DNA of 64,000 bases. Source: Tomocerus qinae (Eukaryota; Arthropoda; Collembola; Entomobryomorpha; Tomoceridae). The notes beneath the pieces are model-generated. The model did no database searches. It was not told where the DNA came from and saw nothing but the letters and a program-made list of their open reading frames with translations. Where the stretch lies: positions 40,155,909-40,219,908 of the forward strand of contig CM034547.1 in assembly GCA_020055645.1 (NCBI GenBank), read 5' to 3'. The position numbers and the translations under genes are program-made. Shown here one piece after another: positions 1 through 64,000 of the stretch. Position 1 is the first letter of the stretch; the number at the start of each line of letters is the position of its first letter.

Positions 1-1059
1 AGAATCTACCAAGATTTTTAAGACGAGCATGAAAGCTCGATTTTCGAAATTCATATTTTAAATCCTCGAAAATTCAATTTGAAAATTTTGATTTGGAGTA
101 GGGAAATACATGCAAGAAATATATTTTGAATTTTTGTTCACGTTTGCCGAAAACAAATTCAAAAAAGGCGCCTCATGCCTTCGTCCTCATTTTCTTTCCT
201 CTTTTTGATGGACTTACCGAAATCCCGGAATAATTTTTTTCTGATTTTACATGGAAACTTTTTTGGTAACGATGGTAACAACTGAAATTTTAATACGGTA
301 CGTAAGACAAGTAGCTACCACCCACGATGCAAGAGATCAGTGGTGTGCATCTATTGTTGTGCTTCCCATAGTAAATTACCCGTTGGCATGGCACCCAAAG
401 TCCCCACAAGTCCTTAACTTACACTATCACATGCCAGGGGATGAAATTCTCCGCCGTTATATTTCCGTTTTGCAATGGTTTATTTTAATTGGACTTCATA
501 CTTCATGTCTTAACAGTTACTTTAATTGGACTTCATTTTTGTGGTTTTAAGGTATTATGACTCATTTTGGACAGAATGAGGCAAAATTTTTCCTAATGTA
601 TATGACTCAATGACTTTATTGGCCCCTCCGAAATTGACTTCTAAATACGCGCTTCCCAGTCATTTTATTTGGACTTCATGAGCACACAGTTGTTTCAAAG
701 GACTTCATGTCCGTCCATAACCCATACCCAATTTTTCAGAGAAGTTTGTCTTCTCTTTATGCAGTCTGGCAATCCTTGTGCAAGATAATTTTCAAACGGT
801 TTGAGATAGACTGTTCAAATTTTAAAGGTACAGTCAAATTTTTTTAAAACCGACATTAAAAAAACCCGCGCGAAAATGTTGGTGCCGATTGCTGGGTCAC
901 CAAGCTTCATTTCGAAAATGTAAGAGTCATGTGTCTGAGGTTTCGATCTATGCTTTAAATACCCATCAAAACTTTTCACTTCCATTCAACTGTATTCTAG
1001 ACTTTTGTACTACAGACATTTCAATGTATTATGCTCCAACCAATTATCCATCACAACCT

Positions 1060-1480
1060 TAAGGCTGCCTCGACGATGCGCAAAACATTCATAACACACC
1101 CCCATGGGAAATAAAAATCTGTAATATTTTTTAAAACATGTACCACATATTTTCGTTGGGGGCATTGTGGGCCTTTTTCCCAAAAGGTCCCTACATTTTT
1201 CAAAATTTATTAGTTTGTAGAGTGGGAGAAATATAAGGGAGTTTGACAAATTCGTCTCGTTCTCTGTTCTATGAAAAGATTTAAAAAATCAGGAGACAAT
1301 GCCCACGGCAGAATTTTGTGCTTTATTTTTTGAGGTACTATATTTTGAAATCGGTTGTCCCAAATTTGATTTATCAAATTTTTGCGTCTTTCCAACACCT
1401 TTCCTTACGGTACCACTAAGTTGTGCCAATTTTTAATACGGGGAGGAAGGGCGCCAATTTAAAATTACGTCACATTCTGC
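1060..1480 (+). repeat. dispersed repeat R1, copy 1
   Basis: A roughly 420-bp segment starting near CTCGACGATGCGC and running through AAACATGTACCACATATTTT, TTTGACAAATTCGTCT, CAGAATTTTGTGC and GGCGCCAATTTAAAA. It recurs inverted at about 2070-2560 and directly at about 4470-4990. Copies have diverged and carry small indels. No intact coding frame or terminal inverted repeat is apparent, so it may be a fragment of a larger transposon or a SINE/MITE-like unit. Confidence 0.75.
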
Positions 1481-1724
1481 AGACGCTGTTAATGCTGTTG
1501 CATCACATGGCGTTAGCTGTAAATTATGAAACCTAGTCGACTAGTAAGTGGTGGAGTGGAATATGAATGTACATGTAGGAGAATTTCCAAAATCTAAATT
1601 TAGCATATCGTGGGTATGATATGACGTAGCATATCAAAATTGGACTCATAAACGGTCATTCTTGGTTTGGCACTAAATTTAAAAAATCATGATTTTTGGC
1701 CATTTTGGCTACTAGCCATTACAG

Positions 1725-1775
1725 CCATTTTAGCCGGCTGGCTGGGTCTAAATCATTTTCAGCCGGCTAAAATGG
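1725..1775. repeat. 16-bp perfect inverted repeat
   Basis: CCATTTTAGCCGGCTG and its exact reverse complement are separated by about 19 bp. The stem is GC-richer than its surroundings. It could be a cruciform or the remnant of a small mobile element; function unknown. Confidence 0.7.
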
Positions 1776-2069
1776 TACACTGGAACTGATACAAATTATG
1801 GGTGCTTGTAATCAAGACTTCCTGTATTCTATTCTTATTATTTCATAATAAGAGAATCAAGAGTCTGAGTAAAATTTTTTGAAAATCACCTTAAATACAA
1901 GATATTTTAATCTAAAATCCCTCCCCTTCTCCTTAGAATAAATTGATACAAAACTGTATACCTTACAGGGGTTCATAGTGATAGTCACTATAGAAGAATA
2001 CTTTAGTTGGCCAATTTATTCTGAAAATAAGGGGAGGGAAAAATAAAGGAAAAGACCCCAGACTAGGGT

Positions 2070-2560
2070 GCTACGACGAGCAGAAATGAGTAATTTTAAT
2101 ACGGGGTGCTTGGTGATAAACAAACCAAAGCAGTAGATTGGATTGTGACTTAATTTTAAATTGGCGCTCTTCCTCCCCGTAGTAAAAATTGGCACCATCT
2201 AATATAACCGCAAGTAAAGGCGTAGGAAAATCGTAGAATATTGATAGCCCGTATTTAGGGCAACCGATTTCAAAATGTAGCACTGGAAAAATAGGGCACA
2301 AAATTCTGGAGGGCTTATTGTGGCCCTATTTCTTTTAATTTTTCTTACATCAGAGAAAAAGACGAGTTTGTCAAATTCCCGTTTCACATGTATAATCTCT
2401 CTTTCCAAAAACTATTTAATTTTGAAAACTGCAGGGACATTTTGGAAAAAGGACATCAGAAAATGCGTGGTACATGTTTTAAAAAACATGGCAACTTTTT
2501 ATTCCCCAACGGGTTATATGTTATCACTGTTCTGCGCATCATCGACGAGATAGCCTCAAA
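2070..2560 (-). repeat. dispersed repeat R1, copy 2 (inverted)
   Basis: This is the reverse complement of the R1 family at 1060-1480 and 4470-4990, with recognisable CGCCAATTTAAAA, AGAATTTTGTGCCC and ACATGTACCACG blocks in minus orientation. It extends past copy 1 to a segment containing ACTGCTTTGGTTTGTTTAT shared with copy 3. Copies 1 and 2 form an imperfect inverted pair. Confidence 0.75.
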
Positions 2561-2574
2561 GTATATGGGTGTGT

Positions 2575-2800
2575 AGTGTAATATCATATTAAAGTCGCGG
2601 GATGGGCGTGCAATTAAATTGAAGTACTTGGATGGGTGCCTAATTAAATTATTAAAGTGGCTGGATGGGTGTGTAACTAAATTAAAGTACTTGGATGGGT
2701 GCGTAATTAAATTATTAAAGTAGTTGGGTGTGTGATTAATTAAAGTAACGGTGTGGGTGTGTGATTAATTAAAGTAACGGTGTGGGTGTGAATTTAAATT
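2575..2800 (+). repeat. imperfect minisatellite
   Basis: Tandem units of roughly 28-35 bp of the form AATTAAAGTA-(C/A)-TTGGATGGGTG-(C/T)-GTAATTAA, degenerating to GGTGTGGGTGTGTGATTAAT at the right end. It abuts R1 copy 2 and may have expanded from its edge. Confidence 0.75.
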
Positions 2801-4469
2801 AAATAACAAAAAGCAAGCACGTATGCAGAACTGTGTTTCGGAGGGGGCTAGATTTCCAATAGATATTTTAAGGATATATATTCGCATATAATTTTTGGCA
2901 TTTTTTGAAGGAAATGAGTCAAAAAAGGCCTGAAATTTTTTGCTATTTTGAGAAAAAAATTCCCTTTTTCTTGGATTTCGGGGGGGGGGGGCTTCAGCCC
3001 GTAAAGCCCATCCCTAAATACGTCCTTGACAAAAAGTGCGTGAAATTGAATTAAATTTGCGCAGTGGACTTTAAAGTCTATTACAGTAGTGTAGGATCTT
3101 TTGGGGATAAATGGCCACGGTATGTCCTCAACAAAATATGTAATAGAGCCTTTAAAACCAATTTATTATTCCTCACGGAGAAGGTGTTATATACTTATTA
3201 CTATTACTAATGCACTTTGCATCGACGAGGCAGCCTTACTTAAAACTATACCTACAGCCTGCAGCGCTACATTAAATTATCTAATACTCAAAAATAAACA
3301 ATTTTCTGGCTGGATACAGTGTAGACCAATCCAGAAAATTATTATTTTTGGGCATAATTTGAACCTTAGAAATTGACCGTTGCTGGTAATATAAGGGTGA
3401 CAGAAAAGGTGATAGAGAATTGATGGAATGCGTGCAAAGTTAGCAGAGTGAGGTGGAACGGTGGAAGGACATGCGGATGGATGTATGGTGGCTTAAAGTG
3501 AAGATATACCTTTCACCTAATTCACAAAGAACTCATTTTTTCACCGACAGTGACCCTAGTCCGTAACACTAGGCCACGCCGTCACATCCCTCTCTGTACA
3601 CAGTACACATAATATGTAGGTCTTCCGCGGTTTGACTATTCGATCACTATAGTATAGGCAAAGAGATATCATTTTCTGGGCTTATAGATGGGCGTCCTTC
3701 TTCTTGTGTATCTGTAATCTGTACTTGGCAATTGTGAGTCATAGCAATTTCTGAAGCCAAACGATAAAACATAAAAGAGTGGCTACGAGTTCTCAGTAAG
3801 AACCTCTGGGTAGAAATTGGATTTGTTAGATTTATTAGACAGAGGCTGAGATAGAGCATAGATAAGCAGCCTTACTAGGTTAGTCTTTTGGCACACCTAC
3901 TGCCTATTACATACTCTGTTTATATGTTGAACATCTCTTGAATCAATGGAAACTTTCTCTTTTACTATCCTTCATCTTTAAGAGACAACGGTCTAGCATA
4001 TAAAATTTACTTTCCCCCCCTTTATAATTGTGTTTTTTGTTATTATTTTTGATACGCATGCATAATGTTAACTAATCAATTGCAATATACTTTTCCTTTT
4101 TCCGTAATCTGCATTTTTAAAATTTTCTTAACGCGATATAGCTATTTAAAGTTTAGAAATAAATAATAGCAGTAAATAATAATAATAATGTTTCAAATTC
4201 ACGATGAAATACCCATTCATGTGACCTACGGGTCACATAAAAGCTGCGTGGGCTTTTTCTTTAAATTAACATAGGACGGTTTATGGCATATAGAAAAGAA
4301 AGCATATAATATGTCGACTTATATCTACACTACAGTTGATGATCACAAATCGCATCATACTGCTAGACAGGAAAACAGCTAAGCTAGACATAATAAACCA
4401 TTGCACAAATATAAATATAATAGCTAAGAAGTTAATCCAAGTTAAAAAAACGTGACTCTTGCCTCTGAC

Positions 4470-4990
4470 CCGCATTAAGGCTATCTCGACGATGCGCAGA
4501 ACAGTGATAACACATCCCTCGTGGGGAAACAAGTTGTCATATTTTTCAAAACATGTACCACATATTTTATGAGACCTTATTGTGGCACTTTTTCCAAAAA
4601 ATCCCTGCAGTTTTCAAAATTGAGTAGTTTTTGAAGAGGTAGAAATACATGTGAAATGGGAATTTGACAAATTCGTCTTGTTCTCTGTTGTATAGGTATG
4701 AAAAATTAAAAGAAATAGGGCCACAACAAGCCCTCCAGAATTTTGTGCCCTATTTTTTCTGGTGCTACATTTTGAAATCTGTTGCTCAAATAGGGGCAAA
4801 AAATGTTCTACGATTTCCAATAATTCCAATACCTTTTCTTGAGGTTACACTCGTGATTGTGCCAATTTTTACTATGGAGAGAAAAGGCGCCAATTTAAAA
4901 AGTCACATTCTACTGCTTTGGTTTGTTTATTATCAAATCAAGCACCCCGTAGAAAAATAACTCATTTCTGGATGTCGCTAAGCAATCGTA
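4470..4990 (+). repeat. dispersed repeat R1, copy 3
   Basis: The longest direct R1 copy, beginning near GGCTATCTCGACGATGCGCAG and continuing to the segment AGCACCCCGTA and ACTCATTTCTG. Alignment with copies 1 and 2 is clear by eye across most of its length. The open frames at 4614-4829 and 4664-4960 lie in this repeat and are not conserved among the copies. Confidence 0.75.
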
Positions 4991-5139
4991 TCATCGAGGC
5001 ATCCTTAATACTATTAAGACTCCATGTCTTCCATGTCTTCGTGGACTACTCATTGATAGGTGTTAGCTTCGGACTCTTCTCGTTTAGCAAAGATGACTTC
5101 TCAATCACGTGACTTTATGAAAAATTATTTAGAGTCTCA

Positions 5140-5250
5140 GCCCAATATCACCTTGCGAATTGAAGTCAACTCAATTTTTCCCAATATCACCTTGCGAATT
5201 GAAGTCAACTCAGACTTTTCCCAATATCACCTTAACTGAGTCAACCCAAT
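5140..5250 (+). repeat. tandem repeat, about 43-bp unit
   Basis: About 2.5 units of CCCAATATCACCTTGCGAAT-TGAAGTCAACTCA with a variable TTTTT tail. The sequence to about 5560 contains many further AGTCAACTCAAGACT-like words, so the array grades into degenerate repeat sequence. The 77-residue open frame at 5369-5602 lies in that degenerate part. Confidence 0.8.
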
Positions 5251-5669
5251 GCGCTTCCAAATCATGTGACTTGTCAAAATCCGTGAAAGACTCGTCTTAA
5301 GGCTTTTCCCTGACCATGTGACTAACTAAAGTCCGTGGTTAAGTCATCTCGAGACTTTTTTTTAACCTGTGTCACGCGGTAAAGAAGAGTCTTTGGGCAC
5401 AAAGTCAACCGAAGACTATCCCAAAGCCGATCTCGTTAAAGGCAACCCCAGACTCTTCCCAAAGTTGACCGACAGTCATAAGTCAAAGTCAACTCAAGAC
5501 TCTTTCCATCAATTACCAACTTATGAAATTAAGAGTCCCGATTACCGAGTCACGTCACGGGACATGACCTCGACTATCAAATTAGCCCAAAAGCCTGGTT
5601 GAGGTCTCGTATTCTAGGTTTATTCATATTCATCTCTGTTTTCGAGATATTAAGATTTTAATTTGCAAT

Positions 5670-5998
5670 TGTCGGAGGAGATACAAATTTTCCAAAAAGG
5701 TATTTTTAAGGCTTGTCATAGAGTAAATTTCGATGCATCAATGTGTTTATAAATCGTAGCCATAGATACTTTCCCATCCCCCTTGCTTGGCCTTATTGAA
5801 TTCTCCCGTGTTTTGAAAAATCCTGAACCTTAAGGGTCAGGTATATTCAAAATACGGGGGAATTCAATAAATAAAGGTCAAGTAAAGGTTACGGGGAAGT
5901 ATCTATGGCTACGTATTAGAAGTAGATAGAGCCATAGGTATTTACTCTATGACAATACAGAAAAATACTTTTTTGGAAAACTGGAAACTCCTCCGAGA
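5670..5998. repeat. foldback element (about 150-bp arms)
   Basis: Left-arm segments TTTTCCAAAAAGGTATTTTT, GTCATAGAGTAAA and TAGCCATAGATACTT recur inverted as AAAATACTTTTTTGG, TTTACTCTATGAC and AAGTATCTATGGCTA. The centre lies near 5830. The whole unit can fold into one long imperfect hairpin, typical of non-autonomous foldback/MITE elements. Confidence 0.8.
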
Positions 5999-6697
5999 AT
6001 ACTGGTCGTAGAAAGACAAGAGTGGTCTCTAAATTCGCAGAAAAACCTAGTTGAGGTCTGTTACTGTTATTCAGCGCTTATTCATATTCATCTCCAATTT
6101 CGAGATATTAAGGGTTTAATTTTAAATTCGCAATATCTCTATCTCTCAAATCACCAGGGTTGATTCTCAAGTTGATTGACCCGAGGTCAGGTCAAGTTAC
6201 TTGGTAACCGGGACCCTTAAGTCATTTTCAGACTTTTTCCATATTTGAAAGACGAGTTAGGGAAGAGTCTTGAGGTAGTATCTTTGATTTAAAATTTAAC
6301 AGAACAAGATGCGCATACATTACATCAGGTCTACTCAAAATCTCCGTTTGGTCTAATAACATGCATTTGCATACCTACTTAATATCACAATTTTCTGGTT
6401 CGGCAAAACTGAGTTATTGGAAGAGATCTAGGTAAATTTCATAAAATTACATAAGCAATCATGCACTATCAATTACGTGCAATATCAACTCCCCACAATT
6501 CTTCATGTAAACGTCTGTCCACAGTATAGTTTAGTTTGATCCTATAGTTAAATCATCATCACTCCTTACTCCCCCATGCCAACAATACAATGCCCTAAAT
6601 AGGCAAAAAACCGATTCAAAACTCGAAACTTGCATTAGGTGTGTGAGGATTAACTATATGATCGAACCAAGCCAGAAGATGGACCTTTTTACGCAAA

Positions 6698-6885
6698 ATT
6701 GAATTTCACTTTTTCAGACTAGCTACAAATATCATGCGATTTTGTAGCCAATGTATAGCAAGTTCAGTTACACAAAAGACACAAACTGCAATATTCAACG
6801 GCTCTTTGTGTGTAACGTTACCATCTGGATACATCATACAGAATCGCAGATTTGTAGCCAGTCTGAAAAAAGTGAAGTTCAATTG
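6698..6885. repeat. foldback element (about 45-bp arms)
   Basis: AATTGAATTTCACTTTTTCAG with CTAGCTACAAAT at the left recurs inverted as ATTTGTAGCCAG with TCTGAAAAAAGTGAAG at the right. About 100 bp of unique sequence lies between. A MITE-like inverted repeat; no coding content. Confidence 0.75.
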
Positions 6886-7674
6886 TGGAAACTTCTGAAG
6901 GGCCTACCTGCGTCCAGCATAACACCATTGCAACGGTCCATCTGGCTTGCGATAGAACTACTGTGCGTCCGTCAATGATCTACAGGGTCCGAAACTTGAA
7001 AGTTTCCATAGCAAATGCATTTTGTACAGTTCCATGAGTTACCGGTAAACCAGAAAACTGGTTCAAGATTAAAACTATTGACATTGTTTTACAATTTTTA
7101 AGTAAAACTTATTAAGGGTCCAGTTCCTCTGAAAATCATTAAAAAAGTTTCGAATTTCGAAAAGCAATGTAGGTTCCTAGTTCCTAATGTTAACCGAAAT
7201 CCACATCCCAACCTAACCGACACACTAAAGATAAATAGTTCAAACTACCCCTGGTTTATGCAAATCATTGAGCATTTTGCACGACACTAACACCTCAGTG
7301 TAAAATACTCGATGATTTTCAAAAATCAAATGAAATGGGGTGAGATAATCTATACATTTAGTAGGAATTAGCCTGCCTCGAATGTCTCCCTATGAAAAAT
7401 GAATAATATTATATCATTCTATTCAAGGAGTGTAAACAGCTATAACAGCTTTATCAGAAGGATTTAGCTAGGCACTTTGCGTGAATACCTATAAGAGACA
7501 AATCCTATCAGATTAACCCTCCTGATAAAACAAAAAAGAAACCAAAGAATACCACGCCATAGAAGATAGGATTTCTATGTGTCGCTAATCCTTGGTGTCG
7601 CTATGTGTCGGATACGAACTTACGAAGTGACCTGCCAGTCTTGTAACCTATGCTAATTTGCATTTTAACATTAT

Positions 7675-8035
7675 TGGGGATCTTACTTTACAACTCTTGG
7701 AATTCTGTCTAAAGTTCTTACCCGATTTTCTTGTGTGGCACATTTTTGGAATCCTGAATCTATTGTCGACCACCCCTATGTATAAAACTAAAATTATACG
7801 ATGTTTACTCATTAATATAACTTATTGCGATTATAATTTTGTATACGACAAAAATTGAAATACTGTTAGAAAATTCTAATTCGTGATAACGGAAGACATA
7901 ATAATAACATATCGTATATTTAACAATGGGGTGGTTGACAATAATATATTCAGGATTCCAAAAATGTACCACACAGTAAAATCGGGTAAGAAATTTAGAC
8001 AGAATTCCAAGAGTTGTAATTGTAAAGCAATTTTT
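7675..8035. repeat. foldback element, ~150-bp arms
   Basis: The left arm contains CTTTACAACTCTTGGAATTC, TTTTTGGAATCCTGAAT and GACCACCCC. The right arm carries the inverse, GGGGTGGTTG, ATTCAGGATTCCAAAAATG and GAATTCCAAGAGTTGTAA. The shared GGATTCCAAAAATGTA segment links it to the hairpins at 8853-9303 and 9338-9645, so these are probably one family. Confidence 0.8.
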
Positions 8036-8579
8036 ACATTTATTTTGATAGTCATCAGAGATTTCCAAATCTGAGGTACAGGGAGCTTAAGGAGGCTCTC
8101 CAAGGGCCATAGCAACCACATGGGCCTATCTAAATACATGCTAAAAATGTTTTAGATTTGGCTTTATTCCTCCCGAAGGATAATCGCCGAAAAATAGTGT
8201 ACGGCATGCCGTCGTAAACTAAAAAATATCGCCAAAAATCGGATTTATTACCTGTCAAAAAGTTTACGGCATTTTCGGTATATACGGCAGCCGTATATAT
8301 TATCAATTTACGGCGTGCCGACTTTATACTCTGCCGGTAACTCATGAAGCTACTATTTTGTCTTTTACAATGTTATAGCATTTACTCATGGGAACTTTGT
8401 AGTTTTCCGGTGCTATAAATATTTACCCTTCTTCATTTGAAAATAGATGATAAGGTTTTACATGAAGTTGGGGAAGTTTGCATGCAGAGCAATTTAACAC
8501 AATTTTTGTTGTAATAAATAAGATCTTAGTTATGTCGCATGTCGGCTGGTTTTCCGACTGCTGTGACTTGCGCACTCAC

Positions 8580-8745
8580 CGAGGACGTTGGCTAGCAGAC
8601 TTTTGGAAGATCGTTCTTTCATTTCTAGCTCGCGAATCTGATCCCGCATTTTGGCAGTTGCAGCCATTGCCTTTAAAGTGATTTTATCACCCGGACGACT
8701 CATCCTCAGAAACCATGGAAGCCATTGTAAGAATACGACTCGAAT
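8580..8745 (-). CDS. nAChRalpha7-like: nAChR exon 10 (cytoplasmic loop)
   Basis: A 166-nt exon after TTTCTACAG encoding 55 residues plus one base. It starts IRVVFLQWLPWFLRMSRPG, the amphipathic segment after TM3 conserved in alpha7-type subunits. A variable stretch rich in Ala, Met and Lys follows, then ELEMKERSSKSLLANVL, a block diagnostic of insect alpha5/6/7 loops. The donor is CTCG|GTGAGT, phase 1. The family continues with an acidic stretch, the MA helix and TM4; no such exon was recognised in the 8.5 kb to the left, so those lie outside the window. A long foldback repeat lies 108 bp before its acceptor. Confidence 0.95.
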
Positions 8746-8852
8746 CTGTAGAAAGACCAAAAAAAGCTTTTAAATATGATATTATACACTTCATTTGAAT
8801 ACTGCGCTGCGCACGCACTAATAGGTCCTAAGTTCAACCTATTATTCTATTA

Positions 8853-9303
8853 AGGTTGCTCATCACGCCTGCATAGCAACCGCATGGGCCTATCGAAATG
8901 CTTGTTAAAAAATGCTTTACATCAAGCTTTATTCCTCCCGAAGATTACTGCCGATTTTTATGAGACTTACATTTTTGGAATCCTGGACTATCGAGGAACA
9001 CAGACAGGAGGGCGGATGGACTTTTGATACTATTGCTTTAAATGGTGCAAAAAAATCAACATTGTATAAAAACTAAAACTGATTCACGTTTTTGGGAATT
9101 CGATTTTTTTAAAAGCATTTAAAGCAATAATATCAAAAGTCCATCCGCCCTCCTGTGTTCCTCGATAGTCCAGGATTCCAAAAATGTAAGTCTCAAAAAT
9201 CGGCCGTAATCTTCGGGAGGAATAAAGCTTGATGTAAAGCATTTTTTAACACGCATTTAGATAGGCACATGCGGTTGCTATGCAGGCGTGATGAGCAACC
9301 TTA
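8853..9303. repeat. long near-perfect hairpin, ~200-bp arms
   Basis: The left arm starts AAGGTTGCTCATCACGCCTG and the right arm ends CAGGCGTGATGAGCAACCTT. The match continues through TTCCTCCCGAAGATTAC, GGAATCCTGGACTATCGAGG and CCATCCGCCCTCCTGTGTT to a loop of about 60-70 bp. Arms are almost identical, so the element is young or maintained. It lies about 108 bp from the exon 10 acceptor, on the intron side, where the transcript could form a long double strand. Confidence 0.9.
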
Positions 9304-9337
9304 AGGACGTACGACCACAAGGGAGTACCAAAAACAC

Positions 9338-9645
9338 ATGTTAAAAAGAGTTTTACATCTGGCTTAATTCCTCCCGAAAGATAGGTTCGATTTTTATGGA
9401 AAATTTTGGACTATCCAGAAACCGGGGGAGGTGGATGGATTTTTGATATCTCAGCTTCGAATGGTGAAAAACATCAATGTTTTATAAAAAACAAAAACTG
9501 ACTTTTTGAGAATTTGAGTTTTTAAGCATTTGAAGCCGAGATATCAAAAATCCAGCCGCCCTCCTCTGTTCCGGGATAGGCCAGGATTCCAAAAATGTAA
9601 GTCCCATAAAAATCTAACTTATCCTTCTGCAGGAATTTAGCTTGT
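9338..9645. repeat. related foldback element
   Basis: It has the same architecture as 8853-9303 but is diverged: ATATCTCAGCTTCGAATG pairs with CATTTGAAGCCGAGATATC, and TTCCTCCCGAAAGATAGG pairs less well with CTTATCCTTCTGCAGGAA. It sits directly beside the younger hairpin, which suggests local duplication or preferential insertion. Confidence 0.75.
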
Positions 9646-10710
9646 CTAGAATCTATACCCTTATTTGCCTAGCAAATGGGTCTAGTACTTTTCGCTTTAA
9701 AAAATTCCATAGTTTTGTAATGATATTCATTACAAATTAGTTGATGGCCGATGCGGAAATGAGGCAACCCGCGGCATATCCCTATGGGGAAATTAAGAAA
9801 TTAAAAGTGTGTGGGAAAAGCTCGCCAATGACGTCATTATAGAGATCCCCAAGTGGGGGGGGGGAATTAGGGATCGGCTGTAGTATGTAATTTTTCCACA
9901 CATTTTCACTTGTTCCGAACCCCCAACAAATCGAATAATATACCATTACTTCTCAGTATACAGGGTTGCGCATAATAAAAGATACAAAAAACCATAGGAG
10001 ATTATGCATTGTCAAAAGCAATGCAACTTAGATTCGGGTACCAGAAACCATGGCAATTCTGGATTGTATTCTAATGTTTTTTTTTCACGCTGCTATGTAT
10101 AATCCCTATGGACCAGTTATTTTTGCGCAACCCTGTATTTATTCTATTTTCCTTGGAAATGAGGGGAGGCGGCCAAAATATCCATGGTTATTATAATAAA
10201 TAATAAATCAGAACACAGAATATCCCAACCTGCGGACAATGTCAACTAAAATGAAAAGTGGGATTTTGGGTCAATTTTTTGACGGCAGCTTACGTCACAA
10301 GTTAGGGGGTCGGGGGTTTTACCATGTATTTTGATAGGCATTTTCAGTGTCCTCAAAACAAAGTCAAAATATCTATGACAACAAATTTGCATGGACCGTG
10401 AGTTCCGGCCCACCGTCCTACTAAGTACATGTTGACAGTGACGTCAGCTGCCGTCATTTTTGAAATACATGTAAAAGTATACTCTTTTGTCCGAACCTTT
10501 ATCCCTATATACTTCTATTATCCTTGGACTATCCAATATTCCTGGATATTTTGGCCGCCTCCCCTCATTTCCGCATCGGCCATCAACTAATTTGTAATGA
10601 ATATCATTACAAAACTTGTGGAATTTTTTAAAGCGAAAAGTACTAGACCCATTTGCTAGGCAAATAAGGGTATAGATTCTAGACAAGAATTTAGCCAGAT
10701 GTAAAGATGT
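9625..10710. repeat. large inverted repeat with nested MITE
   Basis: Arms of about 140 bp at 9625-9765 and 10563-10710 are reverse complements. They share GATGCGGAAATGAGG/CCTCATTTCCGCATC, GTAATGATATTCATTAC and CAAATGGGTCTAGTACTTTT. A further inner pair, 10155-10188 and 10538-10575, contains GGCGGCCAAAATATCC and its complement. The space between includes the MITE at 9961-10135, inserted later. Confidence 0.85.
9961..10135. mobile_element. MITE, CAGGGTTGCGCA ends, TA target duplication
   Basis: A 175-bp element bounded by CAGGGTTGCGCA and TGCGCAACCCTG, flanked on both sides by TA. This fits non-autonomous relatives of Tc1/mariner-type transposons, which duplicate TA on insertion. It has no coding capacity and is nested in the large inverted repeat around it. 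Confidence 0.82.
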
Positions 10711-11104
10711 TATGACGAATTTTACAATTCAATGGAGGTTGACCCGAATTGCTGTTGATGGAATATCCGAGGGCGTAAGTCAACACAATTGCAAAAATTT
10801 AGTTTCTAAGAAACTGGCAAAAATGCATTATGTTATAAAAATTTCTATGCTGACTTGTAGCATTTCTATCTGTCTTACTTTAGTACAAAATCGTTTTTTG
10901 TATCTTTTTTCTCTAATGCATTCATCATTGCATGCGTTCTAAATTATAACTATCTTGTTTATCAATTGCACCGCCGAATTTATTTCCTCTTCAGGTAGTG
11001 AAATAGGGGCAGGTTAACTATGGGGTTTCGACTGTGACAATTGACGCAATTTTCGCAGTAAAGTACAGCCTTAAATGCCAACAAAAATGCCAATGCCAAC
11101 AAAT

Positions 11105-12600
11105 TTTTTAGCTCGCCTGCGTGAAGTAGAACCTTATAGAGCCGCACAATCTGTCTGTTCGTTTACGCGAGAACCTCCGAACTCATTGACGGAAATTTAC
11201 CAAAGTTGGCCAAAAAAGACCTGTGACGAACCCTATTCCTATTGCTTTTGGTTAAAACTTCTACACTACTGCCCGCTGAGTTTGCCTTTATTTTGATAGT
11301 GAAAGTAAAGCCAGAAATTTCAAATATGCGGTAACAATAAATTGTTAACTTAATGTTTCCCATCGTTTCTACTAAAATTGACATTGTCTAGTAAAGGAGC
11401 AGAAACCATAAATGACGTATTACATATCATATGAACAAAATAAATTACTTTTCATTTCTATTCAATTTGATAGTCAATATTACAATTTTTCATGTTTTGT
11501 AATCTTAATTTATCAATATCAAATTACTTATTAGAACTATACTATTCGTTTATGCCCGCTTCGAACAAGCAAGCTTACAGAGCCTCACAGCCTGTCCGTG
11601 TCCCTACCTTCGTCCGTACGACCATTCGCCAACACTATAATGGTGATTGCGTTTGTTGATTGGTGCACCAATGACTATAAAATGACCGAGTGAAGGGGAC
11701 CGTGTACACATTTTTTATAGAATAATAGAAATAGGTTTATTTTTAGCTCGCCTGAATAAGGCAGCTTATAGAACCGCACAGTCTGTCCGTACGTCCGTCC
11801 GTTAACACGATAACTTTTGAGCACAATGACGGAAGTTGACCAAACTTGGCAAAAACAATGCCTATGGACCAGTGACGAACCCTATTCATTTTGGTTCAAA
11901 TCGGTCAATAGGTTGCTGAGATACCGCGCGCTCACTTTGTCTTCATTTTGATAGTCAAATGGAAAATTTGGCATACAATGGACATTAAAAGTTCAATTGC
12001 GTTTCCCATAAATTGTTAATATTATTGTGTAAAGTATTTCACTCCGTTTCTACCAAAATTGTGATTTTGTAACAAAGCAAATAAAATCAGGAAACTAACT
12101 ATTAGATGACAGAAATAAATCTAATTTTAATTAGTAATATATTCTAGTCAAATTTACATTTTTTGAATTCCTTTTGATTTTGATAATCAATATCAATAAA
12201 TTTTGTTTACCTGTTGATTTTGATAGTCGACATTAATCAATTTAGATTTTCTGTTGATTTTGATATTCTTAATATATTTCTATTTTCTGCTGATTTTAAT
12301 ATTCAATATTAATCTGTTTTGAATTATTGTTAGTTTTAATAGTTCATATGGATCTATTTTGAATTTAATGGTAAATACTATTCTACTTTGAATTTAATGG
12401 TAAATATTATTCTACTTTGAATTTTTGTGATAGTCATTAGCTCGCCTGACGAGCTATATAGAATCGCACAGTCTGTCCGTCCGCGCGATGAAACTACATC
12501 AAGTTTGTCCCCACGATAACTCCCGAAGGAATTGACGGAATTTAACCAAACTTGGTAAAAACGTTGTCTATGGGCTTGTGACGATCCCTATTGATTGTTG
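11105..12600 (+). repeat. AGCTCGCC repeat family, three plus-strand modules
   Basis: Modules begin at about 11109, 11744 and 12439 with TTAGCTCGCCTG. Each continues with a shared path: AGAACCGCACAGTCTGTCCG, a block of GTCC repeats, CACGATAACT, GACGGAAGTTGACCAAACTTGG, CCTATGG, GACGAACCCTATT, a GCGCGCTCACTTTGTCTTC block and ATTTTGATAGTCAA. Degenerate minisatellite of the TTGATTTTGATAGTCAA type follows the second module (12150-12420). This looks like one end of a non-autonomous mobile element present in many copies. Confidence 0.75.
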
Positions 12601-13159
12601 ACAAAATATGTCCAACGGTTCGCAAATAACAGCCGAAAAAATATGTTATTTAATCTTCGGTGTTACTGTTGATTATTATAATGCCGCTTTTATTGAAAAC
12701 TTGTTGAAATATTTGTAAAGGTTGTAAAACACAGACCAAAATAAATCTGTATGCTTGTCAAACATGAACTTCTGCTCTTATATAACTTGGATTAATATAG
12801 TAGTAAGTGCCAAATTATTGGTTAACATATTCAACCTACAAATTGTCCATTTTATTCTGCTTGCTTTTAATAGGTAATTTTATAGTCGCAATAAACGTTT
12901 CTACTTAAAACTGATCCTGTTAGTAAAAATTAAAAATGGTAATAAAAACATTTGTGTTTCTAAATTAGACCTTTTTCAATAGTAAGAACAATAATGCGAT
13001 TTTTTGTTTGTTAAAACTGCTTCCAGCTGTCGAAAAACGAGGGTACAAAAGATTAGAAAAAAATTTAGATGTGCTTTTGTTTAACAAAGCATGACGATTT
13101 CATTTGGTAGAAAATATTAATCCATTATTGTACACAAGCGTTTTAGCTCGCCTCAATAA

Positions 13160-13470
13160 CAAATTTTGATAGTCAACATTAATCAATTTTGATGTTCTGT
13201 AGATTTTGATAGTCATCACTAATCGATTTTGATTTTCTGTTGATTTTGATAATCAACATTAATCAATTTTGACTTTCTGTTAATTTTGATAGTCAACATT
13301 AATCAATTTTGATTTTCCTTTGATTTTAAAAGTCAGCATTAATCAATTTTGGTTTTCTGTTGATTTTAATAGTCAACATTCATTTTTTTATTTTCTGTCG
13401 ATTTTCATAATCAACGTTTATCTATTTTGATTTTCCATCTATTTTGATACTCAATGTTAATCAATAAATA
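13160..13470 (+). repeat. minisatellite, ~41-bp unit, plus orientation
   Basis: About seven units of TTTTCTGTTGATTTTGATAG plus TCAACATTAATCAATTTTGA with scattered substitutions. Each unit contains GTTGATTTTGATAGTCAAC, an imperfect palindrome, so both strands can form small hairpins. Confidence 0.85.
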
Positions 13471-14159
13471 TCAAAATAAACCAAATTTCCATTTTATATT
13501 CTATAGCACGGTCTCCTTTTCTCAGGCGAGCTTCTGTTACGGCTTGCTGTAGGTTTTTTTCTTTCGATATTGATAATTAACATTAAGCTATTTTGAATTT
13601 AAATTAATTTAGATAATCATATTTTATTTAATATATTTCGACTATTATTCTACCAAAAATGTACACATGGTCCCCTTTACTCAGGCGAGCTTCTGTTGGC
13701 TTGCTGTAGGTTTTAGCTCGCCGGATAAGGCAGCGTATAGAACCACACAGTCTGTCCGTACGTCCGTCCGTACGTCCGTCCGTCCGTCCGTCCCCACGAT
13801 AACTTTCGAAAGCAATGATGGATATTGACCAAACTTGGCAAAAACAATGCCTATGGACCACTGACGATCCCTATTGAATTGGGGGTAAATCGGTCTATTG
13901 GTTACTGAGATAACGCGCGCTCACTTTGTCTTCATTTTGAAATGAAAATTCAAGTCAAATGAAAAATTGGCATTAAATGGACATTAAAAGTTTAATTGTG
14001 TTTGCTAATAATTGTTAGGGATAGTATATAATATTTAACTCCGCTTCGACCAAATTTAATATTTTATAATAAAGTAAACATAACAAGAAAATAACTATTA
14101 TAGGACGGAAATAAATCTATTTCGCATTTATATGCAATTGATAGTCAAATTTATATTTT

Positions 14160-14560
14160 TCGAGTTACTTTTCATTTTGATAGTTAATATCAACCAATTT
14201 TGATTTTCTTTTGATTTTTATACTCAATATTAATCAATTTTTATTTTCTGTTGATTTTGATACTCAATATTAATCATTTGGGTATTTCTGTTGATTTTGA
14301 TACTCAATGTTAATCAATTTTGATTTTCTGTTGATTTTCATATTCAACATTAATCAATTTTGATTTTCTGTTGGTTTTCATAGCCAACATCAATCTATTT
14401 TTTTTCTGTTGGTTTTCATAGTCAACATCAATCTATTTTGATTTTCTGTTGGTTTTCATAGTCAACATCAATCTATTTTGATTTGCTGTTTATTTTGATA
14501 GTCAACATCAATCTATTTTGATTTGCTGTTTGTTTTTATATTGAATAATGAATTATATTA
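14160..14560 (+). repeat. minisatellite, plus orientation
   Basis: About ten units of the same family as 13160-13470. Later units shift to the subtype GTTGGTTTTCATAGTCAACA then TCAATCTATTTTGATTT, showing local homogenisation of variants within the array. Confidence 0.85.
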
Positions 14561-14699
14561 ATCTAGTTTGAATTAGCGCTTACTTTACTAATCAAAATAA
14601 ATTTATTTTTATTATTATTACAACCAAAATGTGCACACGGTCCCCTTTACTCAGGCGAGCTTCTGTTACGGCTTGCTGTTGGTTTTATATTTATTGGTT

Positions 14700-15240
14700 A
14701 ATATTGAGTATCAAAATTATAATGGATAAATGTTGACCATCAAAATCAATAGAAAATCAAAATAGGTTAACGTTGACTATGAAAATCAACAGAAAATAAA
14801 AATAGGTTAATTTTGACCATCAAATATAAAATCAATATAGATTAATGTTGACCTTCAAAAACAGCAGAAAATCAAAATGGAATAATTTTCACTACCAAAA
14901 TCCACAGAAATCAAATTTGGTTAATATTGAGAATTAAAATCAACAGGAAATCAAAATAGATTAATATTGAGTATCAAAATCAACAGAATCAAAATTGATT
15001 AATATTTAGTATCAAAATAAACAAAACATCAATTAATATTGACTATAAAAATCAACAGAAAATCAAAATTGATTAATATTTAGTATCATCAAAGTAAACA
15101 AAAAATCTAAATCGATTAATATTGAGTATCAAAACACACAAATTCAAAATTGATTAATACTGAATATCAAAATCAACAGAAATTCAAAATTGATTAATAT
15201 TGAGTATCAAAATAGACAAAAAATTAAAATCGGTTGATAT
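14700..15240 (-). repeat. minisatellite, inverted orientation
   Basis: Units read AATTGATTAATATTGAGTAT plus CAAAATCAACAGAAAATC, the reverse complement of the array at 14160-14560. Together the two arrays can form a very long imperfect double strand centred near 14.65 kb. Confidence 0.85.
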
Positions 15241-15299
15241 TGAGTATCATATATATACACTTTTTACTATCTGAAATTGTGATTGCCAAAAGACAGCAA

Positions 15300-16630
15300 A
15301 ATAATTCAACAATATAATAAAATTTGAGATAAAAAAAGTTATCGTGTAAAAAACGGACGGATGATTCTATAAGCTGCCTTATCAGGCGAGCTAAAAATAA
15401 TGAAATATGAAAGAAGATATGAAATAATATGATATAATATGATATAATAATATCATAACATTATGTATGAATTTCATAAAGATCGTCTTGAAAAATAGAT
15501 GTAAGCAGCAATTGCAACTTGCTCTAACAAATCAGTTGGCAAGTTAAACCTTTTCAAAATGCTTAAAGAAAAGTAGTAATTGTTCCACTGGCACCAAAAA
15601 ATAATCCTATTACCTCAAAAGGATAATTTATAGAATAAATTCTTTGGAGGTCCGGGATACAGGTTTCATAAATATTCGAAATAAATCTATTTTCATCGTA
15701 CGCTAGATATTTTCCGGTTTAATTTACTATACAATAAATTTGGTCGAAGCGGATTTAAATATTATATACTGTCAATCTAACAATGGATAGGAAACACAAT
15801 TGAACTTTCAATGTCAATTTAATGCCAATTTTTCATTTTGACTATCAAAATGAAGACAAAGTTAGCGCGCGGCATCTCAACAACCTATGGAGTAATGTGG
15901 CCCATTTTCAATAGGCTCTGTAAATCAAAATAGATTAATGTTGATTATCAAAATCGACAGAAAATCAAAATAAAAAACGTTGACTCAAAATCAACAGAAA
16001 ATCAAAATAGATTAACGTTAACTCAAAATTAACAGAAAATCAAAACAGATTAATTTTGACTATCAAAATAAACATTAAATCAAATTAGATCATTGTTTGC
16101 TATCATAATCAACATAAAATCAAATTAGATTATTGTTTGCCATCATAATCAACATAAAATCAAATTAGAGTATTGTTTGCTATCATAATCAACAGAAAAT
16201 CAAATTTGAGTAATATTGAGCATCAAATTTAAAAAAAATATAAATTTGACTATAAAATTGAATATAAATGCGAAATAGATTTTTTCAGCCCTCTAGTAGT
16301 TATTTTCCCGTGTTATTTGCTTTATTATGAAATCGTAATTTTGGTAGAAGCGGCATGAAATGTATACTATCATTCATTTATAGGAAACACAATTGAACTT
16401 TTGATATGCCCATTTTCTACTTTGACTATCAAAATGAAGACAAAATGAGCGCGCGGTTTCTCAGCAACCTATTGAACCAAAATGAACCTTTGTCACAGGT
16501 CTACAGGCATTGTTTTTGGCAAGTTTGGTCAATTTCCGTGAATACGTTCAAAAGTTACAGTGTTGGGGGACGGACGTACGGACAAACTGTACGGTTCTAT
16601 AAGCTGCCTTATTTAGGGGAGCTAAAAATT
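15300..16630 (-). repeat. inverted AGCTCGCC modules with minisatellite
   Basis: Minus-orientation modules end at about 15397 and 16628. Their characteristic blocks (AAAATGAAGACAAA, GCGCGCGG, GTTTTTGGCAAGTTTGGTCA, CGGACG, TATAAGCTGCCTTAT) are the inverse of those in the 11-13 kb copies. A degenerate inverted minisatellite fills 15915-16240. The 89-residue open frame at 16406-16675 is simply this module read in one frame. Confidence 0.75.
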
Positions 16631-16675
16631 GTTTCAACTCAAGTTTCCTCCTTCAAGCACTGTTCATTTTTGTAG

Positions 16676-16950
16676 TCAATATTAATCTAATTTCATGCAG
16701 TTTCTGTTAATTTTGACAATCTAGTCTACATGAACCTATTTTCAGTTTCTGTCAACTTTGACAGTCTAGTCAACATGAACCTTCTTTCAGGTTCTGTTAA
16801 TTTTGACAGTCTAGTCTACATAAACCTACTTTTAATTGCTGTTAATTTTGACAGTCTAGTCTACATGAACCTACTTTTAATTGCTGTTAATTTTGACAGT
16901 CTAGTCTACATGAACCTACTTTTAATTGCTGTTAATTTTGACTATTGTTA
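16676..16950 (+). repeat. tandem repeat, 45-bp unit
   Basis: About six units of TTGCTGTTAATTTTGACAGT plus CTAGTCTACATGAACCTACT plus TTTAA. The unit is 45 bp, a multiple of three, so one frame stays open and yields a 15-residue repeat peptide. The last three units are almost identical. It probably derives from the neighbouring minisatellite by a different expansion. Confidence 0.85.
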
Positions 16951-18229
16951 AGTTCATATTGACTATACTATCAAAATTTAATAACGAACAAACTAGATTA
17001 ATATGGGCTACCAGGAGAAAATCAAAATAGAATATTAGTGACCATCAAAACAAATTCAAAATATAATGATACTTACTATAAAAATAAACAAATGTAAATA
17101 TGACTTTAAAATTGAAAACAAATGCAAAATATATTTTTTATCTTTCTATAACTGGTGCTTTTCAATTTTATGTTCTTTATTTTTTACAAAATCTAAACTT
17201 TGGCAGACGCAATGACAGACGCGAAATGAAATAGTGTTCCACAATTTTGTTGACGCTTAATAGGAAACGAAATAGAATTTTTTTACCATCTATCATACCG
17301 GCTATCAAAATATAGAAATAGTGAGCGCAAGATATATTTGCAACCTATGAGAGGTTCGCGTCCAAAATCAATAGGGATCGTCCGATGTTTGATAGTAATG
17401 TTTCTGCCAAGTTACTATTTTCAAGAAGAAATTTTTATTGCGTTCCAATTTTGCTGAGACCGTGTGCTGTGTGCTGAGGCCGTATGGACGGACAACCTAT
17501 GTGGACCTATAAGCTTGCTTACACCGGCGAGCTAAAAATAACGGCAAGCAGTAACCGAAGGTTGCCTAAGTAAAGGTCAAATGTTACTTCATACACATTA
17601 TCTTTGGCAGGAAAAGTAGATATATATTTTGACTTGCTATAAACATAAACAGGGATTCAAAATAAATAAATATTGACAATCAGAATGAACCGAAATAGAA
17701 AGCAGATCATTACCGACTTTCAAAATGTACAGAAATTCAAAATCAAAATAAAGAATTATTCATTACCAAATTCGAAACAAATTCAAACCAGATTTACACT
17801 GACTAACAAAATCATCAGAAATTCTAAATAAAGTATTATTGATTATCATCAAAAATAAGATTAATTCAAAGCGGTCTATTTCGTTTTAAATAGTCTAATA
17901 ATAAATCTCAATTTTGGTAGAAGCAGAGTAAACAATTTTTTACTATCTATCAAAAATGTTTTTGGAAACGCAATATCTTAAAAAAGGAATAAAAAATAAT
18001 CAGTAATTCCAAGTATATCAATATTGATTATTAATCAATATATAAAAATAAACCTACAGCAAGCCGTAACAGAATCTCGCCTGAGTAAAGGGGATTATGT
18101 ACACATAATTTTGGTAGAATAATAGTAAAAATAGATATATTTTGATTGATGAATTTAAATTAGATCAGTATTGATCATAGATCAAAATATACCTACAGCA
18201 GGGAAGGCGATCGTGTGTACATTATTGAA
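16951..18229 (-). repeat. degenerate repeat module and spacer
   Basis: An old inverted module ends at about 17537 with GGCGAGCTAAAAATAACGGC. Around it lie degenerate minisatellite words (ACTATCAAAAT, AATCAACAGAA). At about 18055-18100 the inverse of the CAGGCGAGCTTCTGTTACGG motif appears. No gene is visible. Confidence 0.6.
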
Positions 18230-18990
18230 AACAAATAAAATAAAATTGACTAGTACTGACTATCAAAATAAAATGAAAATTTGGTTATTATTGACTATCA
18301 AAATAAAATAAAAATTGATTAGTGTTGATTATCAAAATAAAATGAAAATTGACTAGCAATGACTACCAAAATAAAATGAAAATTGGTTAGTATTGACTAT
18401 CAAAATAAAATGAAAATTGGATAAAATGAAAATTGATTAGTATTGACTATCAAAATATAATAAAAATTGATTAGTATTGACTATCAAAATAAAATGAAAA
18501 TTGACTAGCAATGACTATGAAATAAAAATGAAAATTGATTAGTATTGACTATCAAAATAAAATGAAAATTGATTAGTATTGACTATCAAAATAAAATAAA
18601 AATTGATTAGTATTGACTATCAAAATAAAATGAAAATTGATTAGTATTGACTATCAAAATAAAATGAAAATTGAATAAAATGAAAATTGATTAGTGTTGA
18701 TTATCAAAATAAAACGAAATTGACTAGTAATGACTATCAAAATAAAATGAAAGTTGGTTAGTATTGACTATCAAAATAAAATGAAAATTGATTAGTATTG
18801 ACTATCAAAATAAAATGAAAATTGACTAGCAATGACTATGAAATAAAAATGAAAATTGATTAGTATTGACTATCAAAATAAAATGAAAATTGATTAGTAT
18901 TGACTATCAAAATAAAATGAAAATTGATTAGTATTGACTATCAAAATAAAATAAAAATTGATTAGTATTGACTATCAAAATAAAATGCAC
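18230..18990 (-). repeat. minisatellite array, 34-bp unit
   Basis: Roughly 20 units of AATTGATTAGTATTGACTAT plus CAAAATAAAATGAA, with variants (GACTAGCAATGACTATGAAAT; GGTTAGTATTG) recurring in blocks, a sign of segmental duplication of several units at once. It is the most homogeneous array in the window and abuts a plus-strand AGCTCGCC end at 18994. Confidence 0.9.
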
Positions 18991-19890
18991 ATTTTTAGCT
19001 CGCCTCAGGAAGCAAGCTTATAGAACTGCACAGTCTGTCCGTCCGTCCGACAAAGCATATTGAAAATGGGCCACAATTTTCTATTGGTTAAGATACTGCG
19101 CGCTCACTTTCTCTTCAATTTGATAGTCAAACTGAAATTTGGGCATTAAAAAGTTTTATTGTGTTTTGCAAAGTGTTTTCAGGGCTCCGAGGTTCAGTTC
19201 AAAGTGGTTGCAAAGAACTGGTTGGGGGAAACCAGTTTTCTGGAGCATGAGATTAAATAATATTAAAATTAAAATTAAATAATATTGAGTATCAAAATAA
19301 ACAAAAAACCAAAATTGACTAATATTGAGTATCAAAATAAACAAAAAATCAAAATTGACTAATATTGAGTATCAAAATAAACAAAAAATCAAAATCGATT
19401 AATATTCAGAATCAAAATAAGCAAAAAATCAAACGATTAATATTCAGAATCAAAATAAGCAAAAAGTTAAAATTGATTAATATGGAGTATAAACAACAAA
19501 GAAAAAGAAAAATCTTAAATTTGATCGAAGCGTTATTTAATATTTTGTACTATCTCCTAACAATCCGTTGGAAGCACAATTGAACTTCTAATGTCCATTT
19601 AATGCCATATTTTCATTTTGACTATTAAAATGAAGACAAATAGAGCACGTGGCATCTCGGCAACCTATGGACCAATGTGGCCCATTTTCAATAGGCTTTG
19701 TCACAGGCCCATAGGCAATGTTTTTGCTAAGTTTAGTTGAAATCCATCAATGTCTTCAAAAGTTATCATGTAAACGGACGGACTGTGCGATTCTATAAGC
19801 TGCCTTTTCAGGCGAGCTAAAAAGAAAAATGTGTACACCGACCCCTTTACTCAAGCGAGCTTCTGTTTCGGCTTGCCGTAGGTTTTAATA
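18991..19890. mobile_element. AGCTCGCC element, complete inverted ends
   Basis: It starts TTTTTAGCTCGCCTCAGG at about 18991 and ends TTCAGGCGAGCTAAAAAG at about 19822, so the ends are inverted copies. Inside are a GTCC-repeat block, an inverted minisatellite (19250-19480) and a closing module with TTCTAATGTCCATTTAATGC and GCATCTCGGCAACCTATGG. An ACTCAAGCGAGCTTCTGTTT motif follows at 19852. At about 830 bp this is the most compact complete-looking member. Confidence 0.7.
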
Positions 19891-20326
19891 TGTCGTGCTA
19901 CATATATAATGAATAACTCAATTCTGAAAGTTTGATCAAAATCCGTACTCTCGGTTTTGTGTTACCGGGTGAGTATTTTTCGTCTACCAAAATATGTACA
20001 TGGTAACCTTTACTCAGGCGAGCTTCTGTTACGCTTTTGTAGCGACTTTTCTCAATTTCGGGGCCCGGGCCCGCACGATATCTGGACCCCCCTTGGTGCG
20101 GGCCTGATCCGATTTTTTGCTGCTATAATATTTTCTTCGTCCTCTATCACTTACACTGGTTATAACTCAGTACCGGCATCCCATTCTTTATTTGAATTTT
20201 TAAAGCCATGGATATCCATGTGAATATATTGATTGAGTTTATGTAATTTTTAGATGGAAATTTTTTTCGTAGAACTACACATGCAGTGTTCTATGAGAGA
20301 GAATGGAAATAGATAAATTGGCTTAC

Positions 20327-20436
20327 CCATTGGGACATTTCATGCGTGTCGGCCGACCGATGATGATAATTCAAGATTAAAATCGTTGAGACCACCGAGG
20401 AGGCTACCATGAACATGATACAATTGAAGTATGTAC
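20327..20436 (-). CDS. nAChRalpha7-like: nAChR exon 9 (TM3)
   Basis: A 110-nt exon after GATGTCTAG. GT completes the Gly codon, followed by [26 protein letters not shown] and [10 protein letters not shown]. The donor is TGG|GTAAGC, phase 0. It covers TM3 and the start of the cytoplasmic loop. The Gly at the exon 8/9 junction corresponds to the TM3 glycine (G275 numbering in thrips alpha6) whose change to Glu gives spinosyn resistance in insect alpha6; here it is glycine. The exon is isolated between introns of 9.5 and 11.6 kb. Confidence 0.96.
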
Positions 20437-22414
20437 CTAGACATCCCACCAAGAAACAATAAATCAACGTTATCATGGGGTCTGGACAGAATGGAATAAA
20501 GACACGTACAGTACAACAGACACACAGAGATGTAAGTAGGTAGTTTAGTAGTAATAGTAGTCATTAGATCTTTAGAAACACAGATACCATAGAACACAAC
20601 AGCCAAAATACATCCACAACACTAATATGTCCATCCAATATTTCTACGATTTATGCACATCGCCATAAATCACATCTACGTATACACTACAATTACAAAC
20701 GGTACAACTGAAACAATCCAAAGTCAACTCTAATCTACGATGATACAAACAATCAATGCTACTCAAACAAACATATTTTAGTATAATAAATCCTGCGACT
20801 ATTCTTATAATACCTACTACGTATACTTACACACGGCAGAAGTAGTACTTAAGATTAAGCAAAATCATCATTGACGACTACACGAACAAGAAGCATAGTC
20901 AGAGAAAGCAACCTTTGTGTTTGCAAACACGTTGCATATTTAGTTTGGTTCATTTGCGCTGCAAGAGCAAGCGGTTTCCAGCGCCAGTGCATGTCATTTT
21001 ACATTTTAGATAAGAATAAGGTCAGCTATACAGATATTGCAGAATGCAAAGCATCATCCTTATTCTAGTAACTATTTCTTAAAGTACGTTGTACTTTTGG
21101 CAAAATAAATAAAGCCAAACTGCTCTGTTTTAGAACTCATCAAGCAATATTGTTTTGCTATTAACGTAAACTCTATCGAATGATGGCTAAATAAATTGTC
21201 CATGCAAATAATTGCAAGTGTCTGTACTCGGAATTTATTAAACCACGAAAATTTTTTTATTGTTAGTAAAATAATGCTCATTGGTTAATAGGTTAATAAG
21301 GGTCAAGCAGTGAAAGTCTACTTTCCTTTCAAAATGATAGGGAACATAAATTTTTGGAAATTAAATGGATTAAAAACGGAAATATTCATATCAGTAGGAG
21401 GGAACAAGGGGTTTAAGTATCTAAACATGCGTGGGGAAATTCCAAGCTGATTCTCCACGAAAGGTGAAAATAATTTTATTTGTTAATCCCTTGTTACCTT
21501 CTACTGGTATAGCTATGCAATCTTATATTGGTAAAATAATGGAGTTAAGGTGATATTGACAATTAGCAAAGCAAGACGGACGAAAGAGAAAGCACATATT
21601 GAAACATTTAAATGATGATTGAAGAGCACGAGAAGGTAGCAGCGAAACATGCAGCCTTAGAATTGCAACGTAGCCTACGTACAATACGGATACGAATACA
21701 GTACACGTTATACTGGTTGGTAGGTTTATACTGTTTTTAGTCAATACTAAAGTCGGTCAAAAGTAGTTTGGAGAGGATGGGAAGAGTCTACAGTACAGGA
21801 GTAAAAGTGAAGTGAGATGGAAGTAACATTAGCTACTTTAAAATGCGCTTGCTATGCAATGCATTGTATCGTTCTAATAATAATTAACTCTATGTATATA
21901 TTAGGAACATACGTAGCATTTTTAGTAGTAAAATTGGTTAGTTGTAAAAAGGATGCCCACAACTAAACTCTAATAAAGAGGTTCGTTGCAAGTCAAATGC
22001 AAAAAATGTAAAAATTGAGGCTGTATAGTTTGCATAAAAGTGACATTCAAATCAGTTCACTACATCTTCGTCTACAAAAGAGTGTAAAAAACTACAAACT
22101 ACTATCAAAAATTGAAGTCATGCCATAAAAACCTCCGGATCCCGAAGAAACTTGTCATTCCGGAGTAGAATCACAGAAGTCACAATCAATCGTTAACAAT
22201 AGGAGACGAAATTATCCAAACAGTTCAGATTTTGTTAGTACAAGTAATCAGGGTAGGTGGTTTGACTTGATTTGGTTAGGTTTGGGTCCAATATGCGGGC
22301 TCATAGACAGGAATACAAAGGTAACAGGTGAGACTCAATATACCCATAGCCTATAGCCTCCAATTAACATTGCTCAATAATAAATGTAATGAAAGTGGAC
22401 CCATAATGGATTGG

Positions 22415-22560
22415 AGTAAGGCAATTGTTGCACGGGTATCAGTTTCAATTGGGTCAAGTTAGGTGCCTCGAAAGCATCAGAGGTGTGTATAATCCATGGC
22501 GGGAGTTTTACAAAATGCGCCATGCAATCATGCAGCCACTACCTTACTCCAACATTTTGC
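22415..22560 (+). repeat. dispersed repeat R2, copy 1
   Basis: Contains GGCAATTGTTGCACGGGTAT, GTTAGGTGCC, AAGCATCAGAGGTGTG and CCATGGCGGGAGTTTTA. The same blocks occur inverted at 24862-25035 and partly at 26205-26270. Flanks rich in ACTCCAAC/GGAGTAAGG are shared with copy 2. Confidence 0.7.
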
Positions 22561-23552
22561 GAGTACTAAGACTTTAAGATATTTCACGGTGCTTATGAAT
22601 GAGCCATGGGTATATTAACAGGTTTAAAGGTGGGTTTTGCAAGGGTTTAGGTTAGGATTGCCTTTGACGGAGGCAATCTCATTTCACACAATTTTAGGTT
22701 GTAGGGAAGGAGATATGGAAGGAGTTGGAGAGGGCACACTAAATGGGTGCAGTTGACTGCCCCGACACAAAAGGAGTATTCAAAACAAAAAAGACTGGAT
22801 GAGTAGACATGGGACTTACCAAACGAGGCAAAGTGAGATGACAGAAAAGTCATGTCATTCCGAAAGGCCCAGATCCGTTGGAAATGGGAAAAATATGTGT
22901 TCATCAAGATAAGACAAAAACAAAATTTGTCTTCTTGGCAGGTGAAAGACGTTCTGTTCATATAAAATGACGCTTGAATCACGTCAGGTCAGGCTGAGGC
23001 AGGTCAAAACATTTGGCAGAAACTTGGGAAAAACCTTTGCTGCTCTTAACACTTACTCTACACTTGATTGTCAAAATTCAAAATAAAAAACCAAAACATC
23101 CCAAAACCATTTGCGCAGTAAAATTAGGTAAGATGGTGCTGAGTGGATTCACACGTTACATATGAGATGGGTATGAATCAGGTAGACATTGTTTTAGGAG
23201 ATAAATACACTATGTATACAGTTAGGCAAGGTATAAAAATACTTTATTGCTTTCACTTATGCATTTTTCTTATGGCTAAGTACGTATATACGTCATTTGT
23301 ACACAAAATCTCAAAAATTGAACAAAATACAATAAAATGTGAGATGAGGGACTTCTACCACATTTATAATAACATTTTCATTAAAATGGGATAGGAAACG
23401 ACTAGGAGTTACAAGACAGTAAATAACAACGTTATGTAGTATGTATTACTACTACTACTAGGGACTTTTGGTTGAGATCTTCCCAGGATTGAGCTATGCC
23501 AGATGGTGAGGTTATTGGTTGCATAAGGAAAAAGAAAAGCTATCTATACCTA

Positions 23553-23848
23553 CAGGGTGTATCACAACTATTATATACGAAGTAAGAACTCCATAAACCG
23601 TGTTACATTAAGGGGGAAAGTTTAATCAATAATTGGTTTGCCCCATTTCAAAATGTCTAGCTTTTTGTGGTCACAAAGTTATTATTATTTATCTGATTAC
23701 TTAAATTTTTTAGTAAATGACTTTGCTGCTTTTGTTCTCCGATTCGTTAATTATTCGAAAATTGTAATACTGGTTGGAGAAAATCAAAATTTACTCAGCA
23801 TTATGTCAAGTAAATATTGCACAGATAACATTATCTGTGATACACCCT
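23553..23848. mobile_element. MITE, CAGGGTGTATCACA ends, TA target duplication
   Basis: A 296-bp element with perfect 14-bp inverted ends, CAGGGTGTATCACA and TGTGATACACCCTG, flanked by TA on both sides. This fits a non-autonomous Tc1/mariner-like element. A 73-residue open frame inside (from 23638) spans out of the element and shows no transposase motif. The similar CAGGGTGT start at about 38850 may be a fragment of a relative. Confidence 0.8.
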
Positions 23849-24861
23849 GTAGTATTTGAGCTTAGTGAGCTTGCAGAGGGTTTATTGGCAGGTAGACGTA
23901 ACATAAGTCAATATAAGAACAAAAAATTGCTTTGCTTGGGTTGTTGTAAGTAAAAGTACAAGATAAAGGTATATCGCTTGCTACTTTGTACGTACACATA
24001 GACTAAGGAGGCCTGTGGCATATTACATTATGAAGTAGTGGAGTATACGGGGGTTATAATATAGTGAGTTTACGTAGTATACCAGGTTGGGGTATTATCA
24101 TTAGGTAGATGTAAGTACCAAAACCTACATAATATATATAAGTAGTACAGAGGGTCTATATCCATCGTGTCATCCCCGACGTATACTTATATACATTATA
24201 AATACATATTATGTATGTACTTAAGTATAGGTATGGTTACTTTAACAGGACAGATACAAATTAAATTACGAAAGAGAGAACAACAATATAGCTAGCGGAT
24301 TTGTAGAGATAGGTAGTAATGTAATTTACAGAGTATATAGTAAAAGTATATAATTGCGTTATTTATATAGTTGGTATATACCTAGAACGGGCAACGCGTC
24401 TGAAACTTGAGGCAGAGTCTCGGCAACGAGATTGTGAAATACGGTCAAAGAAAGTAAAATCGTCACCCCTTGGAGAAAGCCCAGGATCAAACAATCACAG
24501 TAAACAAAGAAACCAATAAGTTTACACACATCCATTACATGACATTAAATTACATTTCACAGAGAGACGGAGTTCAGTTTCAAAGAAAGAATAAAAAAGA
24601 GTCCTTCAAGTCTCAAATCAAATCATAGATAAGTGTGGGTGAGTCAGGAAGAGTCGGATGGATCCATCCTGACTGGCATTAACTAACACATAACTAGGAA
24701 GGAATGCCTCAATCCTCTATTCATCTTCCCCCCACTCCAAATTCTCTTTGGAGAAAACGAGTCAGAGAAAACATTCTTTGTTCCTACGCATAAGTAAGTG
24801 GCTTCATGGTTAAACCAACTATCCTATACCCTATCTGTTAATTAAACGTGGATGGAAAAGG

Positions 24862-25035
24862 CAGTGTTTTAAAACTCCCGCCATGGATAATAATACACAA
24901 AACATACCTCGGACGCTTTCCAGGGACCTAACCTATTATAATTGAAAGTAATACTATAGATTCCTATAAGTACAACTACTACCTTACTCCAACCACTTGA
25001 ATTGCCTTCCCTGCAGCAGGTATCAGCATAAACGA
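24862..25035 (-). repeat. dispersed repeat R2, copy 2 (inverted)
   Basis: Reverse complement of R2: AAAACTCCCGCCATGG, ATACCTCGGACGCTTTCCAG, GGACCTAACCTATT, then CCTTACTCCAACCA and GCAGCAGGTATCAGC. It matches copy 1 in the same order after inversion. Confidence 0.7.
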
Positions 25036-25814
25036 GTTAAAGGCTTTAATGTAATCAAATACAATACTGACAGTGTAATGTGATGTGTAAGACTCACTCT
25101 ATGTAGATATGCATCCGGTCTTTCTCCATCCAGACACACATCTGCTAACTGCTAGAATAATGTATCAATAGCATTCTACACCACATTATTATTATTATCA
25201 GCATAATATCGTAGTAGTGTTTATGTTACAGTGTGTATTAAAACTCATGATATTCAAATTCATATCAAATTGTCGACATTTGTTAAATTTAATAGTGTCA
25301 AGTCAGTCAATTTCTAATTAAACCCTTAAAAAAATATTTATAAGCACTAAAATTTGGGTGCGTTAGAATAGAATTTTAATATATTTCGGGGATTTGATGG
25401 TTTGAAAAATAAACATCTCAAAAAAATGATGGTACACGTTGTAAGCTATTTTTATAAAGGTTATATTTAATGACAATATTTTGCATTTAAATGTTAAATG
25501 CAGTTAAATGTGTTCGTGTGTTAAGCAGAATTTAAAAGCACACGGAGTTACACTACACACTGTAACATGTATGTGTGATGTAAACATTTTGGGTATTGAG
25601 ACTGAGTCGGTAGAGCATCTCCGTTGAGTAAGTATAAGTACGGTATGCTTTCTTCTGCTTAGAATGTCTATGGTGGTCTGTGAGATAGCTAGATGTATGC
25701 CGTTTCCGTCCTTTCCTTTAGTGCCATTTCCCATTTTGAAGTGAGGAGGATAGGTATTAGTCACGTAAGGATATGAAGGGATATTGTCAGTAGCTACAAT
25801 AACGGTTTGGATGG

Positions 25815-25850
25815 TATGTCATGGCATGGCATGGCACGACATGGCGAGGC
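25815..25850 (+). repeat. short GGCAT-rich tandem repeat
   Basis: Repeats of ATGGCATGGC and near variants. Small and degenerate; it explains the repetitive start of the 98-residue open frame at 25807. Confidence 0.7.
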
Positions 25851-26204
25851 TTGGCATCTATTGAAACATCAACCTGACTTTGATAGGAAAAGGGCTAGAC
25901 TGATTTATGGGATGGGATTCCTCTCCGATGGAAATTTATTTGTTGGAAAGATATTGAGAATAGGATATGATTTCTATTATATTAGGATGCCACGCCACGC
26001 CGTCCCACCCAACTCACACCCTAAGCAATACTTTCTCCATCACTTTCTCCTATACCCTTCCCACACACAAACTTTTCCTCAATCTTTGCGTAGGCCTCTT
26101 TAATCCCTCCCCCTCTTTCCCCGCCGCACTTTCTCAGTAGCCCTTCCGTTGAAGTAAGACAGAGGTTCTACAGATACCTATCTATGTTATTATTAGGGTA
26201 GGTT

Positions 26205-26270
26205 AAGTCCCAAAGCGTCCGAGGTATGCCCTGTCCATAACTCATGGCGGGAATTTTAAAAAATCCCACC
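26205..26270 (+). repeat. dispersed repeat R2, copy 3 (short)
   Basis: Contains GGTTAAGTCCCAAAGCGTCC, GAGGTATG and CATGGCGGGAATTTT, the central part of R2 in the same orientation as copy 1. The flanking parts are missing or unrecognisable. Confidence 0.65.
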
Positions 26271-27579
26271 ACTGCCTTTCTCCGACCTATTTTCCTTTCT
26301 CCATACTAATTGTTCGATATTTCACTATTTATAATAGCAAAACAAGTATTAATTACACACGGCACTTTTTTCCAACCTTAGTAATCTGCTATTTATTTAA
26401 TAGGAAGATATTGCACTCTTTGGTGCCCAATATAGACTTCGTCTTGAAACAGATACTCTTAGTTTTTCTTGAGTCTTCAATATTCGTCCTCATCAAATAT
26501 TTTGAAATGTACCTTCGTCGACTGCATTTCCGTTATTGTAGATTTATGCATAACAAGTAAATCAGTACCTATATTACTTCGTTATATATACTCATGTAAT
26601 TCTTTGTATTTGTTCAGCTTTCGGGTAGTTAAATTGCTGTCCTTAGAGTTTTGTTGAGGAGGTAAATATTAATATAAAACGGTCAACTTTTCTTACATTA
26701 TTGCATCGAAAGAAAGTGTTTATCTATTGAATAGTAAATATTGGAATTGCAGTTGACTATAGTAAAGAAAGAAAATACGCTGCTCTCGTCGGAGTTGGAG
26801 AGTTTACAGAAAGCGCCGTGAAGACTTCAAAGGGAAACCAGCCAAAGGCAAAATAATCCAACAAAAGGGAGACGCAGGAGTCTCATTTTAAGGGCAAAAA
26901 TATCCAATGTACAAAGTACGGTTTAGGGATTTCGAGTATTCGGAGTACAAATGCACAAAATAACTAATGTCAAAACAATGGTATGCAAATTCTCCAAATA
27001 TATATATAACTCAAAACGCGCGATGTAGGTTGAGTATGCTAAGTGGGTATGTCAGAGACTGACAAAAAGGACATGCATGCAGCACAATAAATCTCTCACC
27101 TGAAGGCACCACAAAAGTCGTCAAAGGCAATATTCGCACTTGTCATAAAAATCCAAAATCAAACAAAAACAAAATGTTTTCCCAAGTTTCTGCAAATATA
27201 TTGGCACGCTTCTGTATTCCGAAAGATCTCAAATGATTCGGAACGACATGTCTTCATTTATCCAACTGGGTATATACAATACAATAGTAAGTGTATAAGT
27301 AATCGAGTATATAGTGTGAAATGAGAAGAGGAAGAAGGGGATGGGTAGGTGTGGCGATGAGCTGTGGGAATGACAAGTACAATTACAAGTACAAGACTAA
27401 ATCTATCGGCAGGTCAAACAACATGAGGCATTGACTTACTTATAATATCCATTCACATTTTGGTTGTAGTGATGGGTGAGGTGATTTGGTTTGGGGAGTG
27501 ACAATTAAGTGGGGTGAGTCATTATCGACTAAGTATAAATACATTAGCTAGACTATAGACAGGTGTATACATACGTACT

Positions 27580-27602
27580 CATCATCATCATCATCATCAC
27601 AC
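27580..27602 (+). repeat. CAT/ATC trinucleotide microsatellite
   Basis: A short run of CAT repeats within intron 8. A similar ATC run is at about 29670-29700, beside exon 8. Confidence 0.85.
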
Positions 27603-27939
27603 GCGTGTACACGTACAACTAGGTTGCTATCAATCAACTCAAAAATGTGTTCGGTGAAGGGCAATGTACTTTCTCCAGGAGTGAAAGTGTGAGTCGGTGA
27701 AAAGGGCTATCTTACTCAGGAAAACACTCGGTCTGGGAAGGATTTCTATGTCAACTATTACTAAGTAGATCAGACAGACGGTCTTATCTTCAGTTAATGT
27801 AGGTCAGCTACAATTTAATTCAGGAAGTCGCTATATAAGACTATATTAACATCAAAGGCTGTCATTTCATGTCATACCCAACTCTCGCTACTATAAGGAA
27901 ATTAATATTTAGGTTGGCGTGGTAGGTATGTAGGGATTA

Positions 27940-29160
27940 ATGTAGGAATTAAATACATATGATTGGTTAAGGAATTAATTTGTTATGATTAGGAATAGAA
28001 TACATTTAATATGATTGGTGAAGGAATGCCAATTGAGGATTGGTGAAGGAATTCAAATTGATAATTGGTGAAAGAATACAAAATGATGATTGGTGAAAGA
28101 ATACAAAATGATGATTGGTGAAGGAATACAAATTGATGATTTGTGAAGGAATACATATTGATGATTTGTGAAGGAATATTATTGATATGATTTGTGAAGA
28201 AATATTATTGATATGATTGGTGAAGGAATATTATCGAAATGATTGGTGAAGGAATATTATCGAAATGACTGGTGAAGGAATATTATCGAAATGATTGCTA
28301 AAGAAATATTATTGATATGGTTGGTGAGAGAACTTAAATTCACAAAGTTGACTGAAGAATATAAATTCATAAAATTGGCCGAGAAACACATTTCATAAAA
28401 TTGGTGGAGGAATATATTTCAAAAATTGGCTGAAGAATATAATAGGACATGATTGGTGAAGAAATATTATTGATATGATTGAAGAAATATTATAGATATG
28501 ATTGGTGAATTATTATTATCGATACGGTAAGGGAAAGAAAAAATAGATAAATTGGTCAAGGAATATAATATGGCATGATTGGTGAAGGAATATTATTGAT
28601 ATGATTGAAGAAATATTATCGATATGATTGGTGAAGTAATATTATCGATACGGGAAGGAAAATAATAAATATAATAGGTCGAGGAACATAATTTCATGAA
28701 ATTGTTCGAGGAATATAATATGGCATGATTGGTGAAGGAATATAAAATCGTATGCTTGGAAATATAATTGTATGATTGGGGAAAGAATATTATTATGATT
28801 AGTGAAGGATTATAATATGGATTAATGGGTGAAGAAATGTAAAATAGTTTCACTGCCGAAGGATTAGGATTGGTGAAGGAATTTAATATGGCATGGCTGG
28901 TGAAGAAGAATAATATTATATGATTGGTGAAGGATTAGTGAATATATTTGATAACATAATATGGTATTATTAGTGAATGAGCATAAATGATGTTATTGGC
29001 GAAGGAATACAATTGATATAATAGGTGAAGGAATAAGGAACATAATTACTTTAATTGGGGAAGGAATATAACATATGATATGATTGGTAAGAGAATGAGG
29101 AATATTAATTGGAATGATTGGCTAAGAAAAGTTATTGATATTATGATGGGTGAAGGATTT
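27940..29160 (+). repeat. AT-rich minisatellite, ~26-bp unit
   Basis: About 1.2 kb of tandem units of the form GATTGGTGAAGGAATATTAT plus TGATAT. Units vary from about 22 to 30 bp and include variants with ATGGCATG, ATTTCATAAAATTGG and CGAAATGA. No frame is open throughout. It sits 0.75 kb downstream of the TM2 exon in the direction of transcription. Confidence 0.85.
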
Positions 29161-29900
29161 GGGGACTTGATGATTTGTACTGGGATGAGTTGATTGTAGC
29201 GACACGATTACGATACGTACTAGTATATACGAGACACAGAGAACACGTTACGCTACGACAGTTACATTGACAGTACATCGACAACATCCAATATAGAAGT
29301 TGAAGAAGAAGAAGAGAGTGTAGATGGAGACAGAGAGTGGGGAAAGGTGGTCGGAGAAAGTATCCAAAGTCATTACTGAGTGAAAGTAGATAAATATTCA
29401 AAGGGAGCATATTATTATCATGTGTAGACATTCACAAACGGGATGATGTTAAATGAGGATTAGTTACTGATGGGGGTGGGGAGTGAAAGTAAAATGAAAG
29501 TCGTAGAGTCTCGTCAGCTACATAAATAGTGCTACGATTTATATATATTGATAATTTATTTGTTCGAGTACATGTACCTGTGTCTATCCATCTAGTCTAA
29601 GTTGATTCTAGACACTCTCTTCAATTTCATTACCATATCAATATCAAACCCCATACGAACATATTCATATCATAATCAATATCATCATCATCATCATCAT
29701 AATCATTACCAAGATCCAATCATCATCGTCAAGATACCAGTCAAAAGCCAATAGCAAAACGTAAATACTTAATATGAGTACATTACAGTATGATAAGCAT
29801 CTGCAGCGCGGCGACAATATCAATATGAATATTGTGGAGCTTGCTTGTTCGTGTGGAATGGAAAGACAACGAAAGGCATGAAAAGACCCAACGGATTTAC

Positions 29901-29987
29901 CTAGCAAAGGCACTGCATCTGAGGTTGCTGGCATTGTTTCCGCGACCATGTTTAAGAACACTGTTAAACTAAGTAATATTGTCACAC
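29901..29987 (-). CDS. nAChRalpha7-like: nAChR exon 8 (TM2, channel pore)
   Basis: An 87-nt exon after TTGACAG, encoding VTILLSLTVFLNMVAETMP and then ATSDAVPLL, with split Gly codons at both ends (phase 1 to 1; donor G|GTAAAT). This is the pore-lining helix with the gating Leu and the outer Glu ring of cation-selective receptors. Insect alpha6 genes have several alternative TM2 exons. I saw only one copy in this window, so in this gene the duplicated segment is TM1, not TM2. An open frame runs well past both splice sites, but only this part is homologous. Confidence 0.96.
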
Positions 29988-32588
29988 CTGTCAAAATGGG
30001 ACATCCATTAGCTTTGCACAAAATACCCAAAAAACATCTTATAAATACACAAATATATACATAGAGTACAATTACGCACATTGTACGCAAAAATCACAAA
30101 ATCCGTCAACACAAAAATCATTAGATTAGATCACCCAAAAATATGAAAACAAAACATCAAAATTCCAACGCAAAAGTCAAAATTGATATGGAGAATGAGA
30201 AAACACGTACAGATGGCTTAGTTAGACTAGTCACCGCATGTCAGCTCTAAGCAACAATGGCACTTTCTCCATTGTTTTCAAAATCTCCATCCACTTAACA
30301 AAAATCGGTTTCTTTCATTTCCAGTCGCGTGAATCGAATAAATGGAATGGAAATGCTGCCAAGTGCACACCAGAGGACAAAGGGAGAAAGTATACCGAGT
30401 GTTTGTGAAAATATCATGTGTGTCGTGTGAGGAGAAAGCCAAGGGAAATTCTCTTTATAAATAAATACAGAATGAAGCTGTTATTGCCAACAACACTCTC
30501 TAGATCACAAGTAGTACTTCAACAACCAAAAATATACTTGCATTAGTACTATAAATGTACATAGTACACATACGGTGAAAGTAAAACAATAATTATCGTA
30601 ATATTTGTAAATTATAAACGAAATTATTTAATAGCTGTGCACCTTATCCACGTACTAAGAAGTATATAAATAAATTAATACTGGATGGTGTGGTTTTGCA
30701 GGGATAGATGTATACATTGTACACACAGCATGTAAATAGAACAAGCTGTTATTGCATTAATAGAAGTAGGTATTTGCTCAAGGGACTAAATACACGTCTT
30801 AATCAACAACTTCTACTATATCATCTTATTTCCATTCCACTCCGCACCCAAATAATTTCAACCACCTAAGTAAATCTCTAGTGTTTGAGTAGCAGGGTAC
30901 AGAGAGTTTTGGACCATTTTGGCACTGAGTGAAAGTTGCCTCAGACTGTCACGAAAAGGAACTCAACTCGTTGCATTTACATCCCCTAATGTGTGCATGC
31001 AGGAGACATTACACTCCATGGTCCTAGTTACTCATCTTCATCACACATTTTACTACCAAACCAACACAGATGAGGAATACACAAAACGGCGTTTCTAAAT
31101 AACATTGGCCACTTATTCACTAAACATCTACTTACCGTAGATAGCAGGATGTATGCATAACTCACCTAAAACATTCATAAATATTAAAGCAATTTCTTTA
31201 TATACTTTATATTACATTTCCCTATATTTGCGCATAAATCCTTTATGTTCGTAGCACACCTTTTTAAGTACACATTCATATATATATACACTGATCTATG
31301 GAGATACAACATTTACTGTTATATTTATAGTACAAATTATTATGTAAGTTAGAGATGTAAAATATTCAAGAATAAAAAGTGATTATGATATAAGAAAGGT
31401 TAAAGCTAAGTGGTTTTGAAGGGAAGAGAAAGTAGGGATCTGCGTAGATGAGGAGATAGCTAACAGGTTAATTGTGGCTAAATAGATGCTAAAGAGTATT
31501 ATAATCATTTGCTATGAAAGTCTAAAGACGAGACTCTGCTAAAAGTTCGCCAAAGCAATTCCTAATGGGGCCACATTAGCTGGGAGAAAGTATGCATAGC
31601 TACTTTCTCCGAGAGAGTTGATGCGGCAACCTGCTCCTCCTGCCTCCTTGCCCTACAGCTCTTTAAAAGTTTATTGTAGCGTTTCTTATTGTTACACACG
31701 GAGGCTAGGTAAACAAACCAACTTTCCTGCCAAGTGATACAGAAATTTAATGCATTCAAGTATAATAGGGTGAAAGTAGGATATACCTAGGTTGGAAATA
31801 CAAAATATTTATACTTTCTCCTTCATATCTCCTGTAGGAATACTATTCATACACCTATGTAATGGAGTTGTATGCAAATCTTATAGGAGTAATTGGAGAT
31901 AAGTAAGTTATTATGATGAGATGGCGATTTTGGATTAGGAGAAAGGTGGGGAAGAAAGAGTGACAGTTTTAAGTAGTACACAAATTGTATATAAGTATAG
32001 AAACATGTTATGTAGTTCAAGTTGACCGTTTTATACAGAAGACGTGATGAGGGGATGGATCCGGCAACTGCGACCGACCCGAATCCCAAGTCCTGATCCT
32101 GAAAGAGTTAAAGACTCAAGTGACGTAGCAACGTTGCAGCTACACCAAATCGATCCGCGGTCGTAGGAAATCCGAGCAGAAAAAATATATACACAAGACG
32201 AAAAAGAATATCGTGAATGGGGACCAAAGAAATCAAACCAACATCTCCCAATTCACCTCAAATACTACATAGAAATGTATCCATTATTATTATTTGCTAT
32301 TTCTAACACCCTAATTAGTCTTCTTTCTATTTATAGTCTTCAACCTTCTACAATTCACCAGTCAGTGGCAATAAGTACATTATAATATCTTTTTTCACTG
32401 TACATTTCAAAAATTTGATGGGACTCTCAAGTTTCCGACAGTGCTTTTGATAGTCGTAGACAGTCAGAGAGAGGAGACAATTGGGAAGAAAATGAAAATA
32501 GGTTGATAAAGGTTTTGAACAGAAAGGTTTAATGATAAGATAATATCCGTCGAGACAGACAAGACACAATAATATTTATGTTGAATAC
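29988..32588 (-). other. intron between exon 7b and exon 8, 2.6 kb
   Basis: AT-rich, without repeats of note and without a recognisable exon. Several ACTTTCTCC/GGAGAAAGT words occur (about 30.26, 31.58, 31.60 and 31.81 kb). Confidence 0.7.
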
Positions 32589-32783
32589 CTAGTGTGAGTT
32601 TTTCTCCGCACTCGTGCGGCAAGGTGAATCCTAGCAAAGTCATGGATGAAACCATGATGCCCGGAACAATTAGATTCACCAAGTAAAACAAAGTTCGGCG
32701 CTGAATACGCACGTAAAAGGTGACGTCGATGTACGGCTCCGAGCAGCACTGATAATACTTTACATTGCGCTTGTTTGTTAGAC
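32589..32783 (-). CDS. nAChRalpha7-like: nAChR alternative exon 7b (loop C + TM1, unsplit)
   Basis: A 195-nt exon after CTTATCTGTAG with donor G|GTATTC; it enters and leaves in phase 1 exactly like cassette 7a. It encodes [18 protein letters not shown], so it keeps the aromatic-X-Cys-Cys loop C, then TM1. It is divergent: Pro-Gly before the basic pair is Thr-Asn, the TM1 Pro-Cys is Pro-Gly, and the linker before TM2 is [11 protein letters not shown] instead of [11 protein letters not shown]. The selectivity residues Gly-Glu-Lys are kept. The reading frame is intact and both splice sites are good, so it is probably a used alternative rather than a dead copy; expression cannot be judged here. 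Confidence 0.88.
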
Positions 32784-35700
32784 CTACAGATAAGAATCAG
32801 TCCCATTTTTTTACAATCATCTTCAAAACTCTAAAAGTGCTTTATTAAATTATTATAGCACTGTTGTTATTCTTGCTTTACTTTAGACATGTAAATGGCT
32901 ATTTATTCTTCTGCACAAATTGCACTGCACAAATCAATACAAACTACTGAATAATTTTACAGCTTTCTCGTACACCAGAATGTTTCTTCTAACTAATGTC
33001 CCTTATATCAAAAGTATCTCTAAGTAGCTATTTAATTAAAATATTTATTTAGATCCTTGAGTAGTTTTAGTACTGGAGAGGTAATAAACGCTGTTATAAA
33101 ATAGTATTTCATTTCCATACAATCCTAGATACTTTCCTCACTATACTATTGCAAATTCAAAACAAGATTTGATGATGACATATGAGTAAGGAAATGATAA
33201 GCGGTATTTAAGTAATTCGATCTGAGTTTTCATGTTTGGAGGAACCAGGAACTTAAATTGAAGTAAAAAATATACACATAAAGGTAAACCTGACTTCAAA
33301 AACACATGCTAAGTATTATTTATACAATTCACCCCACAATAATGTTATCCCTACTCGTGATAAAATCATAAATTACATCTCTTCAATGTGCGTAAGGTTC
33401 AAGATAGTGTTTGGCAAGTTGATCTCCAATCCAGTCTTTTAAGAACAGAGTTTAAAATTGTTTCAGGAATAGCTAGAGTGGACAATGGACAAACTCTTTG
33501 CGTTAGTCTACCTAAATACTATATAAACGTAGTTTGACAACTTCATATCTGCTTTTAATTGATAATGTGCTATATAATTACACTTAGAGTCCGGTCCGGT
33601 TTAATCCGATTTTTAAGTCGAAAAAAAATCTGGATTTTATAAATGCAACTATACGTAGAGGAATCTTCTAATTCATTAATAGCTAATAGGTACCCACTAA
33701 CAAGTTGTCCATATCCACTAGTAAGTAATAGATATTTACTAGTAAGTACATTAGAATAGGAAGAAATTGTTATGGATTACGTACAAGTTGACAATTTGAA
33801 GTGTATTTGGCACCTGATGCCTTACAATACTACACGTATTTAATTGTAATTCATATTTATTGGATAAGTACTAGTCTGAAGTTGGGATAGATATTGTCAG
33901 AGTGCTACATACTTTTGAAAACCAAGCTGAGTGTCCTAATAGACAAATGGAATAGATGAAATAGTCGACGTGAGCATAGAGATAATTGTTTGGAAGGTCT
34001 CTGTAGATAATTAAAGAGTATAGCGAGAGTGGACGTTGAGTGAAGGTATAATGACAAGTGGGAATAAGTAGATAGGGATAGTAATTCATACACTCATTTC
34101 CTTGGGAGTAGTGGAAAAGATGTGCCTGTTGTACGTACATATGTATATGTTAGAGGACAGTGAGTGTGGATGGTGACGTAGGAGAAAGCGAGAGACAGCA
34201 GTCTCGTTGACTTTCTCTGTGAACTATCGACTTCCTGCTAAACTGTCGTAAGTTTTAACGACTGCGCTCGGCAACATACTCGATGGAACTCTTGTCCTCA
34301 CTCTATTAAACATTTAACACGAGTTAGCCTGCTACTTTTACTTTTCTACTAATGTAAGTGTCCAACGTGGCCATTAACAGTTTGCACAAACTTTCCCGAC
34401 TCCCTCCGTCTATACAAATACTCACCATATCTTAGTCAATGCTCATCTGCAAATGTATTCTAGATTTCTTCAGAGATCATATGTCAGCCAACTTTTCTAC
34501 TTCCCAGCACTGTAAAACTAACTCGGTAATGGCCAAGTACTCTGACAGTATTTATTAGTGAGTAAGCACACGGTCATGGACAGAATATTCATACCCACCA
34601 ACGATCCCATATTATATAAGTGTATACTGTACATGTGTATAATGAAATTTCAACCCAGCCATGCTATCTCTTCTCTTGATCTCTCTTACAGCAGATATGC
34701 AATAAGAACATGCATGAACCTTTATTATTCCGAGTGTTACACTACACTAACTGCAACTACTTACTACTCTCACTCCTACAAACATTCTCAATGTACAGTC
34801 CTGCCGAACTAAAACCTCACATTCCACGATTTCCCCCAAATTTCCTATCTACCTCTCTTTCTATCCCTAAATGTCGTAAAAGGGTATTATTGCTAAGCTA
34901 AAACAGGCGAGGAATAGGGCACCAAGATTTAAATACAACAGTCTTAATATAATGAACGTACTACGATATGAACGGTTTTGAATGGATGTACTTGAGCAGA
35001 CGTCACACATTCTCCTTTCTTTTTATCCAAATAAGTACATAAAAGACCTACATATACATGAGTGTGTTGGAGTCCAACTGCCAATACTCTAGTTATGAAT
35101 ATACGGCCTGTGAAATAATAGTATGTATTATCTTATACACTGCCTATAAATATAAATAGCATTTGTAATAATATACTATGTAGTATGGTACAAACTGGTA
35201 TAGATAACCTCCTCTCCATCTACCTCACCAACTTTCACAACCTTCATTTTCGAAGAGTTTGTGTGGTGAAAGCAAAGTGAAAGCATCTGGAGGCGCGATA
35301 AACGGAGAGTTAGGTAGTTGGCTGCCTATAACATATGAGAGTGAGTGAGTCTGCCTGGCCAACCACCAACCACTCGCTCACTCACTTACTCCAATGTCTC
35401 CTCTATTCATTCACATCTCGCTTTCTCCTAGCTCCTAGCACTTCTCTCGCCCAGATAGCCATTCCCAGCCACAGACATATATAACTACGTCCTGTACTTG
35501 TACAGTAAACACTGTGAAACAGTCAGATGAGTCTTCCTTTCCACATCATCTCTTAGATTCCCTCGTCTCTGATATTTACTTACTATATACTTGTCTTAAA
35601 TACAACCAGCATGTCTGGCTCAACCTCACTTACTCCTATACTCCCTCTTTAAACTTCCATCCAATACCATGAATTACTATGCGGTTTTACTTATGTATGT

Positions 35701-38632
35701 AATATTTATTCACATATTATATCCTACATAGCATAGATGGATAGGTATTTTATTGTGCTGCTTCAATTTACATTCTTTATATCCTACAGCATGTAGTTTA
35801 TACAGAATGTCTTAACTAAGTAACTGCAGGTGAGCTCATCCATCCTGCAAACAAAATATCTGCATGAAAAGCTGGTTTTACTCCCTCCATATTATATTCC
35901 CTGCTACCGTATCGTTACCCACGTTCTACTATTTGCACCAATTTTGTTTACCTGTTTACATTATTACATCAGTTATTAAAAATACAATGAATGTTATGCA
36001 TGAATACCTAAAATATTCATTTTTGCTAGCCCTTTCTCTCTTCTACTTGCTTAACGTAATTGATAAGTTTTTAAAAAAACTCCCAAGGTTGGCTGGCTAA
36101 GAGTTCTCTTTCTAGTAGAAAGTGTTCTGTTTTGATATTTTAAATTTCAAACTTCTGTAGAACAGAGTCTGTGCTCAGAAGTTAAAAAGTAATAACAAAT
36201 TAAAAACTTCCAGACGAGTAACCTTATCTAATAAGGGAAACGTTACAACCTTGGATACAGCCATAGATTACAATTTGCTTACCCTATGCTTACTATTATA
36301 AATTCAATTATAAGGTGATATTGTGACAACAAACGATGATTACTACGTAAAAAGTAAGAAGCAGGTATGAAAAGGAAAGAATTTTAAGATGTAATCTATG
36401 AGATGACTCTTGATTCATAGAAATTGTTATTCAGGTCTACTCTGTTGGAATGGATGAATGAGGGGGCTGATTTGAATGGATATAGGAAGGATGGGTAAGA
36501 GTTAACAAACATTGGGAGGAAGAAAGGAATAATTAGAAATTGTGAGTAGGTAGTGGAAGTAAATATGGAAATCTCAGGGTAATATTTACGAAGATATATT
36601 CCATGTGGCTCTGAGGGACTAACTCTAAATTACTATATATACCATACAGACACAAACCCCTATTGGCGTCGTACTTAGTTGCACACAGCTGACAATAGTC
36701 TGTATAGGATTGAATGGGAGTATTCAAATATAAGTGGAGTCTGTGTCGAATAGGCATGATAATGTGGAGTGAAATTAGATATGGAAATGAGAAAGGTGGG
36801 TTGACTAGTTTTCACCACTTGCCATAGCATATCGACTGCACTCACTCACATCCACCACTCACTCCCAATGAAAGAATGGAGAAACGGACGAAACTCAACT
36901 GTCAACTTCTAATATTATTATCTCCATATTAAATAAACATTCATAACAGGTAGGGATGAGTCAGCACACATTCTTCCCTTTCACTGCACACGGATACATC
37001 TCTCTACTGCTATAAGCAAAGGACAGTGGAGCGAGAGAAGGTTTCCACTCCTTGCACTGCAACATCCAGCAGATGAAATCCAATCGAAACGTGTAATCTC
37101 CTCGAGTGGAGTAAATAGATGGAGACAGACAAGGCAACAGAGAGGAGAAATTCAACTCAGACTTTCATCACTATGTCACATAATTATTTGGATGGTTGAA
37201 GATCCATCTTATAAGCACACGTATAGGTAACTTATACCTGCAAGTACTGATTCTGATTATGTAGTATAATACTTGGTTTCCTAATACAAAAGTTAGTGCT
37301 GTAATAAGTATTAGTAAGATGACACACATATATAATATTAGTATATCCCAGACAAATGGAGCATTATCACATTAGTCCATAGAATAAATAGAAGCCACGT
37401 CGGCGTAACGTAAAGTAGTACAAGGCAAGCAATAGAGAAGTATTTGTAATGAATGTATAAGCTTTGAGCAAGATCCCAATAGTAAAGAATTCCCTGAGAA
37501 ATCGAGTCTTGTACTAATATGTTTTTCATCAGCAGATGAGGAGGAGGAAGACTACTTGATACAGACAGAGATACTCTACAATGAATTAACTAGCGGAAGG
37601 GATATACGTCTACCAAGTATAAATATAGGTATATACTAGGTTAGGTACTACTAATGCTATGGTTTAAGTCTATAGTATATACTACAAATTCGCAAAATGA
37701 TTTAAATGGACTTGGCTGAACGTGCACTCTCTCAAAACTGAACCAAAAAGTTGTTTGTTCAGTCTGATCCGTTGGTTTAGTTTACACTTATTGTTAGTTG
37801 GTTCCGTTGATTGTCAACTTCTCTACAGCGAGAAAAATAAGATTCGTTCTTGCAAAATCGAGAATTGGGAAAAATGAGTTGAGTTCCGTGAAAAAAATCC
37901 ATTTAAGGACGGAGTGGATGCTAATGTTATGTACATAGGCTTGTTTGGCAACGCTTGGGTACTATCTAGTCGTAGGAGTTATGTTAATGTTGTGAGCAAT
38001 TGAGACAAATACCTACAATGAATGCAAAAACACGCACACCACACCAGACCAGCCGCAGGGCGGGCGGGACGCTCCGCACTCAAAAAAGATTATTCAATTA
38101 GTATTCCAAATTGTGAAACAGAGGTGCGTGGGTGGTGAGGTTTACAAAAGAACTACTTATGTCATACTGATAGATGGATTTGGGTAATAGAGTCTTACTA
38201 CTGGATCAAAAATATACGAGTAGAAATAAACGGGAATTAAATAAATTAGGTCAAAAATGTAGGCCCTTGCAGAGGGCTTAATTAACTAGTAAATGTAGTT
38301 TACTACATAAACAGGTGAAAAAATGGGGAATAGAGGAAGAGTAGTGTAGGAGAAATAGTTGGTGGTGTGTCGATTGGTATGCACTTGTGGGGATGGGATG
38401 TGGGTAGGTTTACTCGATGATAAAATTGGAAGGAGAGTGTGTGAATATTGGCAAAGTGAAGATTTTCAAAAATATCCACGGTGTGCGCACCTCAAAATCT
38501 TGTCGATTGTATTTTTGTTTGATGTTTGAATGTATTCGATTAAAAATGCTTGTGAAAGTTAGAATACGTATGAATGAGTAGTATGAATGAATGATTGGTT
38601 GAATGAAGGTTGTTTACAAAAAAGTCGTTTAC
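32784..38632 (-). other. intron between cassette 7a and exon 7b, 5.8 kb
   Basis: No exon, repeat array or other gene recognised. In isoforms using 7a this sequence and exon 7b are removed together. The open frames here are under 90 residues and resemble nothing I know. Confidence 0.65.
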
Positions 38633-38788
38633 CTAAAGATAATTTTTCTCCTGAATCGGGAGGCAGTGTAAACCCAAGCACGGCCATAGAGGCGATTAAG
38701 ACGCAAGGAACGATTAAATTGAAGAAATAGTATAGCGTACGCCTTTGTATGTTAACCACAAAAGTTATATCCACAAAAGGCTCTGGAC
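38633..38788 (-). CDS. nAChRalpha7-like: nAChR cassette 7a, exon iii (TM1)
   Basis: A 156-nt exon after ATTCATAG, starting with GT that completes the second vicinal Cys, then [22 protein letters not shown]1 with the N-L-I-V-P-C motif, and [14 protein letters not shown]. It ends with the first base of a Gly codon (G|GTAAAC), in phase 1. The sequence is very close to the protostome alpha5/6/7 consensus, including the Pro-Cys in TM1 and Gly-Glu-Lys at the cytoplasmic mouth of the channel that sets cation selectivity. The lack of loop C residues at its start is explained by two small upstream exons. Confidence 0.95.
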
Positions 38789-40252
38789 CTATGAATCCGA
38801 AAAAGGGGATTAGACTCCAAATCAAAAATAAGTCTCAACTCAACTCGTACAGGGTGTCGCAAATGTCTCAAAAATCTTCTCCAAAAGCTCCCAACAAACA
38901 ATTTAAGTGTACACAGTGCATACTACACTACTCCTTGTGTAGCAATAAATACAGGCCAAAGGTTAATAATGCCAGGTCAAAACACTTTCCTTCACTGTTA
39001 CCTTCAAGTCGCGCCTGTAAGCCTGTCACAAATAGATTCATTAACTAATGACTTGACTGAAAGGTGCATAAAAATCTTTTAAATCGTGACTTACCTTCCA
39101 GTGCAGAGCTTAGAGATGGCTTAGAGGCACGACTTAATCAGGTACCTCAGCAAATCAAAATAAAATTGACTCTCAAGTGTAGGCACATACCTGCTTTAGC
39201 TCCTTGCTACATACTTTTGTGCACGGGTCACTAATTTACAGTGACAGCATTTTTCCGTTCCGTAGCATTAAGTCAAGAGAGCAGGGAGAAAGTTCGATTA
39301 CATAGCAAAGCTTGTTAAGTAGTATGAGTAAGAAACATAGCGTTAGTATTGCTGCTTATATATATATACCTGCAAACGCATTATTTTTATTCCTGAACGC
39401 TAAGGCAGCGTTGAAATTAAGACTACATGTATAACTTAATTCGGTTTAGTTAAGGTTTGGAATTCTAATCCGGGCTGGCTACCACCCAAAACCATTTACT
39501 AGGATTTGTTTAAACGGGCGCAATAAGTAAATATCTCTTCGGTATTACATTTTTGTTCTTGAACTTATAATTATCACTTTCTGAACTTCTCTTTTTTAGT
39601 AATTTTAGCAAACTGTAGTTTCCCTATTAGTGATTTTAAGTGGTTATCGCCCACGATTGACTCCATACCTTCAAGGAAGCAATTTCCATATCATATGTTG
39701 ATCTTGGTCATCACTTAGTAAATTCATAAAAATTGGTACAGTACGAATCTCAGATTGCAAATACCAAATAGACAAGTTGCTTAATAATATTACATTTCAT
39801 AACTTAGAAACGTATACTGCCCACACAAATTAGCATCATCCTGTGTAATAAGTAAGTAGATGAACATTATTTTGCAGAGTAAGTGACACACTTGACCAGC
39901 CCCCTATGCATTTTTAGCCTTCAGCCTGTTATGAGCAGCATTGGCTACAAACAACTCAAACCATGTGATTTCGTAATACTTTTAGACTATTATTGTAAAT
40001 ATTGGATTGAAATTTTAAAAATTAGCATTTTAAGTTTGCAGAGTTTTTGTTTTGCATGCAGAGTAAGTGACCACGAACACGGAGGTTGAATCACATGGTT
40101 GTGTTTTTGATAAAGGAAGCATAATATCTGCGTGGATAAACAGAAAGCAACGTTTGCACCACCCTGCAGTTGAAATGAGATGTGCGTCAAGCGAGTTCAA
40201 AAGAATCGCCCAACAAAAATGAAAATACAAAAGTGTGTAAAAGTCGACTTAC
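38789..40252 (-). other. intron between microexon and TM1 exon, 1.5 kb
   Basis: Begins with the donor GTAAGTCG after the microexon and ends ATTCATAG. A fragment TACAGGGTGTCGCAAATGTC near 38850 resembles the end of the MITE at 23.5 kb. Nothing else recognised. Confidence 0.7.
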
Positions 40253-40259
40253 AGCAGGA
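40253..40259 (-). CDS. nAChRalpha7-like: nAChR cassette 7a, exon ii: 7-nt microexon
   Basis: A microexon TCCTGCT between an acceptor with a T-rich tract (ending TTTTTAG) and an excellent donor, GTAAGTCG. It encodes Ser, the first vicinal Cys and the first base of the second; the second Cys is completed by GT at the start of the 38.7 kb exon. With it, the junction reads F-Y-S-C-C-P-E-P, the alpha-subunit loop C signature. Without it, phase 0 from exon i would not match the phase 1 entry of exon iii. Together 32+7+156 nt equals 195 nt, the length of the unsplit alternative exon 7b. No transcript is available to me, so this is strong inference from phase, length and splice sites. Confidence 0.8.
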
Positions 40260-40350
40260 CTAAAAATTCAAAAATTTAAAAAATGGATTAGAATTATGCA
40301 GCGATGGAACAAATGGCACAAATACAGAAAAATTGAGATTATCGTCTTAC

Positions 40351-40382
40351 ATAAAATATAGCATTCCTGCGCCCGGGGACTC
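40351..40382 (-). CDS. nAChRalpha7-like: nAChR cassette 7a, exon i (start of loop C)
   Basis: A 32-nt exon preceded by a strong acceptor, a long T/C tract ending TTTTTTAG, and followed by GTAAGA. Two bases complete the Gly codon from exon 6, then it encodes VPGRRNAIFY. This matches the 'PGKRN..YY' segment leading to the vicinal cysteines in alpha5/6/7 receptors (vertebrate alpha7 has 'IPGKRSERFYECC'). It leaves in phase 0. The next exon is only 91 bp downstream. I found it because the TM1 exon at 38.7 kb lacks this segment; the length then fits exactly. Confidence 0.87.
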
Positions 40383-43300
40383 CTAAAAAAGAAAAAAGAG
40401 AAATGGATAGCTTCAAAAATCAAAAAAAATTGTCGCGTCGCCAGAATCTCTCAAAAAAGAGAAAAGTCGATTGGATTCAAATACTCGAGAGGCTAACAAT
40501 GGCAGTTTATAATCAAAACGCACGGCTTTTGCATATAATGATGACATTGAACTAAGATAACACTAATAAGATGAGTTAAGTAAAAGGTATGCGAATAAAA
40601 AACATATTTACAGACACACACAACAAGAATTCGGAGGAGAAATGAAAAAATCCAGCGCAGTCATTCAACTTCATCTGTAAGTACTCAAAAGTCGAAAGTA
40701 CCCACACAACACAATAGATAAAAATGGCGGAAAAAGTCGTACGTAGTAGTTAGTAGCAGAGAAAAATCCATAAAAATGTTTTGGATCAAAATAGATTCGG
40801 TAGTCGGTAGGCCAGAAAAATTAAAAGTCATTGTCACTTTGCCAAAGCGCACACTCAAAGTCAAATGGCATCGGCAGATTCGTATTTGATCATGAATCAA
40901 TCAAAAGACAAAGGGGATACAGATACAGAACGATCCAAAAGGTAGCCCACATTCTCCAAGATAACTCCACATAAAATTTTTCTAACTTTCACCAAAATTT
41001 CGTCAGAAATAAATGAAATCCTAATGAAAGTACCGGCGAAATGTTTAGAAAGTATGTTTGGAGTTAGCATAGGGGACGTGAAAGTACAATGTCAACTACC
41101 TATTGGGCCGTATGGTAGATTAACAAGGGCTCGTCAAAGTGCCTTCGTTGTCAATACTAGATAAGGGGTGATAAATAGGTTGAAAATGCAAAAAAGAAAT
41201 CTCTCAATGGAGAAAGTAGAACGAGAAAAGTGAGGGAAAGTGAGAATACACCAAAATATAAATCCTGTTGATCGGTGAGGCGGTGTGAAGTGATTCAGTG
41301 TATGAAGCATTACAAATATAGAAGAGGCTTGCAAGGTGAAAAGTACTTTTACCGGGTCATTATTTGAACACCCACTTTCACTGTTTATAAGTAACCTTTC
41401 TTTTCACTTGTTTACATTTGTGCCCCATTGCCCAAAATACATATAAAACGTATTTAAAAACAATAAAAAAGGCTCAAGTGAAAGTAATTTGTTTATGGGA
41501 ATATTTGTTCGTTGTTCATATATGTTACATTTTCATAGTAGTGAAAGAAGAAATTTCATAGTGAAAGCAATAGGTTTCAAAAAATGACTCTTTACTATGA
41601 GCACACGTGAGAAAGAAATATTATGAAAGTGCATAAATAGTAAAATGCTAAAGAGAAAGTTCTACAATAGTGAGTGAATGGTGTTTGTGTGGACATAGAA
41701 GAGAAAGTAGAGGTGGGTGTGGGTGGAGTGAAAGTGTGTTCATTAGATGTGATTTGAATTAAATGCAAAGGAGGTGATGGCTGTTTGAAATTGGTGACAT
41801 GAATGCCTGACTTTGCTTTCTTTGGATGGCTTAAGTTGGCTTGACTCATTGACTCGGTGAAAGTAGCGATGAGCTACAATAGTGAAATTAGAAGAAACGG
41901 ATGAAAAAGAGTTTTCTTTGGTTGATTCTTACCAACAAGACAACATAAAACAGTACTTTTCCTCGACTTTCACTTGGTTTTGGTTGTCGAGTAAATTATA
42001 AAAGAGATATTTGAAGTTTAAGTGGCTCCATTGGCTACATTAGATGGGGTAAATGTATTCAATGGAAGGAAAGTAATGGAAGAGTAGTCATTGGGAATAG
42101 GGAAAGTCCGTTTGTAGGAGAGAACAATGAGATGAGTTGTTAGTGTGGATAAATCTATCTAAAGATAGAACGAGTTAAGTATGACATGGAGAGTTCCGCA
42201 TCGGAGAGAAAGAGCTTTCTACTACAGACAATCCGACTAAATCTCCCATATCCACGGGAGAAAGTTAGAGAAAGCAAATGTGGGACGAACACCCCTCGTA
42301 GTCTCTACAATGAACTGATTCTATCCCAATGAGAAAATCGATCAGACTGACTACTCTCCGCTCTCCAGAAATTCGCATAGCATCATCATCATCATTCCGC
42401 CAACCCAACGACCCTCTTGCTTTCTTCCGCCGACAACGAACCCACTTGGCCCACCACACACAAAACACCCAGTCCACTCATACTCACACACTCAACCTAT
42501 TTATTACCACCGACTGCTTTCTTTTTTATACTTTTTCCACTTTCTTTTTTTACTTTTTTCCAATTTTGTTAGCCACTCTTGCTCTTGTCGATCTATGGCC
42601 ATCTACTACAACAGATAAAACACACCCCAGAGGTGTACACCACTTTCTCCAAAACATTAACCCATGACCTACTTTTAATTTTTTTCTCGTTTACCTTTCA
42701 TCTTAATTAGGGGAGACTACAAATGCAGCTCTCCACTGTGGCTCGATTAGTAAAGCTCGGAGAATTCCCAGACACCCCTCCATGTCATCATTAACACAAC
42801 TCAGTTTGTAGAGCAGGGAAAGGAAGGTAGGGTGAAAGCAGTAGTGAAATTGCGAAGAAAGAGATACACAAACGAGCTCCCCCAGTCTCTGTATGGCCAC
42901 AAAAGTGACGGACCTGACGCTGAGACGGGGGAGAGAAAACGGAGAAAGTTCCTCTCCTTAGGCTTACCACAAGGCCTCGTGCAACTTACACATGGACGAC
43001 ATAATGTCACATCAGATCACTTCACAGCGTCCTGTTTCTTTTATCGCCTTCCTTGCCCCAAAACGCCAACTTCGCTTGTCTCCTTTAATATACTCACTAG
43101 TCACGTTAGTCCTCAAATCAACTTTACACACTTTTTCCGCCATTAACCTCCTACTCCAATTACCACTATATTATAATACACTACCAAAAATCTTTATAAT
43201 TCGCAAGTTAAATTTTCCCACAAATATTGTACCTAAAGTACAACTCCAATTTTCTACGTAAGTCAATATACTATAAAGAAATATAAGTGCTGCCAGAAAC

Positions 43301-43424
43301 GGAAGAAGAAAATTTTAGTCATCATTAGGAAAGCCATCTTATGGTTTCAGTAAATATAAATGCCATATTTAGAAAGAGTATGAATAGAAATGTCGGCACG
43401 TGGTGCAATCTTATCGTCTCATAC
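40383..43424 (-). other. intron 6, 3.0 kb
   Basis: Lies between exon 6 and cassette 7a. GAAAGT words are dense here (about 41.05, 41.21, 41.46, 41.65, 41.70, 41.72, 41.86, 42.26 and 42.94 kb). The plus-strand open frames at 42.3-43.3 kb have a Ser/Thr/Pro/His-rich chance composition and no recognisable domain. Confidence 0.65.
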
Positions 43425-43500
43425 CTTTGAGATCCCACTCTCCGTTCGTTATGAAACTGCTGATGTCTCCACCGTCCTCTGATTGCAGTTGCAGGTCCAG
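43425..43500 (-). CDS. nAChRalpha7-like: nAChR exon 6 (loop F region)
   Basis: A 76-nt exon encoding 25 residues plus the first base of a Gly codon. It starts after GGTTACAG with LDLQLQSEDGG and ends FITNGEWDLK, the conserved strand just before loop C in alpha5/6/7 and vertebrate alpha7 subunits. The donor is AAAG|GTATGA, leaving phase 1. Both loop C/TM1 cassettes begin with two bases that complete this Gly codon (GA in 7a, GT in 7b), so this exon is the branch point of the alternative splicing. The intron from exon 5 is 168 bp. Confidence 0.94.
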
Positions 43501-43668
43501 CTGTAACCATATTAAATATTTACAATAAGTACCACTCTTAATACCCTTCAACTTTCACCGATTTAACTACTACGTCAGTTAGTTTGAGTTTTGTAGTAGT
43601 ATTTCCGCAGATTTGAGCATTTAGAGTAAATGAGGGTGGAGAAAATAATTTTCTTGGGGAAAGCTTGC

Positions 43669-43849
43669 CTGAAAACCATCGTAGGTCCAACTGCCGAATT
43701 TCATTTCACATTTCTGCTCATCGAAGGGGAACCACGTGATGTCAATTTTACACGTGCTCTTAAAAATTCCTGGAGGGATGTAAGAGCAACTGCCATTATT
43801 TTTGACCACAACATTCGTAGGATAGGTTCCATCAAACCCTTCGTCGGCA
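43669..43849 (-). CDS. nAChRalpha7-like: nAChR exon 5 (Cys-loop, loops E and B)
   Basis: A 181-nt exon; its first base completes the Ser codon split from exon 4 and it then encodes 60 residues. It begins [12 protein letters not shown] and contains a glycosylation site in NNGSC, the [11 protein letters not shown] block and the Cys-loop. The Cys-loop has two cysteines separated by exactly 13 residues and the diagnostic W-F-P-F-D centre. It ends with SWTYDGFQ, the loop B motif. The homologous reading requires the exon to stop after the CAG of Gln, where the donor reads CAG|GCAAGC, a GC rather than GT 5' splice site. The rest of that donor matches the usual consensus, as is typical of GC-AG introns. 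Confidence 0.96.
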
Positions 43850-43975
43850 CTGGAATCACAGAATTATATATGTCATTGCATTGACTTTCTCCTCGTCTGC
43901 TCTCTTTCTGTCGCGAGTTTTGTAGGAAGTGCGAGATAAGCTAAAGGTAGTAAAGGAAAGCTGTTAATCGCTGAC

Positions 43976-44085
43976 CTATTGTACATTAAAACATCAGGCT
44001 TCCAAATTCGATGTGGTGGGATGCGGAGGTCAGTAATGTTCCCGTACTCACTGCTATTCCATCTCAGATTGACGTCATTCCATTC
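43976..44085 (-). CDS. nAChRalpha7-like: nAChR exon 4 (ligand-binding loops D and A)
   Basis: A 110-nt exon encoding 36 residues plus two bases of a split Ser codon (AG|T). It starts after CTACTTCAG with EWNDVNLRWN, the loop D region, and ends WKPDVLMYN, the loop A motif with its conserved Trp, Asp and Tyr. Two potential N-glycosylation sites are visible, N-S-S and N-I-T. The donor is AG|GTCAGC. The intron to exon 5 is only 126 bp, compact compared with most other introns here. An open frame extends far beyond both splice sites (to 43873 and 44355), but the flanks do not resemble the family and are intronic. Confidence 0.95.
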
Positions 44086-47000
44086 CTGAAGTAGCCAGAA
44101 GAGACCGTTAGTTCGTGAAAATAGATCAGAGAAAGAAAGTACGAGTGGAATGGGGTGAAATCTGGGGCTTTGCGAAGGAACTACTTGGCACATGGCAGTG
44201 TCTGGAGATAGTGGAGAAAGTCTCCCTCTGCTTTCTCCAACTCCTCGGCTCGTGGTGCAAGAGTCGGGCGGAAGAGGACACTGCAGCTTTGCACGTGGCG
44301 AGCATGGCACGGCACACGACAGCAATGCAGAGAACACTTTCTCCACTTTCCCCAAAAATTGTATAGCTCATGCACATGTGCCAAGTAGAACATGGATGTG
44401 AAGAAACGTCTTGTGGGTTGATTTCACAGGAAAAGGTTCAGAGGCGAGGCATCACAAGCTCAAAGCAATTGTAGGCAACGAAACGCACAGCAAAGCCAGA
44501 CGAAGCAGATCACTTTGGATCTACAGAAATAATGCATCTCCCTCTGACTTGTTATCATTACATCATCCTCTTCCATGTCCATCGACAGCGAAGAAAGCAT
44601 CGAGTGGAACTCACCATGCATTTCCTTTCTCCACTACTCACACCCAGTTGGAAAGTCGTTGTTGTTGTTTTGGGTGAGAACTCCTGCTACACTCCACCGT
44701 CTCACAACAACTCTATTTCAATCCAAACACCACAGACCACAAATGATTCCCCAATTCAGTACAGAGTGGCGTGAGCATCACTTTCACTCAACCCACACAA
44801 CAAAAATCAACTTTCTCCATGTTTAGACATCCAAATATTATTTTTAGCGATAATTTAACTTATTCCAATTTAACACTTAGAATTTGTTTATGTGACCCCA
44901 AAAATAATACTCCGACTTGATTTATATTTAGAATTTGTAAATAGTCTCCCATTTTCAAATAGACGATCGATTATAAATAGAATGCAATAGGATTTGGTTA
45001 TGATGAAGAATCAAAATTAATCACATCACAAGGAGGCCAATAATGAAACCGTAATAGATCTCTGATCACATGGAATAAATATCTAGAAGTCAGTGTAGAC
45101 CTCGTCTTTGATTTGAGAAGTTTCAAATAACTCATTTTTCTGATCGAATTGTTTTTGCACCTGATGACTTAATGATGGATTGCATTATTTCTTTGTTTAC
45201 ACTAAATAAATCTGTAGTTTTAGCTGAGAGAAAGTAGCAAAGCCAAAAGTTTACGTGAGAAGCAGCAAACGATTACCTGGGTGTAAGCCACAACACAACT
45301 ACAACAAAAATATTCTTTTCTTGCGTGCTTGTTGTGACTTATGCATAATGTAATTACTTGTTTTATTTAATGATTATGAAAATAGAAAGTGCAAAAGTTG
45401 GAGAAGGTGAAAGTCTTGATATTTTTTGGTATTCATAGTGCTTCTTGTTGTTTCCTCGAGACGTCTGAGTCTCCAGAATTCGTGTGTGTTTGTTTCAAAA
45501 GTTGTAAAGAAAGTAGTCAAGTGCCCTTAGAAGCTATTTAAAAGAAAATCTTTCTGCAATGTTATGCAATACACGGAGGAGTGAGAAGAAAGTAAAAAAG
45601 GTTGTCGGCACAAACTTTCTCCGAGTAATAAAGTAGAGATTCTCTCAGCGATTCGTCCAGTTTCTTTGTTTTTTGAATTGCATGCCATGCAAGGTGAAAG
45701 CATTAAGAAAACATCTTATTTAATCGTGACAACAAAATATTGCAGATACTGTTCAACAGAAGCAAAACCGCAAAATCTGCATGCACCATTTTCGGATGAA
45801 AATAAATATTTATTCAGGAGCTAGCCTATTTTAACACTCACGCACAAAGATCATATGCTCAGATAGTTCCAAATGAGTATATTCCGACAAACTTGAGTGT
45901 TCTCAACAAGACTTAATTTAAAGATACACTTTTATGTGCACGTAAAATACAGAACGCACAACGTCCATCTATACGCAGCGTGCTCTACATCTACTTTTTT
46001 AGTATAGTCAGAAAAACTTTTCCACTAGGCTGTCTAATCTACTGGGAAGTATTTCCGTTCATAATAAAATATTTCTAAGTTACTGGAGTCTGCTGCATGC
46101 AAAGAAGCGTGTAAGAGATATCGCTTAATGAGCCCTAAAATGAGACCCTGTTATACATCACTCAAAAAATGACTAAAGACGAGTTTTCATGTTCAGTTGT
46201 CTTTGATAAAACATTCCATTATTACACTTGTGTGTTCAAACTCTTCATTTTCAAATGCGTGCCAAATTACAAAAGTTTTACATATAGTTTATGAAAGTTC
46301 CCGATAAGAAATAGTATTTTTAAGCAACTTGTCTGCATAATACATAGAATAACTAGGTTTTTTGGATGTCATGGTTTAAATAATACCGTAAATGTTATAA
46401 ACTATTTTTAGACTATTTTGGACGCCGAATTCTATCGGTAACTGACCGACCAAACCATGTTTTGCTAATTTTGGTAATTTGGCATGTATGTATTAGAAAA
46501 CCCTGGATATAATAAATTATACACTTTGTGTGTTTTAAAATGTACTGAGTTTGAACATACACCGTAACATACATAAACTGAAAACAAGAGTTTTCCCTTT
46601 TTTCAAAATTATCCTTACAACAGTCAATTGGGGCTACTTTGGACCAATTATTTTAATTTTATTTTCTATATATCGTCCCTTTAGGAACTATTTAGCCCTA
46701 TCTCCATTTTTCGCTTGGTGTACGGGATAGCCTATCTCCACTTTTCGTTTTGTGTACGAAATAGCCTAAAGGCCATATCTGACAAAGTGGAGATAGGCTA
46801 TTCTGTACACCAAACGAAAAATGGAGATAGACTAAATGGTTCCTTAAGGGACGATATAGCAGAAAAGAGTGAGAATGCCATAGGGGAAAGAATTTATCAA
46901 AAAAGTAAAAATCATGCCAGCTGATTTGTCTCAAATTAGTACTTTAAATTAGTCAAAGTCATCCTGAAAAAAAGCCCTTACGAGGGTATCTTTGGCATGG

Positions 47001-50000
47001 GTAACGCCAACTCCACACACCATAACTGGGCTATTGAGTCCATACAATACAGTATGTGGGGGTTACTTTAGCTTCTTTATGGTTTACAATGTGAATAGAA
47101 AAAATGTGAAAATGGGGAATGCTTTGGTTTGGCACTCAGAACGTTGTTTGCCAGACCATATAGCAGGGATATTTTGACATGCTTAGATGCCACAGTATCT
47201 CATGAGAAGGTACCAAAGCTTATGATTTTCAAAATTTTGAAAAATTGTCAAAGACCTTTGAATCCTCCCTATCGACTTTTAATCCCATTGCCATGCTTTC
47301 ACTTTGGGTGGTATTGCCAACTTCTTCCGTCTCTCAGCTATTTTGTTGCTTAAAGTGTTCAAAAATTTGTCTAAATCTTAAATGCTACCAAAATATTTTT
47401 TTAAAAATATTTTGCTGATAACGGTAAATGAAAAATTGGATGTTATGTTTATTTGTTAATCAAAAACGCTTTTTATAATAACTTTGGATTTTTAAACTTT
47501 ATTGGGATGCCGAATTAAACAAGAAACTCAAAGTAATCCCAATTGACTGTAGATCCTTCCATGGAGAATTTGCTACACAAATGGCCATTCTGTCACTTGC
47601 AACAGTTCGGTGCACTCCTTTTCAGTGTTATCCCTAAATGATAGGACAGCATCTTTCCATTTCTCGCTTTCTTCTTGCCGTTCCATGTCTTTTAGTTACT
47701 GTTCAAGATGTTTATAGATATAAACGCGACTAGGAAGGGAACAGGGAGCTTTAATCCCTGAATTTGTGTGCATGCTTTAGCTTACTGAATTGCAGCTAAT
47801 TTACAAGTTGTAATGAATTATTCTGATAAGTAATTACTATTTAGCCAACAATAAGTTTATTTTTATGGATGCCTCTGGAGGCATTGGATTGAATATAAAA
47901 AAGACGGTGCATACTAAAAGCCTATATTGTACTTATTAGCGGTAAGCACATTGGTAACATATTCTGGTTGCTAATGCTGATGAAGCCTTTTTCTGACAAA
48001 TCCCTATTATATCCAGATTTGAAGGGGTAACAATGGCATGGTGCCGTATGGCAAAACGAAGTGAAGACATAGAAGGCCGTAAAGTTAAGCTTTGCTAAGC
48101 TTGAGTTGATATTTGTACGACGAGAGGATGAACATGAAACTCATTTGAAAGGTTGTAATTTAATCCTGTCCAAAGGCATTTTCCCAAGTATATATACATA
48201 TAGGATTTAGTTCCTATATACACATTAATAGTTACTTTGATATAGTTAAATAAGAAAGGATATTATTGGGTATATAATACTTACTTACCTAGCGTATGTA
48301 CCTACGAACGTCAGAGAGTATAGCAACGGAGAAGCTCAAGCCTGGAGTCAAAGTCAAGCTGATGTAAAGCAAAGCAAGGATTTGGGCAGACTTTCCACGG
48401 AGATAGTTACACAGATTGATACAAATAAATTTCCTATTTACATAGTCGACCTAACTCTATTGCACGGGGAATAAAGCTTATCTAAATGAATAATCAAGAT
48501 CAAAAGCTCTCTCCCTCCTCTGGTACATATTGCATTACATTGAAATATCTTTCGTATCTCCTGGTCAACTTTACTTTGGAGTGCAGAGTACAAATATACA
48601 CCGAGTTTTGATTTCACAAAGTTTTGAAGCAGGACTACTGTATTATTTCTATGGTGCAGTAGTGTAGGTAAGTCAGTTAGTACGAATCCATGCATAAAGG
48701 AGAAAGCAGGGAAAACTCACAATGTAAACATAAATGTAGTTAACAGGAGTCTAAATGAATTGTTATAGCCCAGCTTAGATGTACTTTTAGGAGAAGGGAA
48801 AATGTACATAAGCATTTCTGGATTGACTGGTTGAGGTAAATAGACTTGGAATGTGATATTTTCGTAGATTTATTATGACAAGAAAAATAAATTGAAAGGG
48901 AGTCAGGGACAGAGAAAAAGTTGTATATTGTACATATCGGATCTTAATAAAAGAAAGGGCTGTGGTGGAGAGAAAGGATCGTTGTTGTGATGCAAAGAAC
49001 GTGTGTACGGAGAGATACTTTCACTTTATAGCAAATTCTTTGCGAGAATTCCTGAGATACTTTCATTTTGGTATTGGAATAATATTAAGGACTAGAAAAG
49101 AAAACAGGAGAAAGCGATGATATTGGATTCGGACGATGTTGCTCTAAATACTAGGGAAAGCCTTCTGTTGTTGTTGTGGAAGGGAGGGGACGAGGGAAAG
49201 TCGGAGAAAGTGTTTTGTTCACCGGTTTCGCGTGTTCAGACGTAGAAATAACATGTGTGGTGTTCTCCCTAATTAAATTTACAATGGGAGCAAGTTGTGT
49301 AAGGAAAGGAGATTAGTTTCCTCTGGTTCAGTTGACAAAACTAATATGAAGTGCATGCACATGGAAGAAGACTAACTACTATATAGTATTATTATATGTA
49401 TACCTATCCGTATAATATATAAACACTTTGTACCCTACTACTCACTATAATATAGTATTATGTATAATATCTGTAGTAGTCTGTGGATATTAGTGGGTTC
49501 CTAGTTTAGATAGACTACTTAAAGGTGTTTACCTATATTTATTTAGTATATACTTATACTATAGTATTTATAGTAGAGTTGATGTAAGGACAAGGAGTAA
49601 ATAAGTTACAGCGCTTCCAAAAATATTTTTGAAGCATTGACGGGTTTATGCGATAATAGGATTTCAGTTAGTTGAGTTGAATTTAGTGAGTTGTTAGTTA
49701 AGTTAGTTAGTTAGTTGTTAGTTGTGTGGCTACTATATACTCGTTATATATTTATGAGTTCGTTTTGTAGAATAAGAATGACTACTACTTCTACAGCAAA
49801 ATTCGTAAGAAATTTAACGCAACCAAAAAGTGCAAAATCGGTCGTGGCTTAGATAGGTGGCGGTGTTTAGAGAGGGTGGGGTTGAGGAGAGGGAGGGGGC
49901 GGAGGAGGATCGAATGGTGGTGGTCGGGTGAGACCACATGGAGATACTCCTTATAAAAATGATCTCGATTTATTTAGAAAAAAGAAAAAGAGAAAAAAGA

Positions 50001-50068
50001 GATGTAAAGGTTTTGTTAGTTATTAAAAAAAGTTTTTGTTATTAATTGGAAGGTTGAAAAAAACTTAC
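44086..50068 (-). other. intron between exon 3b and exon 4, 6.0 kb
   Basis: No exon recognised. It contains a small foldback element at 46.67-46.86 kb. Several overlapping open frames in both strands at 44.1-44.8 kb reflect locally higher GC rather than a gene. Confidence 0.65.
46668..46859. mobile_element. foldback MITE, ~190 bp
   Basis: Left end TATCGTCCCTTTAGGAAC and right end GGTTCCTTAAGGGACGATA are inverted copies. The arms continue with CTATCTCCATTTTTCG, TTGGTGTAC and GGCTATC-type words up to the centre near 46.77 kb. TAT-rich flanks could hide a TA or TAT target duplication. No coding potential; the two open frames across it are the two sides of the palindrome. Confidence 0.8.
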
Positions 50069-50113
50069 GAATCGCAACCAAATTGTAGTGATTAGGAGTT
50101 GATTCTTCTCGTC
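50069..50113 (-). CDS. nAChRalpha7-like: nAChR alternative exon 3b
   Basis: The second 45-nt exon 3 copy, encoding DEKNQLLITTIWLRF. The acceptor is GTAAAAG before GAC and the donor is TTC followed by GTAAGT. Nine of 15 residues match copy 3a; the changes are I/L at position 6 and several in the last six residues (N-T-W-L-N-L versus T-I-W-L-R-F). The change from Asn to Arg near the end introduces charge in the beta2 region, close to the subunit interface and the extracellular-membrane coupling zone in this family. The acceptor has a weaker pyrimidine tract (TATAAAATGTGTAAAAG) than 3a, so its use may depend on regulation (inference). It lies 4.9 kb downstream of 3a and 6.0 kb upstream of exon 4. 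Confidence 0.86.
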
Positions 50114-50602
50114 CTTTTACACATTTTATAGGTACATGCAAAAAAGTTTCGACATTTGTAAAAATCATGTTTGGTTACGATTACGTCAAATGCGAGTTGA
50201 CACACGATACACATACACACATCCAATGATATTCATTCATAGTCAAGTAATAGTAAATTAAAGTAGTTAGGGTAGTTAACAAATAGTAAGAGAAATAGAA
50301 ACAGATTAACGAGTGAGTCGACGGAGAAAGAGCCGGCTTCGATCCAACACGCCAGAACAATTAAATAATATATTAATTTGATGAGATGGAAATGGTGTTG
50401 GATGAGTCCGGCTCTTCCACAGACGACCGTAATGTAATAATAATAAAGGTACGGTATACGGCTTACTCGCTAGTACAGATACAATACATATCAATCAATT
50501 CCATCATTCGGGTTTCTTACAATAAATTGCCATCGCATCGCACAATGCTTGCTTTGCTTGCAAAATACGTACATAGATTACAAGTACAACGCACAGCGGA
50601 GT

Positions 50603-50626
50603 GGCCATTGACATTTGTCAATGGCC
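50603..50626. repeat. 24-bp palindrome
   Basis: GGCCATTGACA and TGTCAATGGCC are exact reverse complements separated by TT. It could be a dimeric protein-binding site or chance; no neighbouring promoter is evident. Confidence 0.6.
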
Positions 50627-50772
50627 GAATTAAGCCATTGTCAAGTCAATCAATTCAACTAATAATTCATCATCATCTATCGTCTCTAGAATCGATTGTG
50701 GGTCTCCTCGAAAGTCAAGCACACGAAACGAACGGCAGAGTTGGAAGATACGCTAATTAATTATCGATATAA

Positions 50773-50973
50773 TTACATTACGAGTGACACAATTTCCTTG
50801 TATCCAAAAATGACCACAACCGTCTGAGCAAAAATCCCAAAGCATCCATTCATGTCAACTGCCAGGGTGCAGTTCTTCCAGCTCACTAACATGATCATAA
50901 TAATGGTACAAAAAATGACTAGAGGAGCAGCAAGAATGTCGGCCAAGGACACTAAGTAAGTAAGGGACGATGT
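50773..50973 (-). CDS. unidentified hydrophobic coding candidate
   Basis: An open minus-strand frame of 66 codons after an in-frame TAG, ending TAA. It contains LVSLADILAAPLVIF, a long hydrophobic stretch rich in Ile and Met, SWKNCTLAVDMNGC and a second hydrophobic stretch ending FGYKEIVSLVM. Base composition is richer in GC than the flanks and codon use looks coding. TTCTAG or CTTACTTACTTAG near the left edge could act as acceptors. The L-x-S-L-A-D word recalls TM2 of rhodopsin-like GPCRs, but the Trp-Cys spacing does not fit well and I do not recognise a family. It could be a terminal exon of another gene, a pseudogene fragment or chance. Confidence 0.3.
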   Translation of the reverse strand, partial: TSSLTYLVSLADILAAPLVIFCTIIMIMLVSWKNCTLAVDMNGCFGIFAQTVVVIFGYKEIVSLVM

Positions 50974-53900
50974 CTAGAACTCTTTCACAGCCATTATTTT
51001 CATTGTCAATACTCTAATTATTAAGTAGATCATATTCATCATCATCATCCTCAGCTACAGAAAGAAATGAAAGAAAGTATAATCACATCGCCATAGGGTC
51101 ACGCCAAACGCTGAAATTATTATTACTCTGCCTCTTACTTCCCTCGGCTCCGAGCATATGCAATGTCAATTCAACAGAATTTGAGAGGAGGAGGAAAGTT
51201 CCCATGTCAAATCAAAAAATGGGGGTACGTGAGTATTATAGGCCACGCTTAATTATAATATATTCGTATCCAAAGGCAGGACATGACATGGACAGTCAAC
51301 AAACAAACAGTGCAACGAACGAACGAACGAGAACGAAATCATAAGATACTCAAGTCGGACACATTTACAACCAAAGTGACACAGACTAGTACAGGGGTAC
51401 GTCAATTCAAGTGTAAAGTAAAAGCAGAAAGTAAACTCTCAACAAGTAAACAGAAATCGATTCTCAATATTTTCATTTTCCAGGAAGAGGATGGCCATAG
51501 GGAAGGATCTCCTAACTACAAAAACCTCCATCGGAGAGTGTAGTATACAAAAATAGTCACCTACTACTATTTATTTCAGACAAATATTTACTCACACTTA
51601 CGTATTGTGTAAAATTGACCTACTTAGAACAAGATATGTACACAATGTGTATGGTAAAAAATCAAAAACGTTTCTTGTTTATATTGTGGAAGGATTTGTA
51701 GTATATATTATAGGGGAGAGGAGAAAGTAAGCGCGCGCTGTTGTTTTCCAGTCACAAAAACGTAATAAGCCACAAAAACATTTAAACACGGACGACGTAT
51801 ATAGTTGAAATCACAATGGACTGTTTAGTAGGTAAGTGGGAGAAAGTGGTACATAAATATGTAGAGAAAGTCAGAGAGATACGGGGAAATATTCCTCATG
51901 TTCGCCTACCGTATGTAGTAAATGGCAGGGAGATAGAAAGGCAGAGAAAGTGAAATAAGGTCGACTGGGTTGTCTGGGGCAGGCGGGTAGGTAATTGAAA
52001 TGGAGCAGAATGAAATGCCAGTGTAGGTATATAGGTATTAGGTATATTAGATAGGTATATTAGATATACTACTACTACCAGGTTGAGGATTGAAGGAGGA
52101 AAGTAAATAAAATTATGATAAACGAAATCGTAACTTGGTTACTCCACTGCTGAGCATGAATAAAAGAAAAGTTGAAATTGTTCATAGTCGAGTTCCGTTG
52201 GATTGGAGGATGGCTAAACCCGTTTAGCACTTTATATTTACTTTTGTCCCGCTTTCTCCTATCTCCGACCTCTCGCACCGCTTTCACTATGCTAAATGGA
52301 TGTGGCTAACTACTAAATACATAAGGCTCCTCTAAATGTATTTAAGTAGGTAAGTAACAGGTAAAATCTGTCCTTTTGCAAGTATAAAAATAGCCCAAGG
52401 CTCTTACTCACTCGCCTGTCGACTCCACTTCCTCCTGAATATACAAATACACACACACAAAAAACTGTTTTACTCCAACTTCTTGGCTTGATTCACATCC
52501 ATTCTAATCTATAGTATCCTGTATTTTCTTCGTTTATACAGTCTGTCTATATAATTTACAATTAATTAAATAATATAATAATAATATGCATGAAACAGAT
52601 AAAAAATAAATGGCATTGGGTAAAATAAATGTCAAAATGGTATTGTAGTATAGAATACTTACCTATTATACAAGATTCTGATAATGAGCCCAGGGGAGGT
52701 TTATCTGTACAGTAAATAAATAAGATATGTGGACACTTGTTTATGGAGTGCGCATGGCTGTTGTGACAGGAGAGAGAGTAATTGTAGAATTGAATATCCT
52801 CTGGCAGAGTGTAATATGTCTCTTTCTAAGAGGAGAGTTGCCAATAAGCCGATGTCAGCTGGGAGACAAAATTGGCTCATCTCTCTCATTACTCATTACA
52901 TTAAGACATCTTCAATTGTGTGCATCACTAGCAACCAACAGTTTGGATTGAGCATCTGTACTCAGCACTTGATTGTGTAAGGAATCAAGTAGGTAGCTCC
53001 AACCTCGGCTCTCACGTCACTTCAAGACATTTTCGCCAACGGCTCGAGAAGAAAAACTCTGTTTGTTGGCACAGGAGAAATGTCTTGTCAGGAAGGATAT
53101 ATACATCTCTGCTCCCATCTCACGACCAGTGTTGTCATAATGAAACTTTAATTCTATTTGATGGGCGGAAACTATGTACCCACTCCCCAGTGGCCACTAG
53201 CTTATATACAGCCTCCAAATCTACAAAGTAGACATAGATATCTAGACTTAGCCAAAAGCTTTCTCTGTCTGTTATCCCATTTTTAGTCTGACTTGGTAAT
53301 TGCATTCCCTGTCGTTTGCACTTTTATTATTAAAAAAACAAACCGAAATTGTCAACCAGTTTGAATAATTATCTTTGAGAACAGGAAAATTAAGTATTGA
53401 CCATTACTGCTACCCAAGAAAAGACATATATATATACATTACAGTGCAATTGTAGTAGCATCCTTGCCTAGTGAAAGTGGCTTTTCACCATGTGGAGAAT
53501 AGCGGAGGCTAAACCATTCTCCATTCCGAAATTCCCAACTCAGAACAGACATTGATTATTAAAATGAGATTCTAAGTCGGCCATGAGTATGCTTTGTACT
53601 CGTAACTTACATCCTCAAGATTATGGATTATTTTCTCATGAATGTAATAAATTACGGATTTATTTATAACGGAATTTAATATAAATAAAATTGACAAAAA
53701 GAAAGTAAGGAAAGTAGCCATTAAAATAATAATATCTGAACATGAGTCCATGACCTTATTTTATGTTATTAATTACTAGGATATTAATGAGCTGTAAAAT
53801 GATTTATTTTTGTATTAAGGCTCTGAAGTTTTATATGGCATAAAAGACATTATACTTAAAGTTATTAGTTAAGAAAGAGGCTATAAAAGTTGGTAGGAGT

Positions 53901-54987
53901 AGTAGGGCATCACGCATGGCCAAATTGGACTTATTATTATTTGGGATGGTACATGAGGGAGAGATTGAGTGAGGGTGGACTGTTGTTCACGTCAAGTCCA
54001 ACTGTAACCGAAACGGAGACTAAGTGAAACTGGACGTAGAGACAAATAGAAAGAGATAGACGGAGAGACAGAAGAGAATGTACAAGATAAATAGAACGAA
54101 AAAGTAAATGTGATAGAAAAAGTCAAGTCGGCGTCCAACATTTTCTCAGTTGAGTGAGTGAGAGCCTCTTTGAAAAACATCTGTCTCTATGATGTTTCAT
54201 AAGCGGAAAATTCCCGGAAGGCAACTAGATCATGTGTTGCTAACACCTCACGACAAATGAGCACGTCAACTTTTAAATTAACTAAATTCTTTCTTTTCTA
54301 GCTATCTGTCCTACCATCATGTAGTAAATAAAGGCATCTTAGATGTAGGTATAGCTCCATCCAATACGTAACTCTGATTCGTTAATTAATCTGTAGAATA
54401 TAATAATGATGCGGTCAAATGTTGACATTAGTGGTACGACAGATATAAATTCAAGTGCAGTAACCGAGGTTAAATTAAATCAAATAATACAGGTGGATGA
54501 CATTAAATAAGAATTTAATAATAGGAATGGGTAATAGAATTCAATGGTAATAGGACATTGGAGAAAGTTGAGAATATTTACACTGACAATAGAGGGTGGG
54601 ATGTAAAAAGAGATGCGGACGTGAGTTGGAATAGAAGGTCCTCTCATGTGACATAAATATGAATAATTAGAGCAGTGAGGGACAGATAAGAAGAAGGACG
54701 TTGATGAATAATTATGTGTGGGTGAAAGTATACTTGAGTGTATAAGTAGTACATATAATAATATAGTGTCTATATTTATAGCAGAAGACGATAGAATATA
54801 TATGAATGAGAGAGATATTAATATGAGAGAGAATTACGCGAGGACAGTTGAGGGCTACACTTATAAAGGACAAGTCAATTTTAGCGAAAGGTACGAAAGT
54901 AACAAAAAGACATTGACAGACAAGGGCAGAGGGTCTAAGATTTCACCACCTTTCAGTTAAAGGTGACACAAGTTTACAGTCACTTAC

Positions 54988-55032
54988 CAAATTTAGCCAC
55001 GTATTGGTTATAAGAATTTGATTCTTTTCATC
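54988..55032 (-). CDS. nAChRalpha7-like: nAChR alternative exon 3a
   Basis: A 45-nt exon encoding DEKNQILITNTWLNL, the conserved N-terminal beta1/beta2 segment of nAChR subunits that usually follows 'QIIDV'. The acceptor is TTGTAG before GAT and the donor is TTG followed by GTAAGT. It enters and leaves in phase 0, so it joins directly to exon 4, which begins Glu-Trp-Asn-Asp. It is the upstream member of a pair with the exon at 50.07 kb; the two have the same length and phase and must be alternatives, since using both would duplicate the segment. Duplicated exon 3 is documented for insect alpha6 subunits. It is too short to be found by ORF calling. Confidence 0.88.
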
Positions 55033-58000
55033 CTACAACATCAAATTTTCATTAAACAGATTCCATTTTCACAAACAGAGACACACAATTCGCCTTATCC
55101 CACTCACACTCACACCCAAATCATTCATTTATAATCCCACTTTCTCCCAGTAGTAGCTAAGAAATGTATCTGTACTCTCCTTTTTTAATTTACCTAATAT
55201 ATATAGTACTTATACTTATATATCTACAAGTATAGTATAGATATACACTATACAATACAACTTTATATAGTAAATAGGTCATTAGTATTCTGCACAAGGG
55301 TAAACAGCTTTCTAATTATACGAAAAATGGTCGCTAAATGTTCATTAAACTCCCAGTTGACATTTTGGTGCAATGCGAAAGGGAAATTGAGTTTAGGCAT
55401 TTTAGTAAAACGTCAACGTTTGGAAGAGGTGAAAGTATTGTATGTAGAGAGACAGGGAAAGGTCCTCTTCTCAGATGTCATTCCATACTTATATTAGTGG
55501 AAATCAGCACTTCTTTCTTCTCCGCTTTCTCCAAGCACGGGTTTCGTATTCCCCATTAGTTGAGGTAGACATCTGTATACTACATATACGGGAATTGATA
55601 GGGAGCGAGTGTCTTTTTTCGTGACTTGACTTTCCTTTGCTTTCTCCTTTGTCCGCGCTCTCCCTTCTGACTGACATAATCAAAACCTTTTGATGATCGA
55701 CAACGACTCCACGTTCTTTCCACTCGTCTTCCTTTCGCCACATCCATGACACTACACTTAACTACACTTCCTACATAACAATTCACAAAAATTCACACCG
55801 TACTATCGACTTGACCCTTTCAGCGTAAACAATTCATCTGTGCAAGAGACTCTTTCTACTTACACGCACACAAGCTTTATACCACTAATACACTACTTTC
55901 AACTCATTTCGTCTACTTTGTTGTACATTCCTCAAAGCGAATCTTTCACTTTGACTAACGTACCAGTCTTCTATCCCATCAAAGATTACAAAGTCTTTCA
56001 TTTTCAAGGCTTTAAATCCCCAACATTATACTCGAATCCAATGCGCAGTACTAAAAAATAAATGGAGTTCTTACCCAAGTAAAATAATATGAACAATTGT
56101 CATTATTTCGCTGAAAAATAAAAATAAACGATAGGTGGATATAAACAAAGGTTTTACTCTTCCAAAATTAGTATGATTTACCAAGACTTGAACTTTTTAC
56201 AAAGTTATTTTAAGCAGTTCTTAACCCGGACTATAGTCATATCTTCAAGGATACAGCTACCGAATGGTATCTAGGGCATAGTTCTGCGAAATAATAGCAA
56301 TTTTCCTAAGTGGGGTGCGTATGGTGTATTCTTGAGTAGTAGACAGACTTTGGAATTTTTTAATCCACTCCAAATTAAGCATTTTAAAAGGAGGAGCATT
56401 TTTTGAAAAAATAGCTAATTAGCATTCTAATCTAAATAGATCAAACAATCTAAGGATTAGTAACTAATTTTGTTTGCAGAAATTCCAGGGAGAAAATGAT
56501 AATTCATAATTTCATTGAGCTTTGTATTATCATCTGAGCCGTTTTGTTTGCTTCCTAATATTAAAATGTGGAGTAGAATTAAAAATAGATGGGGTTATCT
56601 TGAGAATACCTTGTTAATTGTTTGTTATAGCTATTGATTGAAAGATTTTCCAAGTTTGAGTAACCCATACAAAGAATTAATTTGCTTAAGGTAACATTGT
56701 TACATATATTAAATTGACATTGTACAGGCAACTACTAATAATTGAATGCGTTACTTTGAACGTATGTAATACGGGGACTATGAGATCAAAACAAGATTAT
56801 ACAGTTGACTCATTTGAGCTGGTTGCTGTTGGGAGTTGAGTAAGAATGAAATAAAAGTTGTGAGACTGTCATACCTGGTAAGAAAGGGTTGTTTGGTAAT
56901 TGGAGACTGGCTCCACTTGGAAGAAAATGCAATAAAGAAAGTAGCTCTGAATTCATAACAGTTGGGTAAACAAAAAGTATTGCGACTTTGAAGGACTCGG
57001 AGCTTTCTCGGTGAGTGTGGAGAAAGCAGTAGTTGGGTGTCAGGCGGTGTAGTTAAATTTAAAAAGTAGGGAATGTGGGTAAGACGGTGGATTGCTAAAA
57101 AGGAGTTGATTTATGAGGAGAACGGACTAACGATTTTCCAGTTTTAATTCACTGTAGTTACTTGCAAGATGGATTGCTCGGAATTGTTTTTAGTAAAAGC
57201 AGCACGTACTTTCCCCACTTTCTTTCTCCTCTACATTCTCCTGCATTAGCCTTCTGACTCTCACTCAGTATCCCCCTTCTACATACATTCTTTATTATTG
57301 TTCCTATTAACCAGCAGCAGCAGTTCCTTGTTCAGCCCCAAACTGAAAACATTCATTCTTTTCGTTCCCATTTAGCCTCCTTTCCTCGCTCTCCCCCACA
57401 ATCGGGAAAATGTCAGCACACTACTATACCAAAGATGCTAAGAATTCAACTTCTTGCTTTAATTTTGCTATCAGTAGTGGTAGCAAGAACCTTTGTACCC
57501 TTCCACTGTTATCAGTAAGAACAAGGTGCTAGATATCCACACACACACGCCTTTTGAAGAAACTCAAGTCTCAAAAAGTTAGCCGTAAATACGAAAGGAA
57601 AGAAATTAGCGTCTTAAAAAGAAAAGGCAGATGCTTCGTCTCGCTTTCACCGCATTGCTTTCTCCAGCGACCACTTTAGAGGAATATGTATTTTACATTA
57701 GAGCCAGAACTTCGAACACTCAATCCTATCCTCCTTCCCTAGTGAACATCTAAATGTTAAAAGCCATGAAAATGGAAAGAAAATACTCATTACAGTAGCA
57801 CGTAACTTTCTATTAGGTTTGCAAGAAACGTTATACATGTACCTACACATTTCTATATCACCATACACTTTATTTAAGGACATTCTTTTTCTCCTGCGTT
57901 CCATACGCATATTACGACTACAATATGTAGATAGGGACATAAACATAAAACTACTGCGTATGTAGTACATATATTATGTGATATATTCTTCCAGACTCCC

Positions 58001-61000
58001 TGCCCAAGTACCAAATCATCCTACACAAGTTTTGGTCAATTTTTATGTTAGCGTATCTATCTCCAATTTGGAGCATGTGGCGCGTATGGAAACTGTTTTG
58101 TATGGATGAGTTATATAATGTTAGAAAGTTTTGTTGCCAAAGATGTTGGTATCCCAATGTCATATACATATCCCTCCAACTTTTCGTTTCATGCCGATAT
58201 GACAAGTCGACCAGTAAAAGTTTGGAAGATTTCCTAGTTTGGACCGATATGATCGAGTAAAGACATGCTAGTGATAACTACGAGAAAAGAATATCCACCA
58301 AAGAATTATCCAAGTAAACATAGAAGTATCTGTTCCTGCATATGCATGGAGAAAGCAAAAGTGGAGAAATTCCAGAAGGTAATAATTATTTTTGCAACTC
58401 GTATATTCGCATATGTGCATCTCTATTTTTCGTTTCGTTCTCATTATTATTCGCTGGAGCCGACTGGCTTTCCTTGTCTGACTGAGTGCACACTGTTTTG
58501 CTAATATTCGGTGCAGATCATATCGGAGTCATTGTGGGGAAATGACATGCAGGGTTTCTTAACTGACAGAAGTGGCAAGTGCACTCACATTAGTTAGTCG
58601 GAGTGAGTTTCTGCAAGAAAAACAGAACTCCTCCTTTGTTCCCAAGAAAAGCTTTTAAAACTCATTATGAAGTCTTAGGTGCGGACTTTCACTCTAGAAT
58701 TCTAATGGCCATAGAAATACCTTTGTGAATGGAAAGTTAACTCTTAACACCTCTCCCACTTTCTCCATTCATATCAATCCACTAATGTACATTACACGTT
58801 TACTGGAGAAAGTCTTTCTCTTACACACAAATGAGTATAAGTCAGCCCAGGCAGGGAGAACAACCCGAAAAACTGAGCATTTCCCGTCGATCACGTTTCT
58901 GAACTTTGGGATAAGTGTTACTCTTCTCTGCTTACCAAATATTTGCTCCCCATCAATATTACATCTACCCAACCACACACACTTAACTTAACACTATTCT
59001 TTCTCATCAAATCTTTTCAATTATTCTTAAGTCGTACTTTACTATCCAGCCTACTTCACCACCTCATAAATAATGCCCATTCTCTACATATCTACATACT
59101 AAACCAAAAACTTCACTCAAATCATTCTCACATCATGTAGCAAACAATCCTCCTTCGTTTTACAAACTCTGCTAGACATAAACTCAAATGTATAGTTATT
59201 AAAACTATATTCAATGTAATATTAAAAATATCAGCATAAATAACTAGATCACCATGAATGTTGATCCACACTTTTACACAGAATGTATGCATAACAAATA
59301 CAAGTTACTTTCCCACGAGTAGTGTATTATAAGTATAAATATGGGTCTGTAGTGAATGAAGAGTTGCAGTGCTGTTCATTGATCTATTTGAGAAAGTCAG
59401 TCTGACTGTCAGGTCTAAAAGTATGAAAATATCAAGAGAAATGCAACAACAGCTTTCTCCGTCATTAAGCAGCAACTTTCACCACATTTTTCACGATAGT
59501 AGAATTTCTGGTGCAGGTATTACAGGTGAAAGTTTTATAAGATAAACGACTACGTAATTGCAGTCTACAAGGAATGTAACAAAAAGTAGCATTGTAGGTA
59601 GGATTTTGTATATTTGCCTTAATGCTGTAAGGGTGGGATGAGGGGCTAATAATGTAGTTGTCCGGTGAAGAGCGGAGGGAAAGCGGACATTCGAGTTGAT
59701 TGGATAGAGTGCCAATAGAAAATGAAGAGAGACTTCGGAGGCCACTTGCCATATTTCTCGCCGATGTAGATCTAATCTGATCATGTCTCTATCTGACCTG
59801 GCTGAACTGTCGACTAACCCAGATAAGTAGACAGAGATACTTGTACAAACTATGTTGCTGAGGATTGTGAAGTTATCTGGAGGAGGGGGAGCTGATTGCG
59901 GGAGAGAAAGTCACCTTCGCCGCTTTCTTATGTTCTTTGCAGAAAGACACTTTCCTCTCCTTTCATCTTTTATTTTATTTCCGAGACTAACTCATGCTCC
60001 TCACATTTATAGTAGGTCCCCACTTACTTATTGTTATGTACATAGAGTATATATCTATAAGAAGGAATCTTGAGGGTATTAAATAACCTGGCCATGAGCT
60101 GACACCAGCAACCTGCTCGGCGACTTATTTTTTGATTAGAGTGGTGCATACAGCTAGTCTAAGTTTGAAATAGTTTGGCGCGGTCTCCTCACTGCGGTCT
60201 CCTGTCTCTCCTATGCAACTGACGTTAACTGACTGAAAGTCTTGCAACTACCCTACCTATCATATTACCCACACTAAATATTTACGTATCAGTACGAGGT
60301 GACCGCATTTTGGAGATGAGATATTTGTCAGCATTCTTCACAGAAATAGTTTGTAATATTGGAGAAGAAATATTTGAGCCATTCCTTCAGATACATCAGT
60401 ATCAGTGTATTGTTATCTCCTTGAGACTTGGTTAGTAGGGGTGAATGAGTAAATAGGTTTAAGGATGCATCTGATAGGGGTAATAGGATGTACCCCTCTA
60501 CTGCTATGTACATAAATGTAGACTAGCATAAGTAAAATAAAGTAGACGAGAGGATTGTCAGCGATCCATTCATTTCTATGAGATATGGGAATGCCCACTG
60601 GAATCGTTTGGCACAGAAACTACAGACTTGCAGCTTTTTACTCTTTTTCTTAAGTTGAGTTAACTGCGCGAGTGAATCCCATACTATAGACTTACTTACA
60701 AGATATTCTTCTTAGCTTTCCCCGCTCTACTCTCTGCATTTACTACACCAACCAAGTGCCTACCAAATCAAGTCTTTACTCACCTACTAAAATTCTCTGT
60801 GTAAATATACTGACTTATATACCTTAACACTAGTATGACATTCGCGGTGCAAACATCTGGATTTTTATACTAGACTTTGTGGCTGAATCACTCAATGACA
60901 AACACAAACGTTTTCATTTAGACGACTAACACAATAAGTCTCCCCCTTAATATTTCCCGTAATGCACACAAAACGAGTACTTGAGATTACGCCCGAAAAA

Positions 61001-64000
61001 CTGCCAGACTTTCTCCATGTCCTTAACAATGGCAATAAAAGAGATTTATTAATTTTTAACGTTATTTGACAGGTCCTCTCTTTATTCCTCCATATTATGT
61101 TTTCCTTTGCTACGACATTCCTCAATTCCAATACTATACTATATACTACTTACTGTTTAGTAGAGTAGGAAACAACAATAGAACATGACAACAACACAAA
61201 CATTGTATGCACATAGCTTTTGAGGAGATTGATTACGAATCAAAGGAAACAGATTATTCGAATTTGTTGACAAAGCTGGAAACTGTCTACCAAAGCGAAC
61301 AAATGTAATTTAAGCCTCAACGTAAATTTCCAGCGTCAGTGAAACGTTTCGTAAATTAAGGAAAGAGTTGACACAAAGTATTTCTGTCCCGGACTCTTCT
61401 CCACTCTTGACTCTCACTACTTGGACTTCTGCACACGACAGCTACAACGGATTCTCCATTCATTCATGAAACTAAACGCCCTCCCTCCTCTACCTCTCAA
61501 ATATCCAGACCCAACTAAATTTCAGCTAACAACGCACTCCCAATCTTCCTATACAGTCCGGGTGAGAAATATCCTGCCAAACAAATCTTTACTTTTTACA
61601 TCTCCTCACCAACTTAATTCCACTATACATACACCACAACCTCTCTCCTAAAGAATTTGCCAAATATTTCATACAATCTACTACATTAACATATTCCTCT
61701 GACCACATTTAGTTATCAACTAATCACCTGCCATCATCTAAGTACATTGGGAACACTGTAATACTTTATATCTTCAGCAAAAAGTTAAGTTAAGGATATT
61801 TATCACGGGATGTCGATCTACTATGATTATAATGTCATTTTTTAACATGGCTGTAATATTGTAATACATATAATAGGGGTATTCATTTATTCGTTACAAC
61901 GCTTATTCGGCTTACATGCTACTGGGCTTACTTCTCAATGTAAGGCGAATTTAAAGGCTTCAGCCTACTTTTATAACAATTAACACGAAACAACGCCAAA
62001 AGGCATGTTTTTCAACATATTTGTTTCAAATCTACACAAAATGCAACATTGAGGTTAACTTGTAGACAAATTGGGAGCAAAAGTCCTTAAGTAATAAATG
62101 TTTCTGCCAAATCAAAATTATTCTCAGAGGTAAAGAAAACTTGTTTCCAAAAATGACTGGCATTTATTGTCGGCGTATTTAGCCTATTATTAGAAGAATT
62201 AAGACCATTAGTGTTGCAACGAATAGATGAACAATCCTGTTATAATCCCTTTGAAATCTATTGATGATCAAAAACCACTAACACTGCAGATGTGCTAAAA
62301 GTTCCATTAAACAATACAACGAATGCAGTTTTGCAGAAGTTAGTAATTACAGTAGAACGACAATTTTCTGACAATCAAGTTTTACAATATGGACTGTTGA
62401 GACATATTTTCTGAGACTTGCGTTACCATTGAAAGACATTTTTTAATCCAAACTTTTATTCGACTCCACATTCAATTCTGGATACTTCGGAGTCGATAAA
62501 TCCAAGAAAGAATAAAAGTTGTAAAAAAATAAAGATTTTATCGAAGGGTTTTCCCGAAACGAAACTACATAAATAATAGATATCTACGCACATTAAGCAA
62601 TATAAATATCCTGGTACAGGAAACTACCCTCGTTATTGAGAAGAAGTGAGATAGATGTGTCTTAGGAAGATCCTATCAAATTACAAAGTGTCGTTGTAGA
62701 AATCCATGTCGACGAAAAAGAAATTAAGGGAATTAATCGCTAAGTGGACTTGACTGCTCCGACTATGCGAATTCTCCTAGGCGGAAGGTCTTTGTGAGTC
62801 TCCAAGTATAGCGTGGGAGGGAGGAAAGCCTTGAATACAAAACTGCACTATAGCTACCTTTTCTTGTGGGACAGCGTCTCATTTTGTGCAATGTTTAATG
62901 ATATACTCCTATACATACTATATAAAGTGCTTATATAAGCTACTGTACATACATAAATCTCCTATAGCATATTCCAACTAAGCATGAGCAATTTTCTTTT
63001 TACTATGACTCAAACTGTCATATTCGTTTTCTCATTTCCTTTCGAAAACAGGAGCGTCGTTTAGAAAAGTTTTCGAAAAGTTTGTGTCTAAAGTATTTAT
63101 AACGCATTAAAAATTCTTTTCTATTTTTCCTATTATTTTACGAACAGAAACTAAAAATTTTCTGTGGAAATCCCATGTCCGTGTCCAGAATTTGACATGC
63201 CGTGGTGACCAAATATTATATTTTTTGTGCATACGATCTCCAATTATGAATAGAAGTCTACATCCTCAGACAAATCCTATTTTAAAAATTAGAGGCGTGG
63301 AAAATATATTGATCTTTAAGAATTGACTGTCAAAATTTGAACAACTACAATAGTTGAGTCTTTTTTCAGGTCTCTATGTTAATAGTCGAAGCGTGACTGA
63401 AGGAAAGGGTAAAAATGGGTGGATTGAGATCTAGTGAAGAAAACAGGTTGGAGAGGAATTTTATGTAGAAGTATAGATGTATAAGTAGTAGGTAGTAGAT
63501 GTCAACTCAGTCGACGAGACATTTAATTCTGTTGGAAAAATTCAAAGAACGGAGTGCAAAAAGCATTGAGTGAAAGTTGGTAGATATGGAAGGCAGTTAG
63601 AGAGTAGAAGTAGATATATCCTATATACGCATTACTATACAGAGAACTCTGTCGAATGAGTTTTTCTTTGGGAAAGTTTCATTTGAAAGACGTCTGGCCT
63701 TAGTTTCAGGTCCAAGAAAAAGGACTTTGCTCCATGTTCTTTTTAATGTTGTTGTTGGTGGGGTAGTTAGATAGGGTATATAGGTAAATAATATTATGAG
63801 GCTGTTGTATGGAGGCTTGACAAGTAGATGCTTGTTTATTCGGTGTATATAGCTGAGGGAGACACACACACTGACACACTCAACTGCTAGTCGAAAGTAA
63901 CCTTAACCTCCATATACATAGCTGGATGGACTTGGCTCTATACGGATATCAGTATGCGCACGAGGAGGAGAGTGAAAGTAGAGAAAGTTGTTCGGGAACA
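55033..64000. other. upstream intron (part), no nAChR exon recognised
   Basis: Should contain, or lie within, the intron before exon 3. I looked on the minus strand for the exon ending in the QIIDV motif with a phase 0 donor and for a signal-peptide exon, and found neither. GAAAGT-type words continue throughout. A weak plus-strand candidate exon at 57435-57514 is listed separately. Confidence 0.55.
57435..57514 (+). CDS. possible signal-peptide first exon (weak)
   Basis: ATG in a good context (AAAG before ATG) begins MLRIQLLALILLSVVVARTF and continues to His-Cys-Tyr, then meets a consensus donor, GTAAGA, in phase 2. A basic residue, a hydrophobic core and a small residue before Arg resemble a secretory signal peptide. 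An upstream ATG at 57410 in another frame weakens the case. If real, this would be the start of a plus-strand gene nested in the receptor's intron. No second exon was recognised, so chance is a serious alternative. Confidence 0.2.

Follow-up and report, generated by a model that had tools for sequence, protein, structure and literature searches.

Structure of the locus

Why does a nicotinic acetylcholine receptor (nAChR) gene of the springtail Tomocerus qinae offer two exon options for the same part of the subunit, namely loop C, the first transmembrane segment (TM1) and the beginning of M2, and are they used as alternatives? The window, by which we mean the whole analysed stretch of 64,000 nucleotides, holds 13 exons of this gene on its minus strand (3a, 3b, 4, 5, 6, 7a1, 7a2, 7a3, 7b, two TM2 exons, 9 and 10). 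Upstream of the region in question lie two copies of exon 3, which covers the loop D region (DEKNQILITNTWLNL at 54988..55032 and DEKNQLLITTIWLRF at 50069..50113), exon 4 (43976..44085), exon 5 with the Cys-loop (43669..43849) and the constitutive exon 6 (43425..43500), which is homologous to alpha7 and ends in phase 1 (CTCAAAG|gtatga). The donor of exon 5 at 43669 is of the GC type (CAG|gcaagc). Downstream are two copies of the TM2 exon (VTILLSLTVFLNMVAETMPATSDAVPLLG at 29901..29987, starting in phase 1, and VTILLSLTVFHNLVAETLPQVSDALPVLG at 24382..24468), exon 9 with TM3 (20327..20436) and exon 10, which begins the TM3-TM4 loop (8580..8745) and is 98% identical to Folsomia alpha7 over 55 amino acids. 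Exons 1 and 2 and TM4 were not located within the window, a third type of TM2 exon (SLMIADALPQTSEAIPLLG, as in P0003 and P0006) is absent from it, and Rfam yielded no matches at gathering scores. Likewise, tblastn searches with both exon-7 peptides and Folsomia alpha7 detected no third copy of exon 7 in the window.

Between exon 6 and the first TM2 exon lie the two options, which we term 7a and 7b. The former is split into a 32-nt piece encoding GVPGRRNAIFY (7a1, 40351..40382), a 7-nt microexon TCCTGCT that completes a Ser-Cys-Cys with the vicinal cysteines (7a2, 40253..40259) and a 156-nt piece encoding the remainder of loop C, TM1, the M1-M2 linker and M2 up to position 4' (7a3, 38633..38788); together these amount to 195 nt, with ag|..|gt around every piece. 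The latter is a single unsplit exon of 195 nt (32589..32783, bordered by ctgtag|..|gtattc), which encodes an alternative loop C, TM1, M1-M2 linker and M2 to 4'. Both options take exon 6 and pass to the TM2 exon in phase 1, and the reading frame stays open through exon 9 by either route. The coordinates that the first-pass annotation had given for 7a, 7b, the end of exon 6 and the start of TM2 proved exact when the splice sites were checked, and its description of two 195-nt options with phase 1 on both sides and intact frames holds. The two are homologous neighbors of equal phases and equal length, as is typical of duplicated exons, and are identical at 38 of 66 residues and 111 of 195 bases; this likeness is not due to chance, since a tblastn search with the locust isoform P0006 recovers 7b with an E-value of 3e-29 and the large 7a piece with 1e-24. 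The vicinal cysteines occur in both, as YSCC in 7a via the microexon and as YQCC in 7b. At the tyrosine position of loop C the 7a of the window has a phenylalanine (CCPEPF), as against a tyrosine in 7b (CCSEPY) and in Folsomia 7a (CCPEPY). The domains PF02931 and PF02932 score well over the cut-off in one 7a product and in one 7b product.

The microexon is the sole candidate of the form AG-NNN-TGY-T-GT in the 1562 nt between 7a1 and 7a3. Single-base shuffles of this stretch produced any such candidate in 125 of 2000 cases and one with a GTAAG donor in 4 of 2000, and the 66-residue gap-free match to the Folsomia alpha7 P0147 requires x-Cys-Cys at this very point. Skipping the microexon alone leads to a stop, while skipping 7a1 and 7a2 together (39 nt) keeps the frame and takes away the tip of loop C with its Cys-Cys pair. 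Contigs P0001, P0002, P0004 and P0005 have 7a in one piece in their translated frames, and in the window it is split twice, so that the two introns isolating the microexon look like later gains. Like alpha6, the gene, an alpha7, has two copies of exon 3 and two of the TM2 exon, which together with the exon 7 options allow eight isoforms in principle.

Identity of the gene

The first-pass annotation had taken the gene for alpha6, but its constitutive exons place it in alpha7. In a full-length search (best 120 of 3647) the 323-residue query matched the Folsomia candida alpha-7 isoform X1 (P0147) at 90% over its full length, and the author-named alpha7 proteins of Apis (P0173) and Periplaneta (P0204) at 80%. 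We then relied on a tree of 38 rows built from exons 3 to 6 and 9 to 10, with exons 7 and 8 excluded and rows P0094 and P0102 left out. Here the window joins Folsomia alpha7 with support of 100/99, within a 21-row alpha7 group (99/94) that includes decapods and a barnacle. On the other side of the 99/94 branch, a group of 8 (97/85) contains the five named alpha6 rows but not the window, which rules out an insect alpha6 identity. The database label 'alpha-7' is used in both groups (for example, P0085 from Cloeon groups with alpha6), and hence we went by labels that tell alpha6 and alpha7 apart. Judged by these relationships, the gene is an arthropod alpha7 orthologue, sister to the alpha7 of Folsomia candida.

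Phyletic distribution and age of the exon pair

The first-pass annotation had proposed a comparison with related species, and the exon pair indeed recurs in hexapod and crustacean alpha7 models. Searches with the 7b stretch of the window (45 hits) and with that of the locust (best 120 of 635) recovered 7b-type copies, among the matches listed, from the insects Periplaneta, Blattella, Zootermopsis, Cryptotermes, Schistocerca, Anabrus, Timema, Nilaparvata, Rhodnius, Polyplax and Thrips and from the crustaceans Homarus, Panulirus, Macrobrachium, Armadillidium, Trinorchestia and Amphibalanus. With a divergent copy in the aphid Sipha, found in the full-length search (best 120 of 3647), these 17 genera bring the 7b-type copies to proteins of at least 18 arthropod genera. 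None came from Holometabola among the matches listed (including the best 120 of 635), which cover proteins rather than genomes. Both copies are present in alpha7 models of cockroach, termite, locust, katydid, stick insect, planthopper, kissing bug, louse, decapods, isopod, amphipod and barnacle, and 7a adjoins 7b in most of the models that contain 7b. The last 21-residue stretch of 7b in the window is identical to that of locust and cockroach, and a protein from a metagenome contig (P0015) is 81% identical to the 7b of the window, its last stretch again being identical. The 7b exon itself is not unseen, as public databases already hold gene models containing it.

The alternative use that the first-pass annotation had proposed is supported by these hexapod and crustacean copies and by two models from Thrips palmi, X1 with 7b only (P0032) and X3 with 7a only (P0199), whose 26 differences over 546 columns all fall in exon 7. 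Isoform names with an X denote automatic predictions. The Folsomia model P0147 and Periplaneta P0204 are both of the 7a type. Only one full-length 7b-only model was found in the protein database, whose clustering at 90% may hide others.

To the age of the pair speaks a tree of exon 7 itself, with 63 rows (49 different) over a mere 66 columns, so that many of its forks stay open. In it the 26 rows of 7a or alpha7, which span crustaceans, springtails and insects, fall into a single group (98/93), and 22 rows of 7b lie on one side of a branch with support of 77/75, which recurs in 84% of 200 bootstrap trees. Labelling by nearest reference had given some crustacean 7b copies as 7a-like or alpha6-like, and these were reassigned by position and tree. 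In AU tests, with groups named after the tree had been seen and with contigs counted in the hexapod set, a clade uniting hexapod 7a and 7b was rejected (p 0.0007), the corresponding crustacean clade was borderline (0.057) and a single 7b clade was not rejected (0.29). Going by this tree, 7a is one old lineage across hexapods and crustaceans, and the pair most likely stems from one duplication before these crustaceans and hexapods split.

Alternative use versus joining of the two copies

We favor, with a probability of about three in four, the interpretation that the pair arose by tandem duplication and is alternatively spliced, so that loop C, TM1 and early M2 are exchanged as one block. The pair appears to be real and old, and it is probably used in alpha7. 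We infer that each transcript in this springtail would take one copy, 7a by default and 7b where a regulator favors it. The resulting 7b product would be an alpha7 subunit that keeps the Cys-Cys pair but differs in loop C, in TM1 and, by a Ser/Thr exchange, at pore position 2' of M2. Altered gating, permeation or block would be the expected effect, and agonist affinity might be changed too.

In the first-pass annotation equal length and phase had served as an argument for mutually exclusive use. This argument falls, because the 7a+7b join is also open in frame in the window, as is a skip of the whole of exon 7, so that the reading frame cannot enforce exclusivity; the common 195 nt is more simply explained as inherited exon length. 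Moreover, nearly every model containing 7b also contains 7a, and 19 models join the two directly, including Schistocerca X4, Nilaparvata X12, Rhodnius X2, Zootermopsis X1, Panulirus X2 and Amphibalanus X2. Together with the in-frame join in the window, these models would fit a gene in which 7a and 7b are normally spliced together, so that the loop C/TM1 block occurs twice in a lengthened subunit. We regard this as unlikely, for a second TM1 helix should upset the downstream topology, and automatic concatenation in the two-copy models is likely, though not proven, given that 9 of the 19 two-copy models reaching TM2 (a set that overlaps, but differs from, the 19 directly joined models) also string together at least two TM2 exons, 3 of the 9 being from Timema species. 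The spacing between the copies also bears on this point. As inferred from translated frames, it is 21 nt in contigs P0004 and P0005 and 42 nt in P0014, a biased sample retrieved since the gap was open and in frame. An intron would not fit into 21 nt, and a gap of 42 nt is at or under the usual minimum, so that joint inclusion could be blocked in these three contigs; in the window the spacing is 5,849 nt. The AlphaFold model of the joined Schistocerca form has a pLDDT below 50 over residues 131-325, which counts for little in a model that is poor as a whole (mean pLDDT of 52.9, the 7b-only thrips model being poor as well at 57.8).

Alternatively, 7b might be a relic kept by descent and unused in this springtail. 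Its weak donor, the 7a type of the model from the closest named relative (Folsomia P0147) and the lack of 7b in Holometabola among the best 120 of 635 matches are all compatible with disuse. However, a relic would hardly be expected to present an open 195-nt frame, both splice sites, the Cys-Cys motif and a last stretch identical to that of locust and cockroach, nor to find a counterpart at 81% identity with the same last stretch in P0015, and we consider disuse improbable. Least of all do we credit an exon of another gene, or of a pseudogene, that came to lie in the intron by accident. The length of the intron would allow this, and nothing further speaks for it; against it, the strand and phases of 7b match those of the alpha7 gene, 7b adjoins 7a in insect and crustacean alpha7 models, and tblastn with alpha7 proteins finds no receptor exons around 7b beyond those listed above.

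What the exchange would alter in the subunit

The comparison of columns on which we relied comprises 25 pairs, one from the window and the others from 24 proteins, in which a copy counted as 7a or 7b solely by its position; it includes 8 distinct 7a and 20 distinct 7b sequences. The Thrips pair, which is spread over two proteins, and the second match in P0058, which belongs to a beta-like subunit fused into that model, were excluded. Three columns have disjoint residues over the 25 pairs. The pore position 2' of M2 (column 64, which is residue 240 in the numbering of the human alpha7 chain, with the glutamate at -1' being 237) is serine in all 25 first copies and threonine in all 25 second copies; TM1 column 35 is phenylalanine in 25 of 25 7a copies and never so in 7b; and TM1 column 50 is valine in every 7a, with leucine or methionine in 7b. 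Columns 46 and 49 each fail in one pair (24 of 25 differ), the former being alanine in 25/25 7a and serine in 24/25 7b. An earlier hand-picked comparison (8 + 10) had given columns 35, 46, 49, 50 and 64 as those without a shared residue. Loop C columns 2, 5, 8, 9, 10 and 12 differ within 25, 22, 24, 24, 23 and 21 of the 25 pairs, respectively (loop C columns being shifted by one in Nilaparvata 7b, which has one extra residue), but the changes go to different residues by lineage and no loop C column differs uniformly.

A wider comparison drew on 132 7a segments (39 distinct), 31 7b segments (26 distinct, including pieces from the incomplete models P0012, P0013 and P0014) and 117 others (61 distinct); single-copy 7a segments were called in it by the ASMA motif, so that there is some circularity in its counts for columns 46 and 49. 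In this set the M1-M2 linker changes from PDS to HEC in most insect and springtail 7b copies. All 61 distinct alpha6, chelicerate and other segments have threonine at 2', and for this reason 7b looks like the copy that retains the older state at this position.

Position 2' lines the narrow part of the pore. As columns 35 and 50 of TM1 and position 2' differ uniformly and the loop C columns do not, gating or permeation would seem at least as likely a target of the exchange as affinity. The first-pass annotation had expected agonist affinity and gating to change together; of this, a change in affinity is possible, given that loop C differs within most pairs, but the uniform differences are limited to TM1 and 2'. 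Beyond this, we can offer only tentatively a broader picture, which we hold to be less probable than its negation, in which the pancrustacean alpha7 is a combinatorial gene whose exon 7 acts largely as a pore switch (TM1 and M2 to 4'), with the separately alternative exon 8 giving the rest of M2 and loop C being retuned in each lineage; the chemistry of the pore would then depend on two choices. The switch would have been kept since before the crustacean-hexapod split and lost in Holometabola, and the split 7a would add an in-frame state here that skips the Cys-Cys tip. Most work on insect receptors rests on Holometabola.

If the pair is used, springtails, hemimetabolous insects and crustaceans would have a second type of alpha7 receptor, which fly, bee, beetle and moth seem to be without. 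The cloned alpha7 of Periplaneta (7a), for example, would then stand for one side only, and pharmacology or ecotoxicology based on it may miss the other. The exon pair would also offer a natural test of the roles of TM1 and 2' residues in the alpha7 channel.

Relationship to known alternative exons

The alternatives described for insect alpha6, in the accessible portions of the reports, are exons 3a/3b in the loop D region and 8a/8b/8c for TM2 (PMC1919356, PMC2064938). The present pair resembles them in consisting of tandem-duplicated, frame-preserving exons of an alpha7-like subunit that are older than the insect orders (PMC1919356, PMC2064938); unlike exons 3 and 8 of alpha6, the alternative here is the loop C/TM1 exon and the gene is alpha7. 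Exons 4 and 4' of insect alpha4 offer another parallel, being an alternative that alters the ligand-binding and assembly regions of one subunit (PMC2045683, PMC2064938). The alternative exon 7 of Bombyx alpha8 is likewise a duplication and carries the same number, but it spans TM2-TM3, stems from a recent event (86% identity) and belongs to another subunit (PMC2045683). In Tribolium GRD splicing also alters loop C of a Cys-loop receptor, but this is a GABA-type subunit, and the change comes from insertions at alternative splice sites with no duplicated exon (PMC2064938). We found no alternative loop C/TM1 exon of an nAChR in the accessible portions of the open literature, including PMC2045683, PMC2064938, PMC1919356, PMC8471617, PMC3444433, PMC12700902, PMC10906874, PMC11343199, PMC5096308 and PMC7419010, a scope outside which most subscription papers lie. 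Within these bounds the pair looks like a familiar type of splicing device at a site new for it, and like a receptor switch that is old and has drawn little attention.

Splice signals and intron sequences

Simple counts at the splice sites favor 7a. The pyrimidine tract of the first 7a acceptor scores 17/17, and that of 7b 10/17, which is ordinary for the gene (range 7 to 17); by consensus counts the 7b donor, with 5/9 matches, is the poorest among the 13 exons. Pairing between introns did not rise above shuffles: of 12 dinucleotide shuffles for each of five intron pairs, 7, 1, 3, 7 and 9 equalled or beat the best ungapped complementary stretch. We also considered inverted pairs as a device; 2 of 5 flank 7a, but these cross each other and lie amid CTTTCTCC-like motifs, and they were set aside.

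The octamer CTTTCTCC and its counterpart GGAGAAAG occur 48 times in the whole window (26 + 22), where base composition alone would predict about 1.4. Arrays of approximately 40-nt units (34 nt in one) lie in the intron that separates exons 9 and 10, at 13163-14540 and 14713-19506, in both orientations; by eye these are reverse complements of each other and could fold into a long RNA hairpin. An imperfect tandem array of 25-26 nt units (ATATGATTGGTGAAGGAATATTATTG) lies at 27944-28692, in the intron between the TM2 exons. Finally, a similar coding-like stretch (ICGTCFKKY / FLFPMG..) is found at 1010-1288, 2281-2576 and 4281-4613 in both orientations and is probably a dispersed repeat.
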